This document shows, piece after piece, positions 1-64,000 of a DNA stretch of 64,000 nt (its first letter is position 1; each line of letters opens with the position of its first letter). The notes under the pieces are model-generated. The model had not been told where the DNA came from, searched no databases, and saw only the letters and a program-made list of their open reading frames with translations. Source of the DNA: Nocardioides scoriae (lineage in GTDB: Bacteria; Actinomycetota; Actinomycetes; Propionibacteriales; Nocardioidaceae). The stretch spans positions 310,001 through 374,000 of the forward strand of contig NZ_LT629757.1 of assembly GCF_900104965.1 (NCBI RefSeq), read 5' to 3'. The translations under genes were made by a program, and so were the position numbers.

Positions 1-815
1 GGCTGCTCACCTACGAGGTGGCCCGCGAGATGGCCGAGGGGCAGCAGGTGCGCTACGCCGAGCTCACCTGCACGCCGCACACCTCGGTGCTGACCGGCAT
101 CCCGATCGAGGCCTTCACCGAGGCCATCGAGGACGCCCGGGTCGCCGCGGAGCGCGACTTCGGGCTGGTGCTGCGCTGGATCTACGACATCCCCGGCGAG
201 CTGGGGGTGCCCGGCGCGGACGCCACCCTCGGCTACGTGCTGGACCACGCGCCCGACTCGCTGGTCGCGCTGGGCCTCGGCGGACCGGAGATCGGCGTGC
301 CGCGGCCGCAGTTCCAGCGCCACTTCGACGCCGCACGGGCCGCCGGCCTGCACTCGCTGCCGCACGCCGGGGAGACGACCGGTCCGCAGACGATCTGGGA
401 CGCGCTGGAGCTGCTGGGTGCCGAGCGCATCGGCCACGGCACGTCGGCCGCCCAGGACCCCGCCCTGCTGGCCCACCTGGCCGAGGCCCGGGTGCCCCTC
501 GAGGTGTGCCCCTCGTCCAACGTCGCGACGCGCGCGGTCGCCAGCCTCGAGGAGCACCCGATCCGGGCGTTCCGCGACGCGGGCGTGCTGGTCACGGTCA
601 ACAGCGACGACCCGCCGATGTTCGGCACCACGCTCAACCGGGAGTACGCCATCGCCGCCGACTTGCTCGACCTCGACGAGCGGGGGCTGGCCGACCTGTC
701 GCTGACCGCGCTCGACGCGTCGTACGCCTCCGACGACGTGCGGGCGCGGGTCCGCGCGGAGGTGGAGGCCTACGTCGCTGAGACGGGCGCGGCCGGCGCG
801 TCGGGTCCGGCGTAG
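1..815 (+). CDS. add: adenosine deaminase, 3' part (5' end outside window)
   Basis: The reading frame is open from base 3, so the gene starts upstream of the window; the TAG stop is at 813-815. It is a zinc-dependent amidohydrolase that deaminates adenosine to inosine in purine salvage. The visible part carries the signature stretches of the family: LPHAGETTG (about 360-384, the catalytic Glu region), IGHGTSA (around 430), LEVCPSSN (around 500) and VTVNSDDPPMF (around 595, the metal-binding Asp region). The last 46 bases overlap a convergent small gene. The N-terminal metal-binding HxH cannot be checked here. A closely related aminodeoxyfutalosine deaminase is the main alternative. Confidence 0.9.
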   Translation, partial: LLTYEVAREMAEGQQVRYAELTCTPHTSVLTGIPIEAFTEAIEDARVAAERDFGLVLRWIYDIPGELGVPGADATLGYVLDHAPDSLVALGLGGPEIGVPRPQFQRHFDAARAAGLHSLPHAGETTGPQTIWDALELLGAERIGHGTSAAQDPALLAHLAEARVPLEVCPSSNVATRAVASLEEHPIRAFRDAGVLVTVNSDDPPMFGTTLNREYAIAADLLDLDERGLADLSLTALDASYASDDVRARVRAEVEAYVAETGAAGASGPA

Positions 816-1057
816 GTCTCGCTGAGCCGGACGAGGCAGCCGTGGTTGGGGTCGGGCATCAGCACCGCCTCGAGGACGGCGCGTCCGGGCGACGGGTCGC
901 CCTGGTCGACCCACACCAGGCGCCGGCCGTCGTCCTCGACGGTCTGCAGCGTCCAGCCGGCCGTGCGCGCGGCCTCGACGAGGTGGGCGACCACGGTCGC
1001 GGGGTCCCCGGAGAAGAAGCGCTCGTCGGGCTCCTCGCCCTGCTCGACGGTGTTGAT
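770..1057 (-). CDS. small hypothetical protein downstream of tRNA-Arg
   Basis: An open frame of about 95 residues reading leftward, converging on adenosine deaminase with a 46-base overlap. The product is acidic and looks like a small alpha/beta protein (segments VVAHLVEAARTAGW and GRRLVWVDQGD); I do not recognise a family. The frame extends upstream to an ATG at 1120, but those first residues (MVAGSIPAGGA) are the translated 3' end of a tRNA, so that start is not credible. An AGGAGG at 1067-1072 sits 9 bases before an ATC at 1055-1057, which may be a rare start; the next ordinary in-frame candidate is a GTG near 995. The start is unresolved. Confidence 0.5.
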   Translation of the reverse strand: MNTVEQGEEPDERFFSGDPATVVAHLVEAARTAGWTLQTVEDDGRRLVWVDQGDPSPGRAVLEAVLMPDPNHGCLVRLSETYAGPDAPAAPVSAT

Positions 1058-1086
1058 GGGCCCCGACCTCCTGTTGACGACCCGCG

Positions 1087-1131
1087 ACGCGCCCCCGGCA
1101 GGAATCGAACCTGCGACCAAGAGATTAGAAG
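1087..1131. repeat. left attachment repeat (tRNA-Arg 3' remnant)
   Basis: This 45-bp sequence is identical to 6516-6560. On the minus strand it contains the discriminator base, 3' acceptor strand, T arm, variable loop, 3' anticodon strand and anticodon loop of tRNA-Arg(UCU) down to position 32, after which the sequences diverge. No 5' half follows, so it is a non-functional tRNA remnant marking the left island boundary. Confidence 0.92.
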
Positions 1132-1166
1132 TCGGTCCCGCGTCATCCTGGCTTGTCCGACCCTGC

Positions 1167-1176
1167 CCTGATCAGG
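1167..1176. promoter_or_regulatory. palindrome CCTGATCAGG, possible operator
   Basis: A perfect 10-bp palindrome lies between the left attachment repeat and the first island gene. It could be an operator or an Xis site. A 10-bp palindrome alone is weak evidence. Confidence 0.2.
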
Positions 1177-1250
1177 CGGGGGAGCGGCGTTGCAGCCGAC
1201 TCTTCCTCCTGACCAGTCGGGCCCGATCCTAGGTCGTCGAGTAGCACGCC

Positions 1251-1258
1251 GTTAGCAA
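1251..1258 (+). repeat. GTTAGCAA motif near left island end
   Basis: The octamer GTTAGCAA occurs here, 120 bp inside the left attachment repeat, and again in the same orientation at 6451-6458, 58 bp inside the right one. Paired short repeats inside both attachment sites are what integrase arm-type sites look like, but the assignment is speculative. Confidence 0.3.
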
Positions 1259-1295
1259 CCGGCGCCGCTCGAGGCGCCAGGAGGAGGACCCGTAC

Positions 1296-1580
1296 ATGAC
1301 CGACGACGAGCTCGAGCCCACCCGGCGTCGAGAGACCGAGGCCGAGCGCCGGCAGATCGCCGCCAACGCCAGATGGGCCAGAGAGCCCGACCGCTCGGCG
1401 GCAACGCAGCCTGCCCGGGACGGCATGCTCCGTCGCTTCGAGGACGAGGTCGACCCCGACCGGACCCTCCCGGCTGAGGAGCGCGCAATGCGGGCCGAGA
1501 ACGCGCGCAGGGCGTTCTACCAGCGCATCGCGCTCAAGTCCGCTCAGTCGCGCCGCCGTAAGGCTGGTGGGGAGTCTTGA
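1296..1580 (+). CDS. island gene 1, small charged protein
   Basis: A 94-residue, highly charged Arg/Glu-rich protein, probably helical, with no cysteines and no recognisable catalytic motif. The start is well supported: AGGAGGAGG at 1279-1287 lies 8 bases before ATG, and a short GGCGCC inverted repeat (1261-1266, 1273-1278) precedes it. The stop overlaps the TTG start of the next gene, so the two are probably co-translated. Short basic/acidic proteins of this style are common beside Xis-like genes in actinobacterial integrative elements. No function is assigned. Confidence 0.7.
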   Translation: MTDDELEPTRRRETEAERRQIAANARWAREPDRSAATQPARDGMLRRFEDEVDPDRTLPAEERAMRAENARRAFYQRIALKSAQSRRRKAGGES

Positions 1581-2062
1581 GCGCCCCCAGGACCGGGACC
1601 CGGTTGCTGTCGGTCACGCACGCGGCCGAGCAGCTCGACTGCAGCCGCGGCCACATCTACGGGCTCATCGCCGCCGGCCGGCTGCCTGTCGTCGAGATCG
1701 CGGCGACCGGCACCCGCACCAAGACCCGCATCCGCGCCGAGGACCTCGAGGCGCTGATCGAGGGCAACACCCGCCGGGCGGGAGCACCTGTGCTCGCGTG
1801 GCCCGACGTGTTGCCGCCGCGGCCCGACCTCTACCCCCACGCCGCACTCGGCGCCACGGAGAGAGCGACCTATGGCACCACCGAGGCCGCTGAGCGGCTG
1901 CAGGTGCGCGCCAGGGACGTCACGGATGGCATCGCCGACGGCGATCTCCACGCCCACCGCGACGGCGACCGCGGCCGCTGGCGCATCGACCACGCCTGCC
2001 TGATGGCCTGGCAGCGCGGCGACCTCTGCGAGCACAGGAAGGACGGTGACGCCGCTAGGTAG
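1577..2062 (+). CDS. Xis-like protein with two helix-turn-helix domains
   Basis: A 161-residue protein with two excisionase-type (MerR/HTH_17-like) DNA-binding units. The first, at about residues 11-60, reads LLSVTHAAEQLDCSRGHIYG and is followed by a basic wing; the second, at about 98-150, has YGTTEAAERLQVRARDV. Such units usually bind att or promoter DNA and steer excision. The TTG start overlaps the previous stop (TTGA) with GGTGGGGAG just upstream. The same two-unit layout recurs in the broken gene at 3563-4053. Role in excision is inferred; a transcriptional regulator is equally possible. Confidence 0.7.
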   Translation: MSAPRTGTRLLSVTHAAEQLDCSRGHIYGLIAAGRLPVVEIAATGTRTKTRIRAEDLEALIEGNTRRAGAPVLAWPDVLPPRPDLYPHAALGATERATYGTTEAAERLQVRARDVTDGIADGDLHAHRDGDRGRWRIDHACLMAWQRGDLCEHRKDGDAAR

Positions 2063-2366
2063 CCAGGCGTGCGCGGCGGGACGCGTCCCGCGACATCACC
2101 AGGTCCCGGGGTGGGCTGCAACCCACGAGCACGTCGGGGAGGACGCCACCCACACCAGCGACAACGTCCAGCTCGCCATCACTGGCTGGCACTGTTACCT
2201 CACCCAGCACAGCCCGCGGAGCCGCCCCCAGGTCGTCCTGCTGGACGACCACGGCCCGCTCGAGGTCGTCCTGGGCGCCGGGCTGGTGGCCGCGATCCTC
2301 GCTGCCACTGAGACCCGGGAGACCCGGGAGGCCATGTGGGCTCTGGTGAACGAGGTCGAGTCGTGA
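2046..2366 (+). CDS. island hypothetical protein
   Basis: An open frame of 106 residues from a GTG at 2046 that overlaps the end of the preceding gene by 17 bases; an AGGAAGGA lies immediately upstream, closer than usual, so the start may be further in. The C-terminal two thirds (ITGWHCYLTQHSP, QVVLLDDHGPLEVVLGAGLV, a closing helix) look like a genuine small folded protein. The first 30 residues are low quality. The stop overlaps the next gene's GTG. Function unknown. Confidence 0.5.
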   Translation: MTPLGSQACAAGRVPRHHQVPGWAATHEHVGEDATHTSDNVQLAITGWHCYLTQHSPRSRPQVVLLDDHGPLEVVLGAGLVAAILAATETRETREAMWALVNEVES

Positions 2367-2755
2367 GCGCCGGCGTCGACGAGCCGGTGCCGTACGTCCT
2401 GACCTCGCGTGGGGAGGCGGCGACGCCGGCGATGGTGTGCCGAGACTGCGGGCGGACGTACAGCTCGTGGGGTTGGTTGATGGCTCACCGCTACAGCGCG
2501 GAACCGGCGAAGCAGGAGTCCGGTCGGCTGTTGGACGGTTCAACGCGGCGCCCCGCCAAGTTGTCGGCGGCGCCGCTTCTCAAGCGCGTCGAGGCGCGGG
2601 GTGGCTTCGCCGCCCGTGGTGGCCGACAGCACTCGGCAGAGGAGCGTGCCTACTACCGTGCACGCCGGGACGGGTGTCTTACTGGACGAGCAGCGGACCA
2701 GCTCGCAGTGCGGCTACTCGGGCTGACACTCATCGAGGTCTGGCGGCCGGACTGA
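2363..2755 (+). CDS. island hypothetical protein with zinc-finger-like N-terminus
   Basis: A 130-residue protein starting at a GTG that overlaps the previous stop (GTGA). Near residue 25 it has MVCRDCGRTYSSWGWLMAHR, a CxxC followed 12 residues later by His, resembling half of a C2H2 zinc finger. The rest is Arg-rich with a short hydrophobic C-terminus. A nucleic-acid-binding role is plausible from composition but not shown. Confidence 0.5.
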   Translation: MSAGVDEPVPYVLTSRGEAATPAMVCRDCGRTYSSWGWLMAHRYSAEPAKQESGRLLDGSTRRPAKLSAAPLLKRVEARGGFAARGGRQHSAEERAYYRARRDGCLTGRAADQLAVRLLGLTLIEVWRPD

Positions 2756-2898
2756 GGCGGATCTAGGCGGCGCCGAAATCAGGAGCGCCGCCAGATGGGC
2801 GACCGAGGTGGGTTTGCGCAGGCTTCTTGTTGCAGCAGCAGGGAAATCCATGCTGGCGAATTCCCGCCACACCTAGGTCGACCCCGTCCCGGGGCGCC

Positions 2899-2904
2899 TA
2901 CTGT
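2899..2904 (+). promoter_or_regulatory. -10 box TACTGT of a leaderless promoter
   Basis: TACTGT ends 6 bases before the ATG at 2911, with no Shine-Dalgarno sequence between them. It matches the TAnnnT-N6-8-start pattern seen throughout this window and supports the 2911 start. Confidence 0.55.
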
Positions 2905-2910
2905 CCGCGG

Positions 2911-3543
2911 ATGACGCAGAGTGAGACGGACAGCGGCAACTCGATCGAGTCGGAGACCGAGGACGAGGTTGTTGAGGCGATCAAGTACATGATCGCGGAG
3001 TCGTTGGCGGTCTCCGTCTTTGCGAGTTCGGGCATGTTCTACCTCAGTCGTCACATGCATCAGGTTCACCCCGATGTGTCTCTCGACAACTTCGTCCTCA
3101 TCGGTGACGGGGAAGGATCCGACGCTGACACCCGACCGCTTGGAATGATGCAGTGGGGCGATCTCCTCCGCGAGTTCGACCGAGGCGGCTCCGGTCACAC
3201 TGTCCTGTTCAAGCAGTGGGCAGTGACGCTCATGGCGGACTGGGAACCGCTGCGCGAGCGCCTTGCGGCGGCCCGTGGTGTCCCTGTCGAAGAGGTGATG
3301 GTCGACGCCCTTGGAGATCTGCGCCTGTATCGCAACGACATCGTTCACAACAAGGGACGGGCATCGAAGGACTGGAGTGGACGCGCGAAGGTGCTCAAGT
3401 GGTTCAAGCCCGGGGAGGTCATCGACATCGACACGCACCACCTTGTGCAGTTCCTCGACGCACTGCCCTGGGAGGCCGTTCCTCGGGCTCTGCCCACGGG
3501 GGTGCGCTGGGAGAACTCGCAGGGTCAGATCGAGGTCACCTAG
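2911..3543 (+). CDS. HEPN-like protein, possible RNase toxin or defence gene
   Basis: A 210-residue protein. Residues 133-149 form an amphipathic helix containing RNDIVH (R141, N142, H146), the RX4H arrangement that forms the active site of HEPN-superfamily RNases found in toxin-antitoxin and abortive-infection systems. The preceding part is helical and acidic (20 residues rich in Glu/Asp/Ser, then a long helix), and the C-terminus predicts two further short helices. It stands alone with its own leaderless promoter, and codon use is visibly less GC-biased than in chromosomal neighbours. The HEPN assignment rests on the motif and helical context only. An upstream ATG at 2827 is less likely. 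Confidence 0.6.
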   Translation: MTQSETDSGNSIESETEDEVVEAIKYMIAESLAVSVFASSGMFYLSRHMHQVHPDVSLDNFVLIGDGEGSDADTRPLGMMQWGDLLREFDRGGSGHTVLFKQWAVTLMADWEPLRERLAAARGVPVEEVMVDALGDLRLYRNDIVHNKGRASKDWSGRAKVLKWFKPGEVIDIDTHHLVQFLDALPWEAVPRALPTGVRWENSQGQIEVT

Positions 3544-3550
3544 TTCGTTC

Positions 3551-3556
3551 TACCCT
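3551..3556 (+). promoter_or_regulatory. -10 box TACCCT of a leaderless promoter
   Basis: TACCCT ends 6 bases before the GTG at 3563 and begins 8 bases after the stop of the HEPN-like gene. It indicates separate transcription of the following frameshifted gene. Confidence 0.5.
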
Positions 3557-3562
3557 GCCCAG

Positions 3563-4053
3563 GTGCCGCACAACGTAGACGCCGGCCGCAACCACGGCGA
3601 CTACGCCTACGCCCAGGCCGCGCAGATCCTCGGCGTCCACGTCTCCAACGTCCCCAAGCTCGTGACCCGCGGCGAGATCCGGTCCCGCGGCACGCGCGGC
3701 CCGCACGCGTCACTGCTGCGCGCCGACGTCGAGGCCGTACTCGAGCGCCGTCTGGAACGCCGCCGGGCCAAGGCTGAGCAGGAGTCGGCCACACCTCCGC
3801 GGCCAGCGTCCGCCCCACCCGACGACGACCACGAGAGTGGTTCAACCTCGAGCAGGCCGCCGACATCATCGGAATCAGCGGCCAGGCCGTCGGTAAGCGC
3901 GCCAGGAAGGGCACGATCCCCCACGTCCGCGCCGGGGTGCGCGTGTGGATCCGCTCCGACCACGCCCAGATCGTCGCCAACGCACACGCCGCACGAGAGG
4001 TCCTTGATGATCGGCGGGTCAGACCGTCCGGCGATTGGGGGCCTGCATCGTGA
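3563..4053 (+). pseudogene. double-HTH Xis-like gene with a frameshift
   Basis: The frame from GTG 3563 encodes a first HTH unit (YAYAQAAQILGVHVSNVPKL, then LLRADVEAVLERR) and stays open, but downstream of about 3780 its composition turns to nonsense. A second HTH unit (WFNLEQAADIIGISGQAVGK, then VRVWIRSDH) continues in another frame from about 3835 to TGA 4051-4053. That second frame has an upstream stop at 3775-3777 and no ATG, GTG or TTG before the domain, so it cannot be a separate gene. One missing base between about 3780 and 3834 joins both parts into a protein laid out like the 1577-2062 product. Causes could be a real mutation, a sequencing error or, less likely, recoding. Confidence 0.7.
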
Positions 4054-4127
4054 CATCCAGGACCCATCGGGTTTGCCCATTGCAGAGGTGATCTGAGCGG
4101 AACCGACGTTCCGGAACAGGTGCGCAC

Positions 4128-4133
4128 TAGGGT
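4128..4133 (+). promoter_or_regulatory. -10 box TAGGGT of a leaderless promoter
   Basis: TAGGGT ends 7 bases before ATG 4141. It selects 4141 over the in-frame GTG at 4120 as the start and is the likely promoter of the three-gene module 4141-5485. Confidence 0.55.
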
Positions 4134-4140
4134 TGCGGCC

Positions 4141-4557
4141 ATGCCGGAGGTGGTGGATCTTGCTGCGGATGCGGTCGTCATCCGCTTCGCACCCACCAGC
4201 ACTGAGGCAGTCCTCAAGCGTGCGCGAATGGAGTTCCGCCGCGCCCAGCACTACGGGTTGTCTGTCTTCGCTGACTCAGCGCGTCCGGGCGAGAGTCGTG
4301 ACCAGCTCATTGCGCGGCTGCTTGACGACTCGCAGCTGGCGGGGATTGATCCCCTGAACAACAAGAAGTACTACGTCTGCGCCAAGGCGGGGAATCTTGT
4401 CGACTCCGGCTTCGTTTTGGTCAAGGACGGCAGTGAGGAGGGGGAGGCCGAGCTACCGACCCACTACTGTGTCAACCTCGGCGAAGAGGACCCCAGTGTG
4501 GCGATTGCCGCTACATTTCTGGCACAGTTCGACGGACCGGAGAAGAGGGAGCCATGA
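4141..4557 (+). CDS. island module protein A, unknown
   Basis: A 138-residue protein, first of three genes whose stops and starts overlap. It contains VVIRFAP, a long helix (STEAVLKRARMEFRRAQHYG), then NNKKYYVCAKAGNLVDSGF, HYCVNLG and a closing helix. I see no signal peptide or membrane segment and no catalytic motif that I recognise. The Tyr- and Cys-containing strands suggest a compact alpha/beta fold. It ends with an ATGA overlap into the next gene. Function unknown; the setting within a mobile island makes defence or anti-defence one possibility, without direct evidence. Confidence 0.65.
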   Translation: MPEVVDLAADAVVIRFAPTSTEAVLKRARMEFRRAQHYGLSVFADSARPGESRDQLIARLLDDSQLAGIDPLNNKKYYVCAKAGNLVDSGFVLVKDGSEEGEAELPTHYCVNLGEEDPSVAIAATFLAQFDGPEKREP

Positions 4558-5072
4558 CTGCGAACGTCACGATTGACCTCAACGTCCGAGTCAGGGGCAA
4601 CCAGACATTCACCGGTCTCGAGGACGTGCAGGGGCCGATCTACGTTGGCGGGACCGTCCGGGTCATCGAACCGGAGTCGGGCGTAGCAGGCTATGCGGTC
4701 GTCACTGAGATCGACACCGACAGTGAACTGGTCTACCTAGCTGTGGAGTGGGCAACTCTTGCTGCAGAGAGTGACGACAGCGAAACCCTGTCGTTCATAA
4801 CAGACATGTCGCCTCACGTCCTCCATGCCCCCGCGCAGGAAGGGTGGCTGTATGTGTGGCCAGCCCAACTGAGGTCTGCACCCTTAGAGAATTTGACTGT
4901 CGCCTGCACCTTCGTCGACCGCTTCCGAGGCGATCTCGGCGGGAGTGTGCGTATCGCGGATGGCGCCCAGTGGTTAGAACCTGACAGTTGGCACCTGTCC
5001 ACGGAACCTGACAGCTGGCGCACGTCTACGTGTAGGTCGGTCGGTATCGACACGGTGGTAGGTATGGCGTGA
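4554..5072 (+). CDS. island module protein B, unknown, with C-terminal 9-residue repeat
   Basis: A 172-residue protein starting in an ATGA overlap with protein A. Residues 1-140 look all-beta (VTIDLNVRVRGNQTF, PIYVGGTVRVIEP, YAVVTEID, VYLAVEWATL, VACTFVDRFRGDLGG). The C-terminus carries an imperfect tandem repeat, EPDSWHLST followed by EPDSWRTST, encoded by a 27-bp direct repeat at 4977-5030. The frame then ends in a GTGA overlap with the next start. Function unknown; the beta-rich core and coupling suggest it forms a complex with its neighbours. Confidence 0.65.
   Translation: MTANVTIDLNVRVRGNQTFTGLEDVQGPIYVGGTVRVIEPESGVAGYAVVTEIDTDSELVYLAVEWATLAAESDDSETLSFITDMSPHVLHAPAQEGWLYVWPAQLRSAPLENLTVACTFVDRFRGDLGGSVRIADGAQWLEPDSWHLSTEPDSWRTSTCRSVGIDTVVGMA
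4977..5030 (+). repeat. 27-bp imperfect tandem repeat
   Basis: GAACCTGACAG recurs at 4977 and 5004, and the flanking bases remain similar across the 27-bp period. The copies lie in frame at the end of module gene B. The period of nine codons is consistent with coding-level duplication. A DNA-binding or terminal repeat cannot be excluded. Confidence 0.5.
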
Positions 5073-5485
5073 AGTTGCGAACAGTGATGTCCGTGGTCAG
5101 TGAGGGTGCTGCGACCGACGCACGAGGCCACATCACAGCGGTGGCGGTCGAACCTCAAACGTGGGTCGTTCCTGAGGTCCCTACCAACCTTGTGCCAGTC
5201 ATGTGCGTGATTGCCGAGGACGAGCACGACAGCGTTCTTGAGCCCGGCATTCAGGTCACATTGTCGTTCGGTGCAACATCGCCTTCGGGTGAGACACTCT
5301 TCTACAACCAGTCCACCAATACCTTGCCAGCCAAGAAGGATCCCTCGCTGCCGCATCGCCTGCAGGCGGTTGCACAGATTCCCTTGCCGGTGAACGCGAC
5401 AGGCATCTACACGCTGACGATCGAGCTGTCGGCGGGTGACCTGCGGCAGCGATGGTCCCGCCCGTTGAACGTCCGGGTGGGCTGA
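5069..5485 (+). CDS. island module protein C, beta-sandwich-like
   Basis: A 138-residue protein starting at GTG 5069 overlapping the previous stop. It begins LRTVMSVVSEGAATDARGHI and continues with alternating strands (VQ-type IQVTLSFGATSPSG, RLQAVAQIPLPVNATGIYTL, TIELSAGDLRQRW), an immunoglobulin-like beta-sandwich layout. It resembles small families such as DUF6941 in opening and strand pattern, but I cannot confirm membership. It is the third partner of the coupled module. Function unknown. Confidence 0.65.
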   Translation: MKLRTVMSVVSEGAATDARGHITAVAVEPQTWVVPEVPTNLVPVMCVIAEDEHDSVLEPGIQVTLSFGATSPSGETLFYNQSTNTLPAKKDPSLPHRLQAVAQIPLPVNATGIYTLTIELSAGDLRQRWSRPLNVRVG

Positions 5486-5529
5486 CACCCATCCGCGCCA
5501 GTAACGAGCGGCGCGTTCCGACTCAGCCC

Positions 5530-5793
5530 GTGAACCGCGTCTACGACCCCGCCGACCGTTCGGAGATCCAGGTCCTCATCGAGGGCACCTGGTACGAGGG
5601 CGACCTCCACGCCTGGCAGGCCCGCGGCGACGAGCAGTGGGCCTCGGTGTCCTACAGCCGCGACCACCAGAACTACGTCGACACCGTCCCCGCCGACCCA
5701 GGTAGCGTCACCCTGAACGTCTACGCCGACGTCATCCCCGAAGACGACACCTCAGCCGTCGACAGTTTCGCAAGGGCGGTGTGGGGGGCATGA
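5530..5793 (+). CDS. small island protein of integrative-element type
   Basis: An 87-residue protein; the GTG at 5530 is chosen because the real similarity-like content begins there (VYDPADRSEIQVLIEGTWYE). The pattern of a WYEG strand, a tryptophan-containing turn (LHAWQARGDEQWASVSY) and a C-terminal acidic tail ending in SFARAVWGA is typical of small beta-barrel-like proteins of unknown role in actinobacterial integrative elements. It is followed by an ATGA overlap with the next gene. An upstream in-frame start at 5452 would overlap module gene C. Confidence 0.5.
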   Translation: MNRVYDPADRSEIQVLIEGTWYEGDLHAWQARGDEQWASVSYSRDHQNYVDTVPADPGSVTLNVYADVIPEDDTSAVDSFARAVWGA

Positions 5794-6428
5794 GTTCGAT
5801 GCGCCGCGGCGCGGACATTTTTGAAGACATCGCTGGCGACATCGCCGGCTCCCTGGTGCCGGGGGTGGGACCCGTCGTCAAGCGGTTGGGGGCGAGGATG
5901 AGGGAGGAAAACGCCCGAAACCGGTCGCTTGCGCTTCGTGCAGCGTGCGACGCAGCCCAGTTGACCCGCGAGGACCTAGCCGAACGCGTCGTTGAGAATC
6001 CGCAACTGATTCCGCTGGTAACACGCCTGCTCTGGGAGGCCGCCATGACGGGTCAGCACCAGAAGCTCGAGGCGATGGGGCGCGCGTTCGGTCAAGCTGC
6101 CGCCCAGCAGACCGATGTCGAAAGTTGCGAGTTGATACTGACCGGTCTCCAAAACCTGGTGAGCGTCGATATCGTTGTACTTCGTTATCTCGGAGAGGTG
6201 CACGAGGTGTTCCGCCCCCACGCCAACGAACGTGAGACGGGGAACCGATCGACCCGCGAGGTCGCACCGAGAATGGGCATGACAGAGGAGCGCCTCTCCT
6301 ACTCGTTGGTGAGGTTGGCTGGCCAGGGAATGGCGAGCCAGTCGTCCGTAATCGGGGGCGAGGTCTACACGATCACCGGCTCCGGTCTCGCGCTTTACGG
6401 GGCCCTTCAAAAGGTGGGGGAGCAGTGA
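5790..6428 (+). CDS. island protein, helical with putative C-terminal winged helix
   Basis: A 212-residue protein starting in an ATGA overlap. Residues 8-30 contain a hydrophobic, glycine-rich amphipathic stretch (IAGDIAGSLVPGVGPVVKRL). A helical middle follows (LAERVVENPQLIPLVTRLLW, then LEAMGRAFGQAA), then LVSVDIVVLRYLGEVHEVF, and the last 60 residues (MGMTEERLSYSLVRLAGQGM, then GGEVYTITGSGLALYGAL) read as a winged helix. The layout is reminiscent of abortive-infection Abi-alpha/DUF4393 proteins, but that is a weak, unverified likeness. It is the last island gene before the right attachment site. Confidence 0.6.
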   Translation: MSSMRRGADIFEDIAGDIAGSLVPGVGPVVKRLGARMREENARNRSLALRAACDAAQLTREDLAERVVENPQLIPLVTRLLWEAAMTGQHQKLEAMGRAFGQAAAQQTDVESCELILTGLQNLVSVDIVVLRYLGEVHEVFRPHANERETGNRSTREVAPRMGMTEERLSYSLVRLAGQGMASQSSVIGGEVYTITGSGLALYGALQKVGEQ

Positions 6429-6450
6429 TCGAACGTAGCGATAGCAGAGA

Positions 6451-6458
6451 GTTAGCAA
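6451..6458 (+). repeat. GTTAGCAA motif near right island end
   Basis: Second copy of the octamer found at 1251-1258, in the same orientation, 58 bp left of the right attachment repeat. See that entry for the tentative arm-site reading. Confidence 0.3.
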
Positions 6459-6515
6459 TCCCGCCTCCCGTGCTGTGTGGGATGACCGTTGGCACCGCTC
6501 CGACCTGCACCTTCA

Positions 6516-6560
6516 ACGCGCCCCCGGCAGGAATCGAACCTGCGACCAAGAGATTAGAAG
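6516..6560. repeat. right attachment repeat (inside intact tRNA-Arg)
   Basis: A 45-bp copy identical to 1087-1131. It runs from just beyond the tRNA 3' end into the anticodon loop, so this copy supplies the 3' half of the functional tRNA. This is the usual way integrative elements preserve their target tRNA. Confidence 0.92.
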
Positions 6561-6591
6561 GCTCTCGCTCTATCCGCTGAGCTACAGGGGC
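6519..6591 (-). tRNA. tRNA-Arg (anticodon UCU)
   Basis: A 73-nt cloverleaf reads on the minus strand: acceptor GCCCCTG pairs with CGGGGGC, D arm GCTC/GAGC, anticodon loop CTTCTAA giving UCU (decodes AGA/AGG), and T arm GCAGG-TTCGATT-CCTGC. The discriminator is G and CCA is not encoded. The innermost anticodon-stem pair (C31-U39) is mismatched. Its 3' half was delivered by the island. Confidence 0.95.
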
Positions 6592-6689
6592 CTGAGACCA
6601 GCATGCCAGAGGTCGGGCGCGTGCCCGACGCACGCCTGGGTACGCCGGGACGAGGCGTCCCACGGCGCCCGACCCCGCGAGAGGACACG

Positions 6690-8231
6690 ATGCAGCCAAA
6701 GGTGATCGGCGGTCGCTACCGCGTCGAGTCCGAGGTCGGACGCGGCGGCATGGGCACGGTCTGGGCCTGCCGCGACGAGGTGCTGCAGCGCGTGGTCGCC
6801 GTCAAGCAGGTCGGTCGGATGCCCGGCGAGTCGCTCACCGACACCGCGCGGGCGCTGCGCGAGGCCCGGTCGTCCGCCGGGCTGAGCCACCCCCACGTCG
6901 TCACCGTCTACGACGTCGTCGAGGAGGCGGGGGAGGTCTGGCTGGTCATGGAGCTGGTCCGAGGCCGCTCGCTCTCGGAGATCATCAAGCAGGACGGCCC
7001 GCTCGACCCGGCCGTCGCCGCCGAGATCGGCGCCCAGGTCGCCGACGGGCTCGTGGCCCTGCACCGCGCCGGCACAGTGCACCGCGACGTGAAGCCGGGC
7101 AACGTGCTGGTCCGCGAGGACGGCGTGGCCAAGATCAGCGACTTCGGGATCGCCCGCACCGAGGGCGAGCACACCCTCACCCTCGCCGGCAGCCTCACGG
7201 GCACGCCGAGCTACTTCTCGCCCGAGCTGGCCCGCGGCGCGACGCCCACGCCGGGCGACGACGTCTGGGCGCTCGGCGCGACGCTGTACGCCGCCGTCGA
7301 GGGCGCCCCGCCGTACGCCACGCAGAGCAACCCGGTCGCGGTGCTGCACGAGATCGTCACCCGGCCGCCCGAGCCGCCCCTCCGGGCGGGCGTGCTCGCC
7401 CCGGCCCTGGACCGGATGCTCGACCGCGACCCGGCGTCGCGGTGGTCGATGGCCGACGCCGCCCACGTGCTCCGGCGGGTGGCCGACGGGGGTCGCCCCG
7501 AGGCCACGCTGGCCCGCACGGTGACCGGACCGGCCGCGGTGGCCCCGGCGCCCGACCCCACGACCGCGTCCACCCCGGACCCGACCCCGGACCCGACCCC
7601 GGACCCGACCCCGGACCCTGCCCCCGACCCGACCCCGGGGCGGACCCGGCCGCGAGAGCGCCGGCGCCGGTGGCCGGCCGCCCTCGTGCTCCTGCTCGTG
7701 GTCGCCGTCCTGGGCGGGGCCTGGGCGCTGGGCCGGGTGACGGGGGACGACGGCGCCGCGAGCGGTGCGGACGCGTCGGCCACCCCGTCCGCCACGCCGT
7801 CCAGGACCCCGTCGGCGACCCCGTCCGACAGCCCCTCGGAGTCGCCGTCCGCGTCGGCCTCCGCCTCGCCCACGGAGACGCCGTCGGAGTCGCCCTCGGC
7901 GTCCGCCTCCGGCTCGGCCACGGGGGCCGCGGCCCGGGAGCAGCTGGTCCGGGACTACTTCGCCGCCGCCCCCGGCGGCACCGACGAGGCCTGGGCGATG
8001 CTCGGTCCCAGCCTCAAGGCGCAGGGGCGGGCGTCGTACGACCGGTTCTGGAGCGGCATCGAGTCCGTCGACGTGCTCGCGGCCAGGGCGCGTCCGGGCA
8101 GCGACCTGGTGGACGTGACGCTGCGCTACCGCACCACCGGGGGCGCCACCAGCACCGAGCGCAAGATCGAGGGCCTCGTCGAGGCACCGGGAGGCGGCTA
8201 CCTGCTCGACACCGACACCTCGGCCGGCTGA
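6690..8231 (+). CDS. membrane-anchored Ser/Thr protein kinase (PknB-like)
   Basis: A 513-residue Hanks-type kinase. The kinase domain (about 7-270) has the glycine loop GRGGMG (17-22), Lys39, HRDVKPGN (131-138), DFG (151-153) and TPSYFSPE in the activation segment. A proline-rich linker follows with a DPTP repeat, then one membrane helix near 330-350, a Ser/Thr/Pro-rich external stalk and an external domain of about 100 residues with an NTF2-like flavour (REQLVRDYFAA). ATG 6690 has GAGAGG 9 bases upstream; a longer in-frame start at 6603 would only add residues ahead of the kinase fold. It probably senses an external signal and phosphorylates cytoplasmic targets. Confidence 0.88.
   Translation: MQPKVIGGRYRVESEVGRGGMGTVWACRDEVLQRVVAVKQVGRMPGESLTDTARALREARSSAGLSHPHVVTVYDVVEEAGEVWLVMELVRGRSLSEIIKQDGPLDPAVAAEIGAQVADGLVALHRAGTVHRDVKPGNVLVREDGVAKISDFGIARTEGEHTLTLAGSLTGTPSYFSPELARGATPTPGDDVWALGATLYAAVEGAPPYATQSNPVAVLHEIVTRPPEPPLRAGVLAPALDRMLDRDPASRWSMADAAHVLRRVADGGRPEATLARTVTGPAAVAPAPDPTTASTPDPTPDPTPDPTPDPAPDPTPGRTRPRERRRRWPAALVLLLVVAVLGGAWALGRVTGDDGAASGADASATPSATPSRTPSATPSDSPSESPSASASASPTETPSESPSASASGSATGAAAREQLVRDYFAAAPGGTDEAWAMLGPSLKAQGRASYDRFWSGIESVDVLAARARPGSDLVDVTLRYRTTGGATSTERKIEGLVEAPGGGYLLDTDTSAG
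7573..7618 (+). repeat. 12-bp tandem repeat encoding (DPTP)n
   Basis: The unit CCCCGGACCCGA occurs three full times plus a 10-base partial copy, encoding Asp-Pro-Thr-Pro steps in the juxtamembrane linker of the kinase. In-frame, so copy number changes would alter linker length without breaking the gene. Confidence 0.85.
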
Positions 8232-8253
8232 GTGCGCCGCCCGACCCGGGGCC

Positions 8254-9717
8254 TCAGCCCCGCAGCCGGCCCATCCACTCCTCGACGGCGCCGGGGTCGC
8301 GGGGCAGGGCGGCCGAGAGGTTGCGGTAGCCGTCGGCGGTGACGACCAGGTCGTCCTCGATGCGGATGCCGGTGCCGCGCAGCTCCTCGGGCACCAGCAG
8401 GTCGTCCTCCTGGAAGTACAGACCGGGCTCGACCGTCAGCACCATGCCCTCGGCCAGCTCGCCGCCGGGGTACGTCGCGGGGTCGGTCGCCGCGCAGTCG
8501 TGGACGTCCATGCCGAGCATGTGGCTGGTGCCGTGGAGCGTCCAGCGGGCGTAGACCCGGCTGTCGGGGGACAGCGCCTCCTCGGCGCTCACCGGGAGCA
8601 GGCCGAGGTCCTCGAGGCCGTGGGCCAGCACCGACATCGCGGCCTCGTGGGCGCCCCGGAACGCCGCGCCGGGCCGCACCGCCTCGAAGCCGGCCTCCTG
8701 CGCGGCCAGCACCAGGGAGTAGAGGTCGCGCTGGAGCGGGGTGAAGCGGCCGTCGACCGGGAGCGTGCGCGTCACGTCGGCGGTGTAGAGCGACGTGGCC
8801 TCGGCGCCCATGTCGAGCAGCAGCAGGTCGCCCGGGGTGACCGGGCCGGAGTTGTCGGTCCAGTGCAGCGTGGTCGCGTGGGCGCCGCCGCCGACGATGG
8901 AGTCGTAGCCGATGTCGTTGCCGTGGGCGCGGGCCCGGCGGAAGAAGGTGCCCTCGATCCAGCGCTCGCCGTGCTCGAGCACCCGGTCCCACTCGCGCAC
9001 GGAGTCCTCGAAGCCGAGGGTCGTCGTGTCGCAGGCGGTCTGGAGCTCGCCGAGCTCCCACTCGTCCTTGACCAGGCGCAGGTCGGACAGCACCCGGGCC
9101 AGCTCGTCGTCGCGGCCCCGGTCGCCCGGGACGAGCCGGTCGACGCGGGGGTCGGTGCCGCGCAGCACCCGGGTCTTGGCCGACTGGTCGAGCCGGTCCG
9201 GCAGCTCCTCGAGGTGGCGGGTCTCCACGCCCAGCGAGTCGGAGATCTCGCGCAGCGAGGGCCGGCGGCCGGCCCACAGCTCGCCGTACTGCCGGTCGCG
9301 GAAGAACTCGTCGGTCGCGCGCGAGCTGCGCGGCCGGGCGTAGAGGACGGCCTCGCCGCCCTCGAGGACCAGCACCGCGTCGGTCGTCTGGTTGCCCGAG
9401 AGGTAGGTGTGCGCGGTCTCGGCGCGGAACCGGTAGTCGGTGTCGTTGGCCCGCACCTTGAACCCGCCGGCCGGCACCACGAGGCGCTCGCCCGGGAACT
9501 GCGCCGCCAGCCGGTCGCGACGGGCCGCGGCCCACCGCGTGATCGGGTGGGCCGGCAGGTCGAGCTCGCGCTCGCCCCAGCCGGTGCGCATGAAGCTCGC
9601 GTAGGCGTCCGGGACCGGCGGGTCGTGGCTCTCCACGTGGGGCTCCGCGTCCACGAGGGCCTCCTCGCGGGGCTCCTGGGCGTCCTGGGTCTGGCTGTCA
9701 CCGAGGTCTGCGCTCAC
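8254..9717 (-). CDS. pepP: Xaa-Pro aminopeptidase (M24B family)
   Basis: A 487-residue metallopeptidase that removes N-terminal residues preceding proline. An N-terminal creatinase-like domain (about 40-230) is followed by the pita-bread domain with its dinuclear metal ligands: LLLLDMGAE and YTADVTRT (two Asp), HGTSHMLGMDVHD (His), TVEPGLYF and IRIEDDLVV (two Glu). The GTG start lies 6 bases from a TAGCAT -10 box at 9724-9729 on the same strand, giving a leaderless transcript. The gene is divergent from the PrsW-like gene, with both promoters inside 40 bp. The first 30 residues are acidic and probably disordered. Confidence 0.92.
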   Translation of the reverse strand: MSADLGDSQTQDAQEPREEALVDAEPHVESHDPPVPDAYASFMRTGWGERELDLPAHPITRWAAARRDRLAAQFPGERLVVPAGGFKVRANDTDYRFRAETAHTYLSGNQTTDAVLVLEGGEAVLYARPRSSRATDEFFRDRQYGELWAGRRPSLREISDSLGVETRHLEELPDRLDQSAKTRVLRGTDPRVDRLVPGDRGRDDELARVLSDLRLVKDEWELGELQTACDTTTLGFEDSVREWDRVLEHGERWIEGTFFRRARAHGNDIGYDSIVGGGAHATTLHWTDNSGPVTPGDLLLLDMGAEATSLYTADVTRTLPVDGRFTPLQRDLYSLVLAAQEAGFEAVRPGAAFRGAHEAAMSVLAHGLEDLGLLPVSAEEALSPDSRVYARWTLHGTSHMLGMDVHDCAATDPATYPGGELAEGMVLTVEPGLYFQEDDLLVPEELRGTGIRIEDDLVVTADGYRNLSAALPRDPGAVEEWMGRLRG

Positions 9718-9723
9718 CTGGTC

Positions 9724-9729
9724 ATGCTA
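9724..9729 (-). promoter_or_regulatory. -10 box TAGCAT for the aminopeptidase gene
   Basis: On the minus strand TAGCAT precedes the GTG start by 6 bases. The opposing -10 box at 9745-9750 is only 15 bp away, so the two divergent promoters share space and may interfere. Confidence 0.5.
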
Positions 9730-9744
9730 CGTCTGCGGGATCGT

Positions 9745-9750
9745 TACCCT
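9745..9750 (+). promoter_or_regulatory. -10 box TACCCT for the PrsW-like gene
   Basis: TACCCT ends 7 bases before ATG 9758, with no Shine-Dalgarno sequence: a leaderless arrangement. Confidence 0.5.
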
Positions 9751-9757
9751 TGCGCCC

Positions 9758-10921
9758 ATGCAACGACGCCGCAGCTCCGCCGCGTTCACCGTCGCCGTCT
9801 CGGTCGTGATGCTGCTCGGGGCGGTCGTGATGGCCGTGGTGCTGCTGCTCTCCGGCGCCCCCGGCGCGCTCGTGGTCGGGGTCGTGCTGGCCGCGCTCCC
9901 CGTCGCCCCGCTCGTGGCGGTCTACATGTGGCTCGACCGCTACGAGCCCGAGCCGCGCAGCCTGCTGGTGCTCGCGCTGGGCTGGGGCGCCTTCGTCGCC
10001 ACCTCGGCGGCGCTGCTGCTGCAGGTCGCCGACGGGCTGCTGGTCGGCTCCAGCGACGGGTGGAGCACCGCGGTGGTCGCCCCGGTGACCGAGGAGGCCT
10101 CCAAGGGCCTGTTCGTCCTGCTGCTGCTCTTCTTCCGGCGCCGCGAGCTCGACGGCATCCTCGACGGCCTGGTGTACGCCGGCATGGTCGGCATCGGGTT
10201 CGCCTTCACCGAGAACATCCTCTACCTGTCGGCGGCCTACATGGGCCAGGACGGCCAGCCCGGGGGCGTCGGCGGCGCGATCGGCCTGTTCGTCGTGCGC
10301 GGCATCATCAGCCCCTTCGCGCACCCCTTCTTCACCTCCTTCATCGGCATCGGCGTCGGCCTGGCCGTGACCACCCGCAGCCCCGCGGTGCGGGTGCTCG
10401 GCCCGCTGGTGGGCTACCTGCTGGCCGTGGCCGCCCACGCCGCGTGGAACGGCTCGCTGGTCGCCGACGACGGCGCCAACGCGCTCGCGACGTACGTCTT
10501 CCTCATGGTGCCGGCCTTCCTGCTGCTGGCCGGCTTCGCGATCTGGTCGCGGCGCCGCGAGCGCCGGGTGCTGACCCGGGCGCTGGAGGACTGCGCGGAG
10601 CGCGGCTTCCTGCACCCCGCCGAGGTGCCGTGGCTCGCCGGCATCCGCGCGCGCCGCTTCGCCCGGAGGTACGCCGAGACGGCCGGCGGTGCGGTCGCAC
10701 GCCGCACGATGGTCGCCTACCAGCACGAGGCCGTGGAGCTGGGCTTCCTGCACCACCGCTACCTGCGCGGCGTCGCGCCGTCCGACTTCGTGGTCCTCGG
10801 CCAGGAGCACGTCGACCGGATGGCCGCGCTGCGGCCCTCGCTGCTGTGGCCGCAGCCGACGAGACCGACCGAGGCCCAGCTGCCCGTCGTGCCCGCCGAG
10901 CAGCAGCGGACCCCCTGGTGA
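9758..10921 (+). CDS. PrsW-family intramembrane metalloprotease
   Basis: A 387-residue membrane protein with about eight hydrophobic segments in the first 270 residues. The family signatures are present in order: APVTEEASKG (the EExxK motif), IGFAFTENILY, SPFAHPFFTS and VAAHAAWNGS, which supply the Glu/His residues thought to form the zinc site. PrsW of Bacillus cleaves an anti-sigma factor; the substrate here is unknown. The C-terminal 110 residues are cytoplasmic and basic. The TGA stop overlaps the GTG start of the first dynamin-like gene (GTGA), suggesting co-expression with the GTPase pair. Confidence 0.88.
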   Translation: MQRRRSSAAFTVAVSVVMLLGAVVMAVVLLLSGAPGALVVGVVLAALPVAPLVAVYMWLDRYEPEPRSLLVLALGWGAFVATSAALLLQVADGLLVGSSDGWSTAVVAPVTEEASKGLFVLLLLFFRRRELDGILDGLVYAGMVGIGFAFTENILYLSAAYMGQDGQPGGVGGAIGLFVVRGIISPFAHPFFTSFIGIGVGLAVTTRSPAVRVLGPLVGYLLAVAAHAAWNGSLVADDGANALATYVFLMVPAFLLLAGFAIWSRRRERRVLTRALEDCAERGFLHPAEVPWLAGIRARRFARRYAETAGGAVARRTMVAYQHEAVELGFLHHRYLRGVAPSDFVVLGQEHVDRMAALRPSLLWPQPTRPTEAQLPVVPAEQQRTPW

Positions 10922-12633
10922 GCGCGCCGACGGACGACATGCTCGGCACCCTGCAGGCGCTGCACGCCGCGCTCGAGCAGGTCCGGCTGCCGCTGGAGGT
11001 CCCGGGCTCGGCCGGCCACCGCACCCGCCGCACCGAGATGGCCGAGCAGCTCGAGGACTACGTCCTGCCCCGGCTGCGCGAGATCGACGCGCCGCTGCTG
11101 GCGGTCGTCGGCGGCTCGACCGGCGCCGGCAAGTCGACGCTGGTCAACTCCCTCGTGGGTCAGGTGGTCACCGAGCCGGGCGTGCTGCGCCCCACCACGC
11201 GCTCGCCGGTGCTGGTGCACCACCCCGAGGACGCCGCGTGGTTCGACCGGCAGCGGGTGCTGCCCGAGCTCGAGCGCACCGAGCGCTCCACCGACGACCC
11301 GCAGGCGCTGCGCCTGGTCGCCTCCACGTCGGTGCCCCAGGGGCTGGCCCTGCTCGACGCCCCCGACATCGACTCCGTCGAGGCGCGCAACCGCACCCTG
11401 GCCACCCAGCTCCTGGGGGCGGCCGACCTGTGGCTGTTCGTCACCTCGGCGGCGCGCTACGCCGACCAGGTGCCGTGGGACTTCCTGCGCACCGCCGCCG
11501 AGCGCAGCGCCGCGGTGGCGGTCGTGCTCGACCGCACCCCGCCCGAGGCGGTGACCGACGTCTCGCACGACCTGGCGCGGATGCTGACCGCGCGCGGCCT
11601 GCGCGACTCGCCGCTGTTCACCGTCGAGGAGCGCCCGCTCGGGTCCGACGGCCTGCTCCCGGCCGACGCGGTCGCCGAGATCCGGGGCTGGCTCGCCGAG
11701 CTCGGCGCCGACGCCGGCGCCCGCAGCGCCGTCGTGCGCCAGACCCTCGACGGCGCGGTCAAGGCAGTCGCCCGCGACAGCTTCGTCATCGCCGACGCCG
11801 GCGCGGCGCAGCTGGAGACCCGCTCGCGGCTCGAGCGCGACGTCGAGGTGGCCTACGCCCAGGCCGAGACGGCCGTGGACGACGCGTCGGCCGACGGCAC
11901 CCTGCTGCGCGGCGAGGTGCTGGCCCGCTGGCAGGACTTCGTCGGCACCGGCGAGTTCCTGCGCGGCCTGGAGTCCCGCATCAGCCGGCTGCGCGACCGC
12001 GTGACCGCGGCCGTGATGGGCAAGCCCCAGCAGGCCGAGCGGGTCACGGTGGCCGTCGAGTCGGGCCTGCAGACGCTCGTCATCGAGAACGCCGAGGCCG
12101 CCGCCGAGCGGGCCGAGGGCGCGTGGCGGGCCGACCCCGCCGGACGCCAGGTGCTCGAGGGCACCGCCACCGACCTCTCGCGCGCCTCGCGGGAGTGCCG
12201 CGCCGCGACCGAGCGGCTGGTCCGCGACTGGCAGGCCGCGGTGCTCGACCTGGTCCGCACCGAGGGTGCCGACAAGCGCGGCACCGCGCGGTTCCTCGCC
12301 TACGGCGTCAACGGCCTCTCGGTCTCCCTGATGGTCGTGGTCTTCGCCTCGACCGGAGGCGTGACCGGGGCCGAGGTCGGCATCGCCGGCGGGTCGGCCG
12401 TGCTGGGCCAGAAGCTGCTCGAGGCCGTCTTCGGCGACCAGGCCGTGCGCCGCCTGGCCGCCACCGCCCGCGCCGACCTGGCCGAGCGCGTCCACGCGCT
12501 GATGCTCGCCGAGCAGCGACGCTTCACCGCCCTGCTGGGCGACCTCGACCTGCCCGACGACGTGCCCGACCGGCTGCGCACGCTGGCCCGGCGCGTCGAC
12601 GACCTGCGGTTCTCGAACGGAGGTGCCGCGTGA
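10918..12633 (+). CDS. dynamin-like GTPase (first of a pair)
   Basis: A 571-residue protein with a large GTPase domain: P-loop GGSTGAGKST (about residues 64-73), a switch region RPTTRSP, a DAPDIDS G3 motif, and VVLDRTP in place of the usual NKxD. A long helical region follows and then a hydrophobic hairpin near residues 470-505 (VSLMVVVFASTGGVTGAEVG). The next gene encodes a second, related GTPase with its GTG overlapping this stop. The arrangement is like the paired dynamin-like proteins DynA/DynB of Streptomyces, which act at division septa; orthology is not shown. A membrane-remodelling role is inferred. Confidence 0.78.
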   Translation: MSAPTDDMLGTLQALHAALEQVRLPLEVPGSAGHRTRRTEMAEQLEDYVLPRLREIDAPLLAVVGGSTGAGKSTLVNSLVGQVVTEPGVLRPTTRSPVLVHHPEDAAWFDRQRVLPELERTERSTDDPQALRLVASTSVPQGLALLDAPDIDSVEARNRTLATQLLGAADLWLFVTSAARYADQVPWDFLRTAAERSAAVAVVLDRTPPEAVTDVSHDLARMLTARGLRDSPLFTVEERPLGSDGLLPADAVAEIRGWLAELGADAGARSAVVRQTLDGAVKAVARDSFVIADAGAAQLETRSRLERDVEVAYAQAETAVDDASADGTLLRGEVLARWQDFVGTGEFLRGLESRISRLRDRVTAAVMGKPQQAERVTVAVESGLQTLVIENAEAAAERAEGAWRADPAGRQVLEGTATDLSRASRECRAATERLVRDWQAAVLDLVRTEGADKRGTARFLAYGVNGLSVSLMVVVFASTGGVTGAEVGIAGGSAVLGQKLLEAVFGDQAVRRLAATARADLAERVHALMLAEQRRFTALLGDLDLPDDVPDRLRTLARRVDDLRFSNGGAA

Positions 12634-14294
12634 GTGGCGTCATGGAGGGTGCGCGGCGGCTGCTGCGCCGCGGCGACCGGCTCGAGGAGCGGGTCGCCGG
12701 GCTGGGCGAGGCGGTCGAGCACGGCCGCGGCCGGCTCGACGACGGCCTGCTCGACCGGGCGGAGGCCGTCACCCGACGGGCCGGCGCCCGGTTGCAGCTC
12801 TCGGGCGGCCACACCGTGGTGGCCCTGGCCGGGGCGACCGGCTCGGGCAAGTCGTCGACCTTCAACGCCCTGGTCGGGCTCGACATCGCCGCGACCGGCG
12901 TACGCCGCCCGACGACGTCGAAGGCCGCTGCCTGCGTGTGGGGCGAGGACCCGGGCAGCGAGCTGCTCGACTGGCTCGAGGTGCCGGCCCGCCACCGCGT
13001 GCAGCGCGACTCGCTGCTCGACGACCGGACGCCGCGCCGCGGCGAGCCCGTGCTCGACGGCCTCGTGCTCCTCGACCTGCCCGACCACGACTCCACCGAG
13101 GTCGCCCACCACCTCGAGGTGGAGCGGCTGGTGGGGCTCACCGACCTCATGGTCTGGGTGCTGGACCCGCAGAAGTACGCCGATGCCGCGCTCCACCGCC
13201 GCTTCCTGGCCCCCCTGGCCTCGCACCGCGAGGTGATGCTCGTCGTGCTCAACCACGTCGACCAGGTCGCCCCCGAGCGCCGCGAGGCCGTGCTCGACGA
13301 CGTGCGTCGGCTGCTCGCGCTCGACGGCCTCGAGGGCGTCCCGGTGCTGGCCACCTCGGCCCGCACCGGCGAGGGCATCCCGGAGCTGCGGGCCGCCGTC
13401 GCCGGGCGGGTGGCCGACAAGGCCACGGCCCGGGCCCGGCTCGCGGGCGACGTCGGCGACGCCGCCACGGCCCTGCAGCGCGAGAGCGGTGACGCCGAGC
13501 CGCGCGAGCTGCGCGACCGCGACCGCCGCGAGCTGCACGACGCCCTCGCCGACGCGGCGGGCGTGCCCGTCGTGGTCGACGCCGTGGCGCGCGCCACCAC
13601 GGTGCGCGGCCGCCAGGCCACCGGCTGGCCCGTCACGTCCTGGCTGGCCCGGTTCAAGCCCGACCCGCTGCGCCGGCTCCACCTCGACCGCGGCACCCGC
13701 GGGGGCGACCTGGTCGTCGCGGCCCGGTCCTCGCTCCCGGCCCCCGGCCAGGTGCAGCACGCCCGCGTCGAGACCACCGTGCGCGCCCTCGGCGACCAGG
13801 TCGGCCGCGACCTCGCGCCCCCGTGGCAGCGGGCGGTGCGCCGCGCGTCGGTCTCCCGCTTCGACGACCTCGACGACCGGCTCGACCGGGTGGCCACCAC
13901 GACCGACCTCGGCGTGGGTGACCTGCCGCTGTGGTGCCGCGGGATCCGCGGGCTGCAGTGGGTGCTGCTGCTGACCGCGCTGGTCGGCGGCGTGTGGCTC
14001 GGGGTCCTCGCGGTGTTCTCCTACCTGCGGCTGCCCGAGCCGGGCACGCCGGAGGTCCAGGGCTTCGCGCTCCCGACCCTGCTCCTCGTCGGAGGCGTGG
14101 CCGCCGGGCTGGTGGTGGCGCTGCTGGCCCGGGTCCTGGTCGGGATCGCCGCGCGCTCCCGCGCCCGCAAGGCCGACAAGCGGCTGCGCGCCGGCGTGGT
14201 GGAGGTCGCCGACGACCTCGTGGTGGCGCCGGTGCGGGCCGAGCTGGCCGCCCACCGCAGCGTCCACGACGGGCTGCGCGCGGCGCTGCGCTGA
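12630..14294 (+). CDS. dynamin/YfjP-like GTPase (second of a pair)
   Basis: A 554-residue GTPase translated from a GTG overlapping the preceding stop, with GGAGG upstream. G motifs: GATGSGKSS (P-loop, about residues 68-76), RPTTSK, DLPDHDS (G3), NHVD (G4, matching NKxD loosely) and ATSAR (G5). Two membrane helices lie near 435-500 (LQWVLLLTALVGGVWLGVLA and [20 protein letters not shown]) before a basic C-terminal helix. The NHVD motif shows this partner keeps a more classical nucleotide site than the first. The pair probably forms a hetero-oligomer at the membrane. Confidence 0.78.
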   Translation: MSGVMEGARRLLRRGDRLEERVAGLGEAVEHGRGRLDDGLLDRAEAVTRRAGARLQLSGGHTVVALAGATGSGKSSTFNALVGLDIAATGVRRPTTSKAAACVWGEDPGSELLDWLEVPARHRVQRDSLLDDRTPRRGEPVLDGLVLLDLPDHDSTEVAHHLEVERLVGLTDLMVWVLDPQKYADAALHRRFLAPLASHREVMLVVLNHVDQVAPERREAVLDDVRRLLALDGLEGVPVLATSARTGEGIPELRAAVAGRVADKATARARLAGDVGDAATALQRESGDAEPRELRDRDRRELHDALADAAGVPVVVDAVARATTVRGRQATGWPVTSWLARFKPDPLRRLHLDRGTRGGDLVVAARSSLPAPGQVQHARVETTVRALGDQVGRDLAPPWQRAVRRASVSRFDDLDDRLDRVATTTDLGVGDLPLWCRGIRGLQWVLLLTALVGGVWLGVLAVFSYLRLPEPGTPEVQGFALPTLLLVGGVAAGLVVALLARVLVGIAARSRARKADKRLRAGVVEVADDLVVAPVRAELAAHRSVHDGLRAALR

Positions 14295-14457
14295 CACGGG
14301 CCGCCGTGCCCCGTGGCGCGGGCGTCCACAGCCGTGGTCCGCGGCGACGGGGTCCACAGCCCGGCGTCGACGCGTCCCCACGGTCGGCGCGACGGGGTGG
14401 ACTGCGGTCGCCGCACGGCGCACCCGGCGCCGGCGATGCGACTCCGGAGGTCCACCG

Positions 14458-14901
14458 ATGAACGAGAGCTACGTGACCCTGCAGGGCTGGGTCGGGGGAG
14501 ACGTCGACGTGCGGGAGGTGGGCGAGACCACGGTGGCGTCGTTCCGGGTCGGCTCGACGCCGCGCTACCACCGAGCCGGCACGTGGGTGAACGGCGAGAC
14601 CTCGTGGTACACCGTCAACTGCTGGCGCGGCCTGGCCGCCAACGTCCGCGAGTCCGTGCGGCGCGGTGACGCCGTCGTGGTCCACGGCCGGGTGCGCGTC
14701 GACGTCTGGAAGCGCGACGACGACGCCCCGAGCTCGACCTCGTGGGTGGTCGACGCGACCTTCGTGGGCCACGACCTCACCAAGGGCACCAGCGCCTTCA
14801 GCAAGGCCACGCGGCCGCAGCCGCTCGAGCCCGGCGATCCGGGGGAGCCGGTCCGGTCGGCTGTCGGTGCGCCGGCCGAGCCCGTCCAGCCGGCCGCCTG
14901 A
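14458..14901 (+). CDS. ssb: single-stranded DNA-binding protein (SSB paralogue)
   Basis: A 147-residue protein with one OB fold (about 1-115): YVTLQGWVGGDVDV, TVASFRVGSTPRYH, TSWYTVNCWRGLAANV and GDAVVVHGRVRVDVW are the SSB beta strands. The tail is short and rich in Pro/Glu/Ala and lacks the acidic DDDIPF-type tip that canonical SSBs use to recruit repair and replication proteins. It is not next to rpsF/rpsR, where the replicative ssb usually lies, so it is probably the secondary SSB, in Streptomyces linked to chromosome segregation at sporulation. CGGAGG precedes the ATG. Confidence 0.88.
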   Translation: MNESYVTLQGWVGGDVDVREVGETTVASFRVGSTPRYHRAGTWVNGETSWYTVNCWRGLAANVRESVRRGDAVVVHGRVRVDVWKRDDDAPSSTSWVVDATFVGHDLTKGTSAFSKATRPQPLEPGDPGEPVRSAVGAPAEPVQPAA

Positions 14902-14904
14902 GCC

Positions 14905-15597
14905 TCAGGCCCAGTGCGCGGCCCGCCGGCGCACGTCGTCGGGCACCCGGTCGTGCGAGTCGGGGTTGCTGACGACGCCGTCGCAGGCGCGGCGCAGGGG
15001 CAGCGTCCCCGCCCAGGTGCCGGCCGCGACGTCCTCGTCGTCGTCGCCCGCGTCGCCGGCGCGCTCCTTGACCGACGCCTCGGCGAGTGGCACCGCCAGC
15101 ACGACGGTGGCGGCCAGCTCCTTGCGGGTCATGGGGCGCAGCGTCGCCGCGCGACCGGGCACGACCTGGTCGACGACCGCGTCGAGGGCACGGAGCCGTT
15201 CGGCCGCGTCCGTGACCAGCCGGGCGCGGCCGAGCACCACGGCCGAGCGGTAGTTCATCGAGTGGTGGAAGGCCGAGCGCGCCAGCACGAGGCCGTCGAG
15301 CTCGGTCACGGTCACGCAGACCTCCGCGCCGTCCATCCGGCCCAGCCAGCCGGCGCCCACCGACCCGTGGAGGTAGAGGCTGCCGGCCTCGTCGGGGCCC
15401 TGCGGGTCGACGGCGTACGCACTGGGCACGACGACGGGCCGGCCCTCGCGCACCACCCCGACGTGGGCGACCAGGCCGTCGGCCAGCAGGTCGTGCAGCG
15501 CCTGGCGATCGGTGCGCCCGCGCTCGCGCAGCCGGGTGATCCGGGTGCGCGGGGTGGAGGACAGGGGCGGGGTGCTGGGGAGGTCGGCAGCGGCCAT
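14905..15597 (-). CDS. pyridoxamine 5'-phosphate oxidase-like flavin-binding protein
   Basis: A 230-residue protein with the split-barrel fold (LLADGLVAHVGVVREGRPVV, VVPSAYAVD, LYLHGSVGAGWLGRM, VCVTVTELDGLVLARSAFHH, YRSAVVLGRARLV). Proteins of this group bind FMN or F420. ATG 15597 is preferred over one at 15639 because the latter would run through the operator-like repeats shared with the divergent MocR gene. Divergent pairing with a PLP-binding MocR regulator suggests that MocR controls it, as in other vitamin B6-related pairs. Substrate unknown. Confidence 0.8.
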   Translation of the reverse strand: MAAADLPSTPPLSSTPRTRITRLRERGRTDRQALHDLLADGLVAHVGVVREGRPVVVPSAYAVDPQGPDEAGSLYLHGSVGAGWLGRMDGAEVCVTVTELDGLVLARSAFHHSMNYRSAVVLGRARLVTDAAERLRALDAVVDQVVPGRAATLRPMTRKELAATVVLAVPLAEASVKERAGDAGDDDEDVAAGTWAGTLPLRRACDGVVSNPDSHDRVPDDVRRRAAHWA

Positions 15598-15615
15598 GCG
15601 CCCAGCCTGCCCTCC

Positions 15616-15669
15616 AGGTGGACCGGTGTCATGGTCCACTTGAGGGGTAGTTCAGCAGTCCACTTCACC
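15616..15669. promoter_or_regulatory. operator-like repeats between PNPOx-like and mocR genes
   Basis: AGGTGGACC (15616-15624) is followed by inverted GGTCCACTT (15633-15641) and by a further direct AGTCCACTT (15657-15665). Repeated boxes between a MocR-type gene and its divergent neighbour are the usual binding sites of such regulators, covering both promoters. Confidence 0.6.
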
Positions 15670-15683
15670 CCCCGGGAGGCCCC

Positions 15684-17027
15684 GTGACTGCCGCGAGCGT
15701 CCCGCTGCGCGCCCTCGACCGCTCCGACGCGGTGCCGCTGCCGGCCCAGGTGGCGGGCCAGCTGCGGGCGCTGGTCCTCGACGGCACCCTCGGCCTCGAG
15801 GACCGGCTCCCCGGCACCCGCACCCTGGCCGCGGAGCTGGGTGTCTCGCGCGCGGTCGTGCAGCAGGCCTACGACCAGCTGGTGGCCGAGGGCTGGGCCC
15901 GCGCCCACCGCGGGGCCGGCACGGTCGTCGCCTCGGCCGGGCTGGCGCCGCCGGTGCGGCCGGGGCACCCCTCGCCCCGGCAGCGTGGGGGACTGGTCGG
16001 GATGGGGACCGGCACGCCGTGGGTGGACCCGCGCCACCGCGCGGGGTGGCGGCGGGCGTGGCGCGAGGTGTCGGCCGCCCGGCCACCCACGGGGTACGAC
16101 GACCCGCGCGGCCTGCCCGAGCTGCGCGAGGCGATCGCCGAGCGGCTCGCCCGCACCCGCGGACTGGTCGTGGGTGCCGACGAGGTGATGACGACGGTCG
16201 GGACCACCGACGCCCTGCGCCACCTGCTCCTCACCCTGCCCGCCGGCGCGGTGGCCGTCGAGGACCCGGGCTACCGCGCGGTCGTGGCCCTGGCGCGGGC
16301 GACGGGGCGCGAGGTCCGCGACCTCGAGCCCGGACGGGCGCCCGTGACGCTGCGGGGGTGCGCCGCGGCGTACCTCACCCCGGCCCACCAGCACCCCCTC
16401 GGCCTCGTGCTCCCCGCCGGCGAGCGGCTGGCGACCCTCGAGGTGGCGCGGGCGGCGGGCGCGCTGGTCGTCGAGGACGACTACGACTCGGAGTTCCGCT
16501 GGGACGTCGCTCCCGTCCCGGCGATGGCCGCGCTCGACCGGGAGCAGGTCGCCTACGTCGGCACCGCGTCGAAGTCGGTGGCGCCCAGCCTCCGGCTCGG
16601 CTGGCTGGTCGCGCCGCCGGCCGTGCACGAGCGGGTGGTGGCGCTGCGCGAGGCGACCCACGACGCCGTGCCGTGGCCGGTCCAGCGCGCCTTCGTGTCC
16701 CTGCTGCGCGACGGCTACGTCGACCGGGTGGTCCGCTCCGGGCGACGCGTCTACGCCCGGCGGCTGCCGCGGGTGGTCGAGGCGCTCGCGCCGCACGGCG
16801 AGCTCGCCGGCCCGCCCGCGGGGATGTACGCCGCGTGGCGGATGCCTGCCCAGCGGGCGCTCGCCGCCCGCGACGCCGCCCGCGAGGCGGGGTTCGACGT
16901 GCCCCTGCTCGCCGACTACTGCCGCACCGCGACCGCGACCGGGATCGTCCTGGGGGTCGGTGGCTGCACCGACGAGCAGCTCGAGCGGGCGCTGGCGGCG
17001 CTGGTCGCCGGGTGCGAGCGCGGCTGA
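15684..17027 (+). CDS. MocR/PdxR-type regulator (GntR HTH fused to aminotransferase fold)
   Basis: A 447-residue fusion. Residues 15-80 form a GntR winged helix (GTRTLAAELGVSRAVVQQAY). Residues about 100-440 form a fold-type I aminotransferase domain with VEDPGYRAVV, VEDDYDSEFR and the PLP-binding lysine in YVGTASKSVAPSLRLGWL. Such proteins are transcription factors that sense pyridoxal phosphate or amino compounds rather than enzymes. The GTG start follows GGGAGG. The closely spaced divergent gene is the probable target, with repeats between them as operator. Confidence 0.88.
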   Translation: MTAASVPLRALDRSDAVPLPAQVAGQLRALVLDGTLGLEDRLPGTRTLAAELGVSRAVVQQAYDQLVAEGWARAHRGAGTVVASAGLAPPVRPGHPSPRQRGGLVGMGTGTPWVDPRHRAGWRRAWREVSAARPPTGYDDPRGLPELREAIAERLARTRGLVVGADEVMTTVGTTDALRHLLLTLPAGAVAVEDPGYRAVVALARATGREVRDLEPGRAPVTLRGCAAAYLTPAHQHPLGLVLPAGERLATLEVARAAGALVVEDDYDSEFRWDVAPVPAMAALDREQVAYVGTASKSVAPSLRLGWLVAPPAVHERVVALREATHDAVPWPVQRAFVSLLRDGYVDRVVRSGRRVYARRLPRVVEALAPHGELAGPPAGMYAAWRMPAQRALAARDAAREAGFDVPLLADYCRTATATGIVLGVGGCTDEQLERALAALVAGCERG

Positions 17028-17043
17028 TCCTGCGCCCAGCCCT

Positions 17044-17049
17044 TAGGCT
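17044..17049 (+). promoter_or_regulatory. -10 box TAGGCT for ettA
   Basis: TAGGCT lies 9 bases before ATG 17059 with no Shine-Dalgarno sequence, indicating a leaderless or near-leaderless transcript. Confidence 0.45.
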
Positions 17050-17058
17050 GGGGTCACC

Positions 17059-18741
<1,683 letters not shown>

Positions 18742-18759
18742 CGGAGCCGGGCGGGCCCG

Positions 18760-19263
18760 TCAGCGGATGTCGGCGCTGGCGGGCTTGCCCCGCAGCAGCC
18801 GGTCGCTGACCTCGTCGAAGATCCGGCCGAGGGCCTCGAAGTCCTCGGGCGAGGCGAGGTCGACGAGGTGCTTGCGCACGCTGCGCACGTGGCTGGGGGC
18901 CGCGCGCACCAGCAGGTCGTGGCCCTGCTGGGTCATCACGGCCTCGACGCCGCGGCCGTCGGACTCCGACGCGTGGCGCTCGACGAGGCCGGCGCGCTCC
19001 ATCCGGGCGATGGTGTGCGTCACGCGGCTGCGCGAGTGCGTCATCGCGTCGGCCAGCAGTGCCATCCGCATCCGGCGGTCGGGCGTCTCCGAGAGCCGCA
19101 CGAGGATCTCGTACTCGCTGAAGGAGATGTCGTGCTCCTCGCGGAGCTCGCGGTCGAGCTGGTGCTGGAGCAGCTCGGTCCCCATGATGTAGGCGCGCCA
19201 CGACTGCTGCTGCTCGCGCGCGAGCCACTGGACGTCGTCCGCTGCATCCCTCCGAGACCCCAT
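18760..19263 (-). CDS. MarR-family transcriptional regulator
   Basis: A 167-residue winged-helix protein. The core (about 45-130) shows HDISFSEYEILVRLSETPDR, MRMALLADAMTHSRSRVTHT (recognition helix) and IARMERAGLVERHASESDGR (wing), the standard MarR pattern. A TATGAT -10 box at 19270-19275 ends 6 bases before its ATG, so the mRNA is leaderless. It is upstream of nothing on its own strand except ettA's convergent end; its target may be itself or the adjacent thiolase gene. The ligand is unknown. Confidence 0.9.
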   Translation of the reverse strand: MGSRRDAADDVQWLAREQQQSWRAYIMGTELLQHQLDRELREEHDISFSEYEILVRLSETPDRRMRMALLADAMTHSRSRVTHTIARMERAGLVERHASESDGRGVEAVMTQQGHDLLVRAAPSHVRSVRKHLVDLASPEDFEALGRIFDEVSDRLLRGKPASADIR

Positions 19264-19269
19264 GGCCGC

Positions 19270-19275
19270 ATCATA
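19270..19275 (-). promoter_or_regulatory. -10 box TATGAT for marR
   Basis: On the minus strand TATGAT precedes the ATG by 6 bases; it is close to the actinobacterial consensus. Confidence 0.5.
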
Positions 19276-19312
19276 GGTGCGGCCACGGGGTCGAGGAGAC
19301 CTCAGGAGCGGT

Positions 19313-20527
19313 TCACACGCGCTCGAGGATCATGGCCATGCCCTGGCCGCCGCCGACGCACATGGTGATGAGACCGGTCGACTTGTCGTGCCAGTCCAGC
19401 GAGTTGATCATCGTGTTCTGCAGCCGGGCCCCGGTCATGCCGAAGGGGTGGCCGACCGCGATCGCGCCGCCGTTGACGTTGAGCCGGTCGAGGTCGATCC
19501 CGAGCTCCTGGTACGACGGGACGACCTGCGCGGCGAAGGCCTCGTTGATCTCGACGAGGTCGATGTCGCCGATCGACATGCCGGCGATCGCGAGCGCGCG
19601 CCGGGTGGCCTCGACGGGGCCGAGGCCCATGATCTCGGGGGACAGGCCGCTGACGCCGGTGGAGACGATGCGGGCGAGCGGGGTCAGCCCGAGCTCGGCC
19701 GCCTTGGTGTCGGACATGACGACCACGGCCGCGGCGCCGTCGTTGAGGCCGCAGCAGTTGCCGGCGGTGACCACGCCGTCGGGGCGGAAGACCGGCTTGA
19801 GGCCGGCGACCGACTCGTAGGTGACGCCGGCGCGGGGGCCGTCGTCGGCCGTGACGACGGTGCCGTCGGGGGTGGTGACCGGGGTGATCTCGCGAGCCCA
19901 GAACCCGTCGGCGATGGCCTTCTCGGCGAGGTTCTGGCTGCGGACGCCGAACTCGTCGAGCTCCTTGCGGTCGAGGCCCCGCAGCTTCGCGACGTTCTCG
20001 GCCGTCTGGCCCATGGCGACGTAGATGTCGGGCAGGGCGCCGTCCTCGCGGGGGTCGTGCCAGTCGTGGCCGCCCTCGGCCAGCGTCGCGCTGCGGCTCT
20101 GCGCGTCGTCGAAGCGCGGGTTGACCGTGCCGGGGAGGTGGTCGGAGGTGCCCTTGGCGAAGCGCGACACGGTCTCGACGCCGGCGGAGACGAACACGTC
20201 GCCCTCGCCGGCCTTGATCGCGTGCAGCGCCATCCGCGAGGTCTGCACCGAGGAGGAGCAGTAGCGGGTGACGGTGGTGCCGGGGACCGAGTCGAGGCCC
20301 AGCAGGGTGGAGACGACCCGGCCCATGTTGAAGCCGGACTCGCCGCCGGGCAGGCCGCAGCCCAGGATCAGGTCGTCGATCGTGGTGGGGTCGAGCGCGG
20401 GGATCTTGTCCAGCGCCGCCTGCACGGCGAGGGCGGTGAGGTCGTCGGGCCGGAAGTCCTTGAGCGAGCCCTTGTTGGCGCGCCCGATGGGGGTGCGGGC
20501 GGCGGCGACGATCACGGCTTCGGGCAT
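19313..20527 (-). CDS. acetyl-CoA C-acyltransferase (thiolase)
   Basis: A 404-residue thiolase. The acyl-accepting cysteine is in VTRYCSSSVQTSRMA (about residue 90), and the general base motifs GHPFGMTGAR and CVGGGQGMAM lie near the C-terminus. It cleaves 3-ketoacyl-CoA in beta-oxidation, or runs in reverse for synthesis. ATG 20527 has AGGAG 6-10 bases upstream. It is divergent from a hotdog thioesterase gene with an 18-bp perfect palindrome between them, suggesting shared control by an acyl-CoA-responsive repressor. Confidence 0.92.
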   Translation of the reverse strand: MPEAVIVAAARTPIGRANKGSLKDFRPDDLTALAVQAALDKIPALDPTTIDDLILGCGLPGGESGFNMGRVVSTLLGLDSVPGTTVTRYCSSSVQTSRMALHAIKAGEGDVFVSAGVETVSRFAKGTSDHLPGTVNPRFDDAQSRSATLAEGGHDWHDPREDGALPDIYVAMGQTAENVAKLRGLDRKELDEFGVRSQNLAEKAIADGFWAREITPVTTPDGTVVTADDGPRAGVTYESVAGLKPVFRPDGVVTAGNCCGLNDGAAAVVVMSDTKAAELGLTPLARIVSTGVSGLSPEIMGLGPVEATRRALAIAGMSIGDIDLVEINEAFAAQVVPSYQELGIDLDRLNVNGGAIAVGHPFGMTGARLQNTMINSLDWHDKSTGLITMCVGGGQGMAMILERV

Positions 20528-20551
20528 GGGTGCTCCTGGGCGTCCGGGGAT

Positions 20552-20569
20552 GGCTACCGGCCGGTAGCC
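20552..20569. promoter_or_regulatory. 18-bp perfect palindrome, probable operator
   Basis: GGCTACCGGCCGGTAGCC is a perfect inverted repeat in the 74-bp gap between divergent thiolase and thioesterase genes. Its size and symmetry fit a TetR-type operator. Its own regulator is not evident in the neighbourhood (the nearby marR product would usually prefer a different spacing). Confidence 0.6.
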
Positions 20570-20601
20570 GACGACCAGCCTAGACCTGGGACGATCGTCG
20601 C

Positions 20602-21450
20602 GTGCCGCACACCTACGCCTGCCCGATGCGCTGGGCCGACATGGACCTGCTCGCCCACGTCAACAACGTGACCTACCTCGACTACGTCACCGAGGCCCGC
20701 GAGGCCTTCCTGGCCGAGGCGCTGGGCGCCGGGCCGGACGACGTGCACCGGGCCGTGCGGGAGCACCGCCTCGACTTCGTGGCGCCGCTGGTCTTCGGGC
20801 GCCGCCCCGCGCTGGTCGACACCTGGGTGGTGGCGTCCTCGCCCGAGCAGCTGGTGCTGGCGCACGAGGTCCACGACGACACCCCGGACGGCCGGGTGAC
20901 GCACCTGCGGGCGACCACGGTGCTCGAGCCCGGTGTCGAGCCCGGTGTCGAGGTCGGGGCCCGTGCCGGGGGACTGCTCCAGCCGGAGCCGGACCACGAC
21001 TGGCGCCCGGTGCAGCGCTCGGCGGGTCCGCCGCGCCACTCGTCGCCGGTCGTGGTGCGCCGCTCGGACCTCGGGGTGGCGGGGGAGGCCCGCGACGACG
21101 CCGTGCTGGAGTACTTCCAGGAGGCGCGGATCCGCTACTTCACCGACCTGCACACCCGCGGCGAGGACTGGGGCCGGGTGGTGGTCGCACGCACCGACCT
21201 GCGGCTGGTCGGACCGGCGCCGCGGCGGCGGGAGGCGGCGTACGACGCGCGGGCCCGGATCGGCCACCTGGGGTCGTCGTCGTTCACCGTCGAGGCCGAG
21301 CTCGTCGACCCGTCGGTGCCCGACGAGCGGGGGGAGCCGACGGTGCTGGCGACCTCCACGGTCGTGCTGGTCTGCTTCGACCCCGAGACCCAGCGGCCGC
21401 GCCCGATGCCGGAGGCGCAGCGGGTCCGGCTGCAGCAGGAGCTCAGCTGA
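20602..21450 (+). CDS. acyl-CoA thioesterase, double hotdog
   Basis: A 282-residue protein with two hotdog domains. The first opens YACPMRWADMDLLAHVNNVT, the classic D-x-x-x-H-x-N motif of 4-hydroxybenzoyl-CoA-type thioesterases; the second has VRRSDLGVAGEARDDAVLEY and FFQEARIRYF-like helices. It hydrolyses acyl-CoA to free acid and CoA. The linker contains a 12-bp in-frame duplication (EPGVEPGV, around 20930-20953). The start is a GTG. It overlaps the globin gene tail-to-tail by 8 bases and is probably co-regulated with the divergent thiolase. Confidence 0.85.
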   Translation: MPHTYACPMRWADMDLLAHVNNVTYLDYVTEAREAFLAEALGAGPDDVHRAVREHRLDFVAPLVFGRRPALVDTWVVASSPEQLVLAHEVHDDTPDGRVTHLRATTVLEPGVEPGVEVGARAGGLLQPEPDHDWRPVQRSAGPPRHSSPVVVRRSDLGVAGEARDDAVLEYFQEARIRYFTDLHTRGEDWGRVVVARTDLRLVGPAPRRREAAYDARARIGHLGSSSFTVEAELVDPSVPDERGEPTVLATSTVVLVCFDPETQRPRPMPEAQRVRLQQELS

Positions 21451-21835
21451 CGGGGCCGGGCTCCTCGGGGGTGTTGACCATGAACTGCGCGGCGTGGGTG
21501 ACGTAGTCCCAGAACTGCTGGTCCTGCTCGGGCGGCAGCGCCACCTCGTCGAGCGCGGCCCGGAAGTGCGTCAGCCAGTGCTGCGCGGCCGTCGGCGTCA
21601 CCGCGAACGGCGCGTGGCGCATCCGCAGCCGGGGGTGGCCGCGCCGCTCGGAGTAGGTGGTCGGGCCGCCCCAGTACTGCTCGAGGAACAGCGCGAAGCG
21701 CTCCTCCGCGGGGCCGAGGTCGGCCTCGGGGTACATCGGGCGCATCACCTCGTCGGTCGCGACCCCCTCGTAGAAGCGGTGCACGATCCTGCGGATCGTG
21801 GTGCTCCCGCCGATCTCGTCGTAGAAGGTGCTCAC
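21443..21835 (-). CDS. glbO: group II truncated hemoglobin (GlbO-like)
   Basis: A 130-residue protein. It contains FYDEIGGSTTIRRIVHRFYE (A/B helices with the B10 Tyr), FLEQYWGGP, YSERRGHPRLRMRHAPF with the proximal F8 His, and AAQHWLTHFRAAL with the group II/III Trp at G8. Such globins bind oxygen and are linked to protection from nitric oxide and peroxide. The start is GTG 21835; an upstream ATG is out of frame. It lies downstream of the large membrane-protein gene's divergent stop region without obvious operon partner. Confidence 0.9.
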   Translation of the reverse strand: MSTFYDEIGGSTTIRRIVHRFYEGVATDEVMRPMYPEADLGPAEERFALFLEQYWGGPTTYSERRGHPRLRMRHAPFAVTPTAAQHWLTHFRAALDEVALPPEQDQQFWDYVTHAAQFMVNTPEEPGPVS

Positions 21836-21858
21836 CGGGCCATTGTGCCGTCCGGGGC

Positions 21859-24180
21859 TCAGCGCAGGTCGCCCAGGTAGCGCCGGGCCCGCGCCAGGTT
21901 GCGCAGCCCGGACTCCCAGGTGACCCCGAGGACCAGCAGCACCACGCCCACCGCGCCGATGGTGACCCAGCGCGGGACCGCGTCGGCGACCGGCTCGAGG
22001 TGGCGCAGCACGAGCAGCGCGGTGACGGCCGCGCCCGCGACGAACGGCGCCGTCAGCCGCTGCGTGACGCCCCAGGCCAGGGTCAGCACGGCCGCGGCCC
22101 CCAGCAGCGCGCCCCGCACCGAGACCGGGTCGCCCAGCGCCAGCAGCAGGCTGGGCAGCAGCGCCAGCGACAGGCCGCTGCCGAGCACCCGGGCGCTGCC
22201 GAGCCCCCGCTCGCGGTGCAGCCGCCAGGCGCCCGCGGCGACGAGCAGCGCGGCCGCCGGCAGCGTGACCAGCTCGGGCGCGGGCTCCTCGACCACCACC
22301 CGCAGCGCCGTGGCCGCCGCGAGGACCACCGCGGCGACCCAGCCGAGGTCCTGGCGGTCGCGCCGCAGCACCGCGAGCAGCGCGACGGCCGTGCCGACGA
22401 CGGTCAGGCACGCGGCCGCGGCCCGGTCGTCGTCCGTCGTGGTGACCGCGACCAGGGCCAGGACGGCAGCGGTGGCCTCGAGGCCGAGACGGGCGGCGGT
22501 GGTCCGGGTGGACGCGGCGACCAGGGCCACCAGCCCGGCGTACGCCGCCACGGCGAGCGCGCGCAGGTCGGGCTCGACGCCGAGCTGGAGCCCCCAGGCC
22601 CCCAGCGCGGCGCCGCCGGTGCCCGCGGCCAGCACGGCCAGGGTGCCCGCGGAGGCCGCCGACCCGGTGCGGTCGCGCAGCACGAGCGCCGCCAGCAGCG
22701 GCAGCCCGAGCGCGGTCAGCGTCAGGGCCGGCAGCAGCGCCGTGCTCGAGGTGAGGGCGAAGCCGGTGGCCAGCAGCGCGGGGTACGCCGCCACGGCGCT
22801 GGTCGACCAGGCCACGAGGGCGTCGTCGCGCGCCCACCAGGCGGCGGCGCCGGCGGTCCCGGCGGCGACCAGGCCCACCAGCACGACCCCCCACAGCGGC
22901 GCGTCCAGGGTCAGCGCGAGACCGGTCACGCCGACCGCGAGCACGGCCGGCACCAGGGCCACCCACGCCCGCCGGGCCGAGGTCGGGCGGCGCTCCAGGA
23001 GGCGGACCAGAGCCGCGCCGGCCACGAGCACCACCACGGCCAGCAGCAGCGACGTCCAGCCGGCGGGCGACGCGACGGCCGACGTGACGGGGGAGGTGAC
23101 GGGCGCGACGGCGGCCGACGCGGGCGACCGGCCCGCCTCGGACCACTGCGCGAGCGCGACGAGCGGACGGACCACGAGCACCCCGGCCGCCCACAGCGCG
23201 CCCAGCGCGGTGAGCGCACCGGCGGCGCGGGCCACGGCCGACGCCGCGGACGCCACGGCCGCGGCCGCGACGACCAGCAGCGAGCCGGCCACGAGGTCGA
23301 GGGTGGGCGAGCCGAGCGTCGCGGGGCCGGTCGACAGCGAGACGAGCAGCACGAGCCAGGTCAGCAGCGCCAGCACGGCGAGACCGGCGCCGACCCGGCG
23401 CACGGGGCGGTGCAGCAGCCAGGCGAGGAGCCCGAGCAGCGGCACCAGCACCGCCGACCCCGCCACGGGGTCGGGCCGGTCCCAGGCCTGGGCGACCGTC
23501 ACGACGAGGGCCCCCACCACGGCCACGACCTGCAGGCCCAGCAGCTCGCGGACGGGGGCGGGGTGGCTGCCGCTGCGGCGGGTGCGCACCCAGGTGGCCA
23601 CGCCGGCGCCGAGCGCGAGCAGGGTGCCGCCCGCGAGGGCGTGCACCTCGCGCTCGGCGAGGGCGTCGAGGCCGAGCAGCCCGGCCGAGCACGCGGCGTA
23701 CACGTCGACCGTGAGCATGCCGGCCGTCACCAGCCACAGCACCTCGGCCGACGTGCGCAGCCCGCGCCGGGTGACCAGGTCGGCCACCGCCGCGACCGCG
23801 CCCGTGACGCCGAGCAGCACCAGGGTGCGGCCGAGCAGCCCGAGCACGTCCCAGGCGACGCCGACGAAGACCAGCGCGAAGACCATCAGGCACAGCCCGC
23901 CGAGACCGAGCAGGACGGTCGGCACCGACGCCGCCGGGAGCCGGACGTGGTGGCGCTGCTGGTCGGCGGGCGGTGGCACGGGGGCGGCGCCCGGCTCGGC
24001 GGGCAACGGCAGCGGCTGCGCGCGCAGCCCCTCGACCAGGCTGTCGGCGGTGCGCATCGTCTGCCACAGCCGGGTGGCGAGCTCACCGCGCAGCTGCAGC
24101 CCGCACCCCGTGCAGGTGGCCCGCGGGTCCAGCGCGGCGCGGCAGTCCGGGCAGACGGTGGGGTCCAGGAGGCGGCTCAT
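21859..24180 (-). CDS. large multi-spanning membrane protein with zinc ribbon
   Basis: A protein of about 773 residues from ATG 24180 (MSRLLDPTVCPDC). Residues 9-30 hold two CxxC pairs (VCPDCRAAL and CTGCGLQL), a zinc-ribbon knuckle, then a short cytoplasmic segment and more than twenty hydrophobic helices rich in Ala/Leu/Val with few charged residues. It resembles proteins annotated as SCO7613 C-terminal-domain membrane proteins in Streptomyces relatives. No transport or catalytic motif is visible. Function unknown. An in-frame ATG at 24216 is possible. Confidence 0.7.
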   Translation of the reverse strand: MSRLLDPTVCPDCRAALDPRATCTGCGLQLRGELATRLWQTMRTADSLVEGLRAQPLPLPAEPGAAPVPPPADQQRHHVRLPAASVPTVLLGLGGLCLMVFALVFVGVAWDVLGLLGRTLVLLGVTGAVAAVADLVTRRGLRTSAEVLWLVTAGMLTVDVYAACSAGLLGLDALAEREVHALAGGTLLALGAGVATWVRTRRSGSHPAPVRELLGLQVVAVVGALVVTVAQAWDRPDPVAGSAVLVPLLGLLAWLLHRPVRRVGAGLAVLALLTWLVLLVSLSTGPATLGSPTLDLVAGSLLVVAAAAVASAASAVARAAGALTALGALWAAGVLVVRPLVALAQWSEAGRSPASAAVAPVTSPVTSAVASPAGWTSLLLAVVVLVAGAALVRLLERRPTSARRAWVALVPAVLAVGVTGLALTLDAPLWGVVLVGLVAAGTAGAAAWWARDDALVAWSTSAVAAYPALLATGFALTSSTALLPALTLTALGLPLLAALVLRDRTGSAASAGTLAVLAAGTGGAALGAWGLQLGVEPDLRALAVAAYAGLVALVAASTRTTAARLGLEATAAVLALVAVTTTDDDRAAAACLTVVGTAVALLAVLRRDRQDLGWVAAVVLAAATALRVVVEEPAPELVTLPAAALLVAAGAWRLHRERGLGSARVLGSGLSLALLPSLLLALGDPVSVRGALLGAAAVLTLAWGVTQRLTAPFVAGAAVTALLVLRHLEPVADAVPRWVTIGAVGVVLLVLGVTWESGLRNLARARRYLGDLR

Positions 24181-24248
24181 GGACCGATCGTCCGGCAGCA
24201 GGGGTCCCGAGCGCACCGGCCGAAGGACTCAACCCGAGGTGAGCACCC

Positions 24249-25244
24249 CTACTCAGCCGGGGCGGGCCGCTGGTCGCCGGAGCGGGGGTCGCCGGGGCGG
24301 GGCGGCGCGTCGTGGTGCCAGACCACCCGCTGGGGGAGCGGGATCACGATGCCCTCGTGGTCGAAGCGGCCCTTGATGCGCTGGCGCATCTCGCGGGCCA
24401 CCGCCCACTGCTCCAGCGGCGCGGTCTTGAGGGTCACGCGGACCACGACGCCGTCGGGGCCGAGGTTCTCCACGCCCCAGACCTCGGGCTCCTCGATGAC
24501 CACGTCGCGGTAGTCCTCGTCCTCCCACAGCCCGTGGGCGACCTCGGCGAGGATCCGGCGCACCCGCACCAGGTCCTCGGTGTAGCCGACGTTGACGTCG
24601 AGCACCGTGCGCGCCCAGTTCTGGCTCTGGTTGCCGACGCGCAGGATCTCGCCGTTGCGGACGTACCAGACGGTGCCGTTGACGTCGCGCAGCCGCGTGA
24701 CGCGCAGGCCGACCGCCTCGACGGTGCCGACGGCCTCGCCCAGGTCGACGACGTCGCCGACGCCGTACTGGTCCTCGACCATCATCATCACGCCCGAGAG
24801 GAAGTCCTTGACGAGGTTCTGCGCGCCGAAGCCGATGGCCAGGCCCAGGACGCCGGCGCTGGCGAGGATCGGCGCGACGTCGACCCCGATCTCGGAGAGC
24901 ACCATCACGAAGGCGATGCCGAACACGACGGTGGTGAGGATGCTCTTGAGCAGGGTGCCGAGGCTGCGGGCCCGCTGGGCCCGGCGGGTGTGCACGGCGC
25001 GGGCGCCCGGCAGCGGCGTCATCTCGGCGCGCTGCACGACGCGGTCGACCGCCTTGGTCGCCAGCCACCGGACCACCAGCGCCCCCAGCAGCAGGCCGAC
25101 GATCGCGGCCGGCTTGCCGATCAGCCACGTCGCCGCGCGGGCCGCGACCTCGTTGCCGGTCCAGTCGTAGACCGCGGCGCAGGTCCAGCTGTCGGTCTCT
25201 CGGCACTGGGTCGGCATGTCGAGCAGGGGGGTGGGGACGAGCAT
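24249..25244 (-). CDS. mechanosensitive ion channel, MscS family
   Basis: A 331-residue small-conductance channel. After a short N-terminus there are three membrane helices, then the pore-lining helix and the MscS beta domain signature (ILASAGVLGLAIGFGAQNLV, then FLSGVMMMVEDQYGVGDVVD). The C-terminal alpha/beta cage follows and ends in a Pro-rich tail. It releases solutes on hypo-osmotic shock. On its strand a TAGCCT -10 box (25252-25257) lies 7 bases before the ATG. Confidence 0.92.
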   Translation of the reverse strand: MLVPTPLLDMPTQCRETDSWTCAAVYDWTGNEVAARAATWLIGKPAAIVGLLLGALVVRWLATKAVDRVVQRAEMTPLPGARAVHTRRAQRARSLGTLLKSILTTVVFGIAFVMVLSEIGVDVAPILASAGVLGLAIGFGAQNLVKDFLSGVMMMVEDQYGVGDVVDLGEAVGTVEAVGLRVTRLRDVNGTVWYVRNGEILRVGNQSQNWARTVLDVNVGYTEDLVRVRRILAEVAHGLWEDEDYRDVVIEEPEVWGVENLGPDGVVVRVTLKTAPLEQWAVAREMRQRIKGRFDHEGIVIPLPQRVVWHHDAPPRPGDPRSGDQRPAPAE

Positions 25245-25251
25245 GTGAGGG

Positions 25252-25257
25252 AGGCTA
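25252..25257 (-). promoter_or_regulatory. -10 box TAGCCT for the mscS gene
   Basis: Located 7 bases before the ATG on the minus strand; the divergent small membrane-protein gene has its own TAGACT box 36 bp away. Confidence 0.45.
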
Positions 25258-25293
25258 CGAGCCCGCGTGGAGCTCGACCAAGCCGAGCCCGGC

Positions 25294-25299
25294 TAGACT
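25294..25299 (+). promoter_or_regulatory. -10 box TAGACT for the 25306 gene
   Basis: TAGACT ends 6 bases before the GTG at 25306 and fixes that start. Confidence 0.45.
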
Positions 25300-25305
25300 C
25301 GACGT

Positions 25306-25713
25306 GTGTTGACTCACGACCCAGCCCGCCGTGGCCGCCGTCTCCGTCGCCCCTCACCGGGCCGTCTGTCCCTGGTCGCCGCCGGGTCCGTGAGCCTCGT
25401 GCTCGCGTCCTCGCTGGTGTCGTCGGCCTCGGCCGACACCCCCGAGCGCTGGGAGCAGGCGCCCGACGTCTCGATCCTCGGCTTCCTGCTGGTCCTGGTC
25501 ATCATCCCGCTGGGCGTCGCCGCGGTCGTGGTGCTGCTCTCGGTGCTGCCGTCGCTGACGCGCGACAAGGGCTACGAGCCCGGCGCCGCGTGGCGCGGGG
25601 AGCCCGAGTGGTTCGGCGGTCCGACCAAGGGCCTGGGCGCGGCCGACGAGGTCTCGCCCCAGCAGCTCGAGGCCGGGAGCAAGGGCGCCGGGGGCACCAG
25701 TGCCAGCTGGTGA
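25306..25713 (+). CDS. small membrane protein, unknown
   Basis: A 135-residue protein: a basic N-terminus, a signal-like segment (LSLVAAGSVSLVLASSLVSS ending ASA), a short external loop (DTPERWEQAPDVS), one strong membrane helix (ILGFLLVLVIIPLGVAAVVV) and a cytoplasmic tail with YEPGAAWRGEPEWFGGP. The WRGEPEWFGGP tail is widespread in actinobacteria and resembles proteins described as the cytochrome aa3 oxidase subunit CtaJ; I cannot confirm that. Its end overlaps the DUF5130-type gene by 14 bases, so the two are probably co-translated. Confidence 0.7.
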   Translation: MLTHDPARRGRRLRRPSPGRLSLVAAGSVSLVLASSLVSSASADTPERWEQAPDVSILGFLLVLVIIPLGVAAVVVLLSVLPSLTRDKGYEPGAAWRGEPEWFGGPTKGLGAADEVSPQQLEAGSKGAGGTSASW

Positions 25714-26080
25714 GTTCAACGCCGCGCAGCAGGCCGAGATCGACCGGGCGATCCGCACCGCCGAGACGACCTGCCGCTTCGAGTTCTCCGTCTACGTCGG
25801 GGCGGCCCAGGGCGAGACCCGTCCCTTCGCCCAGCGCCTGCACGCCGCGCTGAACAACCCCGCCCGCAGCGTCCTGATCCTGGTCGACCCCGCCGCACGT
25901 CGGCTCGAGGTCGTCACCGGCGAGGTGGTGCGCCGCAGCCTCGACGATGGCGCCGTGCGCCTGGCCGTGGCCGGGATGCAGTCGGCGTTCGCGTCCGGTG
26001 ACGTGGTCGCCGGCGTCAAGCACGGCGTCAACCAGCTGGCCGAGGCGGCCCGCGCACCCCGCTCGCTGCACGGCAGCTGA
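25700..26080 (+). CDS. DUF5130-type protein
   Basis: A 126-residue soluble protein with a TPM-like fold (FNAAQQAEIDRAIRTAETTC, FEFSVYVGAAQGETRPFAQR, SVLILVDPAARRLEVVTGEV, then a C-terminal helix). It corresponds in sequence style and position to Rv2468c of M. tuberculosis, next to pepN. The GTG start lies inside the end of the preceding gene. Function unknown; the convergent pepN arrangement is the conserved context. Confidence 0.8.
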   Translation: MPAGEFNAAQQAEIDRAIRTAETTCRFEFSVYVGAAQGETRPFAQRLHAALNNPARSVLILVDPAARRLEVVTGEVVRRSLDDGAVRLAVAGMQSAFASGDVVAGVKHGVNQLAEAARAPRSLHGS

Positions 26081-26099
26081 GCGGGGCGCGCTCCCGCGC

Positions 26100-28664
<2,565 letters not shown>

Positions 28665-28706
28665 GAGCGGCATCATGTCACCGCGGGGAATCGCCCGGAC
28701 CCGGGC

Positions 28707-28712
28707 TAGGTT
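28707..28712 (+). promoter_or_regulatory. -10 box TAGGTT for the DsbA-like gene
   Basis: TAGGTT ends 8 bases before ATG 28721, without a Shine-Dalgarno sequence. Confidence 0.45.
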
Positions 28713-28720
28713 GCGGAGTC

Positions 28721-29326
28721 ATGAGCAAAGACCGCGCTGACTTCTGGTTCGACCCCCGCTGCCCGTTCGCCTGGATCACCTCGCGGTGGATCCTCGAGGT
28801 CGAGCAGGTGCGCGACATCGAGGTGCACTGGCACGTGATGAGCCTGGCCTACCTCAACCGGGACAAGGACATCCCGCAGGACTACCGCGAGATGCTCGAC
28901 AAGGCCTGGGGCCCGGTGCGGGTGTGCATCAAGGCCGAGCAGGAGCACGGCAGCGAGGTGCTGCTGCCTCTCTACACGGCCATGGGCACCCGCATCCACG
29001 TCGAGCAGCAGGAGTTCGACCGCCAGATCGGCGTCGACGCCCTCGCCGACGCCGGCCTGCCGGCCGAGCTGATCGAGGCCTGGGACGACACGTCGCTCGA
29101 CGAGGCCGTGGCGAAGAGCCACCACGAGGGCATGGACGCCGTCGGCGACGACGTCGGCACGCCCACCATCCACATCAACGACACCGCGTTCTTCGGGCCC
29201 GTCATCACCAAGGCGCCCCGCGGCGAGGAGGCGGGCAAGCTCTGGGACGGCTGCGTCGCCGTCGCGTCGTACCCGCTGTTCTTCGAGCTCAAGCGCAGCC
29301 GCTCCGCCGACCTCGACTTCAGCTAG
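28721..29326 (+). CDS. DsbA-family mycothiol-dependent reductase, Rv2466c-like
   Basis: A 201-residue thioredoxin-fold protein. It begins [20 protein letters not shown], where CPFA replaces the CPWC of Rv2466c: the nucleophilic Cys is kept and the resolving Cys is Ala. Later motifs [20 protein letters not shown] place the cis-Pro. Rv2466c-type proteins use mycothiol to reduce substrates including nitro drugs. The gene is divergent from pepN, exactly as in M. tuberculosis. The single-Cys site suggests a monothiol mechanism with mycothiol as resolving thiol. Confidence 0.85.
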
Positions 29327-29332
29327 CCGACC

Positions 29333-30031
29333 TCAGCTCGACGTCGCGGCGGTGGCCGCCGTGGTCGCGGCCATGGCGGCCACCATCGCCGCCTGGGCCG
29401 CGGCCACGGCGTCGGCCACGCCCTTGGCCGCCCAGTCGCCCTCGGCGACCGCCTTGGCGCGCTTCTTCACCTCGCCGGCGCCGACGTCGCCGCGCTCGAC
29501 GACGCGGTGGGCCACCCCGAGGCCGTGCAGCAGCGCCACCAGCGCACCGGTGCGCGGGTCGGGGCGGTCGCCGCGCAGCAGGGTGGCCTCCAGCGCGCGC
29601 CGCACGTGCTCCTCGTGGCGGGCGTCGGCGGCCGGCCACCGGGTGGTGGGGAACAGCCCCAGCACCTTGTCCTCGCGGCGCTCGACCAGCCCGCGCCCGG
29701 CCAGCCGCTCCAGCAGCGGGTCGCGCTGCTTGCGGCCCAGCCGGCCGACGAGGTCCTGGGCGGTGCGCTCCTTCTCCGCGACCTTGTCGTACGCCGCCCG
29801 CAGCGCCGGGTCGCCGGGCAGCGACCCGGTCACCCGCACCCGGCCGGGCTGGGTGAAGCCCCACTTCCTCCCCGGTGCGTCGACGTCGACGTGCTCGCCC
29901 AGGGCGAGGTCGACCAGGAGGGCGCCCCCGAGCCCGACGTCGAGGTAGGTGGCGTGGCTCAGCTTCCCCGACTCGTCGTCGAGCAGGAGCAGCAGCAGGT
30001 CCTCGGCGATCAGCGTCGTCACGGCGTCCAT
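29333..30031 (-). CDS. GPP34 (GOLPH3-like) phosphoprotein-family protein
   Basis: A 232-residue helical protein. It opens [20 protein letters not shown], the bacterial GPP34 signature, and continues with [35 protein letters not shown] (winged-helix-like) and [20 protein letters not shown]. Eukaryotic GOLPH3 binds phosphatidylinositol phosphates at the Golgi; actinobacterial homologues are of unknown role. The last 45 residues are an Ala-rich low-complexity helix. A TAGCGT -10 box (30038-30043, minus strand) lies 6 bases before the ATG, divergent from metG. Confidence 0.87.
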
Positions 30032-30037
30032 GGCCCG

Positions 30038-30043
30038 ACGCTA
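30038..30043 (-). promoter_or_regulatory. -10 box TAGCGT for the GPP34 gene
   Basis: On the minus strand, TAGCGT precedes the ATG at 30031 by 6 bases. Confidence 0.45.
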
Positions 30044-30087
30044 GGCAGGGCGCCCGCCCACCGCCAGTGCGAGATGTCACCGGAACC

Positions 30088-30093
30088 TAGGAT
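30088..30093 (+). promoter_or_regulatory. -10 box TAGGAT for metG
   Basis: TAGGAT ends 7 bases before ATG 30101; no Shine-Dalgarno sequence. It confirms 30101 against upstream in-frame starts. Confidence 0.5.
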
Positions 30094-30100
30094 CACCCCC

Positions 30101-31933
30101 ATGAGTCGAGTCCTCTCCGCCGTCGCCTGGCCCTACGCCAACGGCCCCCGCCACATCGGCCACGTGGCCGGCTTCGGCGTGCCGTCCGACGTGTTCAGCC
30201 GCTACATGCGGATGGCCGGTCACGACGTGCTGATGGTCTCGGGCACCGACGAGCACGGCACCCCGATCCTGATCGCGGCCGACGAGGCCGGCACGACGCC
30301 GCAGGAGCTGGCCGACCAGAACCACCGGGTGATCGCCGAGGACCTGGCGGCGCTGGGCATCTCCTACGACCTCTACACGCGCACCACCACCCGCAACCAC
30401 ACCGCGGTGGTGCAGGAGCTGTTCACCGGCGTCCACGCCAACGGCTACTTCATCGAGCAGACGACGTACGGCGCCATCAGCCCCTCCACCGGGCGCACCC
30501 TGCCCGACCGCTACATCGAGGGCACCTGCCCGATCTGCGGCTACGACAAGGCCCGCGGCGACCAGTGCGACAACTGCGGCAACCAGCTCGACCCCGCGGA
30601 CCTGGTGCGGCCGCGCTCGCGCATCAACGGGGAGACGCCGGAGTTCGTCGAGACCCAGCACTTCTTCCTCGACCTGCCGGCCCTGGCCGCGGCCCTGGGG
30701 GAGTGGCTCGACGAGCGCGAGGCGAGCGGCACCTGGCGCCCCAACGTCATCAAGTTCAGCCAGAACATCCTCGAGGACATCCGGCCGCGCGCGATGACGC
30801 GCGACATCGACTGGGGGATCCCGATCCCGCTCGACGGGTGGCGCGAGAACCCCACCAAGCGGCTCTACGTCTGGTTCGACGCGGTCGTGGGCTACCTCTC
30901 GGCCAGCATCGAGTGGGCCCGGCGCAACGCTGCCGAGAACGGCGGCGACCCCGAGGCCTGGCGGCAGTGGTGGAACGACCCCGAGGCGCTGTCCTACTAC
31001 TTCATGGGCAAGGACAACATCACCTTCCACAGCCAGATCTGGCCCGCCGAGCTGCTGGCCTACTCCGGGAAGGGCGACAAGGGCGGCGAGCCCGGTCGGT
31101 TCGGCGCCCTCGACCTGCCGACCGAGGTCGTCTCCAGCGAGTTCCTCACCATGGAGGGCAAGAAGTTCTCCTCCTCGCAGCGCGTGGTGATCTACGTCCG
31201 CGACCTGCTCAGCCGCTACCAGCCCGACGCGTTCCGCTACTTCGTGGCCGCCGCCGGACCCGAGAACCAGGACAGCGACTTCACCTGGGCGGAGTTCGTG
31301 CGCCGCACCAACGACGAGCTGGTCGCCGGCTGGGGCAACCTGGTCAACCGCACGGCGTCGATGATCGCGAAGAGCTTCGGCGAGGTCCCGCCGGCGGGTC
31401 CCCTCGAGGCGGCCGACCAGGCGCTGCTCGACCGGGTGGGCGCCACCTTCGAGGTCGTGGGCGACCTGATCGCCCGGCACCGCCAGAAGGCGGCGATCGG
31501 CGAGGCGATGCGGGTGGTCTCCGAGGTCAACCGCTACGTCACCGACACCGCGCCCTGGACGCTCAAGGGCGACGACCAGCGCGAGCGACTCGGCACCGTG
31601 CTGCACGTGCTGGCCCAGTGCGTCACCGACCTCAACACGGTGCTCTCGCCGTTCCTGCCGTTCTCGGCGAACGCCGTCGACCAGGTGCTGGGCGGCGAGG
31701 GCCGGGTGCAGCCGATGCCGCAGCTGGTCGAGGCCGAGGACCTCGACGGGGGAGCGGGCTACCCGGTGCTCACCGGCGACTACACCACCGCGGCCCGGTG
31801 GGAGCGGCGACCGGTGGTGGTCGGCACGCCGGTGGCCAAGCCGACCCCGGTCTTCACCAAGCTCGACACCGCCGTCGTCGACGAGGAGCTGGGTCGGCTG
31901 CGGGGCGACGAGCCCGCCACCGAGGAGGCCTGA
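30101..31933 (+). CDS. metG: methionyl-tRNA synthetase
   Basis: A 610-residue class I synthetase charging tRNA-Met. The HIGH motif is HIGH in [14 protein letters not shown] (about residues 11-24). The connective-peptide zinc knuckle is [18 protein letters not shown] (about 143-160). The KMSKS loop is GKKFSSSQ (about 352), the variant common in actinobacteria. The anticodon-binding helical domain follows, and no C-terminal EMAP-type tRNA-binding domain is present. The stop overlaps the next gene's start (TGATG), so a downstream esterase is translationally coupled to it. Confidence 0.96.
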
Positions 31934-32817
31934 TGCTGTTCCCCCACGTGCGACGCGCCGTCGAGGCCGCCGCCGGCGAGGTCCCGGTCCACGACCCCGC
32001 CTTCGACGTCGCCGCGTCGCGCCGCGAGGCGCGCGAGCAGGCTGCCCGCGAGCCCCGGGAGCCGGTCGAGCAGGTCCGCGACCTCGACGCCGACGGGGTG
32101 CCCTGCCGGCTCTACGTCCCGGCCGGCGCGGCCCCCGGCGTGGTGGTCCACGTGCACGGCGGCGGCTTCGTGCTCAACGACGTCGAGGTCCACGACAACG
32201 CCGCCCGGAGGCTGGCCGACCGGGCGGGCGTCGCGGTGCTGAGCGTGGACTACCGGCGACCGCCCGAGCACCGCTTCCCGGCGGCGCCCGACGACGTGTC
32301 GACCGTGCTGGCCTGGCTCGAGGCGCACGCCGCCGACGAGGGGGTCGCCGGCCCGACGTACGCCCACGGGGACAGCGCGGGTGCCAACCTCGTGCTGGTG
32401 GCCGCGCTGCGCCACCCGGGCCGGATCACCGCGCTGGCGCTGACCTACCCGTTCCTCGACCCGCGGGGCGGCTCCGACTCCTACGCGCTCGAGGGCGTGG
32501 GCTTCGACCCCGCGAGCGCCGCCTGGTACTGGGAGCAGTACGCCGCGTCGCCGGCCGACCTCGACGACCCCGACCTGGCCCCGCTGCTCTCCGACCGGCT
32601 CGCCACGCTCCCGCCGACCCTGGTGGTCACCGCGGAGGGCGACCCGCTGCGCGACGAGGGCGAGCACCTGGCCCGCACCCTCGCCGAGCTGGGCGTCGAG
32701 GTGACCGCGACCCGCTACCTCGGGCAGGTCCACGGCTTCTGGCGCCACCCGTCGGTCTTCGTCGCCGCCGAGCCGCTCACCCGCCAGGTCGCGGGCTTCC
32801 TGCGCCAGCACGGCTGA
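31933..32817 (+). CDS. alpha/beta hydrolase, HSL-type esterase
   Basis: A 294-residue esterase of the hormone-sensitive lipase family. The oxyanion motif HVHGGGF (about residue 73), the nucleophile elbow GDSAGAN (Ser near 155), EGDPLRDEG (acid) and QVHGFWRHPS (His) complete the catalytic triad. It starts in a TGATG overlap with metG and has GAGGAGG upstream. Substrate unknown; short-chain acyl esters are typical. The coupling to metG is probably of expression, not pathway. Confidence 0.88.
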   Translation: MLFPHVRRAVEAAAGEVPVHDPAFDVAASRREAREQAAREPREPVEQVRDLDADGVPCRLYVPAGAAPGVVVHVHGGGFVLNDVEVHDNAARRLADRAGVAVLSVDYRRPPEHRFPAAPDDVSTVLAWLEAHAADEGVAGPTYAHGDSAGANLVLVAALRHPGRITALALTYPFLDPRGGSDSYALEGVGFDPASAAWYWEQYAASPADLDDPDLAPLLSDRLATLPPTLVVTAEGDPLRDEGEHLARTLAELGVEVTATRYLGQVHGFWRHPSVFVAAEPLTRQVAGFLRQHG

Positions 32818-32837
32818 GGACCTGCTCCCGGCCGCGC

Positions 32838-34325
32838 CTACTGCAGGGCCGAGGTCAGCCGCATCACGTTGTCGACGTACCTCGTCCGGCGCGGGCGCAG
32901 CGCCCACTCGTCGAGGGTGAGCGGGCGCGACAGCGCGCGGTAGTGGTCCTCGACCTGCCGCACCCGGGAGACCACCTCGGGGCCGAGCAGCATCGCCGAC
33001 ACCTCGTAGTTGAGGGCGAACGAGCGCTGGTCCATGTTGCTCGAGCCGATCACCGCGACGTCGTCGTCGACGGTGAAGTGCTTGGAGTGCAGCACGTACG
33101 GCGCGGGGTAGAGGTGGATCACCACCCCCGAGCGCAGCAGCTCCTCGTAGAACGACGCCTGGGCGTGGCCGACCATGAACTGGTCGCTCTGCTCGCTGAC
33201 GAACAGCTCCACCGCCACGCCCCGGCGCGCGGCCGTCGTGACGGCGTACAGCAGGGACTCGTCGGGGACGAAGTAGGGGCTGGTGAGGCTGATCCGGTCG
33301 GTGGCGGCGTAGATGAGGGTGGTGAACATCCGCAGGTTGTTCTCCTCGTCGTACCCCGGCCCGGACGGCACGACCTGGGCCTTCACGCCGGTCACCGCCT
33401 CCGCGGAGCGGGGGTCGGGCGCGGGCCGGCCGGCGCCCTCCACGGGGACCCGCTCGTCGGTCTCGAAGAACCAGTCGGAGGCGAACACCGCCGCCAGCTC
33501 GGTCACCAGCGGCCCCTCGACGCGGCACATCAGCTCCACCCACTCGCGGCCGGCGCGGTGGTTCGCGGGCTTGTTGTAGCCCGGCTCGACCAGGTTGAGG
33601 CTGCCGGTGAAGCCGACCAGCCCGTCGACCACGAGCAGCTTGCGGTGGTTGCGCAGGTCGGGCCTGCGGAAGCGGCGCCTCAGCGGCTGGATGGGCAGCA
33701 TCGGGTGCCAGTCGATGTCGGTCGCCCGCAGCCGGCGCAGGAAGCCGCGGTAGCCCGGGATGCCGCGCGAGCCGAGGTGGTCGAAGAGCAGCCGGACCGA
33801 GACCCCGCGCTCGGTGGCGGCCACCAGCGCCTCGAAGAACGGCGCGGTCACGTCGTCCCAGGCGCTGATGTAGAACTCCACCAGCACGTGGTGGTGGGCG
33901 CGCTCGACCGCCTCGGTCATCGCCGCGATGGTGTCGGCGTAGTCCTCCAGCAGCACCACGTCGACGTCGTCGACCAGCGGCAGCGCGCCCAGCCCGCGGT
34001 TGAGCTCGACGACGGTGCGCACCACCGGGCGCAGCTCGTCGGCGCCCGCGCGGGGGAGCGCGTCGACCCGCTCGTTCATGGCGGCGTTGATCTCGCGCTG
34101 GCGGGCGTGACGACGCTTGCCGACCCGGTTGGAGCCGAGGAAGGCGAACGCCACCAGGCCCACCAGGGGGCTGAGCAGCACCAGCAGCAGCCAGGCCATG
34201 CCGGTCGAGGGCTTGCGGTTGCCCGGGATGACGCCGAGGGCGACCACGCGCAGCGCCACCTCGAGCACGACGACGAGCGCGCCGACCACGGACAGCACGA
34301 CCGTGGTGTCGGACGAGGGGAGCAC
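32838..34325 (-). CDS. cls: cardiolipin synthase (phospholipase D family)
   Basis: A 495-residue membrane enzyme making cardiolipin. Two N-terminal membrane helices (VVLSVVGALVVVLEVALRVV and MAWLLLVLLSPLVGLVAFAF) are followed by two PLD motifs, HRKLLVVDGLVGFTGSLN and HSKHFTVDDDVAVIGSSN, both HxKxxxxD. The GTG start is supported by AGGAGG 4-5 bases upstream on the minus strand. It is divergent from the LOR-like gene with only 21 bp between starts. Confidence 0.92.
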   Translation of the reverse strand: MLPSSDTTVVLSVVGALVVVLEVALRVVALGVIPGNRKPSTGMAWLLLVLLSPLVGLVAFAFLGSNRVGKRRHARQREINAAMNERVDALPRAGADELRPVVRTVVELNRGLGALPLVDDVDVVLLEDYADTIAAMTEAVERAHHHVLVEFYISAWDDVTAPFFEALVAATERGVSVRLLFDHLGSRGIPGYRGFLRRLRATDIDWHPMLPIQPLRRRFRRPDLRNHRKLLVVDGLVGFTGSLNLVEPGYNKPANHRAGREWVELMCRVEGPLVTELAAVFASDWFFETDERVPVEGAGRPAPDPRSAEAVTGVKAQVVPSGPGYDEENNLRMFTTLIYAATDRISLTSPYFVPDESLLYAVTTAARRGVAVELFVSEQSDQFMVGHAQASFYEELLRSGVVIHLYPAPYVLHSKHFTVDDDVAVIGSSNMDQRSFALNYEVSAMLLGPEVVSRVRQVEDHYRALSRPLTLDEWALRPRRTRYVDNVMRLTSALQ

Positions 34326-34334
34326 GGGTCCTCC

Positions 34335-34340
34335 TAGGGT
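34335..34340 (+). promoter_or_regulatory. -10 box TAGGGT for the LOR-like gene
   Basis: TAGGGT ends 6 bases before ATG 34347. It overlaps the cls leader on the opposite strand, so the two promoters are interleaved. Confidence 0.5.
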
Positions 34341-34346
34341 GGGCGC

Positions 34347-34916
34347 ATGACCGCGCAGATGTATCTTCCCCGCTTCTACGTCCGCCAGAAGCTGACCATG
34401 ATGGTCAACCGCTACGAGATCATCGAGTCCCACGAGGACGGCTCCGACGGGCGGCTGATGGCGATCGCGCAGCAGAAGCGGCTGGCCTTCAAGGAGCAGG
34501 TCACCTTCTACCGCGACGAGGACCGCACCCTCCCGGTCTTCTCCTTCCAGGCGCGCCAGCGCCTCGACCTCGGCGCCGGGTACGACGTCCGCGACGCCGA
34601 GGGGGGACACCTCGGCTCCTTCCGCAAGGACTTCGGCGCCAGCCTGCTGCGCTCGACCTTCCAGCTCAGCGCCCTCGGCCTGGAGGCGACGGGCCGCGAG
34701 CGCAACCAGCTCGTCGCGCTCGTGCGGCGCTTCGTCGACATCCCGCTGCCCTTCCACTTCGACTTCGTCGACACCGCCACCGGCCAGGTGGTGATGACCT
34801 CCGAGCGGCAGGTGTCGCTGCGCGACCGCTACACCGTGGCGGTCCTGGACCCGCGCATCGACTTCCGCCTCGCGGCGTCGATGGCGGTGGGCCTGGACGC
34901 CCTGCTGGCCCGCTGA
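34347..34916 (+). CDS. LURP-one-related (LOR) barrel protein
   Basis: A 189-residue protein with a tubby-like beta-barrel pattern: YVRQKLTMMVNRYEII, LAFKEQVTFYRDED, VFSFQARQRLDLGAGYDV, HLGSFRKDFGAS, FDFVDTATGQVVMTSERQVS and a closing hydrophobic helix. This matches the LURP-one-related family. Its biochemical role is unknown; membrane phospholipid binding is suggested by family likeness to scramblase/tubby. It is upstream of rpiB with a short gap and a separate promoter. Confidence 0.75.
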   Translation: MTAQMYLPRFYVRQKLTMMVNRYEIIESHEDGSDGRLMAIAQQKRLAFKEQVTFYRDEDRTLPVFSFQARQRLDLGAGYDVRDAEGGHLGSFRKDFGASLLRSTFQLSALGLEATGRERNQLVALVRRFVDIPLPFHFDFVDTATGQVVMTSERQVSLRDRYTVAVLDPRIDFRLAASMAVGLDALLAR

Positions 34917-34927
34917 GCGTCCCGGAC

Positions 34928-34933
34928 TAGCCT
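34928..34933 (+). promoter_or_regulatory. -10 box TAGCCT for rpiB
   Basis: TAGCCT ends 6 bases before ATG 34940. Confidence 0.5.
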
Positions 34934-34939
34934 GGCCCC

Positions 34940-35437
34940 ATGCGCGTGCACCTCGGCTCCGACCACGCCGGCCTCGAGCTGAAGGACCACCTCGTCGGGT
35001 GGCTGCGCGAGCACGGCTTCGAGCCCGTCGACCACGGCCCCTTCGTCTACGACGCCCTCGACGACTACCCGGTGTTCTGCCTGCGGGCGGCCGCCGGCGT
35101 GGTGGCCGACCCGGGCAGCCTCGGCGTGGTCATCGGTGGCTCCGGCAACGGCGAGCAGATCGCGGCCAACAAGGTGGCGGGGGTGCGCTGTGCGCTCGCC
35201 TGGAGCGAGGAGACCGCGGCCCTGGGCCGCCAGCACAACGACGCCAACGTGGTCTCGGTCGGGGGCCGGATGCACAGCCTCGAGGACATGACGCGCTTCG
35301 TGGAGGTCTTCCTCACCACCGACTTCAGCGGCGAGGAGCGCCACTCCCGCCGCATCGAGATGCTCGCGGCGTACGAGTCGACCGGTGACCTGCCGCCCCT
35401 GCCCGACTCCGCGCTCGGGCACGGCCCGGATGCCTGA
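34940..35437 (+). CDS. rpiB: ribose-5-phosphate isomerase B
   Basis: A 165-residue RpiB/LacAB-type isomerase that interconverts ribose 5-phosphate and ribulose 5-phosphate. It begins MRVHLGSDHAGLELK, and has VVIGGSGNGEQIAANKV with the loop used by mycobacterial RpiB (Ser/Glu in place of the Cys base) and RQHNDANVVSVGGR. The end overlaps the DNA-glycosylase start by 8 bases. This pairing is the same as Rv2465c-Rv2464c. Confidence 0.94.
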   Translation: MRVHLGSDHAGLELKDHLVGWLREHGFEPVDHGPFVYDALDDYPVFCLRAAAGVVADPGSLGVVIGGSGNGEQIAANKVAGVRCALAWSEETAALGRQHNDANVVSVGGRMHSLEDMTRFVEVFLTTDFSGEERHSRRIEMLAAYESTGDLPPLPDSALGHGPDA

Positions 35438-36266
35438 GGGCCACACCCTCCACCGCCTGGCCACCTCGCTGCGCGACGCCTTCGCCGGCGACGTCGTCCG
35501 GGTGAGCAGCCCGCAGGGCAGGTTCGCGGAGTCGGCCGCGCAGCTCGACGGCCACCGCCTCGTGGAGGCGAGCTCGCGCGGCAAGCACCTGTTCCTCGAC
35601 CTCGAGGACGTGCCGAGCGTGCACGTCCACCTCGGCCTCTACGGCAAGTTCGCGGTCCACGACCGGCGTGGGGGCGAGGTCCCCGACCCGGTGGGCCAGG
35701 TCCGGATGCGGCTGGTCTCCGAGCGGTCGTGGGCCGACCTGCGCGGTGCCACCGCCTGCGAGACCGTGACGCCCGAGGAGCACGCCGCGATCCTGGCCCG
35801 GCTGGGTCCCGACCCGCTGGACCCCGCGGCCGACCCGCTGCTGGCCTGGGAGCGCATCAGCCGCAGCAAGGTCGCCATCGGCGCGATGCTGATGGACCAG
35901 ACGGTGGTCGCGGGGGTCGGCAACGTCTACCGGGCCGAGGTCCTCTTCCGCCACCGGCTGCACCCCCTGCGGCCCGGGAGGACGCTGCGCCGCGGCCAGT
36001 TCGCGGCGCTGTGGGAGGACCTCGTGGTGCTGCTGCACGACGGCGTCCGCGACGGCGCGATCCGCACCCTGCGACCCGAGCACGCGGCGGTCGCGCGGGA
36101 GGCGTCGAAGGTGGAGGGCCGACGGGTCAGGAACTACGTCTACCGGCGCCAGGGCCAGCCGTGCCTGGTGTGCGGCGCCACCGTGCGCACCGAGGAGCTG
36201 CAGCAGCGCAACCTGTTCTGGTGTCCGCGTTGCCAGCCCGTGTTCCGGTCCCGCGCCGTAGTCTGA
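35430..36266 (+). CDS. Fpg/Nei-family DNA glycosylase (Nei2-like)
   Basis: A 278-residue base-excision enzyme. The catalytic N-terminus MPEGHTLHRLA carries Pro2-Glu3, the nucleophile region. The middle has the H2TH helix (RNVYRAEVLF-like GVGNVYRAEVLFRHRLHP), and the C-terminal zinc finger uses CLVC and CPRC. ATG 35430 is chosen since family members start with MPEG; it lies inside the end of rpiB. It removes oxidised pyrimidines or nicks abasic sites. Confidence 0.92.
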   Translation: MPEGHTLHRLATSLRDAFAGDVVRVSSPQGRFAESAAQLDGHRLVEASSRGKHLFLDLEDVPSVHVHLGLYGKFAVHDRRGGEVPDPVGQVRMRLVSERSWADLRGATACETVTPEEHAAILARLGPDPLDPAADPLLAWERISRSKVAIGAMLMDQTVVAGVGNVYRAEVLFRHRLHPLRPGRTLRRGQFAALWEDLVVLLHDGVRDGAIRTLRPEHAAVAREASKVEGRRVRNYVYRRQGQPCLVCGATVRTEELQQRNLFWCPRCQPVFRSRAVV

Positions 36267-36300
36267 TCCCCCTTCCCGCACCGACCGAAAGCGCCCGCTT

Positions 36301-37404
36301 GTGACCTTGCGAGACGTGATGTCGCCCCGCAACCAGCTGACGCGCCTCCGACGAGAGCTGTCGGTCTCCGACCGGCTGCCGCTCCTCGGCCTGGTCGCGC
36401 TCACGGTCGGGCTCACCGTGCTGGGGCTCACCCAGGAGGCCTGGGTCCCGTTCGGCGCGCTGGTGCTGCCGATGGTGATGGGCAGCCTGTTCCTGGGGCC
36501 GCGGTCGCTGCCGTGGTTCATCGTGCTCGTCTGCGTCGGGGTGACCGTGCAGCTGGCCTACTCGGTGGACTTCACCAACGCCGAGGGAAGGCCGATCTAC
36601 CAGAACGTCACCCGGGTCGGGATCGTCTTCCTCGTCGGCATCATCATCATGGCGACGTCGTTCCGCCGCAGCCGGCTCGGCGTCTCGGGCCGCCGTGGGG
36701 AGTCGATGTTCGTCGACCTGCGCGACCGCATCAACCGCCAGGGCCAGCTGCCCGCGCTGCCGGACCGCTGGCTCGCCGAGTCGGTCTTCCGCGCGGCCGG
36801 CGGCACCTCCTTCGCCGGCGACTTCATCGTGGCCCGTCGCACCCTCGACGACCGGCTCGACCTGGTGGTGGTCGACGTGTCCGGCAAGGGTGTGGAGGCC
36901 GGCTCGCGCTCGCTGTTCCTCTCCGGCGCCTTCAACGGCATCGTCTCCGCGCTCCCGGGGGAGGAGTTCCTGCCGGCCGCCAACGACTACCTGCTCGCCC
37001 AGAGCTGGGAGGAGGGGTTCGCCACCGCGATCCACCTCCACCTCGACCTCACCACGGGCGACTTCGAGCTGCGCAAGGCCGGGCACCCGCCTGCGGTGTG
37101 GCTGCACGCCGGGTCGGGCCGCTGGAGCGTGGTCAACTCCGACGGGCCGGTGCTGGGCCTGATGGAGGACGCCGACTTCGAGTGCGTCACCGGGCACCTC
37201 TCGGCCGGCGACGGCCTGCTGCTGTTCACCGACGGGCTCGTCGAGACGGCGCAGCGCGACATCTCCCTGGGCATCGACAAGCTCGCCGGCCTGGGGGAGC
37301 GGCTGCTGCAGCGCGGCTTCGACGGCGGCGCCGAGATGCTGGTCGCGACCATGCAGCAGACCAACGACGACCGGGCCCTCGTGGTGGTCCACCGGCGCTG
37401 GTAG
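36301..37404 (+). CDS. membrane PP2C/SpoIIE-type Ser/Thr phosphatase
   Basis: A 367-residue protein. Residues 25-125 contain four membrane helices (LPLLGLVALTVGLTVLGLTQ and onward). The C-terminal half is a SpoIIE-type PP2C domain with metal-binding motifs AGDFIVARR, VVVDVSGKGVEAGSRS and GLLLFTDGLVE. Such proteins dephosphorylate anti-anti-sigma factors or kinase targets. The start is GTG 36301. No partner switch protein is seen beside it. Confidence 0.85.
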   Translation: MTLRDVMSPRNQLTRLRRELSVSDRLPLLGLVALTVGLTVLGLTQEAWVPFGALVLPMVMGSLFLGPRSLPWFIVLVCVGVTVQLAYSVDFTNAEGRPIYQNVTRVGIVFLVGIIIMATSFRRSRLGVSGRRGESMFVDLRDRINRQGQLPALPDRWLAESVFRAAGGTSFAGDFIVARRTLDDRLDLVVVDVSGKGVEAGSRSLFLSGAFNGIVSALPGEEFLPAANDYLLAQSWEEGFATAIHLHLDLTTGDFELRKAGHPPAVWLHAGSGRWSVVNSDGPVLGLMEDADFECVTGHLSAGDGLLLFTDGLVETAQRDISLGIDKLAGLGERLLQRGFDGGAEMLVATMQQTNDDRALVVVHRRW

Positions 37405-37477
37405 CCGGTTCGAGCCGGAGGCCGCGGCTGTGGCACGATGGTCCCCGCCTCGCTGCTGACGCAGGAGTGAGGCGCGC

Positions 37478-37548
37478 GCGGATGTAGCTCAATGGTAGAG
37501 CCTCAGTCTTCCAAACTGATGACGCGGGTTCGATTCCCGTCATCCGCT
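37478..37548 (+). tRNA. tRNA-Gly (anticodon UCC)
   Basis: A 71-nt cloverleaf: acceptor GCGGATG/CATCCGC, D arm GCTC/GAGC, anticodon stem TCAGT/ACTGA with loop CTTCCAA giving UCC (decodes GGA/GGG), T arm GCGGG-TTCGATT-CCCGT and discriminator T. CCA is not encoded. Confidence 0.96.
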
Positions 37549-37585
37549 CTGCACGGCCTTCCCAGCCCCCTGGGAGGGCGCTCGA

Positions 37586-37658
37586 CGGGGCGTAGCGTAG
37601 TGGCTAGCGCGCCTGCTTTGGGAGCAGGAGACCGCAGGTTCGAGTCCTGTCGCCCCGA
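37586..37658 (+). tRNA. tRNA-Pro (anticodon UGG)
   Basis: A 73-nt cloverleaf: acceptor CGGGGCG/CGCCCCG, anticodon stem CCTGC/GCAGG with loop TTTGGGA giving UGG (decodes CCA/CCN), T arm GCAGG-TTCGAGT-CCTGT and discriminator A. It lies 37 bp after tRNA-Gly and 40 bp before tig, so all three may share a transcript. Confidence 0.95.
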
Positions 37659-37698
37659 CCCGTCCGCACCACCCCCGAACACACGAGGAGACAGACCT

Positions 37699-39123
37699 GT
37701 GAAGAGCGCCGTCGAGACGCTGAGCCCGACCCGGGCCAAGATCACCGTCGAGGTGCCCTTCGAGGAGCTCAAGCCGAGCCTCGACGCGGCCTACCAGACC
37801 ATCGCCAAGCAGGTGAACGTCCCCGGCTTCCGCAAGGGCAAGGTGCCCCCGCCGGTCATCGACCGCCAGGTCGGCCGCGGCGCGGTCCTCGACCAGGCCA
37901 TCAACGACGCCCTCCCGCAGCTCTACGTCCAGGCGCTGCAGGACAACGACCTCCAGCCGGTCGCGCAGCCCGAGATCGACGTCACCAAGCTCGAGGACCA
38001 CACCCTGCTCGAGTTCGTCGCGGAGGTCGACGTCCGCCCGACGATCACCGTCCCGGCGTACGACGGGCTGAGCGTGCAGGTCGACGACCTCGCCGTGAGC
38101 GACGAGGACGTCGACGAGCAGGTCGAGGCCCTCCGCGAGCGCTTCGCGACCCTCAAGGACGTCGAGCGCGCCGCCCAGGACGACGACCTGGTGACCATCG
38201 ACCTCGAGGCCAGCACCGCCGAGGGCGAGGCCATCGAGGGCGGCCAGGTCTCCGACTACTCCTACAAGGTCGGCTCCGGCCAGATGCTCGAGGGCATCGA
38301 CGAGGCCCTGCGCGGCCTGTCCGCGGGCGAGGAGGCGACCTTCACCTCGCAGCTCGTGGGCGGCGACCTCGCCGGCCAGGACGTGCAGGTGCTGGTCAAG
38401 GTCTCCGCGGTCAAGGAGCAGGAGCTCCCCGACCTCGACGACGACTTCGCCCAGACCGCCTCGGAGTTCGACACCGTCGAGGAGCTGCGCGCCGACGTCA
38501 CCACCCGCCTCGAGCGCGGCAAGCGCCTCGAGCAGGCGGCCGCCGCCCGCGACGCCGTCCTGGAGCAGCTGCTCGACAGCGCCGAGGTCCCGCTGCCCGA
38601 GACCCTCGTCACCGAGGAGCTCGCCGCCCGTCGCCAGGAGATCGAGCAGCAGCTCGCCTACGCCGGCATGACGATGGAGTCCTACCTCGACAACGAGGGC
38701 CAGACCATCGACGAGTTCGAGGCCGAGCTGGAGAAGCGCGTGCGCGACGCGGTCGCCTCGCAGTTCCTGCTCGACGAGATCGCCAAGACCTCCGAGATCG
38801 GCGTCGAGCAGGACGAGCTCCAGGCCCACCTGATGCGTCGGGCCCAGCAGTCGGGGCAGAACCCCGAGGAGTTCATCAAGCACATGCTCGAGCACAACCA
38901 CATCCCCGAGATGGTCTCGGAGGTGGTGCGCGGCAAGGCCCTGGCCCAGATCGTGGAGTCGGCGACCGTCACCGACGAGTCCGGCAACCCGGTGGACCTG
39001 AAGAACCTGCGCCCCGACGGCAGCCTGGGTGACCCGGAGGCCGAGGCCTCCGAGGCCTCCGAGGACTCCGAGCCGACCGAGGAGCCCGCCGAGGCCGCCG
39101 AGGGCGAGTCCAAGGACGCCTGA
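37699..39123 (+). CDS. tig: trigger factor
   Basis: A 474-residue ribosome-bound chaperone. The N-terminal ribosome-binding loop has GFRKGKVP (about residues 43-50), the FKBP-type peptidyl-prolyl isomerase domain spans about 160-240 (DDLVTIDLEASTAEGEAIEG), and the C-terminal helical arms follow. The last 35 residues are acidic low complexity (EAEASEASEDSEPTEEP). GTG 37699 has GAGGAG 13 bases upstream. A strong terminator follows. It precedes clpP1-clpP2-clpX as in most actinobacteria. Confidence 0.96.
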   Translation: MKSAVETLSPTRAKITVEVPFEELKPSLDAAYQTIAKQVNVPGFRKGKVPPPVIDRQVGRGAVLDQAINDALPQLYVQALQDNDLQPVAQPEIDVTKLEDHTLLEFVAEVDVRPTITVPAYDGLSVQVDDLAVSDEDVDEQVEALRERFATLKDVERAAQDDDLVTIDLEASTAEGEAIEGGQVSDYSYKVGSGQMLEGIDEALRGLSAGEEATFTSQLVGGDLAGQDVQVLVKVSAVKEQELPDLDDDFAQTASEFDTVEELRADVTTRLERGKRLEQAAAARDAVLEQLLDSAEVPLPETLVTEELAARRQEIEQQLAYAGMTMESYLDNEGQTIDEFEAELEKRVRDAVASQFLLDEIAKTSEIGVEQDELQAHLMRRAQQSGQNPEEFIKHMLEHNHIPEMVSEVVRGKALAQIVESATVTDESGNPVDLKNLRPDGSLGDPEAEASEASEDSEPTEEPAEAAEGESKDA

Positions 39124-39155
39124 GCTCGCACGAGCGCACCCGCCACGCGGGACGG

Positions 39156-39187
39156 AGGGGCCGGGTCGTTGACCCGGCCCCTCTTTT
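39156..39187 (+). terminator. Rho-independent terminator after tig
   Basis: A 12-bp perfect stem (39156-39167 with 39171-39182), GC-rich with a GTT loop, followed by a CTTTT tract. It ends the tig transcript before the lipase gene. Confidence 0.85.
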
Positions 39188-39206
39188 CGGTGAACACTTG
39201 TCCACT

Positions 39207-40427
39207 GTGAGCTCCCGTGCCAGCACCCTCGACGCGGCCGCACTGGCCGCCGACTACGCCGAGGACCTCGTCGTCGGCACCATCCGCGACGTCCACGGCG
39301 CCGTGGCCGGCCGCCTGCACGGCATCAACGACCGTCTCCAGGGGGGCGGCCCGACCCTGGGCCACCGGCTCCACGACGGCATCGCCCGCTGCGTCTACTC
39401 CGGCATCAGCCTGGGCCTCAAGGCCGGTGCCCGCGGTCTCGAGCACGCCGGGCGGCGCGGTCTCGGAGGCCCCCTCGAGGCCACGCCCCAGGGCCGCTTC
39501 CTCAGCTCGGCGGTCAACGGCCTGATCGGCGACCGGCTCGTCGAGCAGGGGCACCCCTTCGCCTTCGACATGGGGGTGCGGGTCGGCGACGAGGACGTCG
39601 TGCTCGACGCCGCCGGCGTCGCGGCGGCGTTCCCGGCGGCCACCGGCAAGGTCGTCGTGTTCGTCCACGGCCTGTGCGAGAACGAGTCCTTCTGGTCCCG
39701 CGAGGCCAGGCCCCGGCGCGAGCACCGGCAGGACCGTCGCAGCTACGGCGAGCGGCTCGCGGACGAGGACGGCTGGACGCCCGTCTTCGTCCGGGTCAAC
39801 ACCGGTCTCCCGGTCGCGCAGAACGCCGTCGCGATGGCCGCCCTGCTCGACCGGCTCCTCGAGCACTGGCCCGTCGAGGTGCGTCGGCTCGCGCTGGTCG
39901 GCCACTCCATGGGCGGGCTGGTGCTGCGGGCGGCCTGCGCCGTGACCACCGACCGCGACACCCCGTGGACCGAGCTGGTGACCGACGTGGTCTGCCTCGG
40001 CACCCCGCACCTCGGCGCCCCGCTGGAGCGGGTGGTCAACCACGGCGTCGGCGCCCTGGGGCGGCTGCCCGAGGCGGCGCCGTTCGGCCGCATCCTGGAG
40101 TACCGCTCGGTCGGGATCCTCGACCTGCGCCACGGGCTGGCGCGCGACGTGCAGAACCTGCCGCGGGCGCGCTACCGCCTGGTCGCCGCGACCATGACCG
40201 CGTCCCCCCGCTCGGTGACCGCGGGCTCGCTCGGCGACCTGCTCGTGCCGTACGCCTCGGCGATGGGCCGGCCCCGCCGCGGGGAGGAGATGTTCCCCGG
40301 CGCGGAGACCCTCCACATCCGCGGCGACCACTTCGACCTGCTCAACCACGACCGGGTCTACGAGGCCCTCCGCGGCTGGCTGCGCGACCGCACCGACCCG
40401 CCCACGCGGGACGAGGCCGCCGGCTGA
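39207..40427 (+). CDS. lipase-like alpha/beta hydrolase
   Basis: A protein of about 406 residues. The nucleophile elbow is VGHSMGG (about residue 235), preceded by [15 protein letters not shown] (oxyanion region), with later [11 protein letters not shown] and a catalytic His in [12 protein letters not shown]. This is the PGAP1/esterase-type fold acting on lipid or ester substrates. There is no signal peptide. The N-terminal 100 residues are helical and unlike known lipases. GTG 39207 is preferred over TTG 39198. The gene separates tig from clpP1. Confidence 0.82.
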
Positions 40428-40481
40428 TCTGCTGTGGGCGAACAGAGGGGGTCTGCCCATGGAAATGTCGGTGGCGCCGTC

Positions 40482-40487
40482 TAGGGT
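40482..40487 (+). promoter_or_regulatory. -10 box TAGGGT for clpP1
   Basis: TAGGGT ends 7 bases before the GTG at 40495, arguing for a leaderless start there. An upstream in-frame ATG at 40459 has a GGGGG tract but would put the box inside the coding region. Confidence 0.5.
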
Positions 40488-40494
40488 CGGGATC

Positions 40495-41133
40495 GTGACC
40501 CAGAACCCCATGACCGGCCAGGTCGCTCCCGAGATGAACGGTGGAGCGTCGAACGGCCTCGACGACCACATCTACCAGCGTCTGCTCCGCGAGCGGATCG
40601 TGTTCCTCGGTTCCGAGGTCCGCGACCAGAACGCGAACGCCATCTGCGCGCAGCTGCTGCTGCTCAGCGCGGAGGACCCCGAGGCCGACATCTTCCTCCA
40701 CATCAACAGCCCCGGCGGCTCGGTGGACTCGGGCATGGCGATCTACGACACCATGAACTACATCCCCAACGACGTCGCCACCGTCGCGATGGGCCTGGCC
40801 GCCTCCATGGGCCAGTTCCTGCTCTGCGCGGGCACGGCCGGCAAGCGCTACTCGCTGCCCCACGCGCGGATCATGATGCACCAGCCCTCCGGCGGCATGG
40901 GCGGCTCGGCCTCCGACATCCGCATCCAGGCGGAGCAGTCGCTGCACATCAAGAAGGTGATGCAGGAGCTGATCGCCGAGCACACCGGCCAGACCCTGGA
41001 GCAGATCGAGCGCGACTCCGACCGCGACCGCTGGTTCACCGCCAGTCAGGCCAAGGACTACGGCTTCATCGACCACGTCATCAGCAGCGCGCGCGAGGCG
41101 GCCGACGAGGGCCGCCCGGCCCGCGGCCAGTGA
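40495..41133 (+). CDS. clpP1: ATP-dependent Clp protease proteolytic subunit 1
   Basis: A 212-residue serine peptidase (224 residues if begun at ATG 40459). The catalytic Ser lies in [11 protein letters not shown], His in [13 protein letters not shown] and Asp in [16 protein letters not shown]. Oligomerisation and hydrophobic-pocket segments [20 protein letters not shown] are intact. It forms a hetero-tetradecamer with ClpP2, essential in actinobacteria, and degrades substrates delivered by ClpX or ClpC. The start is chosen by the leaderless -10 box. Confidence 0.94.
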
Positions 41134-41173
41134 TCCTCCCGACCGTCCCGACGCGACCAGAATCGAGCTCGAC

Positions 41174-41788
41174 ATGAACTACTACATCCCGCAGTGGGAA
41201 GAGCGGACGTCCTACGGCGTCCGTCGCATCGACCCCTACGCCAAGCTCTTCGAGGACCGCATCATCTTCCTCGGCACCCCGATCAGCGACGACATCGCCA
41301 ACGCGGTGATGGCCCAGCTGCTGTGCCTGGAGTCGATGGACCCCTCGCGCGACATCCAGATCTACATCAACAGCCCCGGTGGCTCGTTCACCGCGATGAC
41401 GGCCATCTACGACACGATGCAGTTCATCCAGCCCGACGTGCAGACGGTGTGCCTGGGCCAGGCCGCGTCCGCCGCCGCCGTGCTGCTCGCCGCCGGTGCG
41501 CCGGGCAAGCGCTTGGCGCTGCCCAACAGCCGGATCCTCATCCACCAGCCCTACACCGAGGGCACCTACGGCCAGTCCTCGGACATCGAGATCCAGGCCA
41601 ACGAGATCCTGCGGATGCGCGAGCTGCTCGAGAAGCTCATCGCCGAGCACTCCGGCAAGACGCCCGAGGAGGTCAACATCGACATCGAGCGCGACAAGAT
41701 CCTGACCTCGGCCGCGGCCCTCGAGTACGGCCTGATCGACTCCATCCTGGAGTCGCGCAAGGCCGTCGCCATCGGGGCCGGTCGCTAG
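41174..41788 (+). CDS. clpP2: ATP-dependent Clp protease proteolytic subunit 2
   Basis: A 204-residue paralogue of ClpP1, 40 bp downstream. Catalytic Ser in [13 protein letters not shown], His in [14 protein letters not shown], Asp in [16 protein letters not shown]. The N-terminus [20 protein letters not shown] matches the ClpP2 axial-loop form. The two subunits form separate rings in the mixed complex; the ClpP2 ring usually docks the ATPase. Confidence 0.95.
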
Positions 41789-41912
41789 TCGCGGCATCGT
41801 CGTGTCCCCGCCCCGGGGACGCGATCTCGGAGTACGGTCAGCAGCAGTCCTGAGCAGGGTGGAACGGATACACGTCGGACTCGTCCGGCGCGGAGATTGG
41901 GAGTCGTGACCA

Positions 41913-43190
41913 GTGGCACGGATCGGTGACGGGGGAGACTTGCTCAAGTGCTCCTTCTGCGGGAAGAGCCAGAAGCAGGTCAAGAAGCTGATCGCAGGCC
42001 CCGGGGTCTACATCTGCGACGAGTGCATCGACCTGTGCAACGAGATCATCGAGGAGGAGCTCAACGAGACCTCCGAGGTGGGCCTCGACGAGCTGCCCAA
42101 GCCGCGCGAGATCTTCGAGTTCCTCAACTCCTACGTGATCGGCCAGGAGACGGCCAAGAAGTCGCTCGCCGTGGCGGTCTACAACCACTACAAGCGCGTG
42201 CAGGCCGGCGTCGCCTCGGGCTCCTCCAAGAGCCGTGAGGACGCCGTCGAGGTGGCGAAGTCCAACATCCTCGTCATCGGTCCCACCGGGTGTGGCAAGA
42301 CCTACCTGGCCCAGACCCTGGCGCGGATGCTCAACGTGCCGTTCGCGATCGCCGACGCCACCGCCCTGACCGAGGCGGGCTACGTCGGCGAGGACGTCGA
42401 GAACATCCTGCTCAAGCTGATCCAGGCCGCCGACTACGACGTCAAGAAGGCCGAGACGGGGATCATCTACATCGACGAGATCGACAAGGTGGCCCGCAAG
42501 GCCGAGAACCCGTCGATCACGCGCGACGTCTCGGGCGAGGGCGTGCAGCAGGCCCTGCTCAAGATCCTCGAGGGCACCACCGCCTCGGTGCCGCCGCAGG
42601 GGGGCCGCAAGCACCCGCACCAGGAGTTCATCCAGATCGACACCACCAACATCCTGTTCGTGGTCGGCGGCGCGTTCGCGGGCCTCGAGCACATCGTCGA
42701 GCAGCGGGTGGGCAAGAAGTCGCTCGGCTTCACCGCCGAGATGCGCAGCACCCGCGAGACCGACCCCGACGAGATGTTCAACCAGGTGCGGCCCGAGGAC
42801 CTGGTCAAGTTCGGCCTGATCCCCGAGTTCATCGGGCGGCTGCCGCTCATCGCCAGCGTCAACAAGCTGGACCAGGCGGCGCTGGTGCAGATCCTCACCG
42901 AGCCGCGCAACGCGCTGCTCAAGCAGTACCAGAAGCTCTTCGACCTCGACGGCGTCGAGCTGGAGTTCACCACCGACGCGGTCCAGGCGATCGCGGACCG
43001 TGCCATGGAGCGTGGCACCGGTGCCCGTGGGCTCCGCGCGATCATCGAGGAGGTGCTCCTCAACGTGATGTACGACGTGCCCTCGCGCACCGACATCGCC
43101 AAGGTCGTCGTCACCGGCGAGGTCGTCACCGACCACGTGGCCCCGACGCTGGTGCCCCGCGAGGAGCCCAAGAAGAAGAAGTCCGCCTGA
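41913..43190 (+). CDS. clpX: ATP-dependent Clp protease ATP-binding subunit ClpX
   Basis: A 425-residue AAA+ unfoldase. The N-terminal zinc-binding domain uses CSFC and CDEC (about residues 10-35). Walker A is GPTGCGKT (about 126), Walker [16 protein letters not shown] (about 185), the pore loop GYVGEDVE lies between them, and the sensor-2 region contains [11 protein letters not shown]. It unfolds substrates for ClpP1P2. The GTG start lies 125 bp after clpP2. A GC-rich hairpin follows the stop. Confidence 0.96.
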
Positions 43191-43210
43191 CCTCGTCCGG
43201 CCTCGTCCAC

Positions 43211-43245
43211 GAGCCGCGCCCCCCGCTGGTCGGGAGGCGCGGCTC
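43211..43245 (+). terminator. GC-rich hairpin after clpX
   Basis: GAGCCGCGCC (43211-43220) pairs perfectly with GGCGCGGCTC (43236-43245) over a 15-base loop. There is no T tract, so termination would be weak or factor-dependent. Confidence 0.5.
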
Positions 43246-43252
43246 GTCGGGT

Positions 43253-43285
43253 TAGACCACTGCGCGCGTTTGGTAGACCAGTGCG
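43253..43285 (+). repeat. direct repeats TAGACCA(C/G)TGCG, 21-bp period
   Basis: TAGACCACTGCG at 43253 and TAGACCAGTGCG at 43274 differ at one base and are spaced exactly two helical turns apart, 85 bp ahead of the gene at 43370. This is a possible activator or repressor site. Confidence 0.4.
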
Positions 43286-43369
43286 AGGGTCGGACGGATT
43301 TGCCCGTAATCTGACGCCACGACGTCACGCCCCACGTCGACACCGGGGCGCACCATCGGGGGGAGCGTC

Positions 43370-44281
43370 ATGGAGGCCGAGCACCGGCGACCGCTGGTCG
43401 CCTTCCTCGCCGTGCTGTGCCTGGTGGCCCTCATCGTGGGGCAGAACCTGGCGGCGGTCCGCGAGGGCGTCGGCCGGCTGCGCGACGGCGCACGGCTGCA
43501 GGCCTCCGCCCCCGTGAGGCCGGGCGAGGTGCTGACGCCGCGTGCGGGCGACCTCGTCGACCCGCAGCTCCCGTCGACGCCAGACGTGGTCCTGACGGTG
43601 CCCGACCTGGTCGGCCTGGGCCTGGCGCCCGCCCCCGCACAGCCCGTCGCCCCCGCGGTGGACACGGCCGCGACCACCACCGTCGAGAACGTCCGCGCCG
43701 CTCCGGCGGTCACCGCCGCTCCGGCCGGCTCCGGCGCCCGGTCGGCCGCGCCGACCACGACCAGGACCACGGGCGGGACCCTGGGCAGGAGCGCCGGCGC
43801 GACGTCGGGCGGGACCTCGGGCGGCTCCGGCGAGCGCCGGTCCGCCGCGACCGAGCACCGCGGCTCGGGCCGTGACGACGCGCAGCCGACGCCGACCTCG
43901 AGCACCCCGGTCCCCGAGTCCCCGGTCGCCGGCCACGACGACCGCCGCTCCGGGCGTCCCGCGTCCGCCGACGACCGGACCGGACGTCGCACCGGCCACG
44001 CGGAGGCACCCGGCCAGCAGCGCCACGGCCGTGAGGGACGGGCCGCCGCGACCCCGGCGCCGCGGCCGTCGGCGTCCGCGAGGACTGCCACACCGGACCG
44101 GCCGGAGCGGGCGCCCCGTCAGGGCCAGGGTCGGGAGCGGGGCGGCGGCCACGACCGCGCCGGCACCCGGGGCCACTCCGACGGCACGGCCAGGGGCGAG
44201 GCCCACGGGAAGAGCCACGCCAACGGCAGGACCAGCGGCCAGGGCCACGCCGGTGGGAAGGCCCGGGGCAAGGGCCACTGA
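43370..44281 (+). CDS. membrane-anchored disordered protein, unknown
   Basis: A 303-residue protein. One hydrophobic helix near the N-terminus (PLVAFLAVLCLVALIVG, residues about 8-24) with EHRR before it suggests an inside-start membrane anchor. The rest has no predictable fold: Pro/Ala/Thr/Val up to about 120, then Gly/Ser/Thr/Arg, ending in a His/Gly/Arg/Lys-rich tail with GHAGGKARGKGH. The composition is strongly basic. No family recognised. It sits between clpX and valS on the opposite strand to valS. Third-position GC bias supports coding. Confidence 0.6.
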   Translation: MEAEHRRPLVAFLAVLCLVALIVGQNLAAVREGVGRLRDGARLQASAPVRPGEVLTPRAGDLVDPQLPSTPDVVLTVPDLVGLGLAPAPAQPVAPAVDTAATTTVENVRAAPAVTAAPAGSGARSAAPTTTRTTGGTLGRSAGATSGGTSGGSGERRSAATEHRGSGRDDAQPTPTSSTPVPESPVAGHDDRRSGRPASADDRTGRRTGHAEAPGQQRHGREGRAAATPAPRPSASARTATPDRPERAPRQGQGRERGGGHDRAGTRGHSDGTARGEAHGKSHANGRTSGQGHAGGKARGKGH

Positions 44282-44299
44282 GCCCCCGCCCCGGTCGGG

Positions 44300-46909
44300 T
44301 CAGCGCTTCGGCGGCGGCTCGCCCAGGGTGGCCTCGACGGTGACCTCGCCGGTGCCCGGCACCAGCTCGAGCTCGCCGGTGATCGAGCCCACCGCCCGCA
44401 GGTCGCGCTCGGCGCTGCGGACCGCCGCCAGGGCGGGCTCGCTGCCGGTGACCCGGGCGTGCTCGACGGGGGTCCGCATGCCGACCTTGGCCGTGGACTT
44501 GGCGCCGCGGACCCCGGCCAGCACGGCGGCCACGGCATCGAGCACGGCGGCGTCACCGGAAGCGGCATCGCCCAGCTCCGAGGTGGTGGGCCACGCGGAC
44601 AGGTGCACCGAGCCCTGCTGCCACCACGACCAGACCTCCTCGGTCGCGTAGGGCAGGAAGGGCGCGAGCAGCCGCAGCTGCACGTGCAGGGCCGTGGCCA
44701 GCGCTGCCCGGGCCGACGCGGTGTCGGGGTCCGACTCGTCGCCGTAGGCGCGCTCCTTGACCAGCTCGACGAAGTCGTCGCAGAAGTCCCAGAAGAACTT
44801 CTCCGTCGTCTCGAGCGCGGTCGTGTAGTCGTAGGCGTCGAAGGCGCGCGTGGCCTCGGTGACGGTGGTGCCCAGGCGGGTCAGCAGCGAGCGGTCGACC
44901 GGGGCGGTGACGGTGGCGGGATCGACCGCGGTGGCCCCGACGCTGCCGAGCACGAACTTGGCGACGTTGAGGACCTTGAGCGCCAGCCGGCGCCCCACCT
45001 TCATCTGGGTCTCGTCGAAGGGGGAGTCCAGGCCCGGGCGGGCCATGGCGGCGCGCCAGCGGACGGCGTCGGCGCCGTACTTGTCGAGCACCTCGGAGGG
45101 CACCACGACGTTGCCCTTGGACTTCGACATCTTCTTGCGGTCGGGGTCGACGATGAAGCCGGAGATGAGCGCGTGGCTCCACGGCGAGGCATGGTTCTCG
45201 AAGTGGGCGCGCACCACCCGGGAGAACAGCCAGGTCCGGATGATGTCGTGGGCCTGCGTGGCCAGGTCCATCGGGAAGACCCGCTCGAACAGGTCGGGGT
45301 CCTCCTCCCAGCCGCCCGCGATCTGCGGCGTGAGCGAGGAGGTCGCCCAGGTGTCCATCACGTCGGGGTCGCCGACGAACCCGCCCGGCTTGCCGCGCTG
45401 GTCCTCGTCGTACCCGGACGGTGCCTGGGTCGAGGGGTCGACCGGCAGCTGGTCCTCGCGGGGCAGCAGCGGGTGGTCGTGGTCGGGCTCGCCCTCGCCG
45501 TCGAGGGGGTACCAGACCGGGAACGGGATCCCGAAGAAGCGCTGCCGCGAGATGAGCCAGTCGCCGTTGAGGCCGCCCACCCAGTTGTCGAAGCGGTGCT
45601 TCATGTGATTCGGCACCCAGGTGATCTCGGCCCCGCGCTCGAGCATCTCGCCGCGGAGCTCGGCGCTGCGGCCGCCGTTGGTGACGTACCACTGGCGGGT
45701 GGCGACGATCTCGAGCGGCTTGTCGCCCTTCTCGTAGAAGTTGGCCATCCGCTGGGTCGGCCTCGGCTCGCCCTCGAGGTCGCCGGACGCGCGCAGCAGC
45801 GCGACCATGGCCTCGCGGGCGCTGAAGGTCGTCTTCCCCGCCAGCTCGTCGTACGCCGCCGCTGCCGCCGGCGCCGCGAGCCAGGCCGGGGTCTCGCGGG
45901 TCAGCCGGCCGTCACGTCCGATGACGGTGCGGACCGGGAGCTGCAGCTCGCGCCACCAGGTGACGTCGGTGAGGTCGCCGAAGGTGCAGCACATCACCAG
46001 GCCCGAGCCCTTGTCGGGCTCGGCGGCGGGGTGGGCGAGCACCGGGATCTCGACGCCGAAGACGGGCGAGGTCACGGTGGTGCCGAACAGCGACTGGTAG
46101 CGCTCGTCGTCGGGGTGGGCGATGAGGGCCACGACGCTGGCGATCAGCTCGGGGCGGGTGGTCTCGACGTGCACCGGGCCGTCGGGGGCGTGGAAGCCCA
46201 CCCGGTGGTAGGCGCCGGCGTACTCCCGCGCCTCGAGCTCGGCCTGGGCGACGGCCGTCTGGAAGGTGACGTCCCACAGCGTGGGCGCCTCCTGCAGGTA
46301 GGCCTCGCCGCGGGCGAAGTTGCGCAGGAAGGCCCGCTGGCTGACGCGCTGGGCCTTGGGCCCGATGGTCGTGTAGTGCTGCTTCCAGTCGACCGAGAGC
46401 CCCAGGGTGCGCCACAGCTGCTCGAAGACCTGCTCGTCCTCCTCGACCAGCCGCTCGCACAGCGCGATGAAGTTGGGCCGGCTGATCGGGACCTGCCGCT
46501 TGGGGTCGGGCTTCTCGGGCGGGGTGAAGTCGGCGTCGTAGGGCAGCGAGGGGTCGCAGCGCACGCCGAAGTAGTTCTGGACCCGGCGCTCGGTCGGCAG
46601 CCCGTTGTCGTCCCAGCCCATCGGGTAGAAGACCGACTTGCCCCGCATCCGCTGGTAGCGAGCGACCAGGTCGGTGTGGGTGTAGCTGAAGACGTGGCCG
46701 ACGTGGAGCGACCCCGACACGGTCGGGGGAGGGGTGTCGATCGAGTAGACCTCGGACCGGGGGCGGGTGCGGTCGAAGGCGTAGGTGTCGTCGGCCTTCC
46801 AGCGCTGCGACCAGGTCGCCTCCAGGCCCTCCAGCGCCGCCTTGTCCGGTACGGCGACCGCAGGCGTCGCGGTCGTCGTGGTCGGGTCGGTCGAGGCGGG
46901 TGACGTCAT
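44300..46909 (-). CDS. valS: valyl-tRNA synthetase
   Basis: An 869-residue class I synthetase. HIGH motif: [20 protein letters not shown] (HVGH, about residue 47); [25 protein letters not shown] (about 580). A CP1 editing domain (about 190-340) includes THRYNH-like features. The family's C-terminal coiled-coil is short. It charges tRNA-Val. A TAGGAT -10 box at 46916-46921 on the minus strand lies 6 bases before the ATG. Confidence 0.96.
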
Positions 46910-46915
46910 GGACGG

Positions 46916-46921
46916 ATCCTA
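46916..46921 (-). promoter_or_regulatory. -10 box TAGGAT for valS
   Basis: On the minus strand TAGGAT ends 6 bases before the ATG; no Shine-Dalgarno sequence. Confidence 0.5.
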
Positions 46922-47977
46922 CGAAACGGGGACCCGCTCCATGCGCAGCACCTGGGGGCTCCGGGGGGAGACGGTGACCTCCAGGTAGGTGTGGGTGCCC
47001 CGCTCCTCGCCGTCGACCGTGGTGCGCACCAGCCGGTCGGCCCGGCCCCGCACCTGGTAGAAGTCGAGCCACTGCGACCCGCGGGCGAGGGGACGGTCGT
47101 GGCGGTAGACGTGGCTGTCGCCGTCGAAGAGGTGGACCGGGCCGCGGAACCGTCGCGACTCGTCGACGATCGCCTGCACGAGCGGCCGGAAGGCGGAGTA
47201 CGCCGCGGGCTGCGGGTCGGTGACCGTCGGGTCGAACATGTCGGCCTGCTGCATCAGCACCACGGCGCGGCGGTGGTGGCGCCGCGCCTCGGCGAAGGCC
47301 TGGTGCACGTTGGCGATGGCGGCGTCCATGCGGCGCCACTGCTCCTGGACCTGCGCGGCCGTGGGGGTGGTCTGCCCGATCCCGGTCCACGGGGCGAGGT
47401 CGTTGTTGCTGCCGACGACGTGCAGGGTCGCGAAGGAGACGTCGGCGCGCACCCAGCGGACGTTCTCGGGGTAGCCGCGGCCGGCCTGCGAGGTCACCCG
47501 CATCGCGCCGCCGAGGGTGCGACCGGGCCGGGGGAAGAACAGGTCGCGCACGGCGTCGAGGCGCTCCAGCGGCTGGTAGGCGCCGTTGTTGGTGCGGTGG
47601 CAGTCGGTCCACTCGTTGTCGCCCGGGGTGTAGACGAGCGGGTCCCGGAGCCGGTCGAACTGGGTGCGCACCGCCTCCAGGCGGGCGTCGTCGCAGGTCG
47701 ACGACCCGTTCTTGACGTCGCCGAGGTGCGCGACCAGGGAGAGGCCCGGTGCGGCGTACAGGGCGTCCACGAAGCCGGGGAAGCGCGCCTCCTCGGTGGG
47801 GCCGTAGGGCAGGTCGCCGATCACCGCGAAGGAGTACGGCGCGCGGCGCTCGGCGGGTCCGGGCGCCCGGTCCGTGGCGGACGCGGGCGCGGCGGCGGCC
47901 ACGCTCCCGGTCACGAGCCCGGCGAGGACGGCAGCGGTCAGGGACACGACGAGGCGGTGGCGCAGGGGGGTGGGCAC
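46919..47977 (-). CDS. secreted metallophosphoesterase-like protein
   Basis: A 352-residue protein from GTG 47977. It opens with a signal peptide (LVVSLTAAVLAGLVTGSVAA, cleavage near ASA). The calcineurin-like core has VIGDLPYG, AHLGDVKNGSSTCDD, TPGDNEWTDCH and, near the end, DSHVYRHD, consistent with a metallophosphoesterase metal site although the first motif is GDLPYG rather than GDxH. It is upstream of valS on the same strand, overlapping its promoter. Substrate unknown. Confidence 0.78.
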   Translation of the reverse strand: MPTPLRHRLVVSLTAAVLAGLVTGSVAAAAPASATDRAPGPAERRAPYSFAVIGDLPYGPTEEARFPGFVDALYAAPGLSLVAHLGDVKNGSSTCDDARLEAVRTQFDRLRDPLVYTPGDNEWTDCHRTNNGAYQPLERLDAVRDLFFPRPGRTLGGAMRVTSQAGRGYPENVRWVRADVSFATLHVVGSNNDLAPWTGIGQTTPTAAQVQEQWRRMDAAIANVHQAFAEARRHHRRAVVLMQQADMFDPTVTDPQPAAYSAFRPLVQAIVDESRRFRGPVHLFDGDSHVYRHDRPLARGSQWLDFYQVRGRADRLVRTTVDGEERGTHTYLEVTVSPRSPQVLRMERVPVS

Positions 47978-48042
47978 GGGCCGACGGTGCCGGGGTCCGG
48001 TGAACGGCGAGGAGCGAGCGCGTGAACGTCTCGGCGCCCGCC

Positions 48043-48048
48043 TAGACT
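48043..48048 (+). promoter_or_regulatory. -10 box TAGACT for folC
   Basis: TAGACT ends 7 bases before ATG 48056 and selects it over in-frame GTGs at 48050 and 48053. Confidence 0.5.
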
Positions 48049-48055
48049 CGTGGTG

Positions 48056-49429
48056 ATGACTGAGCTCCCCCCGCAGGCGCGGCCCGCCGAGACGTACGCC
48101 GAGGTGGAGGACGCGCTCCTCAGCCGCTGGCCCGAGACCCGCCTCGAGCCCTCCCTCGACCGCATCGAGGCGATCCTCGAGCTGCTGGGCGACCCGCAGC
48201 GCTCCTACCCGGCGATCCACCTCACCGGCACCAACGGCAAGACCTCGACCGCGCGGATGGTCGAGGCGCTGGTCACGGCGCTCGGCCTGCGCGTGGGCCG
48301 CTTCACCAGCCCCCACCTGGAGTCGATGACCGAGCGGATCAGCCTCGACGGCGAGCCGCTGAGCGACGAGGCCTTCGTGGCCGCCTTCAACGACGTCGCG
48401 CCCTACACCCACCTCGTCGACGAGCAGGGCGACCACCCGCTGTCGTTCTTCGAGACCACCGTCGCCATGGCCTACGCCGCCTTCGCCGACGCCCCGGTCG
48501 ACGCCGCGGTCGTCGAGGTCGGCATGGGCGGCGCCTGGGACGCCACCAACGTCCTCGACGCCCGGGTGGCCGTGCTGACCCCGATCGCGGTCGACCACGC
48601 GCGCTACCTCGGGGCGACGCCGGCCGCCGTCGCGGCGGAGAAGGTCGGCATCATCAAGGCCGGCGCCACGGTGGTCACGGCCGTGCAGCCCGACGAGGTG
48701 GTGCCGCTGGTCGTCGAGCGCTGCGCCGAGGTCGGCGCCACCCTGGCCCGCGAGGGCATCGAGTTCGGCGTGAGCAGCCGGGTCCCGGCGGTCGGCGGCC
48801 AGATGGTCTCGCTGCAGGGCCTGCGCGGCAGCTACGACGAGATCTTCCTGCCGCTCTACGGCGCCCACCAGGCCCAGAACGCCGCCCTGGCGCTGGCGGC
48901 GGTCGAGGCCTTCGTCGGCGGGGACGACCCGCTGGACGCGGAGGTCGTCGCCCAGGCCTTCTCCGAGGTGACCTCGCCCGGCCGCCTGGAGATCATCCGG
49001 CGCTCGCCCACGATCGTGCTGGACGCCGCGCACAACCCCCACGGCGCCGAGGCGCTGGTCGCGGCGCTGGAGGACTCCTTCACCTTCTCCCCGCTGGTGG
49101 GCGTGGTCGGCGTCATGGCCGACAAGGACCACGAGGCGCTGCTCAGCGAGCTGGAGCCGGTCCTGGCCCAGATCGTGTGCACCCAGAACTCCACCCAGCG
49201 CTCGATGCCGGCCTCGGAGCTGGCCGAGCTGGCCATCGGGATCTTCGGCGAGGACCGCGTCCTGGAGTCCGCGCGGCTCGAGGACGCCATCGACGTCGCA
49301 GCCGGGCTGGCCGAGCAGGGCGGCGACTCCGGCGAGGCCATCGGCTCCGGCGCCGTGCTGGTGACCGGATCGGTCGTGACCGTCGGGGAGGCGCGCGGAC
49401 TGCTGCGCCACCGCGGCCGGGAGCTGTGA
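48056..49429 (+). CDS. folC: folylpolyglutamate synthase / dihydrofolate synthase
   Basis: A 457-residue Mur-ligase-type enzyme that adds glutamates to folates. ATP motif HLTGTNGKTSTARMVEAL (about residues 60-77), folate/metal motif TSPHLESMTERI, and the ligase-domain marks VEVGMGGAWDATNVL and DAAHNPHGAEAL are all present. It overlaps the DUF4233 gene by one base (TGATG). The order valS, folC, DUF4233, ndk is as in mycobacteria. Confidence 0.94.
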   Translation: MTELPPQARPAETYAEVEDALLSRWPETRLEPSLDRIEAILELLGDPQRSYPAIHLTGTNGKTSTARMVEALVTALGLRVGRFTSPHLESMTERISLDGEPLSDEAFVAAFNDVAPYTHLVDEQGDHPLSFFETTVAMAYAAFADAPVDAAVVEVGMGGAWDATNVLDARVAVLTPIAVDHARYLGATPAAVAAEKVGIIKAGATVVTAVQPDEVVPLVVERCAEVGATLAREGIEFGVSSRVPAVGGQMVSLQGLRGSYDEIFLPLYGAHQAQNAALALAAVEAFVGGDDPLDAEVVAQAFSEVTSPGRLEIIRRSPTIVLDAAHNPHGAEALVAALEDSFTFSPLVGVVGVMADKDHEALLSELEPVLAQIVCTQNSTQRSMPASELAELAIGIFGEDRVLESARLEDAIDVAAGLAEQGGDSGEAIGSGAVLVTGSVVTVGEARGLLRHRGREL

Positions 49430-49794
49430 TGCAGCGGCGGTTGTGCGCGGCGATCCTCTCGCTGGAGGCGGTCGCCTTCGGGCTCAGCACCCCGGTGCTG
49501 ATCGCCGTGGCCGGCGTGTCCACCTCGATCGCGGTGCTCATCGGCGTCGGGCTGTTCGTGGCCTGCGTGCTCACGGCCGGCCTGCTGCGCGCCCGGTGGG
49601 CCTACGGTCTCGGCTGGGCGATCCAGGTCGCCGCGATCGCGGTGGGCGTCGAGGTGCGGGCGATGGTCTTCGTGGGCCTGATCTTCCTGGCGCTGTGGGC
49701 CACGGCGTACTTCCTCGGCGCCAAGATCGAGCGCGAGCGCGCCCTGTGGGAGCGCACCGGCAACTACCCCGGGGCCCCGCGCACCGACGGCTGA
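49429..49794 (+). CDS. DUF4233-type small membrane protein
   Basis: A 121-residue protein starting in a TGATG overlap with folC. Four hydrophobic helices (AAILSLEAVAFGLSTPVLIA, STSIAVLIGVGLFVACVLTA, GLGWAIQVAAIAVGVEVRAM and VFVGLIFLALWATAYFLGAK) are followed by a basic tail (KIERERALWERTGNYP). It matches the DUF4233 family found between folC and ndk throughout actinobacteria. Function unknown. Confidence 0.85.
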   Translation: MQRRLCAAILSLEAVAFGLSTPVLIAVAGVSTSIAVLIGVGLFVACVLTAGLLRARWAYGLGWAIQVAAIAVGVEVRAMVFVGLIFLALWATAYFLGAKIERERALWERTGNYPGAPRTDG

Positions 49795-49816
49795 CCCGAC
49801 CGCGCGGGCGATGGCC

Positions 49817-49822
49817 TAGGTT
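49817..49822 (+). promoter_or_regulatory. -10 box TAGGTT for ndk
   Basis: TAGGTT ends 6 bases before ATG 49829. Confidence 0.5.
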
Positions 49823-49828
49823 TCTCCC

Positions 49829-50242
49829 ATGTCGCAGCGCACCCTGGTCCTGCTCAAGCCCGACGCCGTACGCCGCGGCCTGGTCGGGGAGATCCTGTCC
49901 CGCTTCGAGACCAAGGGCCTGGCCCTGGTGGCCCTCGAGCTGCGGCACATCGACGCCGCGCAGGCCGACGCGCACTACGCCGAGCACGTCGAGCGCGACT
50001 TCTACCCGCCGCTGCGCGACTTCGTCACCAGCGGTCCGCTGCTCGCCGCGGTGCTCGAGGGCGACGAGGCGATCGAGGTCGTCCGGGCGCTCAACGGCGC
50101 GACCGACGGCCGCAAGGCCGCTCCCGGCACCATCCGCGGCGACCTGTCGCTGTCCAACCGCGAGAACCTCGTGCACGGCTCCGACGGCCCCGAGTCGGCC
50201 GAGCGCGAGATCGCGCTGTGGTTCCCCGCGCTCGACGCCTGA
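49829..50242 (+). CDS. ndk: nucleoside diphosphate kinase
   Basis: A 137-residue enzyme that phosphorylates NDPs from ATP. It begins TLVLLKPDAVRRGLVGEILS, has the KAAPGTIRGD segment and the active-site His in NLVHGSDGPESAEREIALWF. Length and sequence are typical. A GC-rich hairpin follows. Confidence 0.96.
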   Translation: MSQRTLVLLKPDAVRRGLVGEILSRFETKGLALVALELRHIDAAQADAHYAEHVERDFYPPLRDFVTSGPLLAAVLEGDEAIEVVRALNGATDGRKAAPGTIRGDLSLSNRENLVHGSDGPESAEREIALWFPALDA

Positions 50243-50259
50243 GCAGCCGCACCGCACCA

Positions 50260-50287
50260 CGCCCCGGGCGCCCGCGCACCCGGGGTG
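50260..50287 (+). terminator. GC-rich hairpin after ndk
   Basis: A 9-bp stem with a central CCCCGGG (50262-50268) pairing with CCCGGGG (50279-50285) over a 10-base loop. No T tract follows, so assignment as terminator is tentative. Confidence 0.35.
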
Positions 50288-50345
50288 CTTGCGCCCCGCG
50301 GGTGACGCCGCGAGGCTGAGGGTCCGCCGACCCTCGGGAGCCACC

Positions 50346-51968
50346 ATGTCGCGACCTGTCCTGCCCGCCCTGCTGCTCGTGGCGCTGACGGCGCCGCTGG
50401 CCGCGACGCCGCTGGCGTCGGCCGCCGCGGCCCCCGCGACCGGGGCGTCCGCGTCCCGCGCCGCCGTCGCTCGCGGCACGGTCGTGTCGGGCATCGACGT
50501 CGACCGGTCGACGATCCCGCAGCTGCAGCGGGCCATGACCCGCGACCGGCTCTCCTCGGTCGCGCTCACCCGCTACTACCTGCGCCGCATCGAGCGGCTC
50601 GACGGCCGGCTGGGCGCCGTGGTCACCACCAACCGGCAGGCGCTGGCCCAGGCCCGGGCGGCCGACCGCGCCCGGGACCGCGGCGACCGCCGCCCGCTGC
50701 TCGGCATCCCGGTGCTGGTCAAGGACAACGTCAACACCACGGGCATGCCGACGACCGCCGGGTCGCTGGCGCTGCGGGGGAGCACCCCGACCGACGCCTT
50801 CGTGGTGAAGCGGCTCAAGGCCGCGGGCGCCCTGGTGCTGGGCAAGACCAACCTCTCGGAGTGGGCCAACTACCGCGGCGACCAGTCCTCGAGCGGCTGG
50901 AGCGCCGTCGGCGGCCAGACCCACAACGCCTACGCCCTGGACCGCAACCCCTGCGGATCGAGCGCCGGCAGCGGCGTGGCGGTCTCGGCCGACCTGGCCA
51001 CCGTGGCCATCGGCACCGAGACCGACGGCTCGATCGTGTGCCCGTCGGGCCAGAACGGCATCGTCGGCGTCAAGCCCACCCTCGGTCTGGCGAGCCGGAC
51101 CGGCATCGTGCCGATCTCGCCCGAGCAGGACACCGCCGGCCCGATGACCCGCAACGTGACCGATGCCGCCGTCGTGCTCGCCGCGCTGCAGGGCGTCGAC
51201 CCGGCGGACGCCGCGACGGCCGACCAGCAGGGCGAGGTCCCGAGCAGCTACCTCGACGCCCTGGACCGCTCGGCGCTGCGCGGTGCGCGGATCGGCGTGT
51301 GGCGCGAGGGCAACTTCGGGTCCTCGCCCGAGACCGACGCCGTCATGGAGCGCACCATCTCGCGGCTGCGCGCCCTGGGCGCCACGGTCGTCGACGACGC
51401 CGACGTCCCGATCGACCCGGCGTACGACGACGAGAACACCGCCCTGCAGTTCGAGTTCAAGGCGGCGATCGCCGACTACCTGCAGCGCTGGACCGCCCCG
51501 AGGTACCCCAAGACGCTGGCCGACCTGATCCGCTTCAACCGGGCCGAGGCCGAGCGCGAGCTGCGCTGGTTCGGCCAGGAGACCTTCGAGGCCGCCCAGG
51601 CCCGCGGCCCGCTCACCGACCCGGCGTACGTCGAGGCGCGGCGCTCGGCCCGGGCCACGGCCCGGGCCGCCATCGACGACACCCTGGCCGCCGACGACCT
51701 CGACGCGATCATCGCGCCCACCAACTCGCCCGCGTGGACCACCGACCTCGTCAACGGCGACCACTTCCTCGTCGGCTCGTCGAGCCCCAGCGCGATCTCG
51801 GGCTACCCCAACGTCACGGTGCCCGCCGGTCACGCCCACGGCCTGCCCGTGGGGATGTCGCTCATCGGGCCGCGGTGGGGCGAGCCGGAGCTGCTCGGGC
51901 TGGCCTACGCCTGGGAGCAGGCCACCGGCGTCCGGACCCCGCCCACGCTGCGCCGCACCGTGGGGTGA
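50346..51968 (+). CDS. secreted amidase (amidase-signature family)
   Basis: A 540-residue enzyme with a signal peptide (LPALLLVALTAPLAATPLAS ending near AAA). The amidase-signature triad is present: Lys in LGIPVLVKDNVNT, and the Ser pair in DRNPCGSSAGSGVAVS with the downstream catalytic Ser in ETDGSIVCPSG. Family members hydrolyse C-N amide bonds and here act outside the membrane. The ATG is preceded by GGGAG at 9-13 bases. Substrate unknown. Confidence 0.88.
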   Translation: MSRPVLPALLLVALTAPLAATPLASAAAAPATGASASRAAVARGTVVSGIDVDRSTIPQLQRAMTRDRLSSVALTRYYLRRIERLDGRLGAVVTTNRQALAQARAADRARDRGDRRPLLGIPVLVKDNVNTTGMPTTAGSLALRGSTPTDAFVVKRLKAAGALVLGKTNLSEWANYRGDQSSSGWSAVGGQTHNAYALDRNPCGSSAGSGVAVSADLATVAIGTETDGSIVCPSGQNGIVGVKPTLGLASRTGIVPISPEQDTAGPMTRNVTDAAVVLAALQGVDPADAATADQQGEVPSSYLDALDRSALRGARIGVWREGNFGSSPETDAVMERTISRLRALGATVVDDADVPIDPAYDDENTALQFEFKAAIADYLQRWTAPRYPKTLADLIRFNRAEAERELRWFGQETFEAAQARGPLTDPAYVEARRSARATARAAIDDTLAADDLDAIIAPTNSPAWTTDLVNGDHFLVGSSSPSAISGYPNVTVPAGHAHGLPVGMSLIGPRWGEPELLGLAYAWEQATGVRTPPTLRRTVG

Positions 51969-52087
51969 TCGCCCCCGGTCGGTGGACCGGGCGGCGTGTC
52001 GAGCCGGCCTGACGCCGCGGGCCAAATACCCTCGCAGCACGGGAGGGGCGCCTCCCGCTTCCCCCCTGTGACCTGCGAGGCGAACCT

Positions 52088-53113
52088 ATGGCCAACAGTC
52101 TCATCGGCCGTGACATGGCCGTCGACCTCGGCACCGCGAACACGCTCGTCTACGTGCGTGGCCGCGGCGTCCTCGTCGACGAGCCGTCCGTGGTCGCGCT
52201 CAACCAGCAGACCCAGGAGATCCTCGCCGTCGGCCACGAGGCCAAGCGGATGATCGGGCGCACGCCCGACGGGATCGAGGCCATCCGGCCGCTGCGCGAC
52301 GGGGTCATCGCCGACCTCGACGCCACCGAGGAGATGCTGCGGTTCTTCATCCAGCAGGTCCACAAGCGCCGCTACTTCGCCAAGCCCCGGATGATCATCT
52401 GCGTGCCCAGCGGCGTCACCGCCGTGGAGCAGCGCGCGGTCAAGGAGGCGGGCTACCAGGCCGGCGGCCGCCGGGTCTACATCATCGAGGAGCCCATGGC
52501 CGCGGCCATCGGCGCCGGGCTGCCGGTCCACGAGGCGACCGGCAACATGGTCGTCGACATCGGGGGCGGCACCACCGAGGTCGCCGTGATCTCGCTGGGC
52601 GGCATCGTGACCACGCTGAGCGTGCGCACCGCCGGTGACCAGCTCGACCAGGCGATCGTGGCCTGGATGAAGAAGGAGCACTCCCTGATGCTGGGGGAGC
52701 GCACCGCCGAGGAGATCAAGATGACCCTCGGGTCGGCCTTCCCGCTGCCCCAGGAGCGCCAGGCCGAGGTCCGCGGGCGCGACATGGTCTCGGGCCTGCC
52801 CCGCACGGTCACGGTGTCGAGCCCCGAGATCCGCCGCGCCATCGAGGAGCAGCTGCACAGCATCGTCGACGCCGTGCGCACCACGCTCGACCAGACGCCG
52901 CCCGAGCTGGCCGGCGACATCATGGACCGCGGCATCGTCCTCACCGGCGGCGGCGCCCTGCTGCTCGGGCTCGACGAGCGCATCCGCCACGAGACCGGCA
53001 TGCCCGTGCACGTGGCCCACGACCCGCTGACCTCGGTCGTGCTCGGCGCCGGCAAGTGCGTCGAGGAGTTCGAGGCGCTCCAGCAGGTCCTCGTCTCGGA
53101 CCGGAGGCGCTAG
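52088..53113 (+). CDS. mreB: rod shape-determining protein MreB
   Basis: A 341-residue bacterial actin. Phosphate-1 motif MAVDLGTANTLVYV (about 10-23), phosphate-2 MVVDIGGGTTEVAV (about 155), adenosine motif GIVLTGGGALL (about 282) and the connect regions are intact. It polymerises under the membrane and guides lateral wall synthesis. It is the first gene of the operon mreBCD-PBP2-rodA, which implies rod-shaped growth in at least part of the life cycle. Confidence 0.96.
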   Translation: MANSLIGRDMAVDLGTANTLVYVRGRGVLVDEPSVVALNQQTQEILAVGHEAKRMIGRTPDGIEAIRPLRDGVIADLDATEEMLRFFIQQVHKRRYFAKPRMIICVPSGVTAVEQRAVKEAGYQAGGRRVYIIEEPMAAAIGAGLPVHEATGNMVVDIGGGTTEVAVISLGGIVTTLSVRTAGDQLDQAIVAWMKKEHSLMLGERTAEEIKMTLGSAFPLPQERQAEVRGRDMVSGLPRTVTVSSPEIRRAIEEQLHSIVDAVRTTLDQTPPELAGDIMDRGIVLTGGGALLLGLDERIRHETGMPVHVAHDPLTSVVLGAGKCVEEFEALQQVLVSDRRR

Positions 53114-53116
53114 CCC

Positions 53117-54133
53117 GTGGCGAAGAACCGCCTGCGCGGCGGCCGCGCGAGCGCGTCGCGCCGCTCCTTCACCGGCGACGACGGTCGCGGGGGAGGGCGC
53201 CCCGGCTTCGGTCGGCAGCGCTCGGGTGCCTCGTCCAAGGTCGTCGTCGGCCTCGTGGTCGCCGCCTCCGTCGCGGTCATCACCGTCGACGCCGCCGGTG
53301 GGGACGACGGCTCGCCGGTCGACCCGCTGCGCTCCGCCGTGGCCGGGGTCGTCGGCCCCGTCGAGGCCACCACGGCCCGCGCGACCCGTCCCCTGGGGGC
53401 GGCCCTGGCGTACTTCTCCTCCAACCGCGACCTGCGCGAGGAGGTCGCGACGCTCTCGGCGCAGAACAGCCAGCTCCGCTCGCAGGCCGAGCAGGTGCCG
53501 CTGGACCGCAACCGGCTCGCCGAGCTCGACGGCCTGACCCGCACCGCCAACGAGACCGGCTACGCCCTGGTCGCGGCCCGCGTGGTCGGCATGGGGCCGA
53601 TGCAGTCGTTCTCCCGCACCGTGACCATCGACGCCGGCACGTCCTCGGGCCTGCGCCGCGACATGACGGTGCTCAACAACGACGGCCTGGTCGGCCGCAT
53701 CACCAGCGTCACCCGCACCACCGCCACCGTGCTGCTCATCGTCGACACCGACTCGGTCGTCGGCGGCCGGCTGGGCTCCAACCTCGAGATCGGCTTCCTG
53801 CGCGGCCGCGGCGTCACCGCCGAGCGCGGTCGCCTCGACCTCGACCTCGTCGACAACTCGGTCACGCCCGGCCAGGGCGACGTCGTGGTGACCTGGGGCA
53901 GCCAGGGCGGCAAGCCGTACGTCGCCGGCATCCCGATCGGGACCGTCGAGTCGGTCTACTCGACCCCCCGCGAGCTGGCCAAGCGGGCGGTGATCGACCC
54001 CTACGTCGACTTCACCTCCCTCGACGTCGTCGGCGTCGTGGTGCCCAAGGACACCCGCGGCGACCGCGTCGTGGTCAACGGCCTCACCACCACCTCGCCC
54101 GGCGCGTCCGACTCCTCGGGAGGGGACCGATGA
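53117..54133 (+). CDS. mreC: rod shape-determining protein MreC
   Basis: A 338-residue protein: a basic Arg/Gly-rich cytoplasmic N-terminus (about 1-35), one membrane helix (VVVGLVVAASVAVITVDAAG), a coiled coil (REEVATLSAQNSQLRSQAEQ) and the twin beta-barrel domain (RVVGMGPMQSFSRTVTIDAG, then VITWGSQ-like VVVTWGSQGGKPYVAGIPIG). It links MreB to PBP2. It begins 3 bases after mreB and overlaps mreD (ATGA). Confidence 0.92.
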   Translation: MAKNRLRGGRASASRRSFTGDDGRGGGRPGFGRQRSGASSKVVVGLVVAASVAVITVDAAGGDDGSPVDPLRSAVAGVVGPVEATTARATRPLGAALAYFSSNRDLREEVATLSAQNSQLRSQAEQVPLDRNRLAELDGLTRTANETGYALVAARVVGMGPMQSFSRTVTIDAGTSSGLRRDMTVLNNDGLVGRITSVTRTTATVLLIVDTDSVVGGRLGSNLEIGFLRGRGVTAERGRLDLDLVDNSVTPGQGDVVVTWGSQGGKPYVAGIPIGTVESVYSTPRELAKRAVIDPYVDFTSLDVVGVVVPKDTRGDRVVVNGLTTTSPGASDSSGGDR

Positions 54134-54645
54134 GCTCGCTCTACCGCACCGCCCTGATCGCCCTGGCCGTCGTCGCGGCCGTCGTGGTGCAGGTCGCCGT
54201 GCTCGGGGTGGTCGCCGTCAACGGCGTCGTGCCCAACCTCGCGCTCGTCGTGGTGGTCGCCGTGACCATCGTGCGCGGTCCCGAGACCGGCGTCGTCACC
54301 GCCTTCGCGGCCGGCCTGCTGCTCGACCTCGCGCCGCCCTCGGAGCACCTCGCCGGGCGCTGGGCGCTGGCCTTCGTGCTGGCCGCGCTGCTCGCCGCCC
54401 GCGTGCGCCACGACGCCCGCCAGAGCGCGCTGGCCGGGCTGGCCACCGTGGCCGCCTGCTCCTTCGTCGCCACCTCGGTCTTCGCCTTCACCGGGCAGCT
54501 GCTCGGCGACCACGCCCTGCCCGCCGGCCAGCTGTTCTCGGTCGTCTTCCTGGCGCTGCTGTGGGACGTCGTCGTCGCCCCGCTGCTGCTGCCGCCGCTG
54601 ATGGTGCTCTTCGAGCGCCACCGCGCCCACGAGCTCGCCGCGTAG
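54130..54645 (+). CDS. mreD: rod shape-determining protein MreD
   Basis: A 171-residue integral membrane protein with about five hydrophobic helices and the MreD mark GVVPNLALVVVVAVTIVRGP. It starts in an ATGA overlap with mreC and completes the MreBCD complex. Confidence 0.9.
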   Translation: MSSLYRTALIALAVVAAVVVQVAVLGVVAVNGVVPNLALVVVVAVTIVRGPETGVVTAFAAGLLLDLAPPSEHLAGRWALAFVLAALLAARVRHDARQSALAGLATVAACSFVATSVFAFTGQLLGDHALPAGQLFSVVFLALLWDVVVAPLLLPPLMVLFERHRAHELAA

Positions 54646-54655
54646 AAGGACACCG

Positions 54656-56785
54656 ATGGCCGCCGTCCTCATCCGCCCCAACACCTCCGAGAAGAGCAGG
54701 CTGCGCCTGATCGTCGTGCAGGCGCTGGTGCTCTCGCTGTTCCTCACGCTCTTCGCCCGCCTCTGGTACATGCAGGTGCTCACCGGCGAGGGCTACCAGG
54801 CCGCCGCCGCCGAGCAGTCGGTGCGCGACGTCGTCGTGCAGCCCGCCCGCGGCCTGATCGTCGACGACATGGGCCGCCCGCTGGTGGCCAACCGCAGCAG
54901 CTGGGTGGTCAGCATCGACCGCACCCTGCTCGGCAAGCTGCCCGCCGAGCAGCAGGACCGCACCCTGCGCAAGCTCTCGGCGGTCGTGAAGGAGCCCGTG
55001 GCCACGATCCGCGAGCGGCTCGTGGTCTGCGGCCAGGAGGGCAGCACGACCGGCACCTGCTGGAACGGCTCGCCCTACCAGCCCGTCCCGGTCGCCCAGG
55101 ACGTCCCGCAGCAGGTCGCGGTCAAGCTGCTCGAGCGCACCGAGGAGTACCCCGCGGTGCTCGCGCAGCAGGAGAGCGTCCGGGCCTACCCCGCGCCGTA
55201 CGGCGTCAACGGCGCCCACGTGCTGGGCTACCTCAGCCCCATCACCGGCGGCGAGCTGGAGGAGGCCGAGAAGGACGAGGACACCTCGGTCAACGGCGCC
55301 TCCGTCGTGGGCCGCGCCGGCGTGGAGAAGGCCTACGACTCCTACCTGCGCGGCACCCCCGGCTTCAAGAAGGTCGCCGTCGACTCGATGGGCCGCGTGC
55401 TCGGCGACTCCGGCGAGGTCGAGGCCGAGCCCGGCGACACCCTGGTCACCTCCATCGACGCCGACGTGCAGGGGTTCGTGGAGAAGCAGCTCGCCGGCAC
55501 CATCGCGCGGGCCCGCAGCACCTTCGACAGCGTCACCGGGCGCAACTACGTCGCCGACTCCGGCGCCGCCGTCGTGCTCGACGCGAAGACCGGCCGGGTC
55601 GTGGCGATGGCCAGCCAGCCGACCTACGACCCGGAGGTCTGGTCGGGCGGCATCACCAGCAAGCAGCTCGACCGGCTCTACTCCGAGGCGGCCGGCACGC
55701 CGCTGCTCTCCCGCGCCACCCAGGGCCAGTTCGCCCCCGGCTCGACGTGGAAGCCGATGATGACCGCGGGCGCGCTGTCCAACGGCTACACCACCGACAC
55801 CCGCCTCGACTGCTCCTCGGGCTTCCAGGTCGGCAACCGGGTGTTCAAGAACTACGAGTCCGGTGCCTACGGCTACATCGACTTCGCCAAGGCCCTCGAG
55901 GTCTCGTGCAACACGTTCTTCTACCGGATCGGCTACGACTTCTGGCAGAAGTACGGCAGCGACACCACCGACGTCGACGCCAAGGACCCGCTGGTCTCCG
56001 TGGCCAAGACCTTCGGCTTCGGCAAGCCCACCGGCATCGACATCCCCGGCGAGGCCTCGGGCCGGATCGCCGACCGCAGGTGGAAGCTCGCCTACTACAA
56101 GTCGATGAAGGACTACTACTGCAAGGTCGGCAAGGAGGACGGCTCGGACTTCCTGCACCGCTTCGCGCGGGAGTTCTGCGCCGAGGGCTACGAGTACCGC
56201 GCCGGCGACGCCGTCAACTTCGCCATCGGGCAGGGCGACACCGTCGTCACGCCCCTCCAGCTCGCCCGGGCCTACGCCGCGCTGTCCAACGGCGGCACGC
56301 TCTACGAGCCCCGCGTCGCGAAGGCGATCGTCAGCCCCGAGGGCAAGCTGCTCAAGGAGTTCGCCCCCGTCGTGGCCAGGAAGCTGCCGGTCAAGAAGGA
56401 CGTGCTGGCCTACATCGACGAGGCCCTCAAGGGCGTCGCCCGCACCGGCACCATGGCCTGGAAGCTCGAGGGCTTCCCGCTCGACCAGGTCAGCATCCGC
56501 GCCAAGACCGGCTCGGCCGAGGTCTACGGCAAGCAGAGCACCTCGTGGGTCGCGTCCTACAGCAAGGACTACGTCGTGGTGATGATGGTCAGCCAGGGCG
56601 GCACCGGCTCCGGCACCTCCGGCGAGGCGATCCGTGCCATCTGGGAGAAGCTCTACGGCATCAAGGGCACCTCGGTGAACCTCGCGAAGTCCGCGATCCC
56701 GGGCGTCAGCCCGCCGAGCCGGCTGCCGACCTTCGCCCAGGACGGCTCGATCCTGCCGCCGGCCACCACGAAGCGGGAGGACTGA
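54656..56785 (+). CDS. mrdA: penicillin-binding protein 2 (peptidoglycan transpeptidase)
   Basis: A 709-residue class B PBP. One membrane helix (LIVVQALVLSLFLTLFARLW) is followed by the pedestal domain and the transpeptidase domain with SxxK in APGSTWKPMM (Ser about residue 363), SxN in LEVSCNTFFYRIG and KTG in IRAKTGSAEVYG. It cross-links peptidoglycan during elongation with RodA as glycosyltransferase. ATG 54656 has AAGGACACC just upstream and lies 10 bases after mreD. Confidence 0.94.
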   Translation: MAAVLIRPNTSEKSRLRLIVVQALVLSLFLTLFARLWYMQVLTGEGYQAAAAEQSVRDVVVQPARGLIVDDMGRPLVANRSSWVVSIDRTLLGKLPAEQQDRTLRKLSAVVKEPVATIRERLVVCGQEGSTTGTCWNGSPYQPVPVAQDVPQQVAVKLLERTEEYPAVLAQQESVRAYPAPYGVNGAHVLGYLSPITGGELEEAEKDEDTSVNGASVVGRAGVEKAYDSYLRGTPGFKKVAVDSMGRVLGDSGEVEAEPGDTLVTSIDADVQGFVEKQLAGTIARARSTFDSVTGRNYVADSGAAVVLDAKTGRVVAMASQPTYDPEVWSGGITSKQLDRLYSEAAGTPLLSRATQGQFAPGSTWKPMMTAGALSNGYTTDTRLDCSSGFQVGNRVFKNYESGAYGYIDFAKALEVSCNTFFYRIGYDFWQKYGSDTTDVDAKDPLVSVAKTFGFGKPTGIDIPGEASGRIADRRWKLAYYKSMKDYYCKVGKEDGSDFLHRFAREFCAEGYEYRAGDAVNFAIGQGDTVVTPLQLARAYAALSNGGTLYEPRVAKAIVSPEGKLLKEFAPVVARKLPVKKDVLAYIDEALKGVARTGTMAWKLEGFPLDQVSIRAKTGSAEVYGKQSTSWVASYSKDYVVVMMVSQGGTGSGTSGEAIRAIWEKLYGIKGTSVNLAKSAIPGVSPPSRLPTFAQDGSILPPATTKRED

Positions 56786-56786
56786 G

Positions 56787-57971
56787 ATGACCGCCCTCCC
56801 GATGCACCGCTTCACGGTGGCCCGCAGCCGCCTGGTGGTGCCCGCGCTCGACTGGGTGCTGATGGGCGCCGCCGGCCTGGTCCTCGTGCTCGGCACGCTG
56901 CTCGTGTGGTCGGCCACGGCCACCAACGACGTGCTCACCGGCGGCGACTCCACGGCGTACCTCCACAAGCACCTGGTCAACGTCGTGATCGGGCTGGTGC
57001 TGGCGGCGGTGGTGATGGCCACCGACCACCGTTGGGTCCGCATCGTGACGCCCCTGGTGTACGCCGGCTCGGTGGTCGGCCTGCTGCTCGTGCTGGTGAT
57101 GGGCTCGACCATCAACGGCTCGCGCTCCTGGCTGCTCATCGGCGGCCTGTCCATCCAGCCGGCGGAGTTCGCCAAGCTGGCCGTGGTGATCGGCATGGCC
57201 ATGGTCATCGCCGAGCGCACCGAGACCGCCCGGCGCCGCCAGGTCGGGGCCGTCGACGTGGCCCTGATGTGCGCGATCGCGGGCCTGCCCGCGCTGCTCA
57301 TCATCGCCCAGCCCGACCTGGGCACGATGCTGGTGCTCTCGGCGACCGTCTTCGGCGTGCTGGCCGTGGCCGGCGTCCCGCGGCGGTGGCTGGCGGGTCT
57401 CGCCGGCGGCGCGCTCGCGCTGGCGGTGCTCGTGGTCTCCGCCGGGGTGCTCAAGCAGTACCAGATCAACCGCTTCATGGCCTTCACGGACCCCGGCCTG
57501 GACCCCCGCGGCGCGGGCTACAACACCACCCAGGCGCGGATCGCGATCGGCAACGGCGGCCTCTTCGGCCAGGGCCTCTTCGACGGCTCGCAGACCCGCT
57601 CGCGCTTCGTGCCCGAGCAGCACACCGACTTCATCTTCACCGTGGCGGGGGAGGAGCTCGGCCTCATCGGCGCCGGCGTCCTGATCGCGCTGTTCGCGGT
57701 GATGCTGTGGCGGGCGCTGCTGATCTCGCGCCGCGCCGACGACATGTTCGGCCGGGTGGCGGCCGCGGGCATCGCCTGCTGGTTCGCCTTCCAGACCTTC
57801 CAGAACGTCGGGATGTGCCTCGGCATCATGCCGGTCACCGGGGTCCCGCTGCCGCTGGTCTCCTACGGCGGGTCCTCGATGTTCGCCTCGATGATGGCGA
57901 TCGGGCTGCTGCAGAACATCGCCATGCGCGGCAGCAGCACCGGCTGGGGACTCAGCCCGCGGGCACGGTGA
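56787..57971 (+). CDS. rodA: rod shape-determining protein RodA (SEDS glycosyltransferase)
   Basis: A 394-residue polytopic protein with about ten membrane helices. SEDS motifs: NGSRSWLLIGGLSIQPAEFA, FIFTVAGEELGLIG and MPVTGVPLPLVSYGGSSMFA. It polymerises lipid II into glycan strands together with PBP2, encoded immediately before. Its end overlaps the convergent histidine-kinase gene by 20 bases. Confidence 0.95.
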   Translation: MTALPMHRFTVARSRLVVPALDWVLMGAAGLVLVLGTLLVWSATATNDVLTGGDSTAYLHKHLVNVVIGLVLAAVVMATDHRWVRIVTPLVYAGSVVGLLLVLVMGSTINGSRSWLLIGGLSIQPAEFAKLAVVIGMAMVIAERTETARRRQVGAVDVALMCAIAGLPALLIIAQPDLGTMLVLSATVFGVLAVAGVPRRWLAGLAGGALALAVLVVSAGVLKQYQINRFMAFTDPGLDPRGAGYNTTQARIAIGNGGLFGQGLFDGSQTRSRFVPEQHTDFIFTVAGEELGLIGAGVLIALFAVMLWRALLISRRADDMFGRVAAAGIACWFAFQTFQNVGMCLGIMPVTGVPLPLVSYGGSSMFASMMAIGLLQNIAMRGSSTGWGLSPRAR

Positions 57972-59916
57972 AGCTGAAGGTCGACCCGCCCCCCGGGTTG
58001 CGGCGAGCGGCCATGGTGCCGCCGTGCAGCGCCACGATCCGTCGCGTGAGCGCGAGCCCGAGGCCGGTGCCCTGCGAGCGGCCCGCCACCGGGCCGGTGT
58101 GGAACTCCTCGAAGATCAGCTCCTCCTGACCCTCGGGGATGCCGACTCCGGCGTCGACCACCTCGACCCGCACCCAGCCGGGCTCCTCGTCGTCGCGGGA
58201 GACCACCCGCACCTCCGGCACCTGGCCGGGGGCGGTGTACTTCACGGCGTTGTCGACCAGGTTGTCGAGCAGCTGGCGCAGCAGCCCCGCGTCGCCGCGC
58301 ACCCGGTGGGCGAGGTCGAGGGTGATCCGGGGCTCCTCGTCGAGCGAGCTGTGGGAGCGGCGGCTCTCGACCAGCGAGGCCACCAGGGCGTGCAGCTCGA
58401 CGGGCTCGGGCCGCAGCCGGCCCTCCTGGACGACGGTGTAGTTGAGCCAGTCCTCGATGACCTGGCGCATCCGGCTGCTGGCCTCGCGGGCGCGCACCAG
58501 GGAGGCCTCGGACTCCTCGGCCGACGACTCGTCGTCCTCGGCGACCTCGAGCCAGCCGTCGAGCACCGTCAGCGGGCCGCGCAGGTCGTGGGCGACCATG
58601 CCGGCGAAGTTGGTCAGCTCGCGCAGCCGCGCCCGCTGGGCGGTGACGTCGTGCAGCAGCAGCACCCGCGGGTCGTCCTCGTCACCGGTGGTCGGCAGCG
58701 CCTTGGCGGTGATCGCCAGCACCCGGGCCCCGGCGCCGTGGCCGACGCGGACCTCGACCACCTCCGGGGGCGCGTCGCCGCTGCCGAAGAGCCGGCGCAG
58801 CTCGTCGTCGGTGAGCGGCCGGCCGTCGGGGCCCGCCACGGCGAAGGTCTCGCTCCACGACACCCCGGCGCCGTGGGGGACCGGCCGTCCGAGCAGGGTG
58901 CGGGTGGCGGTGTTGTGGGTCTGCACCGCGCCGTCGGCGACGACCATGACGCCGTCGTTCATCGCGTCCAGCACGGTCTCGAGCAGCTGCCGGCGCGACT
59001 CCGACTCGCGACCCTGGTGGTCGAGCTCGGCGATGAGGCGGGCGCGCTGCTCGCGCATCAGGGCCAGCAGCAGCGCGAAGGCGGTGCTGGCGATGACGAG
59101 CAGGTCGACGATCGAGGCGGCCGGCAGCAGGCCGCCGTACCCGAACTGGTTCTGGGGCAGGTAGGTCATGCCGGCCGCGACCAGGCTGACGTAGAGCACC
59201 AGGTACGCCGTGCCGCGCAGCGTCAGCGTCATCCCGCCCCACACGCACGGGACGATGAGCAGCCACGACAGCGGCAACGACGGGTCGTGGTAGGTCCCCA
59301 CCACGCACAGCACGGTCACCGCGGCCAGGGCCACCCGGTTGGGCCAGGAGCTGGGCCGCAGCACCTCGGGGCGGCGGGTGTGCAGCAGCACGGTGAAGAT
59401 GACGGCGGCGCCGAAGCAGAACACCGTCGAGCGCAGCACCCACCACAGCAGCACCTCGGAGGCCACCTCGTCGACGGCGAGGCGGGGGTAGCCGCCCAGC
59501 AGCCCGACCACGAGGGCCGACCCGGCCGCCGAGAGCAGCATGGCCCCGACGTCGAGGGCGTGCTCGGGCGCGAACCCGGGGCGACCGCGCAGCCGCCGGT
59601 AGGCCAGGAGCATCAGCAGCGACTGCACCACGGCCATCACGCCCAGCCACAGCGCGGCGAGCGGGCCGGAGCCGAGGAGCACGGCGGTGACCACGACGAC
59701 CGCGACCATGGCCGCCAGCACCGCGGCCAGCACCGCGCGGCGTACCCACCACACGGTCGTGAGCAGCACGAAGCCGGTGCCGCCGACCGGCCAGACCTCG
59801 GCGATCCGCGGGTCGACCTCGAAGCTGTCGAGACCGACGTAGGGGCTCACCAGGAACACGCACGCCACGAAGGCGATCGTGGCCCCCCTGACGGGCGGCT
59901 CGGTGCTGACCCGCAT
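57952..59916 (-). CDS. membrane sensor histidine kinase
   Basis: A 654-residue kinase. Residues 10-300 hold about eight membrane helices in a MASE1-like sensor. A PAS-like segment follows (LLETVLDAMNDGVMVVADGA). HisKA has the phosphoacceptor His in FAGMVAHDLRGPLTVLDGWL, and the ATPase domain has N box QLLDNLVDNAVKYTAPGQ, G1 VVDAGVGIP and G2 GTGLGLALTRRI. ATG 59916 has GGGGCGAGG upstream; a longer in-frame ATG at 60018 is less likely. No response regulator gene lies in the window, so it is an orphan here. Confidence 0.9.
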   Translation of the reverse strand: MRVSTEPPVRGATIAFVACVFLVSPYVGLDSFEVDPRIAEVWPVGGTGFVLLTTVWWVRRAVLAAVLAAMVAVVVVTAVLLGSGPLAALWLGVMAVVQSLLMLLAYRRLRGRPGFAPEHALDVGAMLLSAAGSALVVGLLGGYPRLAVDEVASEVLLWWVLRSTVFCFGAAVIFTVLLHTRRPEVLRPSSWPNRVALAAVTVLCVVGTYHDPSLPLSWLLIVPCVWGGMTLTLRGTAYLVLYVSLVAAGMTYLPQNQFGYGGLLPAASIVDLLVIASTAFALLLALMREQRARLIAELDHQGRESESRRQLLETVLDAMNDGVMVVADGAVQTHNTATRTLLGRPVPHGAGVSWSETFAVAGPDGRPLTDDELRRLFGSGDAPPEVVEVRVGHGAGARVLAITAKALPTTGDEDDPRVLLLHDVTAQRARLRELTNFAGMVAHDLRGPLTVLDGWLEVAEDDESSAEESEASLVRAREASSRMRQVIEDWLNYTVVQEGRLRPEPVELHALVASLVESRRSHSSLDEEPRITLDLAHRVRGDAGLLRQLLDNLVDNAVKYTAPGQVPEVRVVSRDDEEPGWVRVEVVDAGVGIPEGQEELIFEEFHTGPVAGRSQGTGLGLALTRRIVALHGGTMAARRNPGGGSTFSFTVPAG

Positions 59917-60038
59917 GTCCTCGCCCCCTGGCGTCCGTGCCTCCGGCTCCGGGAAGCGTAGGGCACACCGGTCGGTCCACTGGCCCGGTTCACTAGGATG
60001 GACCCACGACCTCCCCACCTTGACCGAGAGGCCGCTCG

Positions 60039-62936
60039 TTGCTGTTGATCGTCGTCGCCCACGTCCTCGCTGCCGCGACGGCCCCGGTGCTCGTCCGCGC
60101 GCTCGGACGGCGTGCCTTCCTGGCCCTGGCCCTGGTGCCCCTGGCGACCACGGTCTGGGCGCTGCTCCAGACCGGACGGGTGCTCGACGGCGAGACCCTC
60201 ACCCAGACGGTGCGCTGGGTGCCCGGGCTCGGGATCGAGCTGGCCTTCGCGATGGGCGCGCTGCAGTGGCTGATGGTGCTCGTCGTGGCCGGCATCGGCG
60301 TGCTGGTGATGGCCTACTGCACGTGGTACTTCACCGACGACAGCGCGCTGGCGGGGTTCACCAGCTGGTTCACCGCGTTCGTCGGCGCGATGCTCGGCCT
60401 GGTCCTGGCCGACGACCTGCTGGTGCTGTTCGTGTTCTGGGAGCTCACCACCATCTTCTCGTTCCTGCTGATCGGGTTCGACCCGACCAAGCGGGCCTCG
60501 CGTCTCGCCGCCATGGAGGCGCTGGTCGTCACCACCCTGGGCGGCCTGGCGATGTTCGTCGGCATGCTGGTGCTGGGCCAGCAGGCCGGCACCTCGCGGA
60601 TCACCGAGATCCTGGCGGACCCGCCCACGGGCACGGCCACGACGGTCGCGGTCGCGCTGCTGCTCGTCGGGGCGCTCAGCAAGTCGGCCCAGGTCCCCTT
60701 CCACTTCTGGCTCCCCGGGGCGATGGCCGCGCCGACGCCGGTCAGCGCCTACCTGCACGCGGCCTCGATGGTGAAGGCCGGCCTCTACCTCGTGGCCCTG
60801 CTCGCCCCCGCCTTCTCCGACGTGCCCGGCTGGCACCTGGTGCTGCTGGGGCTCGGCACCACGACCATGGTCGTCGGTGGCTGGCGCGCGCTGCGCCAGA
60901 TCGACATCAAGCTGATGCTCGCCTACGGCACCGTCAGCCAGCTCGGCTTCCTCATGGTCGTGCTCTCGATCGGCAGCCGCACCGGCGCGCTGGCGGGGAT
61001 GGCCATGCTGCTGGCCCACGCCCTGTTCAAGGCGACGCTGTTCCTCGTGGTCGGGATCGTCGACCGGCTCACCGGCACCCGCGACGTCCACCAGCTCTCC
61101 GGCGTCGGGCGCCGCCTGCCCGTCGTGGCCGTGGCGGCCGCGGTCGCCGGGGCGTCGATGGCGGGCCTGCCGCCGCTGCTCGGCTTCGTGGGCAAGGAGA
61201 CGGTCTGGGCGGCGCTGCTCGAGGTCGCCCACGGCGAGACCCCGGGCGTGCCCGGCTGGGCCGGGTGGCTCGTGGTGGCCGGCCTGGTCGCGGGCTCCAC
61301 GCTCACCGTCGGCTACACCGCCCGGTTCTGGTGGGGCGCCTTCGCCTCCAAGCCGGGCGTCGCACCCACCCCCGTGCGTCCGCTCGCCCCGCCCTTCGCC
61401 GCGGCCCCGGTGCTGCTGGCCGGGCTCACCCTGGTGCTGGGCTTCGCGGGCGCAGCGCTCACCGCGGCCCTGGTGCCGTACGCCGACCAGCTGCCGGCCG
61501 GCGGCCACGAGGAGTACCTCGCGCTGTGGCACGGCCTCGAGCTCCCGCTGCTGCTCTCGGGCATCACCGTCGTGGCCGGCGCAGCGGTGTTCTGGCTGCG
61601 CGAGCCGCTGTGCCGCTTCCAGGCGCGGGTGGCCAGTCCGGTCGGGGCGGAGCGGATCTACCGCTGGGGGATGCGCGCGCTCGACCGCTCGGCCGTCGAG
61701 GTCACCGGCAGCTTCCAGCGCGGCTCGGTCTCGGCGTACCTGGCCGTGATCCTCAGCGTCGTGCTGGTGCTGCCGGGCGGGGCGCTGCTGCTCGCGCTCG
61801 CCGACGGCGGGACCGGCCGGCTCGACGTCGTCTGGTGGGACCGGGCCGGCCAGCCGGTCGTGGCCCTGGTGATGGTCGCCGCCGCGGTGATGACGGTGCG
61901 CTCGCGGCGCCGGCTGCGCGCGGTCGTGCTGGCCGGCATCAGCGGCTACGGCTGCGCCCTGATGTTCCTGCTCCACGGAGCCCCCGACATCGCGCTGACG
62001 CAGGTGCTGGTCGAGACGGTCAGCCTGGTCGTGTTCGTCCTGGTGCTGCGCCGGCTGCCCGACTACTTCACCGACAAGCCGCTGCGCCTGACCCGCTACT
62101 GGCGGATGGCGCTGGCCAGCCTGGTCGGCCTCGCGGTGGGCGGGTTCGTGCTGGTCGCGGGCAACGCCCGCACCGCGACGCCGATCTCGGAGGCGTTCCC
62201 GCTGCGGGCCTACCTCGAGGGCTACGGCCGCAACGTGGTCAACGTGACCCTGGTCGACATCCGGGCGTGGGACACCTTCGGGGAGATCTCGGTGCTGGTG
62301 GCCGCCGCGACCGGGGTGGCGAGCCTGATCTTCCTCGACTCCCGGTCCTCGGGCATCCGACGGGTCCACGAGATCCCCTTCCCCGAGGGCGTCGAGAAGC
62401 AGCCGACGACCCCGGGCCGGCGGGTCTGGCTGCCCGGTCCCCGCACCTTGAGCCCCGACCGCCGCTCGATCATCTTCGAGGTGGTGACGCGGCTGGTCTT
62501 CCACACCGTGGTGGTGTTCTCGGTCTACCTCCTCGTCGCCGGCCACAACCTGCCCGGCGGCGGCTTCGCGGCCGGCATGGTGACCGGGCTCGCGCTGATG
62601 GTGCGCTACCTCGCAGGTGGTCGCTACGAGCTCGACGAGGCCGCCCCGGTGGACGCGGGTGTGCTCATCGGCACCGGCCTGTTCGTCGCCGCGCTCTCCG
62701 GGCTCGGGCCGATGGCCTTCGGCGGGTCGGTGCTGCAGACCGCCGACGTCTACGTCGGGCTGCCGCTGCTGGGCGAGGTGCACCTGGTGTCCTCGGTCGG
62801 GTTCGACATCGGCGTCTACCTCGTGGTCGTCGGCCTGGTGCTCGACCTGCTGCGCACCTTCGGGTCGCGGCTGGACCGCCAGATCCTCAGGGCCGAGCGC
62901 GAGCGCACGACCGAGCAGGAGCTGAGCCGCGGATGA
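60039..62936 (+). CDS. mnhA: Na+/H+ antiporter subunit A (MrpA/MnhA) fused to an MrpB domain
   Basis: A 965-residue membrane protein. Residues 1-about 750 form the MrpA part with NuoL-like antiporter helices (AYCTWYFTDDSAL, FWELTTIFSFLLIGFDPTKR, PAPTPVSAYLHAASMVKAGL-like, LAYGTVSQLGFLMVV). The last 150 residues (FEVVTRLVFHTVVVFSVYLL, GHNLPGGGFAAGMVTGLALM, VGFDIGVYLVVVGLVLDLLR) match MrpB, so A and B are fused. The start is TTG with GAGAGG upstream. The complex exports Na+ against H+ influx for pH and sodium tolerance. Confidence 0.92.
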   Translation: MLLIVVAHVLAAATAPVLVRALGRRAFLALALVPLATTVWALLQTGRVLDGETLTQTVRWVPGLGIELAFAMGALQWLMVLVVAGIGVLVMAYCTWYFTDDSALAGFTSWFTAFVGAMLGLVLADDLLVLFVFWELTTIFSFLLIGFDPTKRASRLAAMEALVVTTLGGLAMFVGMLVLGQQAGTSRITEILADPPTGTATTVAVALLLVGALSKSAQVPFHFWLPGAMAAPTPVSAYLHAASMVKAGLYLVALLAPAFSDVPGWHLVLLGLGTTTMVVGGWRALRQIDIKLMLAYGTVSQLGFLMVVLSIGSRTGALAGMAMLLAHALFKATLFLVVGIVDRLTGTRDVHQLSGVGRRLPVVAVAAAVAGASMAGLPPLLGFVGKETVWAALLEVAHGETPGVPGWAGWLVVAGLVAGSTLTVGYTARFWWGAFASKPGVAPTPVRPLAPPFAAAPVLLAGLTLVLGFAGAALTAALVPYADQLPAGGHEEYLALWHGLELPLLLSGITVVAGAAVFWLREPLCRFQARVASPVGAERIYRWGMRALDRSAVEVTGSFQRGSVSAYLAVILSVVLVLPGGALLLALADGGTGRLDVVWWDRAGQPVVALVMVAAAVMTVRSRRRLRAVVLAGISGYGCALMFLLHGAPDIALTQVLVETVSLVVFVLVLRRLPDYFTDKPLRLTRYWRMALASLVGLAVGGFVLVAGNARTATPISEAFPLRAYLEGYGRNVVNVTLVDIRAWDTFGEISVLVAAATGVASLIFLDSRSSGIRRVHEIPFPEGVEKQPTTPGRRVWLPGPRTLSPDRRSIIFEVVTRLVFHTVVVFSVYLLVAGHNLPGGGFAAGMVTGLALMVRYLAGGRYELDEAAPVDAGVLIGTGLFVAALSGLGPMAFGGSVLQTADVYVGLPLLGEVHLVSSVGFDIGVYLVVVGLVLDLLRTFGSRLDRQILRAERERTTEQELSRG

Positions 62937-63370
62937 CCGTCAACCTCACCCTCGTGGTCACCTGCATGGTGCTGACCGGCTGCGGGGTCTACCTGCTGCT
63001 CGAGCGCAGCCTGACCCGGGTGCTGGTGGGCCTGGTCGTGCTGAGCAACGGCATCAACCTGATGTTCCTCGCGGCCGGCGGGGGCGCCGGCGACTCGCCG
63101 TTCTACGGCACCGCGGACCCCGGCGACACCTCCGACCCGCTGCCGCAGGCGCTGGTGCTGACGGCCATCGTGATCACGCTCGGCACCATCGCCTTCCTGC
63201 TGGCCATGGCCCACCGGCTGTGGCAGCTGCACGGCCACGACGACGTCCAGGACGACGTCGAGGACGCCAACATCCGCCGGCTCGCCATCGACGACGCCAC
63301 CTCGGAGAGCTTCGGCCTCAGCACCGACGGCCAGGACGAGGACGACCCCGAGGAGGACGAGGGCCGATGA
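62933..63370 (+). CDS. mnhC: Na+/H+ antiporter subunit C (MrpC/MnhC)
   Basis: A 145-residue NuoK-like protein with three membrane helices (LTLVVTCMVLTGCGVYLLLE, VLVGLVVLSNGINLMFLAAG and ALVLTAIVITLGTIAFLLAM) and an acidic tail of about 45 residues. ATGA overlaps link it to the subunits on both sides. Confidence 0.92.
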   Translation: MTVNLTLVVTCMVLTGCGVYLLLERSLTRVLVGLVVLSNGINLMFLAAGGGAGDSPFYGTADPGDTSDPLPQALVLTAIVITLGTIAFLLAMAHRLWQLHGHDDVQDDVEDANIRRLAIDDATSESFGLSTDGQDEDDPEEDEGR

Positions 63371-64000
63371 ACAGCCTCGTGCCGCTGCCCGTCATCCTGC
63401 CCCTGCTCGGGACGGGCGCCACCTTGATGCTCTCGCGCTACCCGCGCGCCCAGCGGCTGGTCAGCATCGCGGTGCTGACCGCGGTCGTGGTGGTTGCCGC
63501 GCTGCTGCTCGTGGCTGCCGACCAGCAGGGCCCGCAGGTCGTGTGGCTCGGCGGCTGGGAGGGCCTGGGCATCGTCCTCGTGGCCGACCGCCTGGCCGCG
63601 CTGATGCTGCTCGTCTCCTCGGTCGTCACGCTCGCGGTGCTGCTCTACTCCGTCGGGCAGGGCATCACGGGGGAGGAGAAGGAGGCCCCGGTCTCGATCT
63701 ACCACCCGACCTTCCTCACCCTGGTGGCCGGCGTCTCCAACGCCTTCCTCGCCGGCGACCTGTTCAACCTGTTCGTCAGCTTCGAGATGCTGCTGTTCTC
63801 CAGCTACGTGCTGCTCACGCTCGGGGGCACGGCCGCCCGGGTGCGCGCCGGCACCATCTACGTCGTGGTCAACGTGACCTCCTCGATGCTGTTCCTCATC
63901 ACCATCGCGACGACGTACGCCGCCCTCGGCACCCTCAACCTGGCCCAGATCTCGCAGCGCGTGGCCGAGCTGCCCGACTCCGTCGCGCTGGTGCTGCAGC
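63367..64000 (+). CDS. mnhD: Na+/H+ antiporter subunit D (MrpD/MnhD), 5' part
   Basis: The gene starts in an ATGA overlap with mnhC and runs off the window after 211 codons. The translation (MNSLVPLPVILPLLGTGATL, LAGDLFNLFVSFEMLLFSSY, VNVTSSMLFLITIATTYAAL) is a NuoN/MrpD-type antiporter subunit with multiple membrane helices. It shows that the Mrp operon continues beyond the window, where subunits E-G are expected. Confidence 0.9.
   Translation, partial: MNSLVPLPVILPLLGTGATLMLSRYPRAQRLVSIAVLTAVVVVAALLLVAADQQGPQVVWLGGWEGLGIVLVADRLAALMLLVSSVVTLAVLLYSVGQGITGEEKEAPVSIYHPTFLTLVAGVSNAFLAGDLFNLFVSFEMLLFSSYVLLTLGGTAARVRAGTIYVVVNVTSSMLFLITIATTYAALGTLNLAQISQRVAELPDSVALVLQ

Follow-up and report, generated by a model that had tools for sequence, protein, structure and literature searches.

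A 5.4-kb tRNA-Arg(UCU) island of Nocardioides scoriae as a probable decayed, integrase-gutted mini-element

An island that keeps both attachment repeats in a tRNA gene but lacks a full integrase raises the question of whether it is a stranded remnant or a passenger that is still moved by a foreign enzyme. The window, i.e., the whole 64,000-nt stretch of DNA analyzed here, contains such a locus: a 45-bp direct repeat of the 3' half of tRNA-Arg(UCU) brackets an insertion of about 5.4 kb in the GC-rich Nocardioides scoriae. Both features reported in the first-pass annotation were confirmed, namely, a perfect, undamaged repeat (exact at positions 1087-1131 and 6516-6560; spacing, 5,429 bp) and its end in the anticodon loop, at the first base of which it stops.

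1087..1131, no strand: att core copy in the displaced 3' half of tRNA-Arg(UCU), far end of the island; identical to 6516-6560, missing from the syntenic position of G002 and G009
6516..6560, no strand: att core copy within the intact tRNA gene; identical to 1087-1131
6518..6591, minus strand: tRNA-Arg(UCU), the target gene presumably restored by the island (Rfam tRNA match)

The tRNA gene scores 65 bits against the Rfam tRNA model. A 77-base query yielded four matches at an E value of ≤0.001 in the host's own 4.06-Mb genome, only two of which contained the 45-bp core (100%); the other two were a 75% match at tRNA-Arg (CCG) and a match of 26 bases outside the core, and no third core copy in the genome points to a tandem arrangement. 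The island is absent from G002 and G009, the two relatives that share the left flank. A tRNA gene and its displaced fragment in the same orientation enclose foreign DNA, as in a tDNA island, but of the encoded integrase ORF there is only a 30-codon stump.

About 11 ORFs are present in the island, in line with the ten or so small genes annotated earlier.

1296..1580, plus strand: P1, 94 aa, small phage/satellite protein, phrog_2842 of unknown function (E = 4e-4)
1577..2062, plus strand: P2, 161 aa, excisionase-like regulator with two HTH_17-type domains (PF12728, 2e-19; TIGR01764, 2.9e-16; phrog_66, 2e-9)
2046..2366, plus strand: P3, 106 aa, unknown; the ORF overlaps the ends of P2 and P4 (GC3, 0.89)
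2363..2755, plus strand: P4, 130 aa, N-terminal part zinc-finger-like (zf-C2H2, below the Pfam cutoff)
2911..3543, plus strand: P5, 210 aa, orphan cargo; found in 1 of 293 genomes of the order, its own
3563..4053, plus strand: P6, second double-HTH excisionase-like gene, frame change near 3832-3838
4141..4557, plus strand: P7, 138 aa, orphan cargo; overlaps the start of P8 (GC, 0.62)
4554..5072, plus strand: P8, 172 aa, orphan cargo; 47 pattern matches in genome contigs, none confirmed as a relative
5069..5485, plus strand: P9, 138 aa, orphan cargo; in 2 of 293 genomes of the order including its own, the other match weak (E = 7e-5)
5530..5793, plus strand: P9b, chimera in which about 55 aa from an unrelated family of small proteins are joined in frame to the end of the integrase
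5790..6428, plus strand: P10, 212 aa, cargo; relatives in 10 of 197 genomes of the family, its own included

The different base composition noted at first holds, but unevenly: with a reference of 0.735 (window positions 7000-64000), GC is 0.71 to 0.74 for P1-P4 and P6, 0.68 for P9b, and 0.60 to 0.63 for P5, P7-P9, and P10, so that the island is a mosaic rather than uniformly different. Two Xis-like genes had been proposed; P2 is open, whereas P6 switches frame relative to a homologue elsewhere in the same genome, its two parts showing 91% and 68% amino acid identity to a single frame at G000:C1:1415283-1415678. P2 retrieved one record from the phage collection, covering 38% of its length; there were no confirmed IMG/VR relatives of P2, P4, or P10, no matches of the island DNA in the plasmid collection, and no integrase matches in the short loci of nine P10 relatives. 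In PDB sequence searches, P5 gave one match at an E value of 0.24 and P10 none.

The earlier statement that no recombinase is present applies to a full-length gene. Even at an E value of ≤10, PF00589 matched six places in the genome, none of them within the island, so that the profile search found no integrase gene in the segment. A custom integrase profile gave nothing significant in the six frames of the island (best E value among the matches listed, 0.68), but it missed the stump as well and thus cannot prove that short pieces are absent. What had been overlooked is a 3' remnant.

5704..5793, plus strand: integrase stump, the last 29 residues plus stop (30 codons), with the catalytic-Tyr motif TLNVYADV; identified by DNA identity to the integrases of L290-L292

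The stump shares 82.2% DNA identity over 90 bp with the integrase of locus L290 (E = 2e-19), 79.5% over 88 bp with that of L292, and 74.4% over 86 bp with that of L291, and was independently recovered by phmmer with the L291 integrase as the query; its 3' end points towards the tRNA, and this end is all that is available for the assignment to the L291 type. More than nine-tenths of the gene is gone, other DNA including orphan cargo lies in its place, and the stump is fused to a small ORF. Its presence points to a secondary loss of the integrase rather than to an element built without one.

Two of these loci are complete siblings. L290, from another genome of the host's family, occupies tRNA-Met (43-bp repeat; 4,194 bp) and holds a 208-aa integrase fragment together with relatives of parts of P2 (residues 80-153, 31%) and P4 (residues 53-127, 49% identity, a C-terminal part common to both). 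Its layout, i.e., core, P-arm, HTH/Xis-like gene, P4-type gene, variable genes, integrase, cargo gene, P'-arm, and tRNA, is that of the window except for the integrase. L291 is likewise in tRNA-Met (46-bp repeat; 6,564 bp). Its integrase gene is open (430 aa; matches to Arm-DNA-bind_4, SAM_3, and Phage_integrase), and it has only the integrase and the arm sites in common with the window. L292 is a one-ended remnant with no second end in 41.2 of the 42.7 kb of its contig and was not counted as a complete sibling. The integrase genes of L290 and L292 are damaged too. Relatives of P1, P3, P5, P7-P9, and P10 were not found in the three loci as examined. No near sibling of the L291 integrase emerged from IMG/VR (nine loci at 20 to 30% identity) or from plasmids (139 records) and phages (1,679 records), where every match was below 60% identity, and the L290/L291 family was not found in the literature searched.

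The link to these elements is not confined to the stump, since putative integrase-binding sites are retained on both sides.

1241..1257, plus strand: P-arm pair GTAGCA-N5-TTAGCA, putative integrase-binding sites within a 22-nt stretch at equal offset in L290 and L291
6441..6457, plus strand: P'-arm pair ATAGCA-N5-TTAGCA, putative integrase-binding sites with the 11-bp spacing of L290, L291, and L292

The P-arm stretch is identical at 20 of 22 positions in every pairing of the window, L290, and L291 (0 of 2,000 shuffles as good for each pair), and the surrounding DNA is only 31 to 42% identical. In all three, the TAGCA sites lie 11 bp apart and 118 bp from the anticodon-loop motif; on the other side, the first P'-arm site lies 76 to 82 bp from the tRNA end in the window and L290-L292, one base off the siblings' pattern in the window. 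Like the mini-elements, the window thus has paired TAGCA sites whose distance from the core is constant. Of 305 loci, 14 contain KTAGCA-N5-KTAGCA, and 12 of these are copies of either the window or the loci in G034, G128, and G123. On their own, KTAGCA sites show no enrichment in the window: 6 were observed, 3 of them at the att flanks, versus 9.7 expected.

Several further candidates were set aside. The shared 8-mer GTTAGCAA near both cores is, by estimate, close to chance expectation alone and gains weight only with L290 and L291. TCATCCTGGC, shared by L290 and the window at equal offset near the core (3 of 5,000 shuffles), is absent from L291 and was not taken as a family feature. L305, the sole IMG/VR contig with the arm pattern, has 44% GC in the part examined, no tRNA, and no island or integrase match and was attributed to chance; an arm-like pair in G159 (L280 and L306) was dropped, its integrase-like matches being 25% and 24% identical and several kilobases away.

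The island is probably a decayed, integrase-gutted member of a family of 4- to 7-kb site-specific integrative elements whose core and arms survive. Its anatomy and the empty relatives are observed; the reaction itself would have been a recombination catalyzed by a tyrosine integrase in the anticodon loop of tRNA-Arg(UCU), with the tRNA restored by the element's own 3' half and the old half displaced to 1087-1131. Most of the integrase gene would have been lost later, other DNA including orphan cargo taking its place, and the stump was possibly retained because P10 begins within it, the start codon of P10 and the stop codon of the integrase gene sharing bases (ATGA). The original description of a tRNA-borne mobile element with intact att sites and no working recombinase stands, the stump excepted, and is strengthened by the retained putative arm sites. 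Counting against a mini-element family are its small membership (L290 and L291 as complete siblings, L292 as a remnant with one end), the siblings' location in tRNA-Met and the window's in tRNA-Arg, the altered first P'-arm site, the lack of KTAGCA enrichment, and the little gene content shared.

The GC-poor orphan genes in the former place of the integrase, and an RNDIVH stretch in P5 that we take to resemble a HEPN RNase motif, would suit a domesticated cargo or defense island kept for P5 and P7-P10, with mobility irrelevant. This is quite improbable, and the defense island of the first-pass annotation was not borne out: PADLOC recognized no system among ten ORFs (all but P9b), giving only a mad1 HTH match for P2 (2e-10) and a weak one for P6 (0.008). 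Single-sequence structure models of P5 and P10 (mean pLDDT, 42 and 45) are uninformative, being too poor for a fold search. Adenosine deaminase, MerR, SulP, kinase, repressor/ImmA, RepA-like, prohead protease, and HEPN are candidate labels assigned by inspection of the sequences. The satellite reading also weakened, as the ten ORFs scanned included no recognizable capsid or replication gene and no convincing packaging gene; P6 matched a terminase-small-subunit family (E = 0.008; HTH part) and P8 a baseplate family (E = 0.048).

P1 first suggested that the island could be what is left of a large tRNA-specific prophage reduced to a few left-end genes. Two tRNA-Val prophages, one in G100 (51.7 kb) and one in G182 (49.4 kb), are examples of such a source: their P1 proteins are 73 to 78% identical to that of the window, P1 is found to the same side of the core as in the island, and the end points of the repeats within the anticodon loop nearly coincide. 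The integrase stump and the arm sites, which match the mini-elements, overruled this reading. The stump is oriented towards the tRNA, in contrast to the prophage integrase, which faces away from it and could not be aligned with the L291 type (E = 0.79); no structural gene was recognized in the island, and such an origin is very improbable. Part of the island content may nevertheless derive from phages, since the closest listed P1 relatives are these prophages of about 50 kb. In a sample comprising the best 80 of at least 99 confirmed loci in genome contigs and 22 IMG/VR loci, 91 of 112 rows had a tyrosine integrase no more than 3 kb from P1, 20 had neither recombinase type, and one had a serine-recombinase candidate by motif only; the window's own P1 is among the rows, and some loci occur twice (e.g., L078/L158 and L080/L205).

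The decayed mini-element may still be a substrate, since core and arm sites remain, and dependence on a helper integrase with movement in trans, as proposed at the outset, is possible. A live non-autonomous element that lost its integrase before arrival and is moved by a co-resident L291-type integrase, like a CIME or a phage-type-integrase MITE, would fit the retained core (45/45) and arm pairs, the open excisionase-like P2, and the damaged integrase genes of L290 and L292. Integrases of another subfamily lie directly downstream of tRNA-Arg(UCU) in L148, L154, and L155, and the site is therefore in use in the phylum. In the host's family, however, 30 of 42 matches to that subfamily were examined, and of the 11 with a tRNA, 6 were at Met, 5 at Val, and none at Arg; exact strings from the two ends of the island had no matches in IMG/VR. 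In the host, no protein close to the L291 integrase is encoded at the five of the six PF00589 places that were compared (the sixth is a fragment): identity was 24 to 28% in long alignments, one 32-residue match reached 47%, and one protein gave no hit. The integrase at a tRNA-Lys site, 13 kb away on the left side, was rejected as a helper, its tRNA core being different and its identity to the L291 integrase 24%. Such a live element is decidedly unlikely, and since no close relative of the cognate integrase is encoded in the genome, the island would be expected to be locked in place, incapable of self-excision. The broader proposal that actinobacterial mini-islands of 4 to 7 kb repeatedly shed the integrase and keep core, arms, and an Xis-like gene as trans-mobilized cargo carriers, a phage-integrase analogue of MITEs, is likewise unlikely.

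Decayed elements of this general kind (cis-mobilizable elements) are already known. CIMEs, in the definition excerpted from PMC5704250, are decayed ICEs or IMEs; the island resembles them in having kept attL and attR and lost the integration genes, but it has no relaxase or transfer gene among the ORFs scanned and no third core copy suggesting a tandem. The siblings' gene scan for such ancestry covered three integrases and a transposase only. The 15 ssrA islands without an integration module that an excerpt of PMC3146451 describes for Dehalococcoides belong to a serine recombinase family at ssrA, in contrast to the tyrosine integrase and tRNA found here. Reduced gene content is shared with the minimalist PICMI satellites as portrayed in part of PMC10803314, but the island sequence shows no convincing sign of phage induction or packaging.

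The tDNA islands of Islander, in the section of PMC4383910 available, share the tDNA with a displaced 3' fragment and the anticodon-centered crossover, and catalogues of this type require an integrase ORF; att-bracketed islands with a broken integrase are therefore missed. In the present case, the lost enzyme could be identified from a 90-bp stump and probable arm sites. This approach is a way to pair orphan islands with helper integrases, and it makes trans-mobilization directly testable.

The window covers positions 310,001-374,000 of a 4.06-Mb genome assembled as one contig. Its island at 1087-6560 had been described in the first-pass annotation as bracketed by a perfect 45-bp direct repeat ending inside the anticodon loop of a tRNA. 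Both statements were borne out: the two repeat copies are exact, and the boundary coincides with the first base of the loop. The features discussed here are as follows.

1087-1131, left copy of the 45-bp core
1241-1257, putative P-arm site pair
1577-2062, P2, two excisionase-type HTH domains
3563-4053, P6, same double-HTH design as P2, halves in different frames
5530-5793, P9b
5704-5793, + strand, integrase stump (last 29 residues and stop codon of a tyrosine integrase)
5790-6428, P10
6441-6457, putative P'-arm site pair
6516-6560, right copy of the core, 3' half of the single tRNA-Arg(UCU) gene found

A third copy of the core is absent from the genome (77-base search of all 4.06 Mb). The flanking gene order is kept in two of the 24 genomes searched of the same genus, G002 and G009, where the left flank (83 to 86% DNA identity) is followed by about 0.3 kb of intergenic DNA and then by tRNA-Arg(UCU) without an island. 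Relatives of P1 occur in 13 of 197 family genomes, with the host as the sole carrier within its genus, and those of P10 in 10 of 197, including one other genome of the genus (37% identity). Because both syntenic relatives lack the island and its genes are rare in the family, it is an insertion and not an old chromosomal region. The window tRNA shares 91% identity with its counterparts in G002 and G009, the differences in its 3' half are common to both repeat copies, and about 2.2 kb present on the far side of the tRNA in the two relatives (loci L042 and L043) is missing from the window (6592-6690); these three points count against a simple picture. The missing stretch lies between the tRNA and a presumed kinase gene, and the L042 copy presumably encodes a regulator of the MerR type and a SulP-type transporter. 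The 5' half of the window tRNA (gene at 6518-6591), which lies outside the repeat, also differs from close relatives and is shorter by one base in the D-loop region.

The proposed difference in base composition holds for P5, P7 to P9, and P10, which are GC-poor, but not for P1 to P4 and P6, which are near the host value, P9b somewhat less so. Of the two Xis-like genes reported, P2 and P6, both have the excisionase-type HTH design, but P6 shows the frame change; the same genome has, near 1.415 Mb and in a region resembling a prophage, a homologue that retains a single frame. Among 293 genomes of the order, P5 has no relatives outside its own genome and P9 has one weak relative. Ten of the island ORFs were screened and revealed no known defence system. 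Inside the P3 ORF, a Guanidine-II riboswitch-like match (2228-2277, minus strand; 26.2 of 32 bits, below the gathering score) is probably due to chance.

The absence of a recombinase is correct in the functional sense, but an integrase gene was formerly present and its 3' end remains. In a set of 183 family genomes, three besides the host match the last 32 residues of P9b (77 to 87% identity), and each match forms the C-terminal end of a tyrosine integrase (PF00589). At the DNA level, the stump is 82.2% identical (E value of 2e-19) to the integrase 3' end of locus L290, 79.5% to that of L292, and 74.4% to that of L291; the similarity stops at the stop codon and is lost upstream of 5704, and the stretch carries the catalytic-tyrosine motif. 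Pfam returned no match for P9b, as expected for 29 residues. The three loci are related mini-elements or remnants.

L290 (genome G034), 4,194-bp element, tRNA-Met, 43-bp repeat
L291 (genome G128), 6,564-bp element, tRNA-Met, 46-bp repeat
L292 (genome G123), frameshifted integrase adjoining tRNA-Met, ATGA present, no second end found

The L291 integrase is open (430 aa) with arm-binding, SAM-like, and catalytic domains, and the element also carries a Mutator-type transposase. In L290 the integrase frame is 208 aa long and aligns solely with residues 191-421 of the L291 enzyme; this element also encodes proteins related to P2 (31%) and P4 (49%) in the C-terminal parts of these two. As with P10, a further reading frame of L290 has a possible start at an ATGA that overlaps the stop codon of the integrase, whereas the L291 integrase frame continues beyond this point.

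When the 165 nt on the inner side of the core are compared, the window, L290, and L291 are only 31 to 42% identical outside one 22-nt stretch, which starts at the same offset and is 20/22 identical in every pair; in 2000 block-wise shuffles run for each pair, no result was as good. It contains GTAGCA-N5-TTAGCA, starting 118 bp from the anticodon-loop GATTA in all three. Pairs likewise spaced by 11 bp also lie toward the tRNA, starting 76 to 82 bp from it in these loci and in L292; the first window site there is ATAGCA, one base off. The strict pair pattern was found in 14 of 305 loci (five copies of the window, three of the G034 locus, two each of those from G128 and G123, and two others). Taken singly, KTAGCA sites show no enrichment in the window (6 observed versus 9.7 expected); what is shared is their pairing and placement. 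We infer that the N-terminal domain of the integrase binds these pairs.

Integrases associated with P1 belong to a different subfamily and are located at many tRNAs. In the P1-bearing loci L148, L154, and L155, the integrase lies immediately downstream of tRNA-Arg(UCU), the target of the window island, and L228, which is arranged differently, has integrases at distances of 100 and 578 bp from a tRNA of this kind; tyrosine integrases thus use tRNA-Arg(UCU) elsewhere in public genomes. A search with the L154 enzyme gave 42 matches (E value of ≤1e-40), spread over 39 of 324 family genomes; among the 30 loci listed for them, 11 contain a tRNA (six Met, five Val). L155 also carries what we take to be RepA-like and prohead-protease-like genes. 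Among the loci examined, no integrase of the corresponding arm type was located at tRNA-Arg(UCU). Elements of satellite-like size (6.6 to 9.4 kb) in L158, L159, L205, and L164 hold an integrase and P1 between repeats derived from tRNA-Met or tRNA-Pro. The host genome itself has a lone open 409-aa tyrosine integrase (G000:C1:297003-298232; L041:3004-4233) ending 12 bp from tRNA-Lys, with no second exact stretch (at least 14 bases) of the tRNA-Lys half in 274500-312000. Its prophage-like region (G000:C1, about 1412700-1429800; L124, L046) contains a Xer-like integrase, a P1 homologue, the one-frame P6 homologue, and, at 1418504, the C-terminal piece of an integrase.

Integrase-less islands bracketed by att sites are a known phenomenon. 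Cis-mobilisable elements are defined by the loss of integration and transfer genes with attL and attR kept (PMC5704250), and 15 ssrA islands are reported to lack integration modules (PMC3146451). A small share of satellites has no known integrase, the chromosomal ones being probably inactivated (PMC10690885). Candidates without an integrase ORF are rejected in PMC4383910. The passages of PMC11706625 consulted contain no description of such elements, and no published description of the mini-element family of the window, L290, and L291 or of its arm sites was found in the literature searched.

Overall, the element inserted at a tRNA, lost more than nine tenths of its integrase gene, and retained the core and the arms, and one of its Xis-like genes changed frame. 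The integrase may have been lost when cargo DNA came in, and its stump may persist owing to its overlap with the P10 start. The intact displaced tRNA fragment weakly suggests a recent insertion, and the mosaic cargo, also weakly, elapsed time. The island may have arrived with a working integrase or been carried in by a helper. For five proteins from the six PF00589 places in the host genome, comparison with the L291 integrase gave 24% identity over 307 residues, 28% over 341, 27% over 190, 47% over 32, and in one case no match; since none of these recombinases is close to it, the island should be immobile at present.
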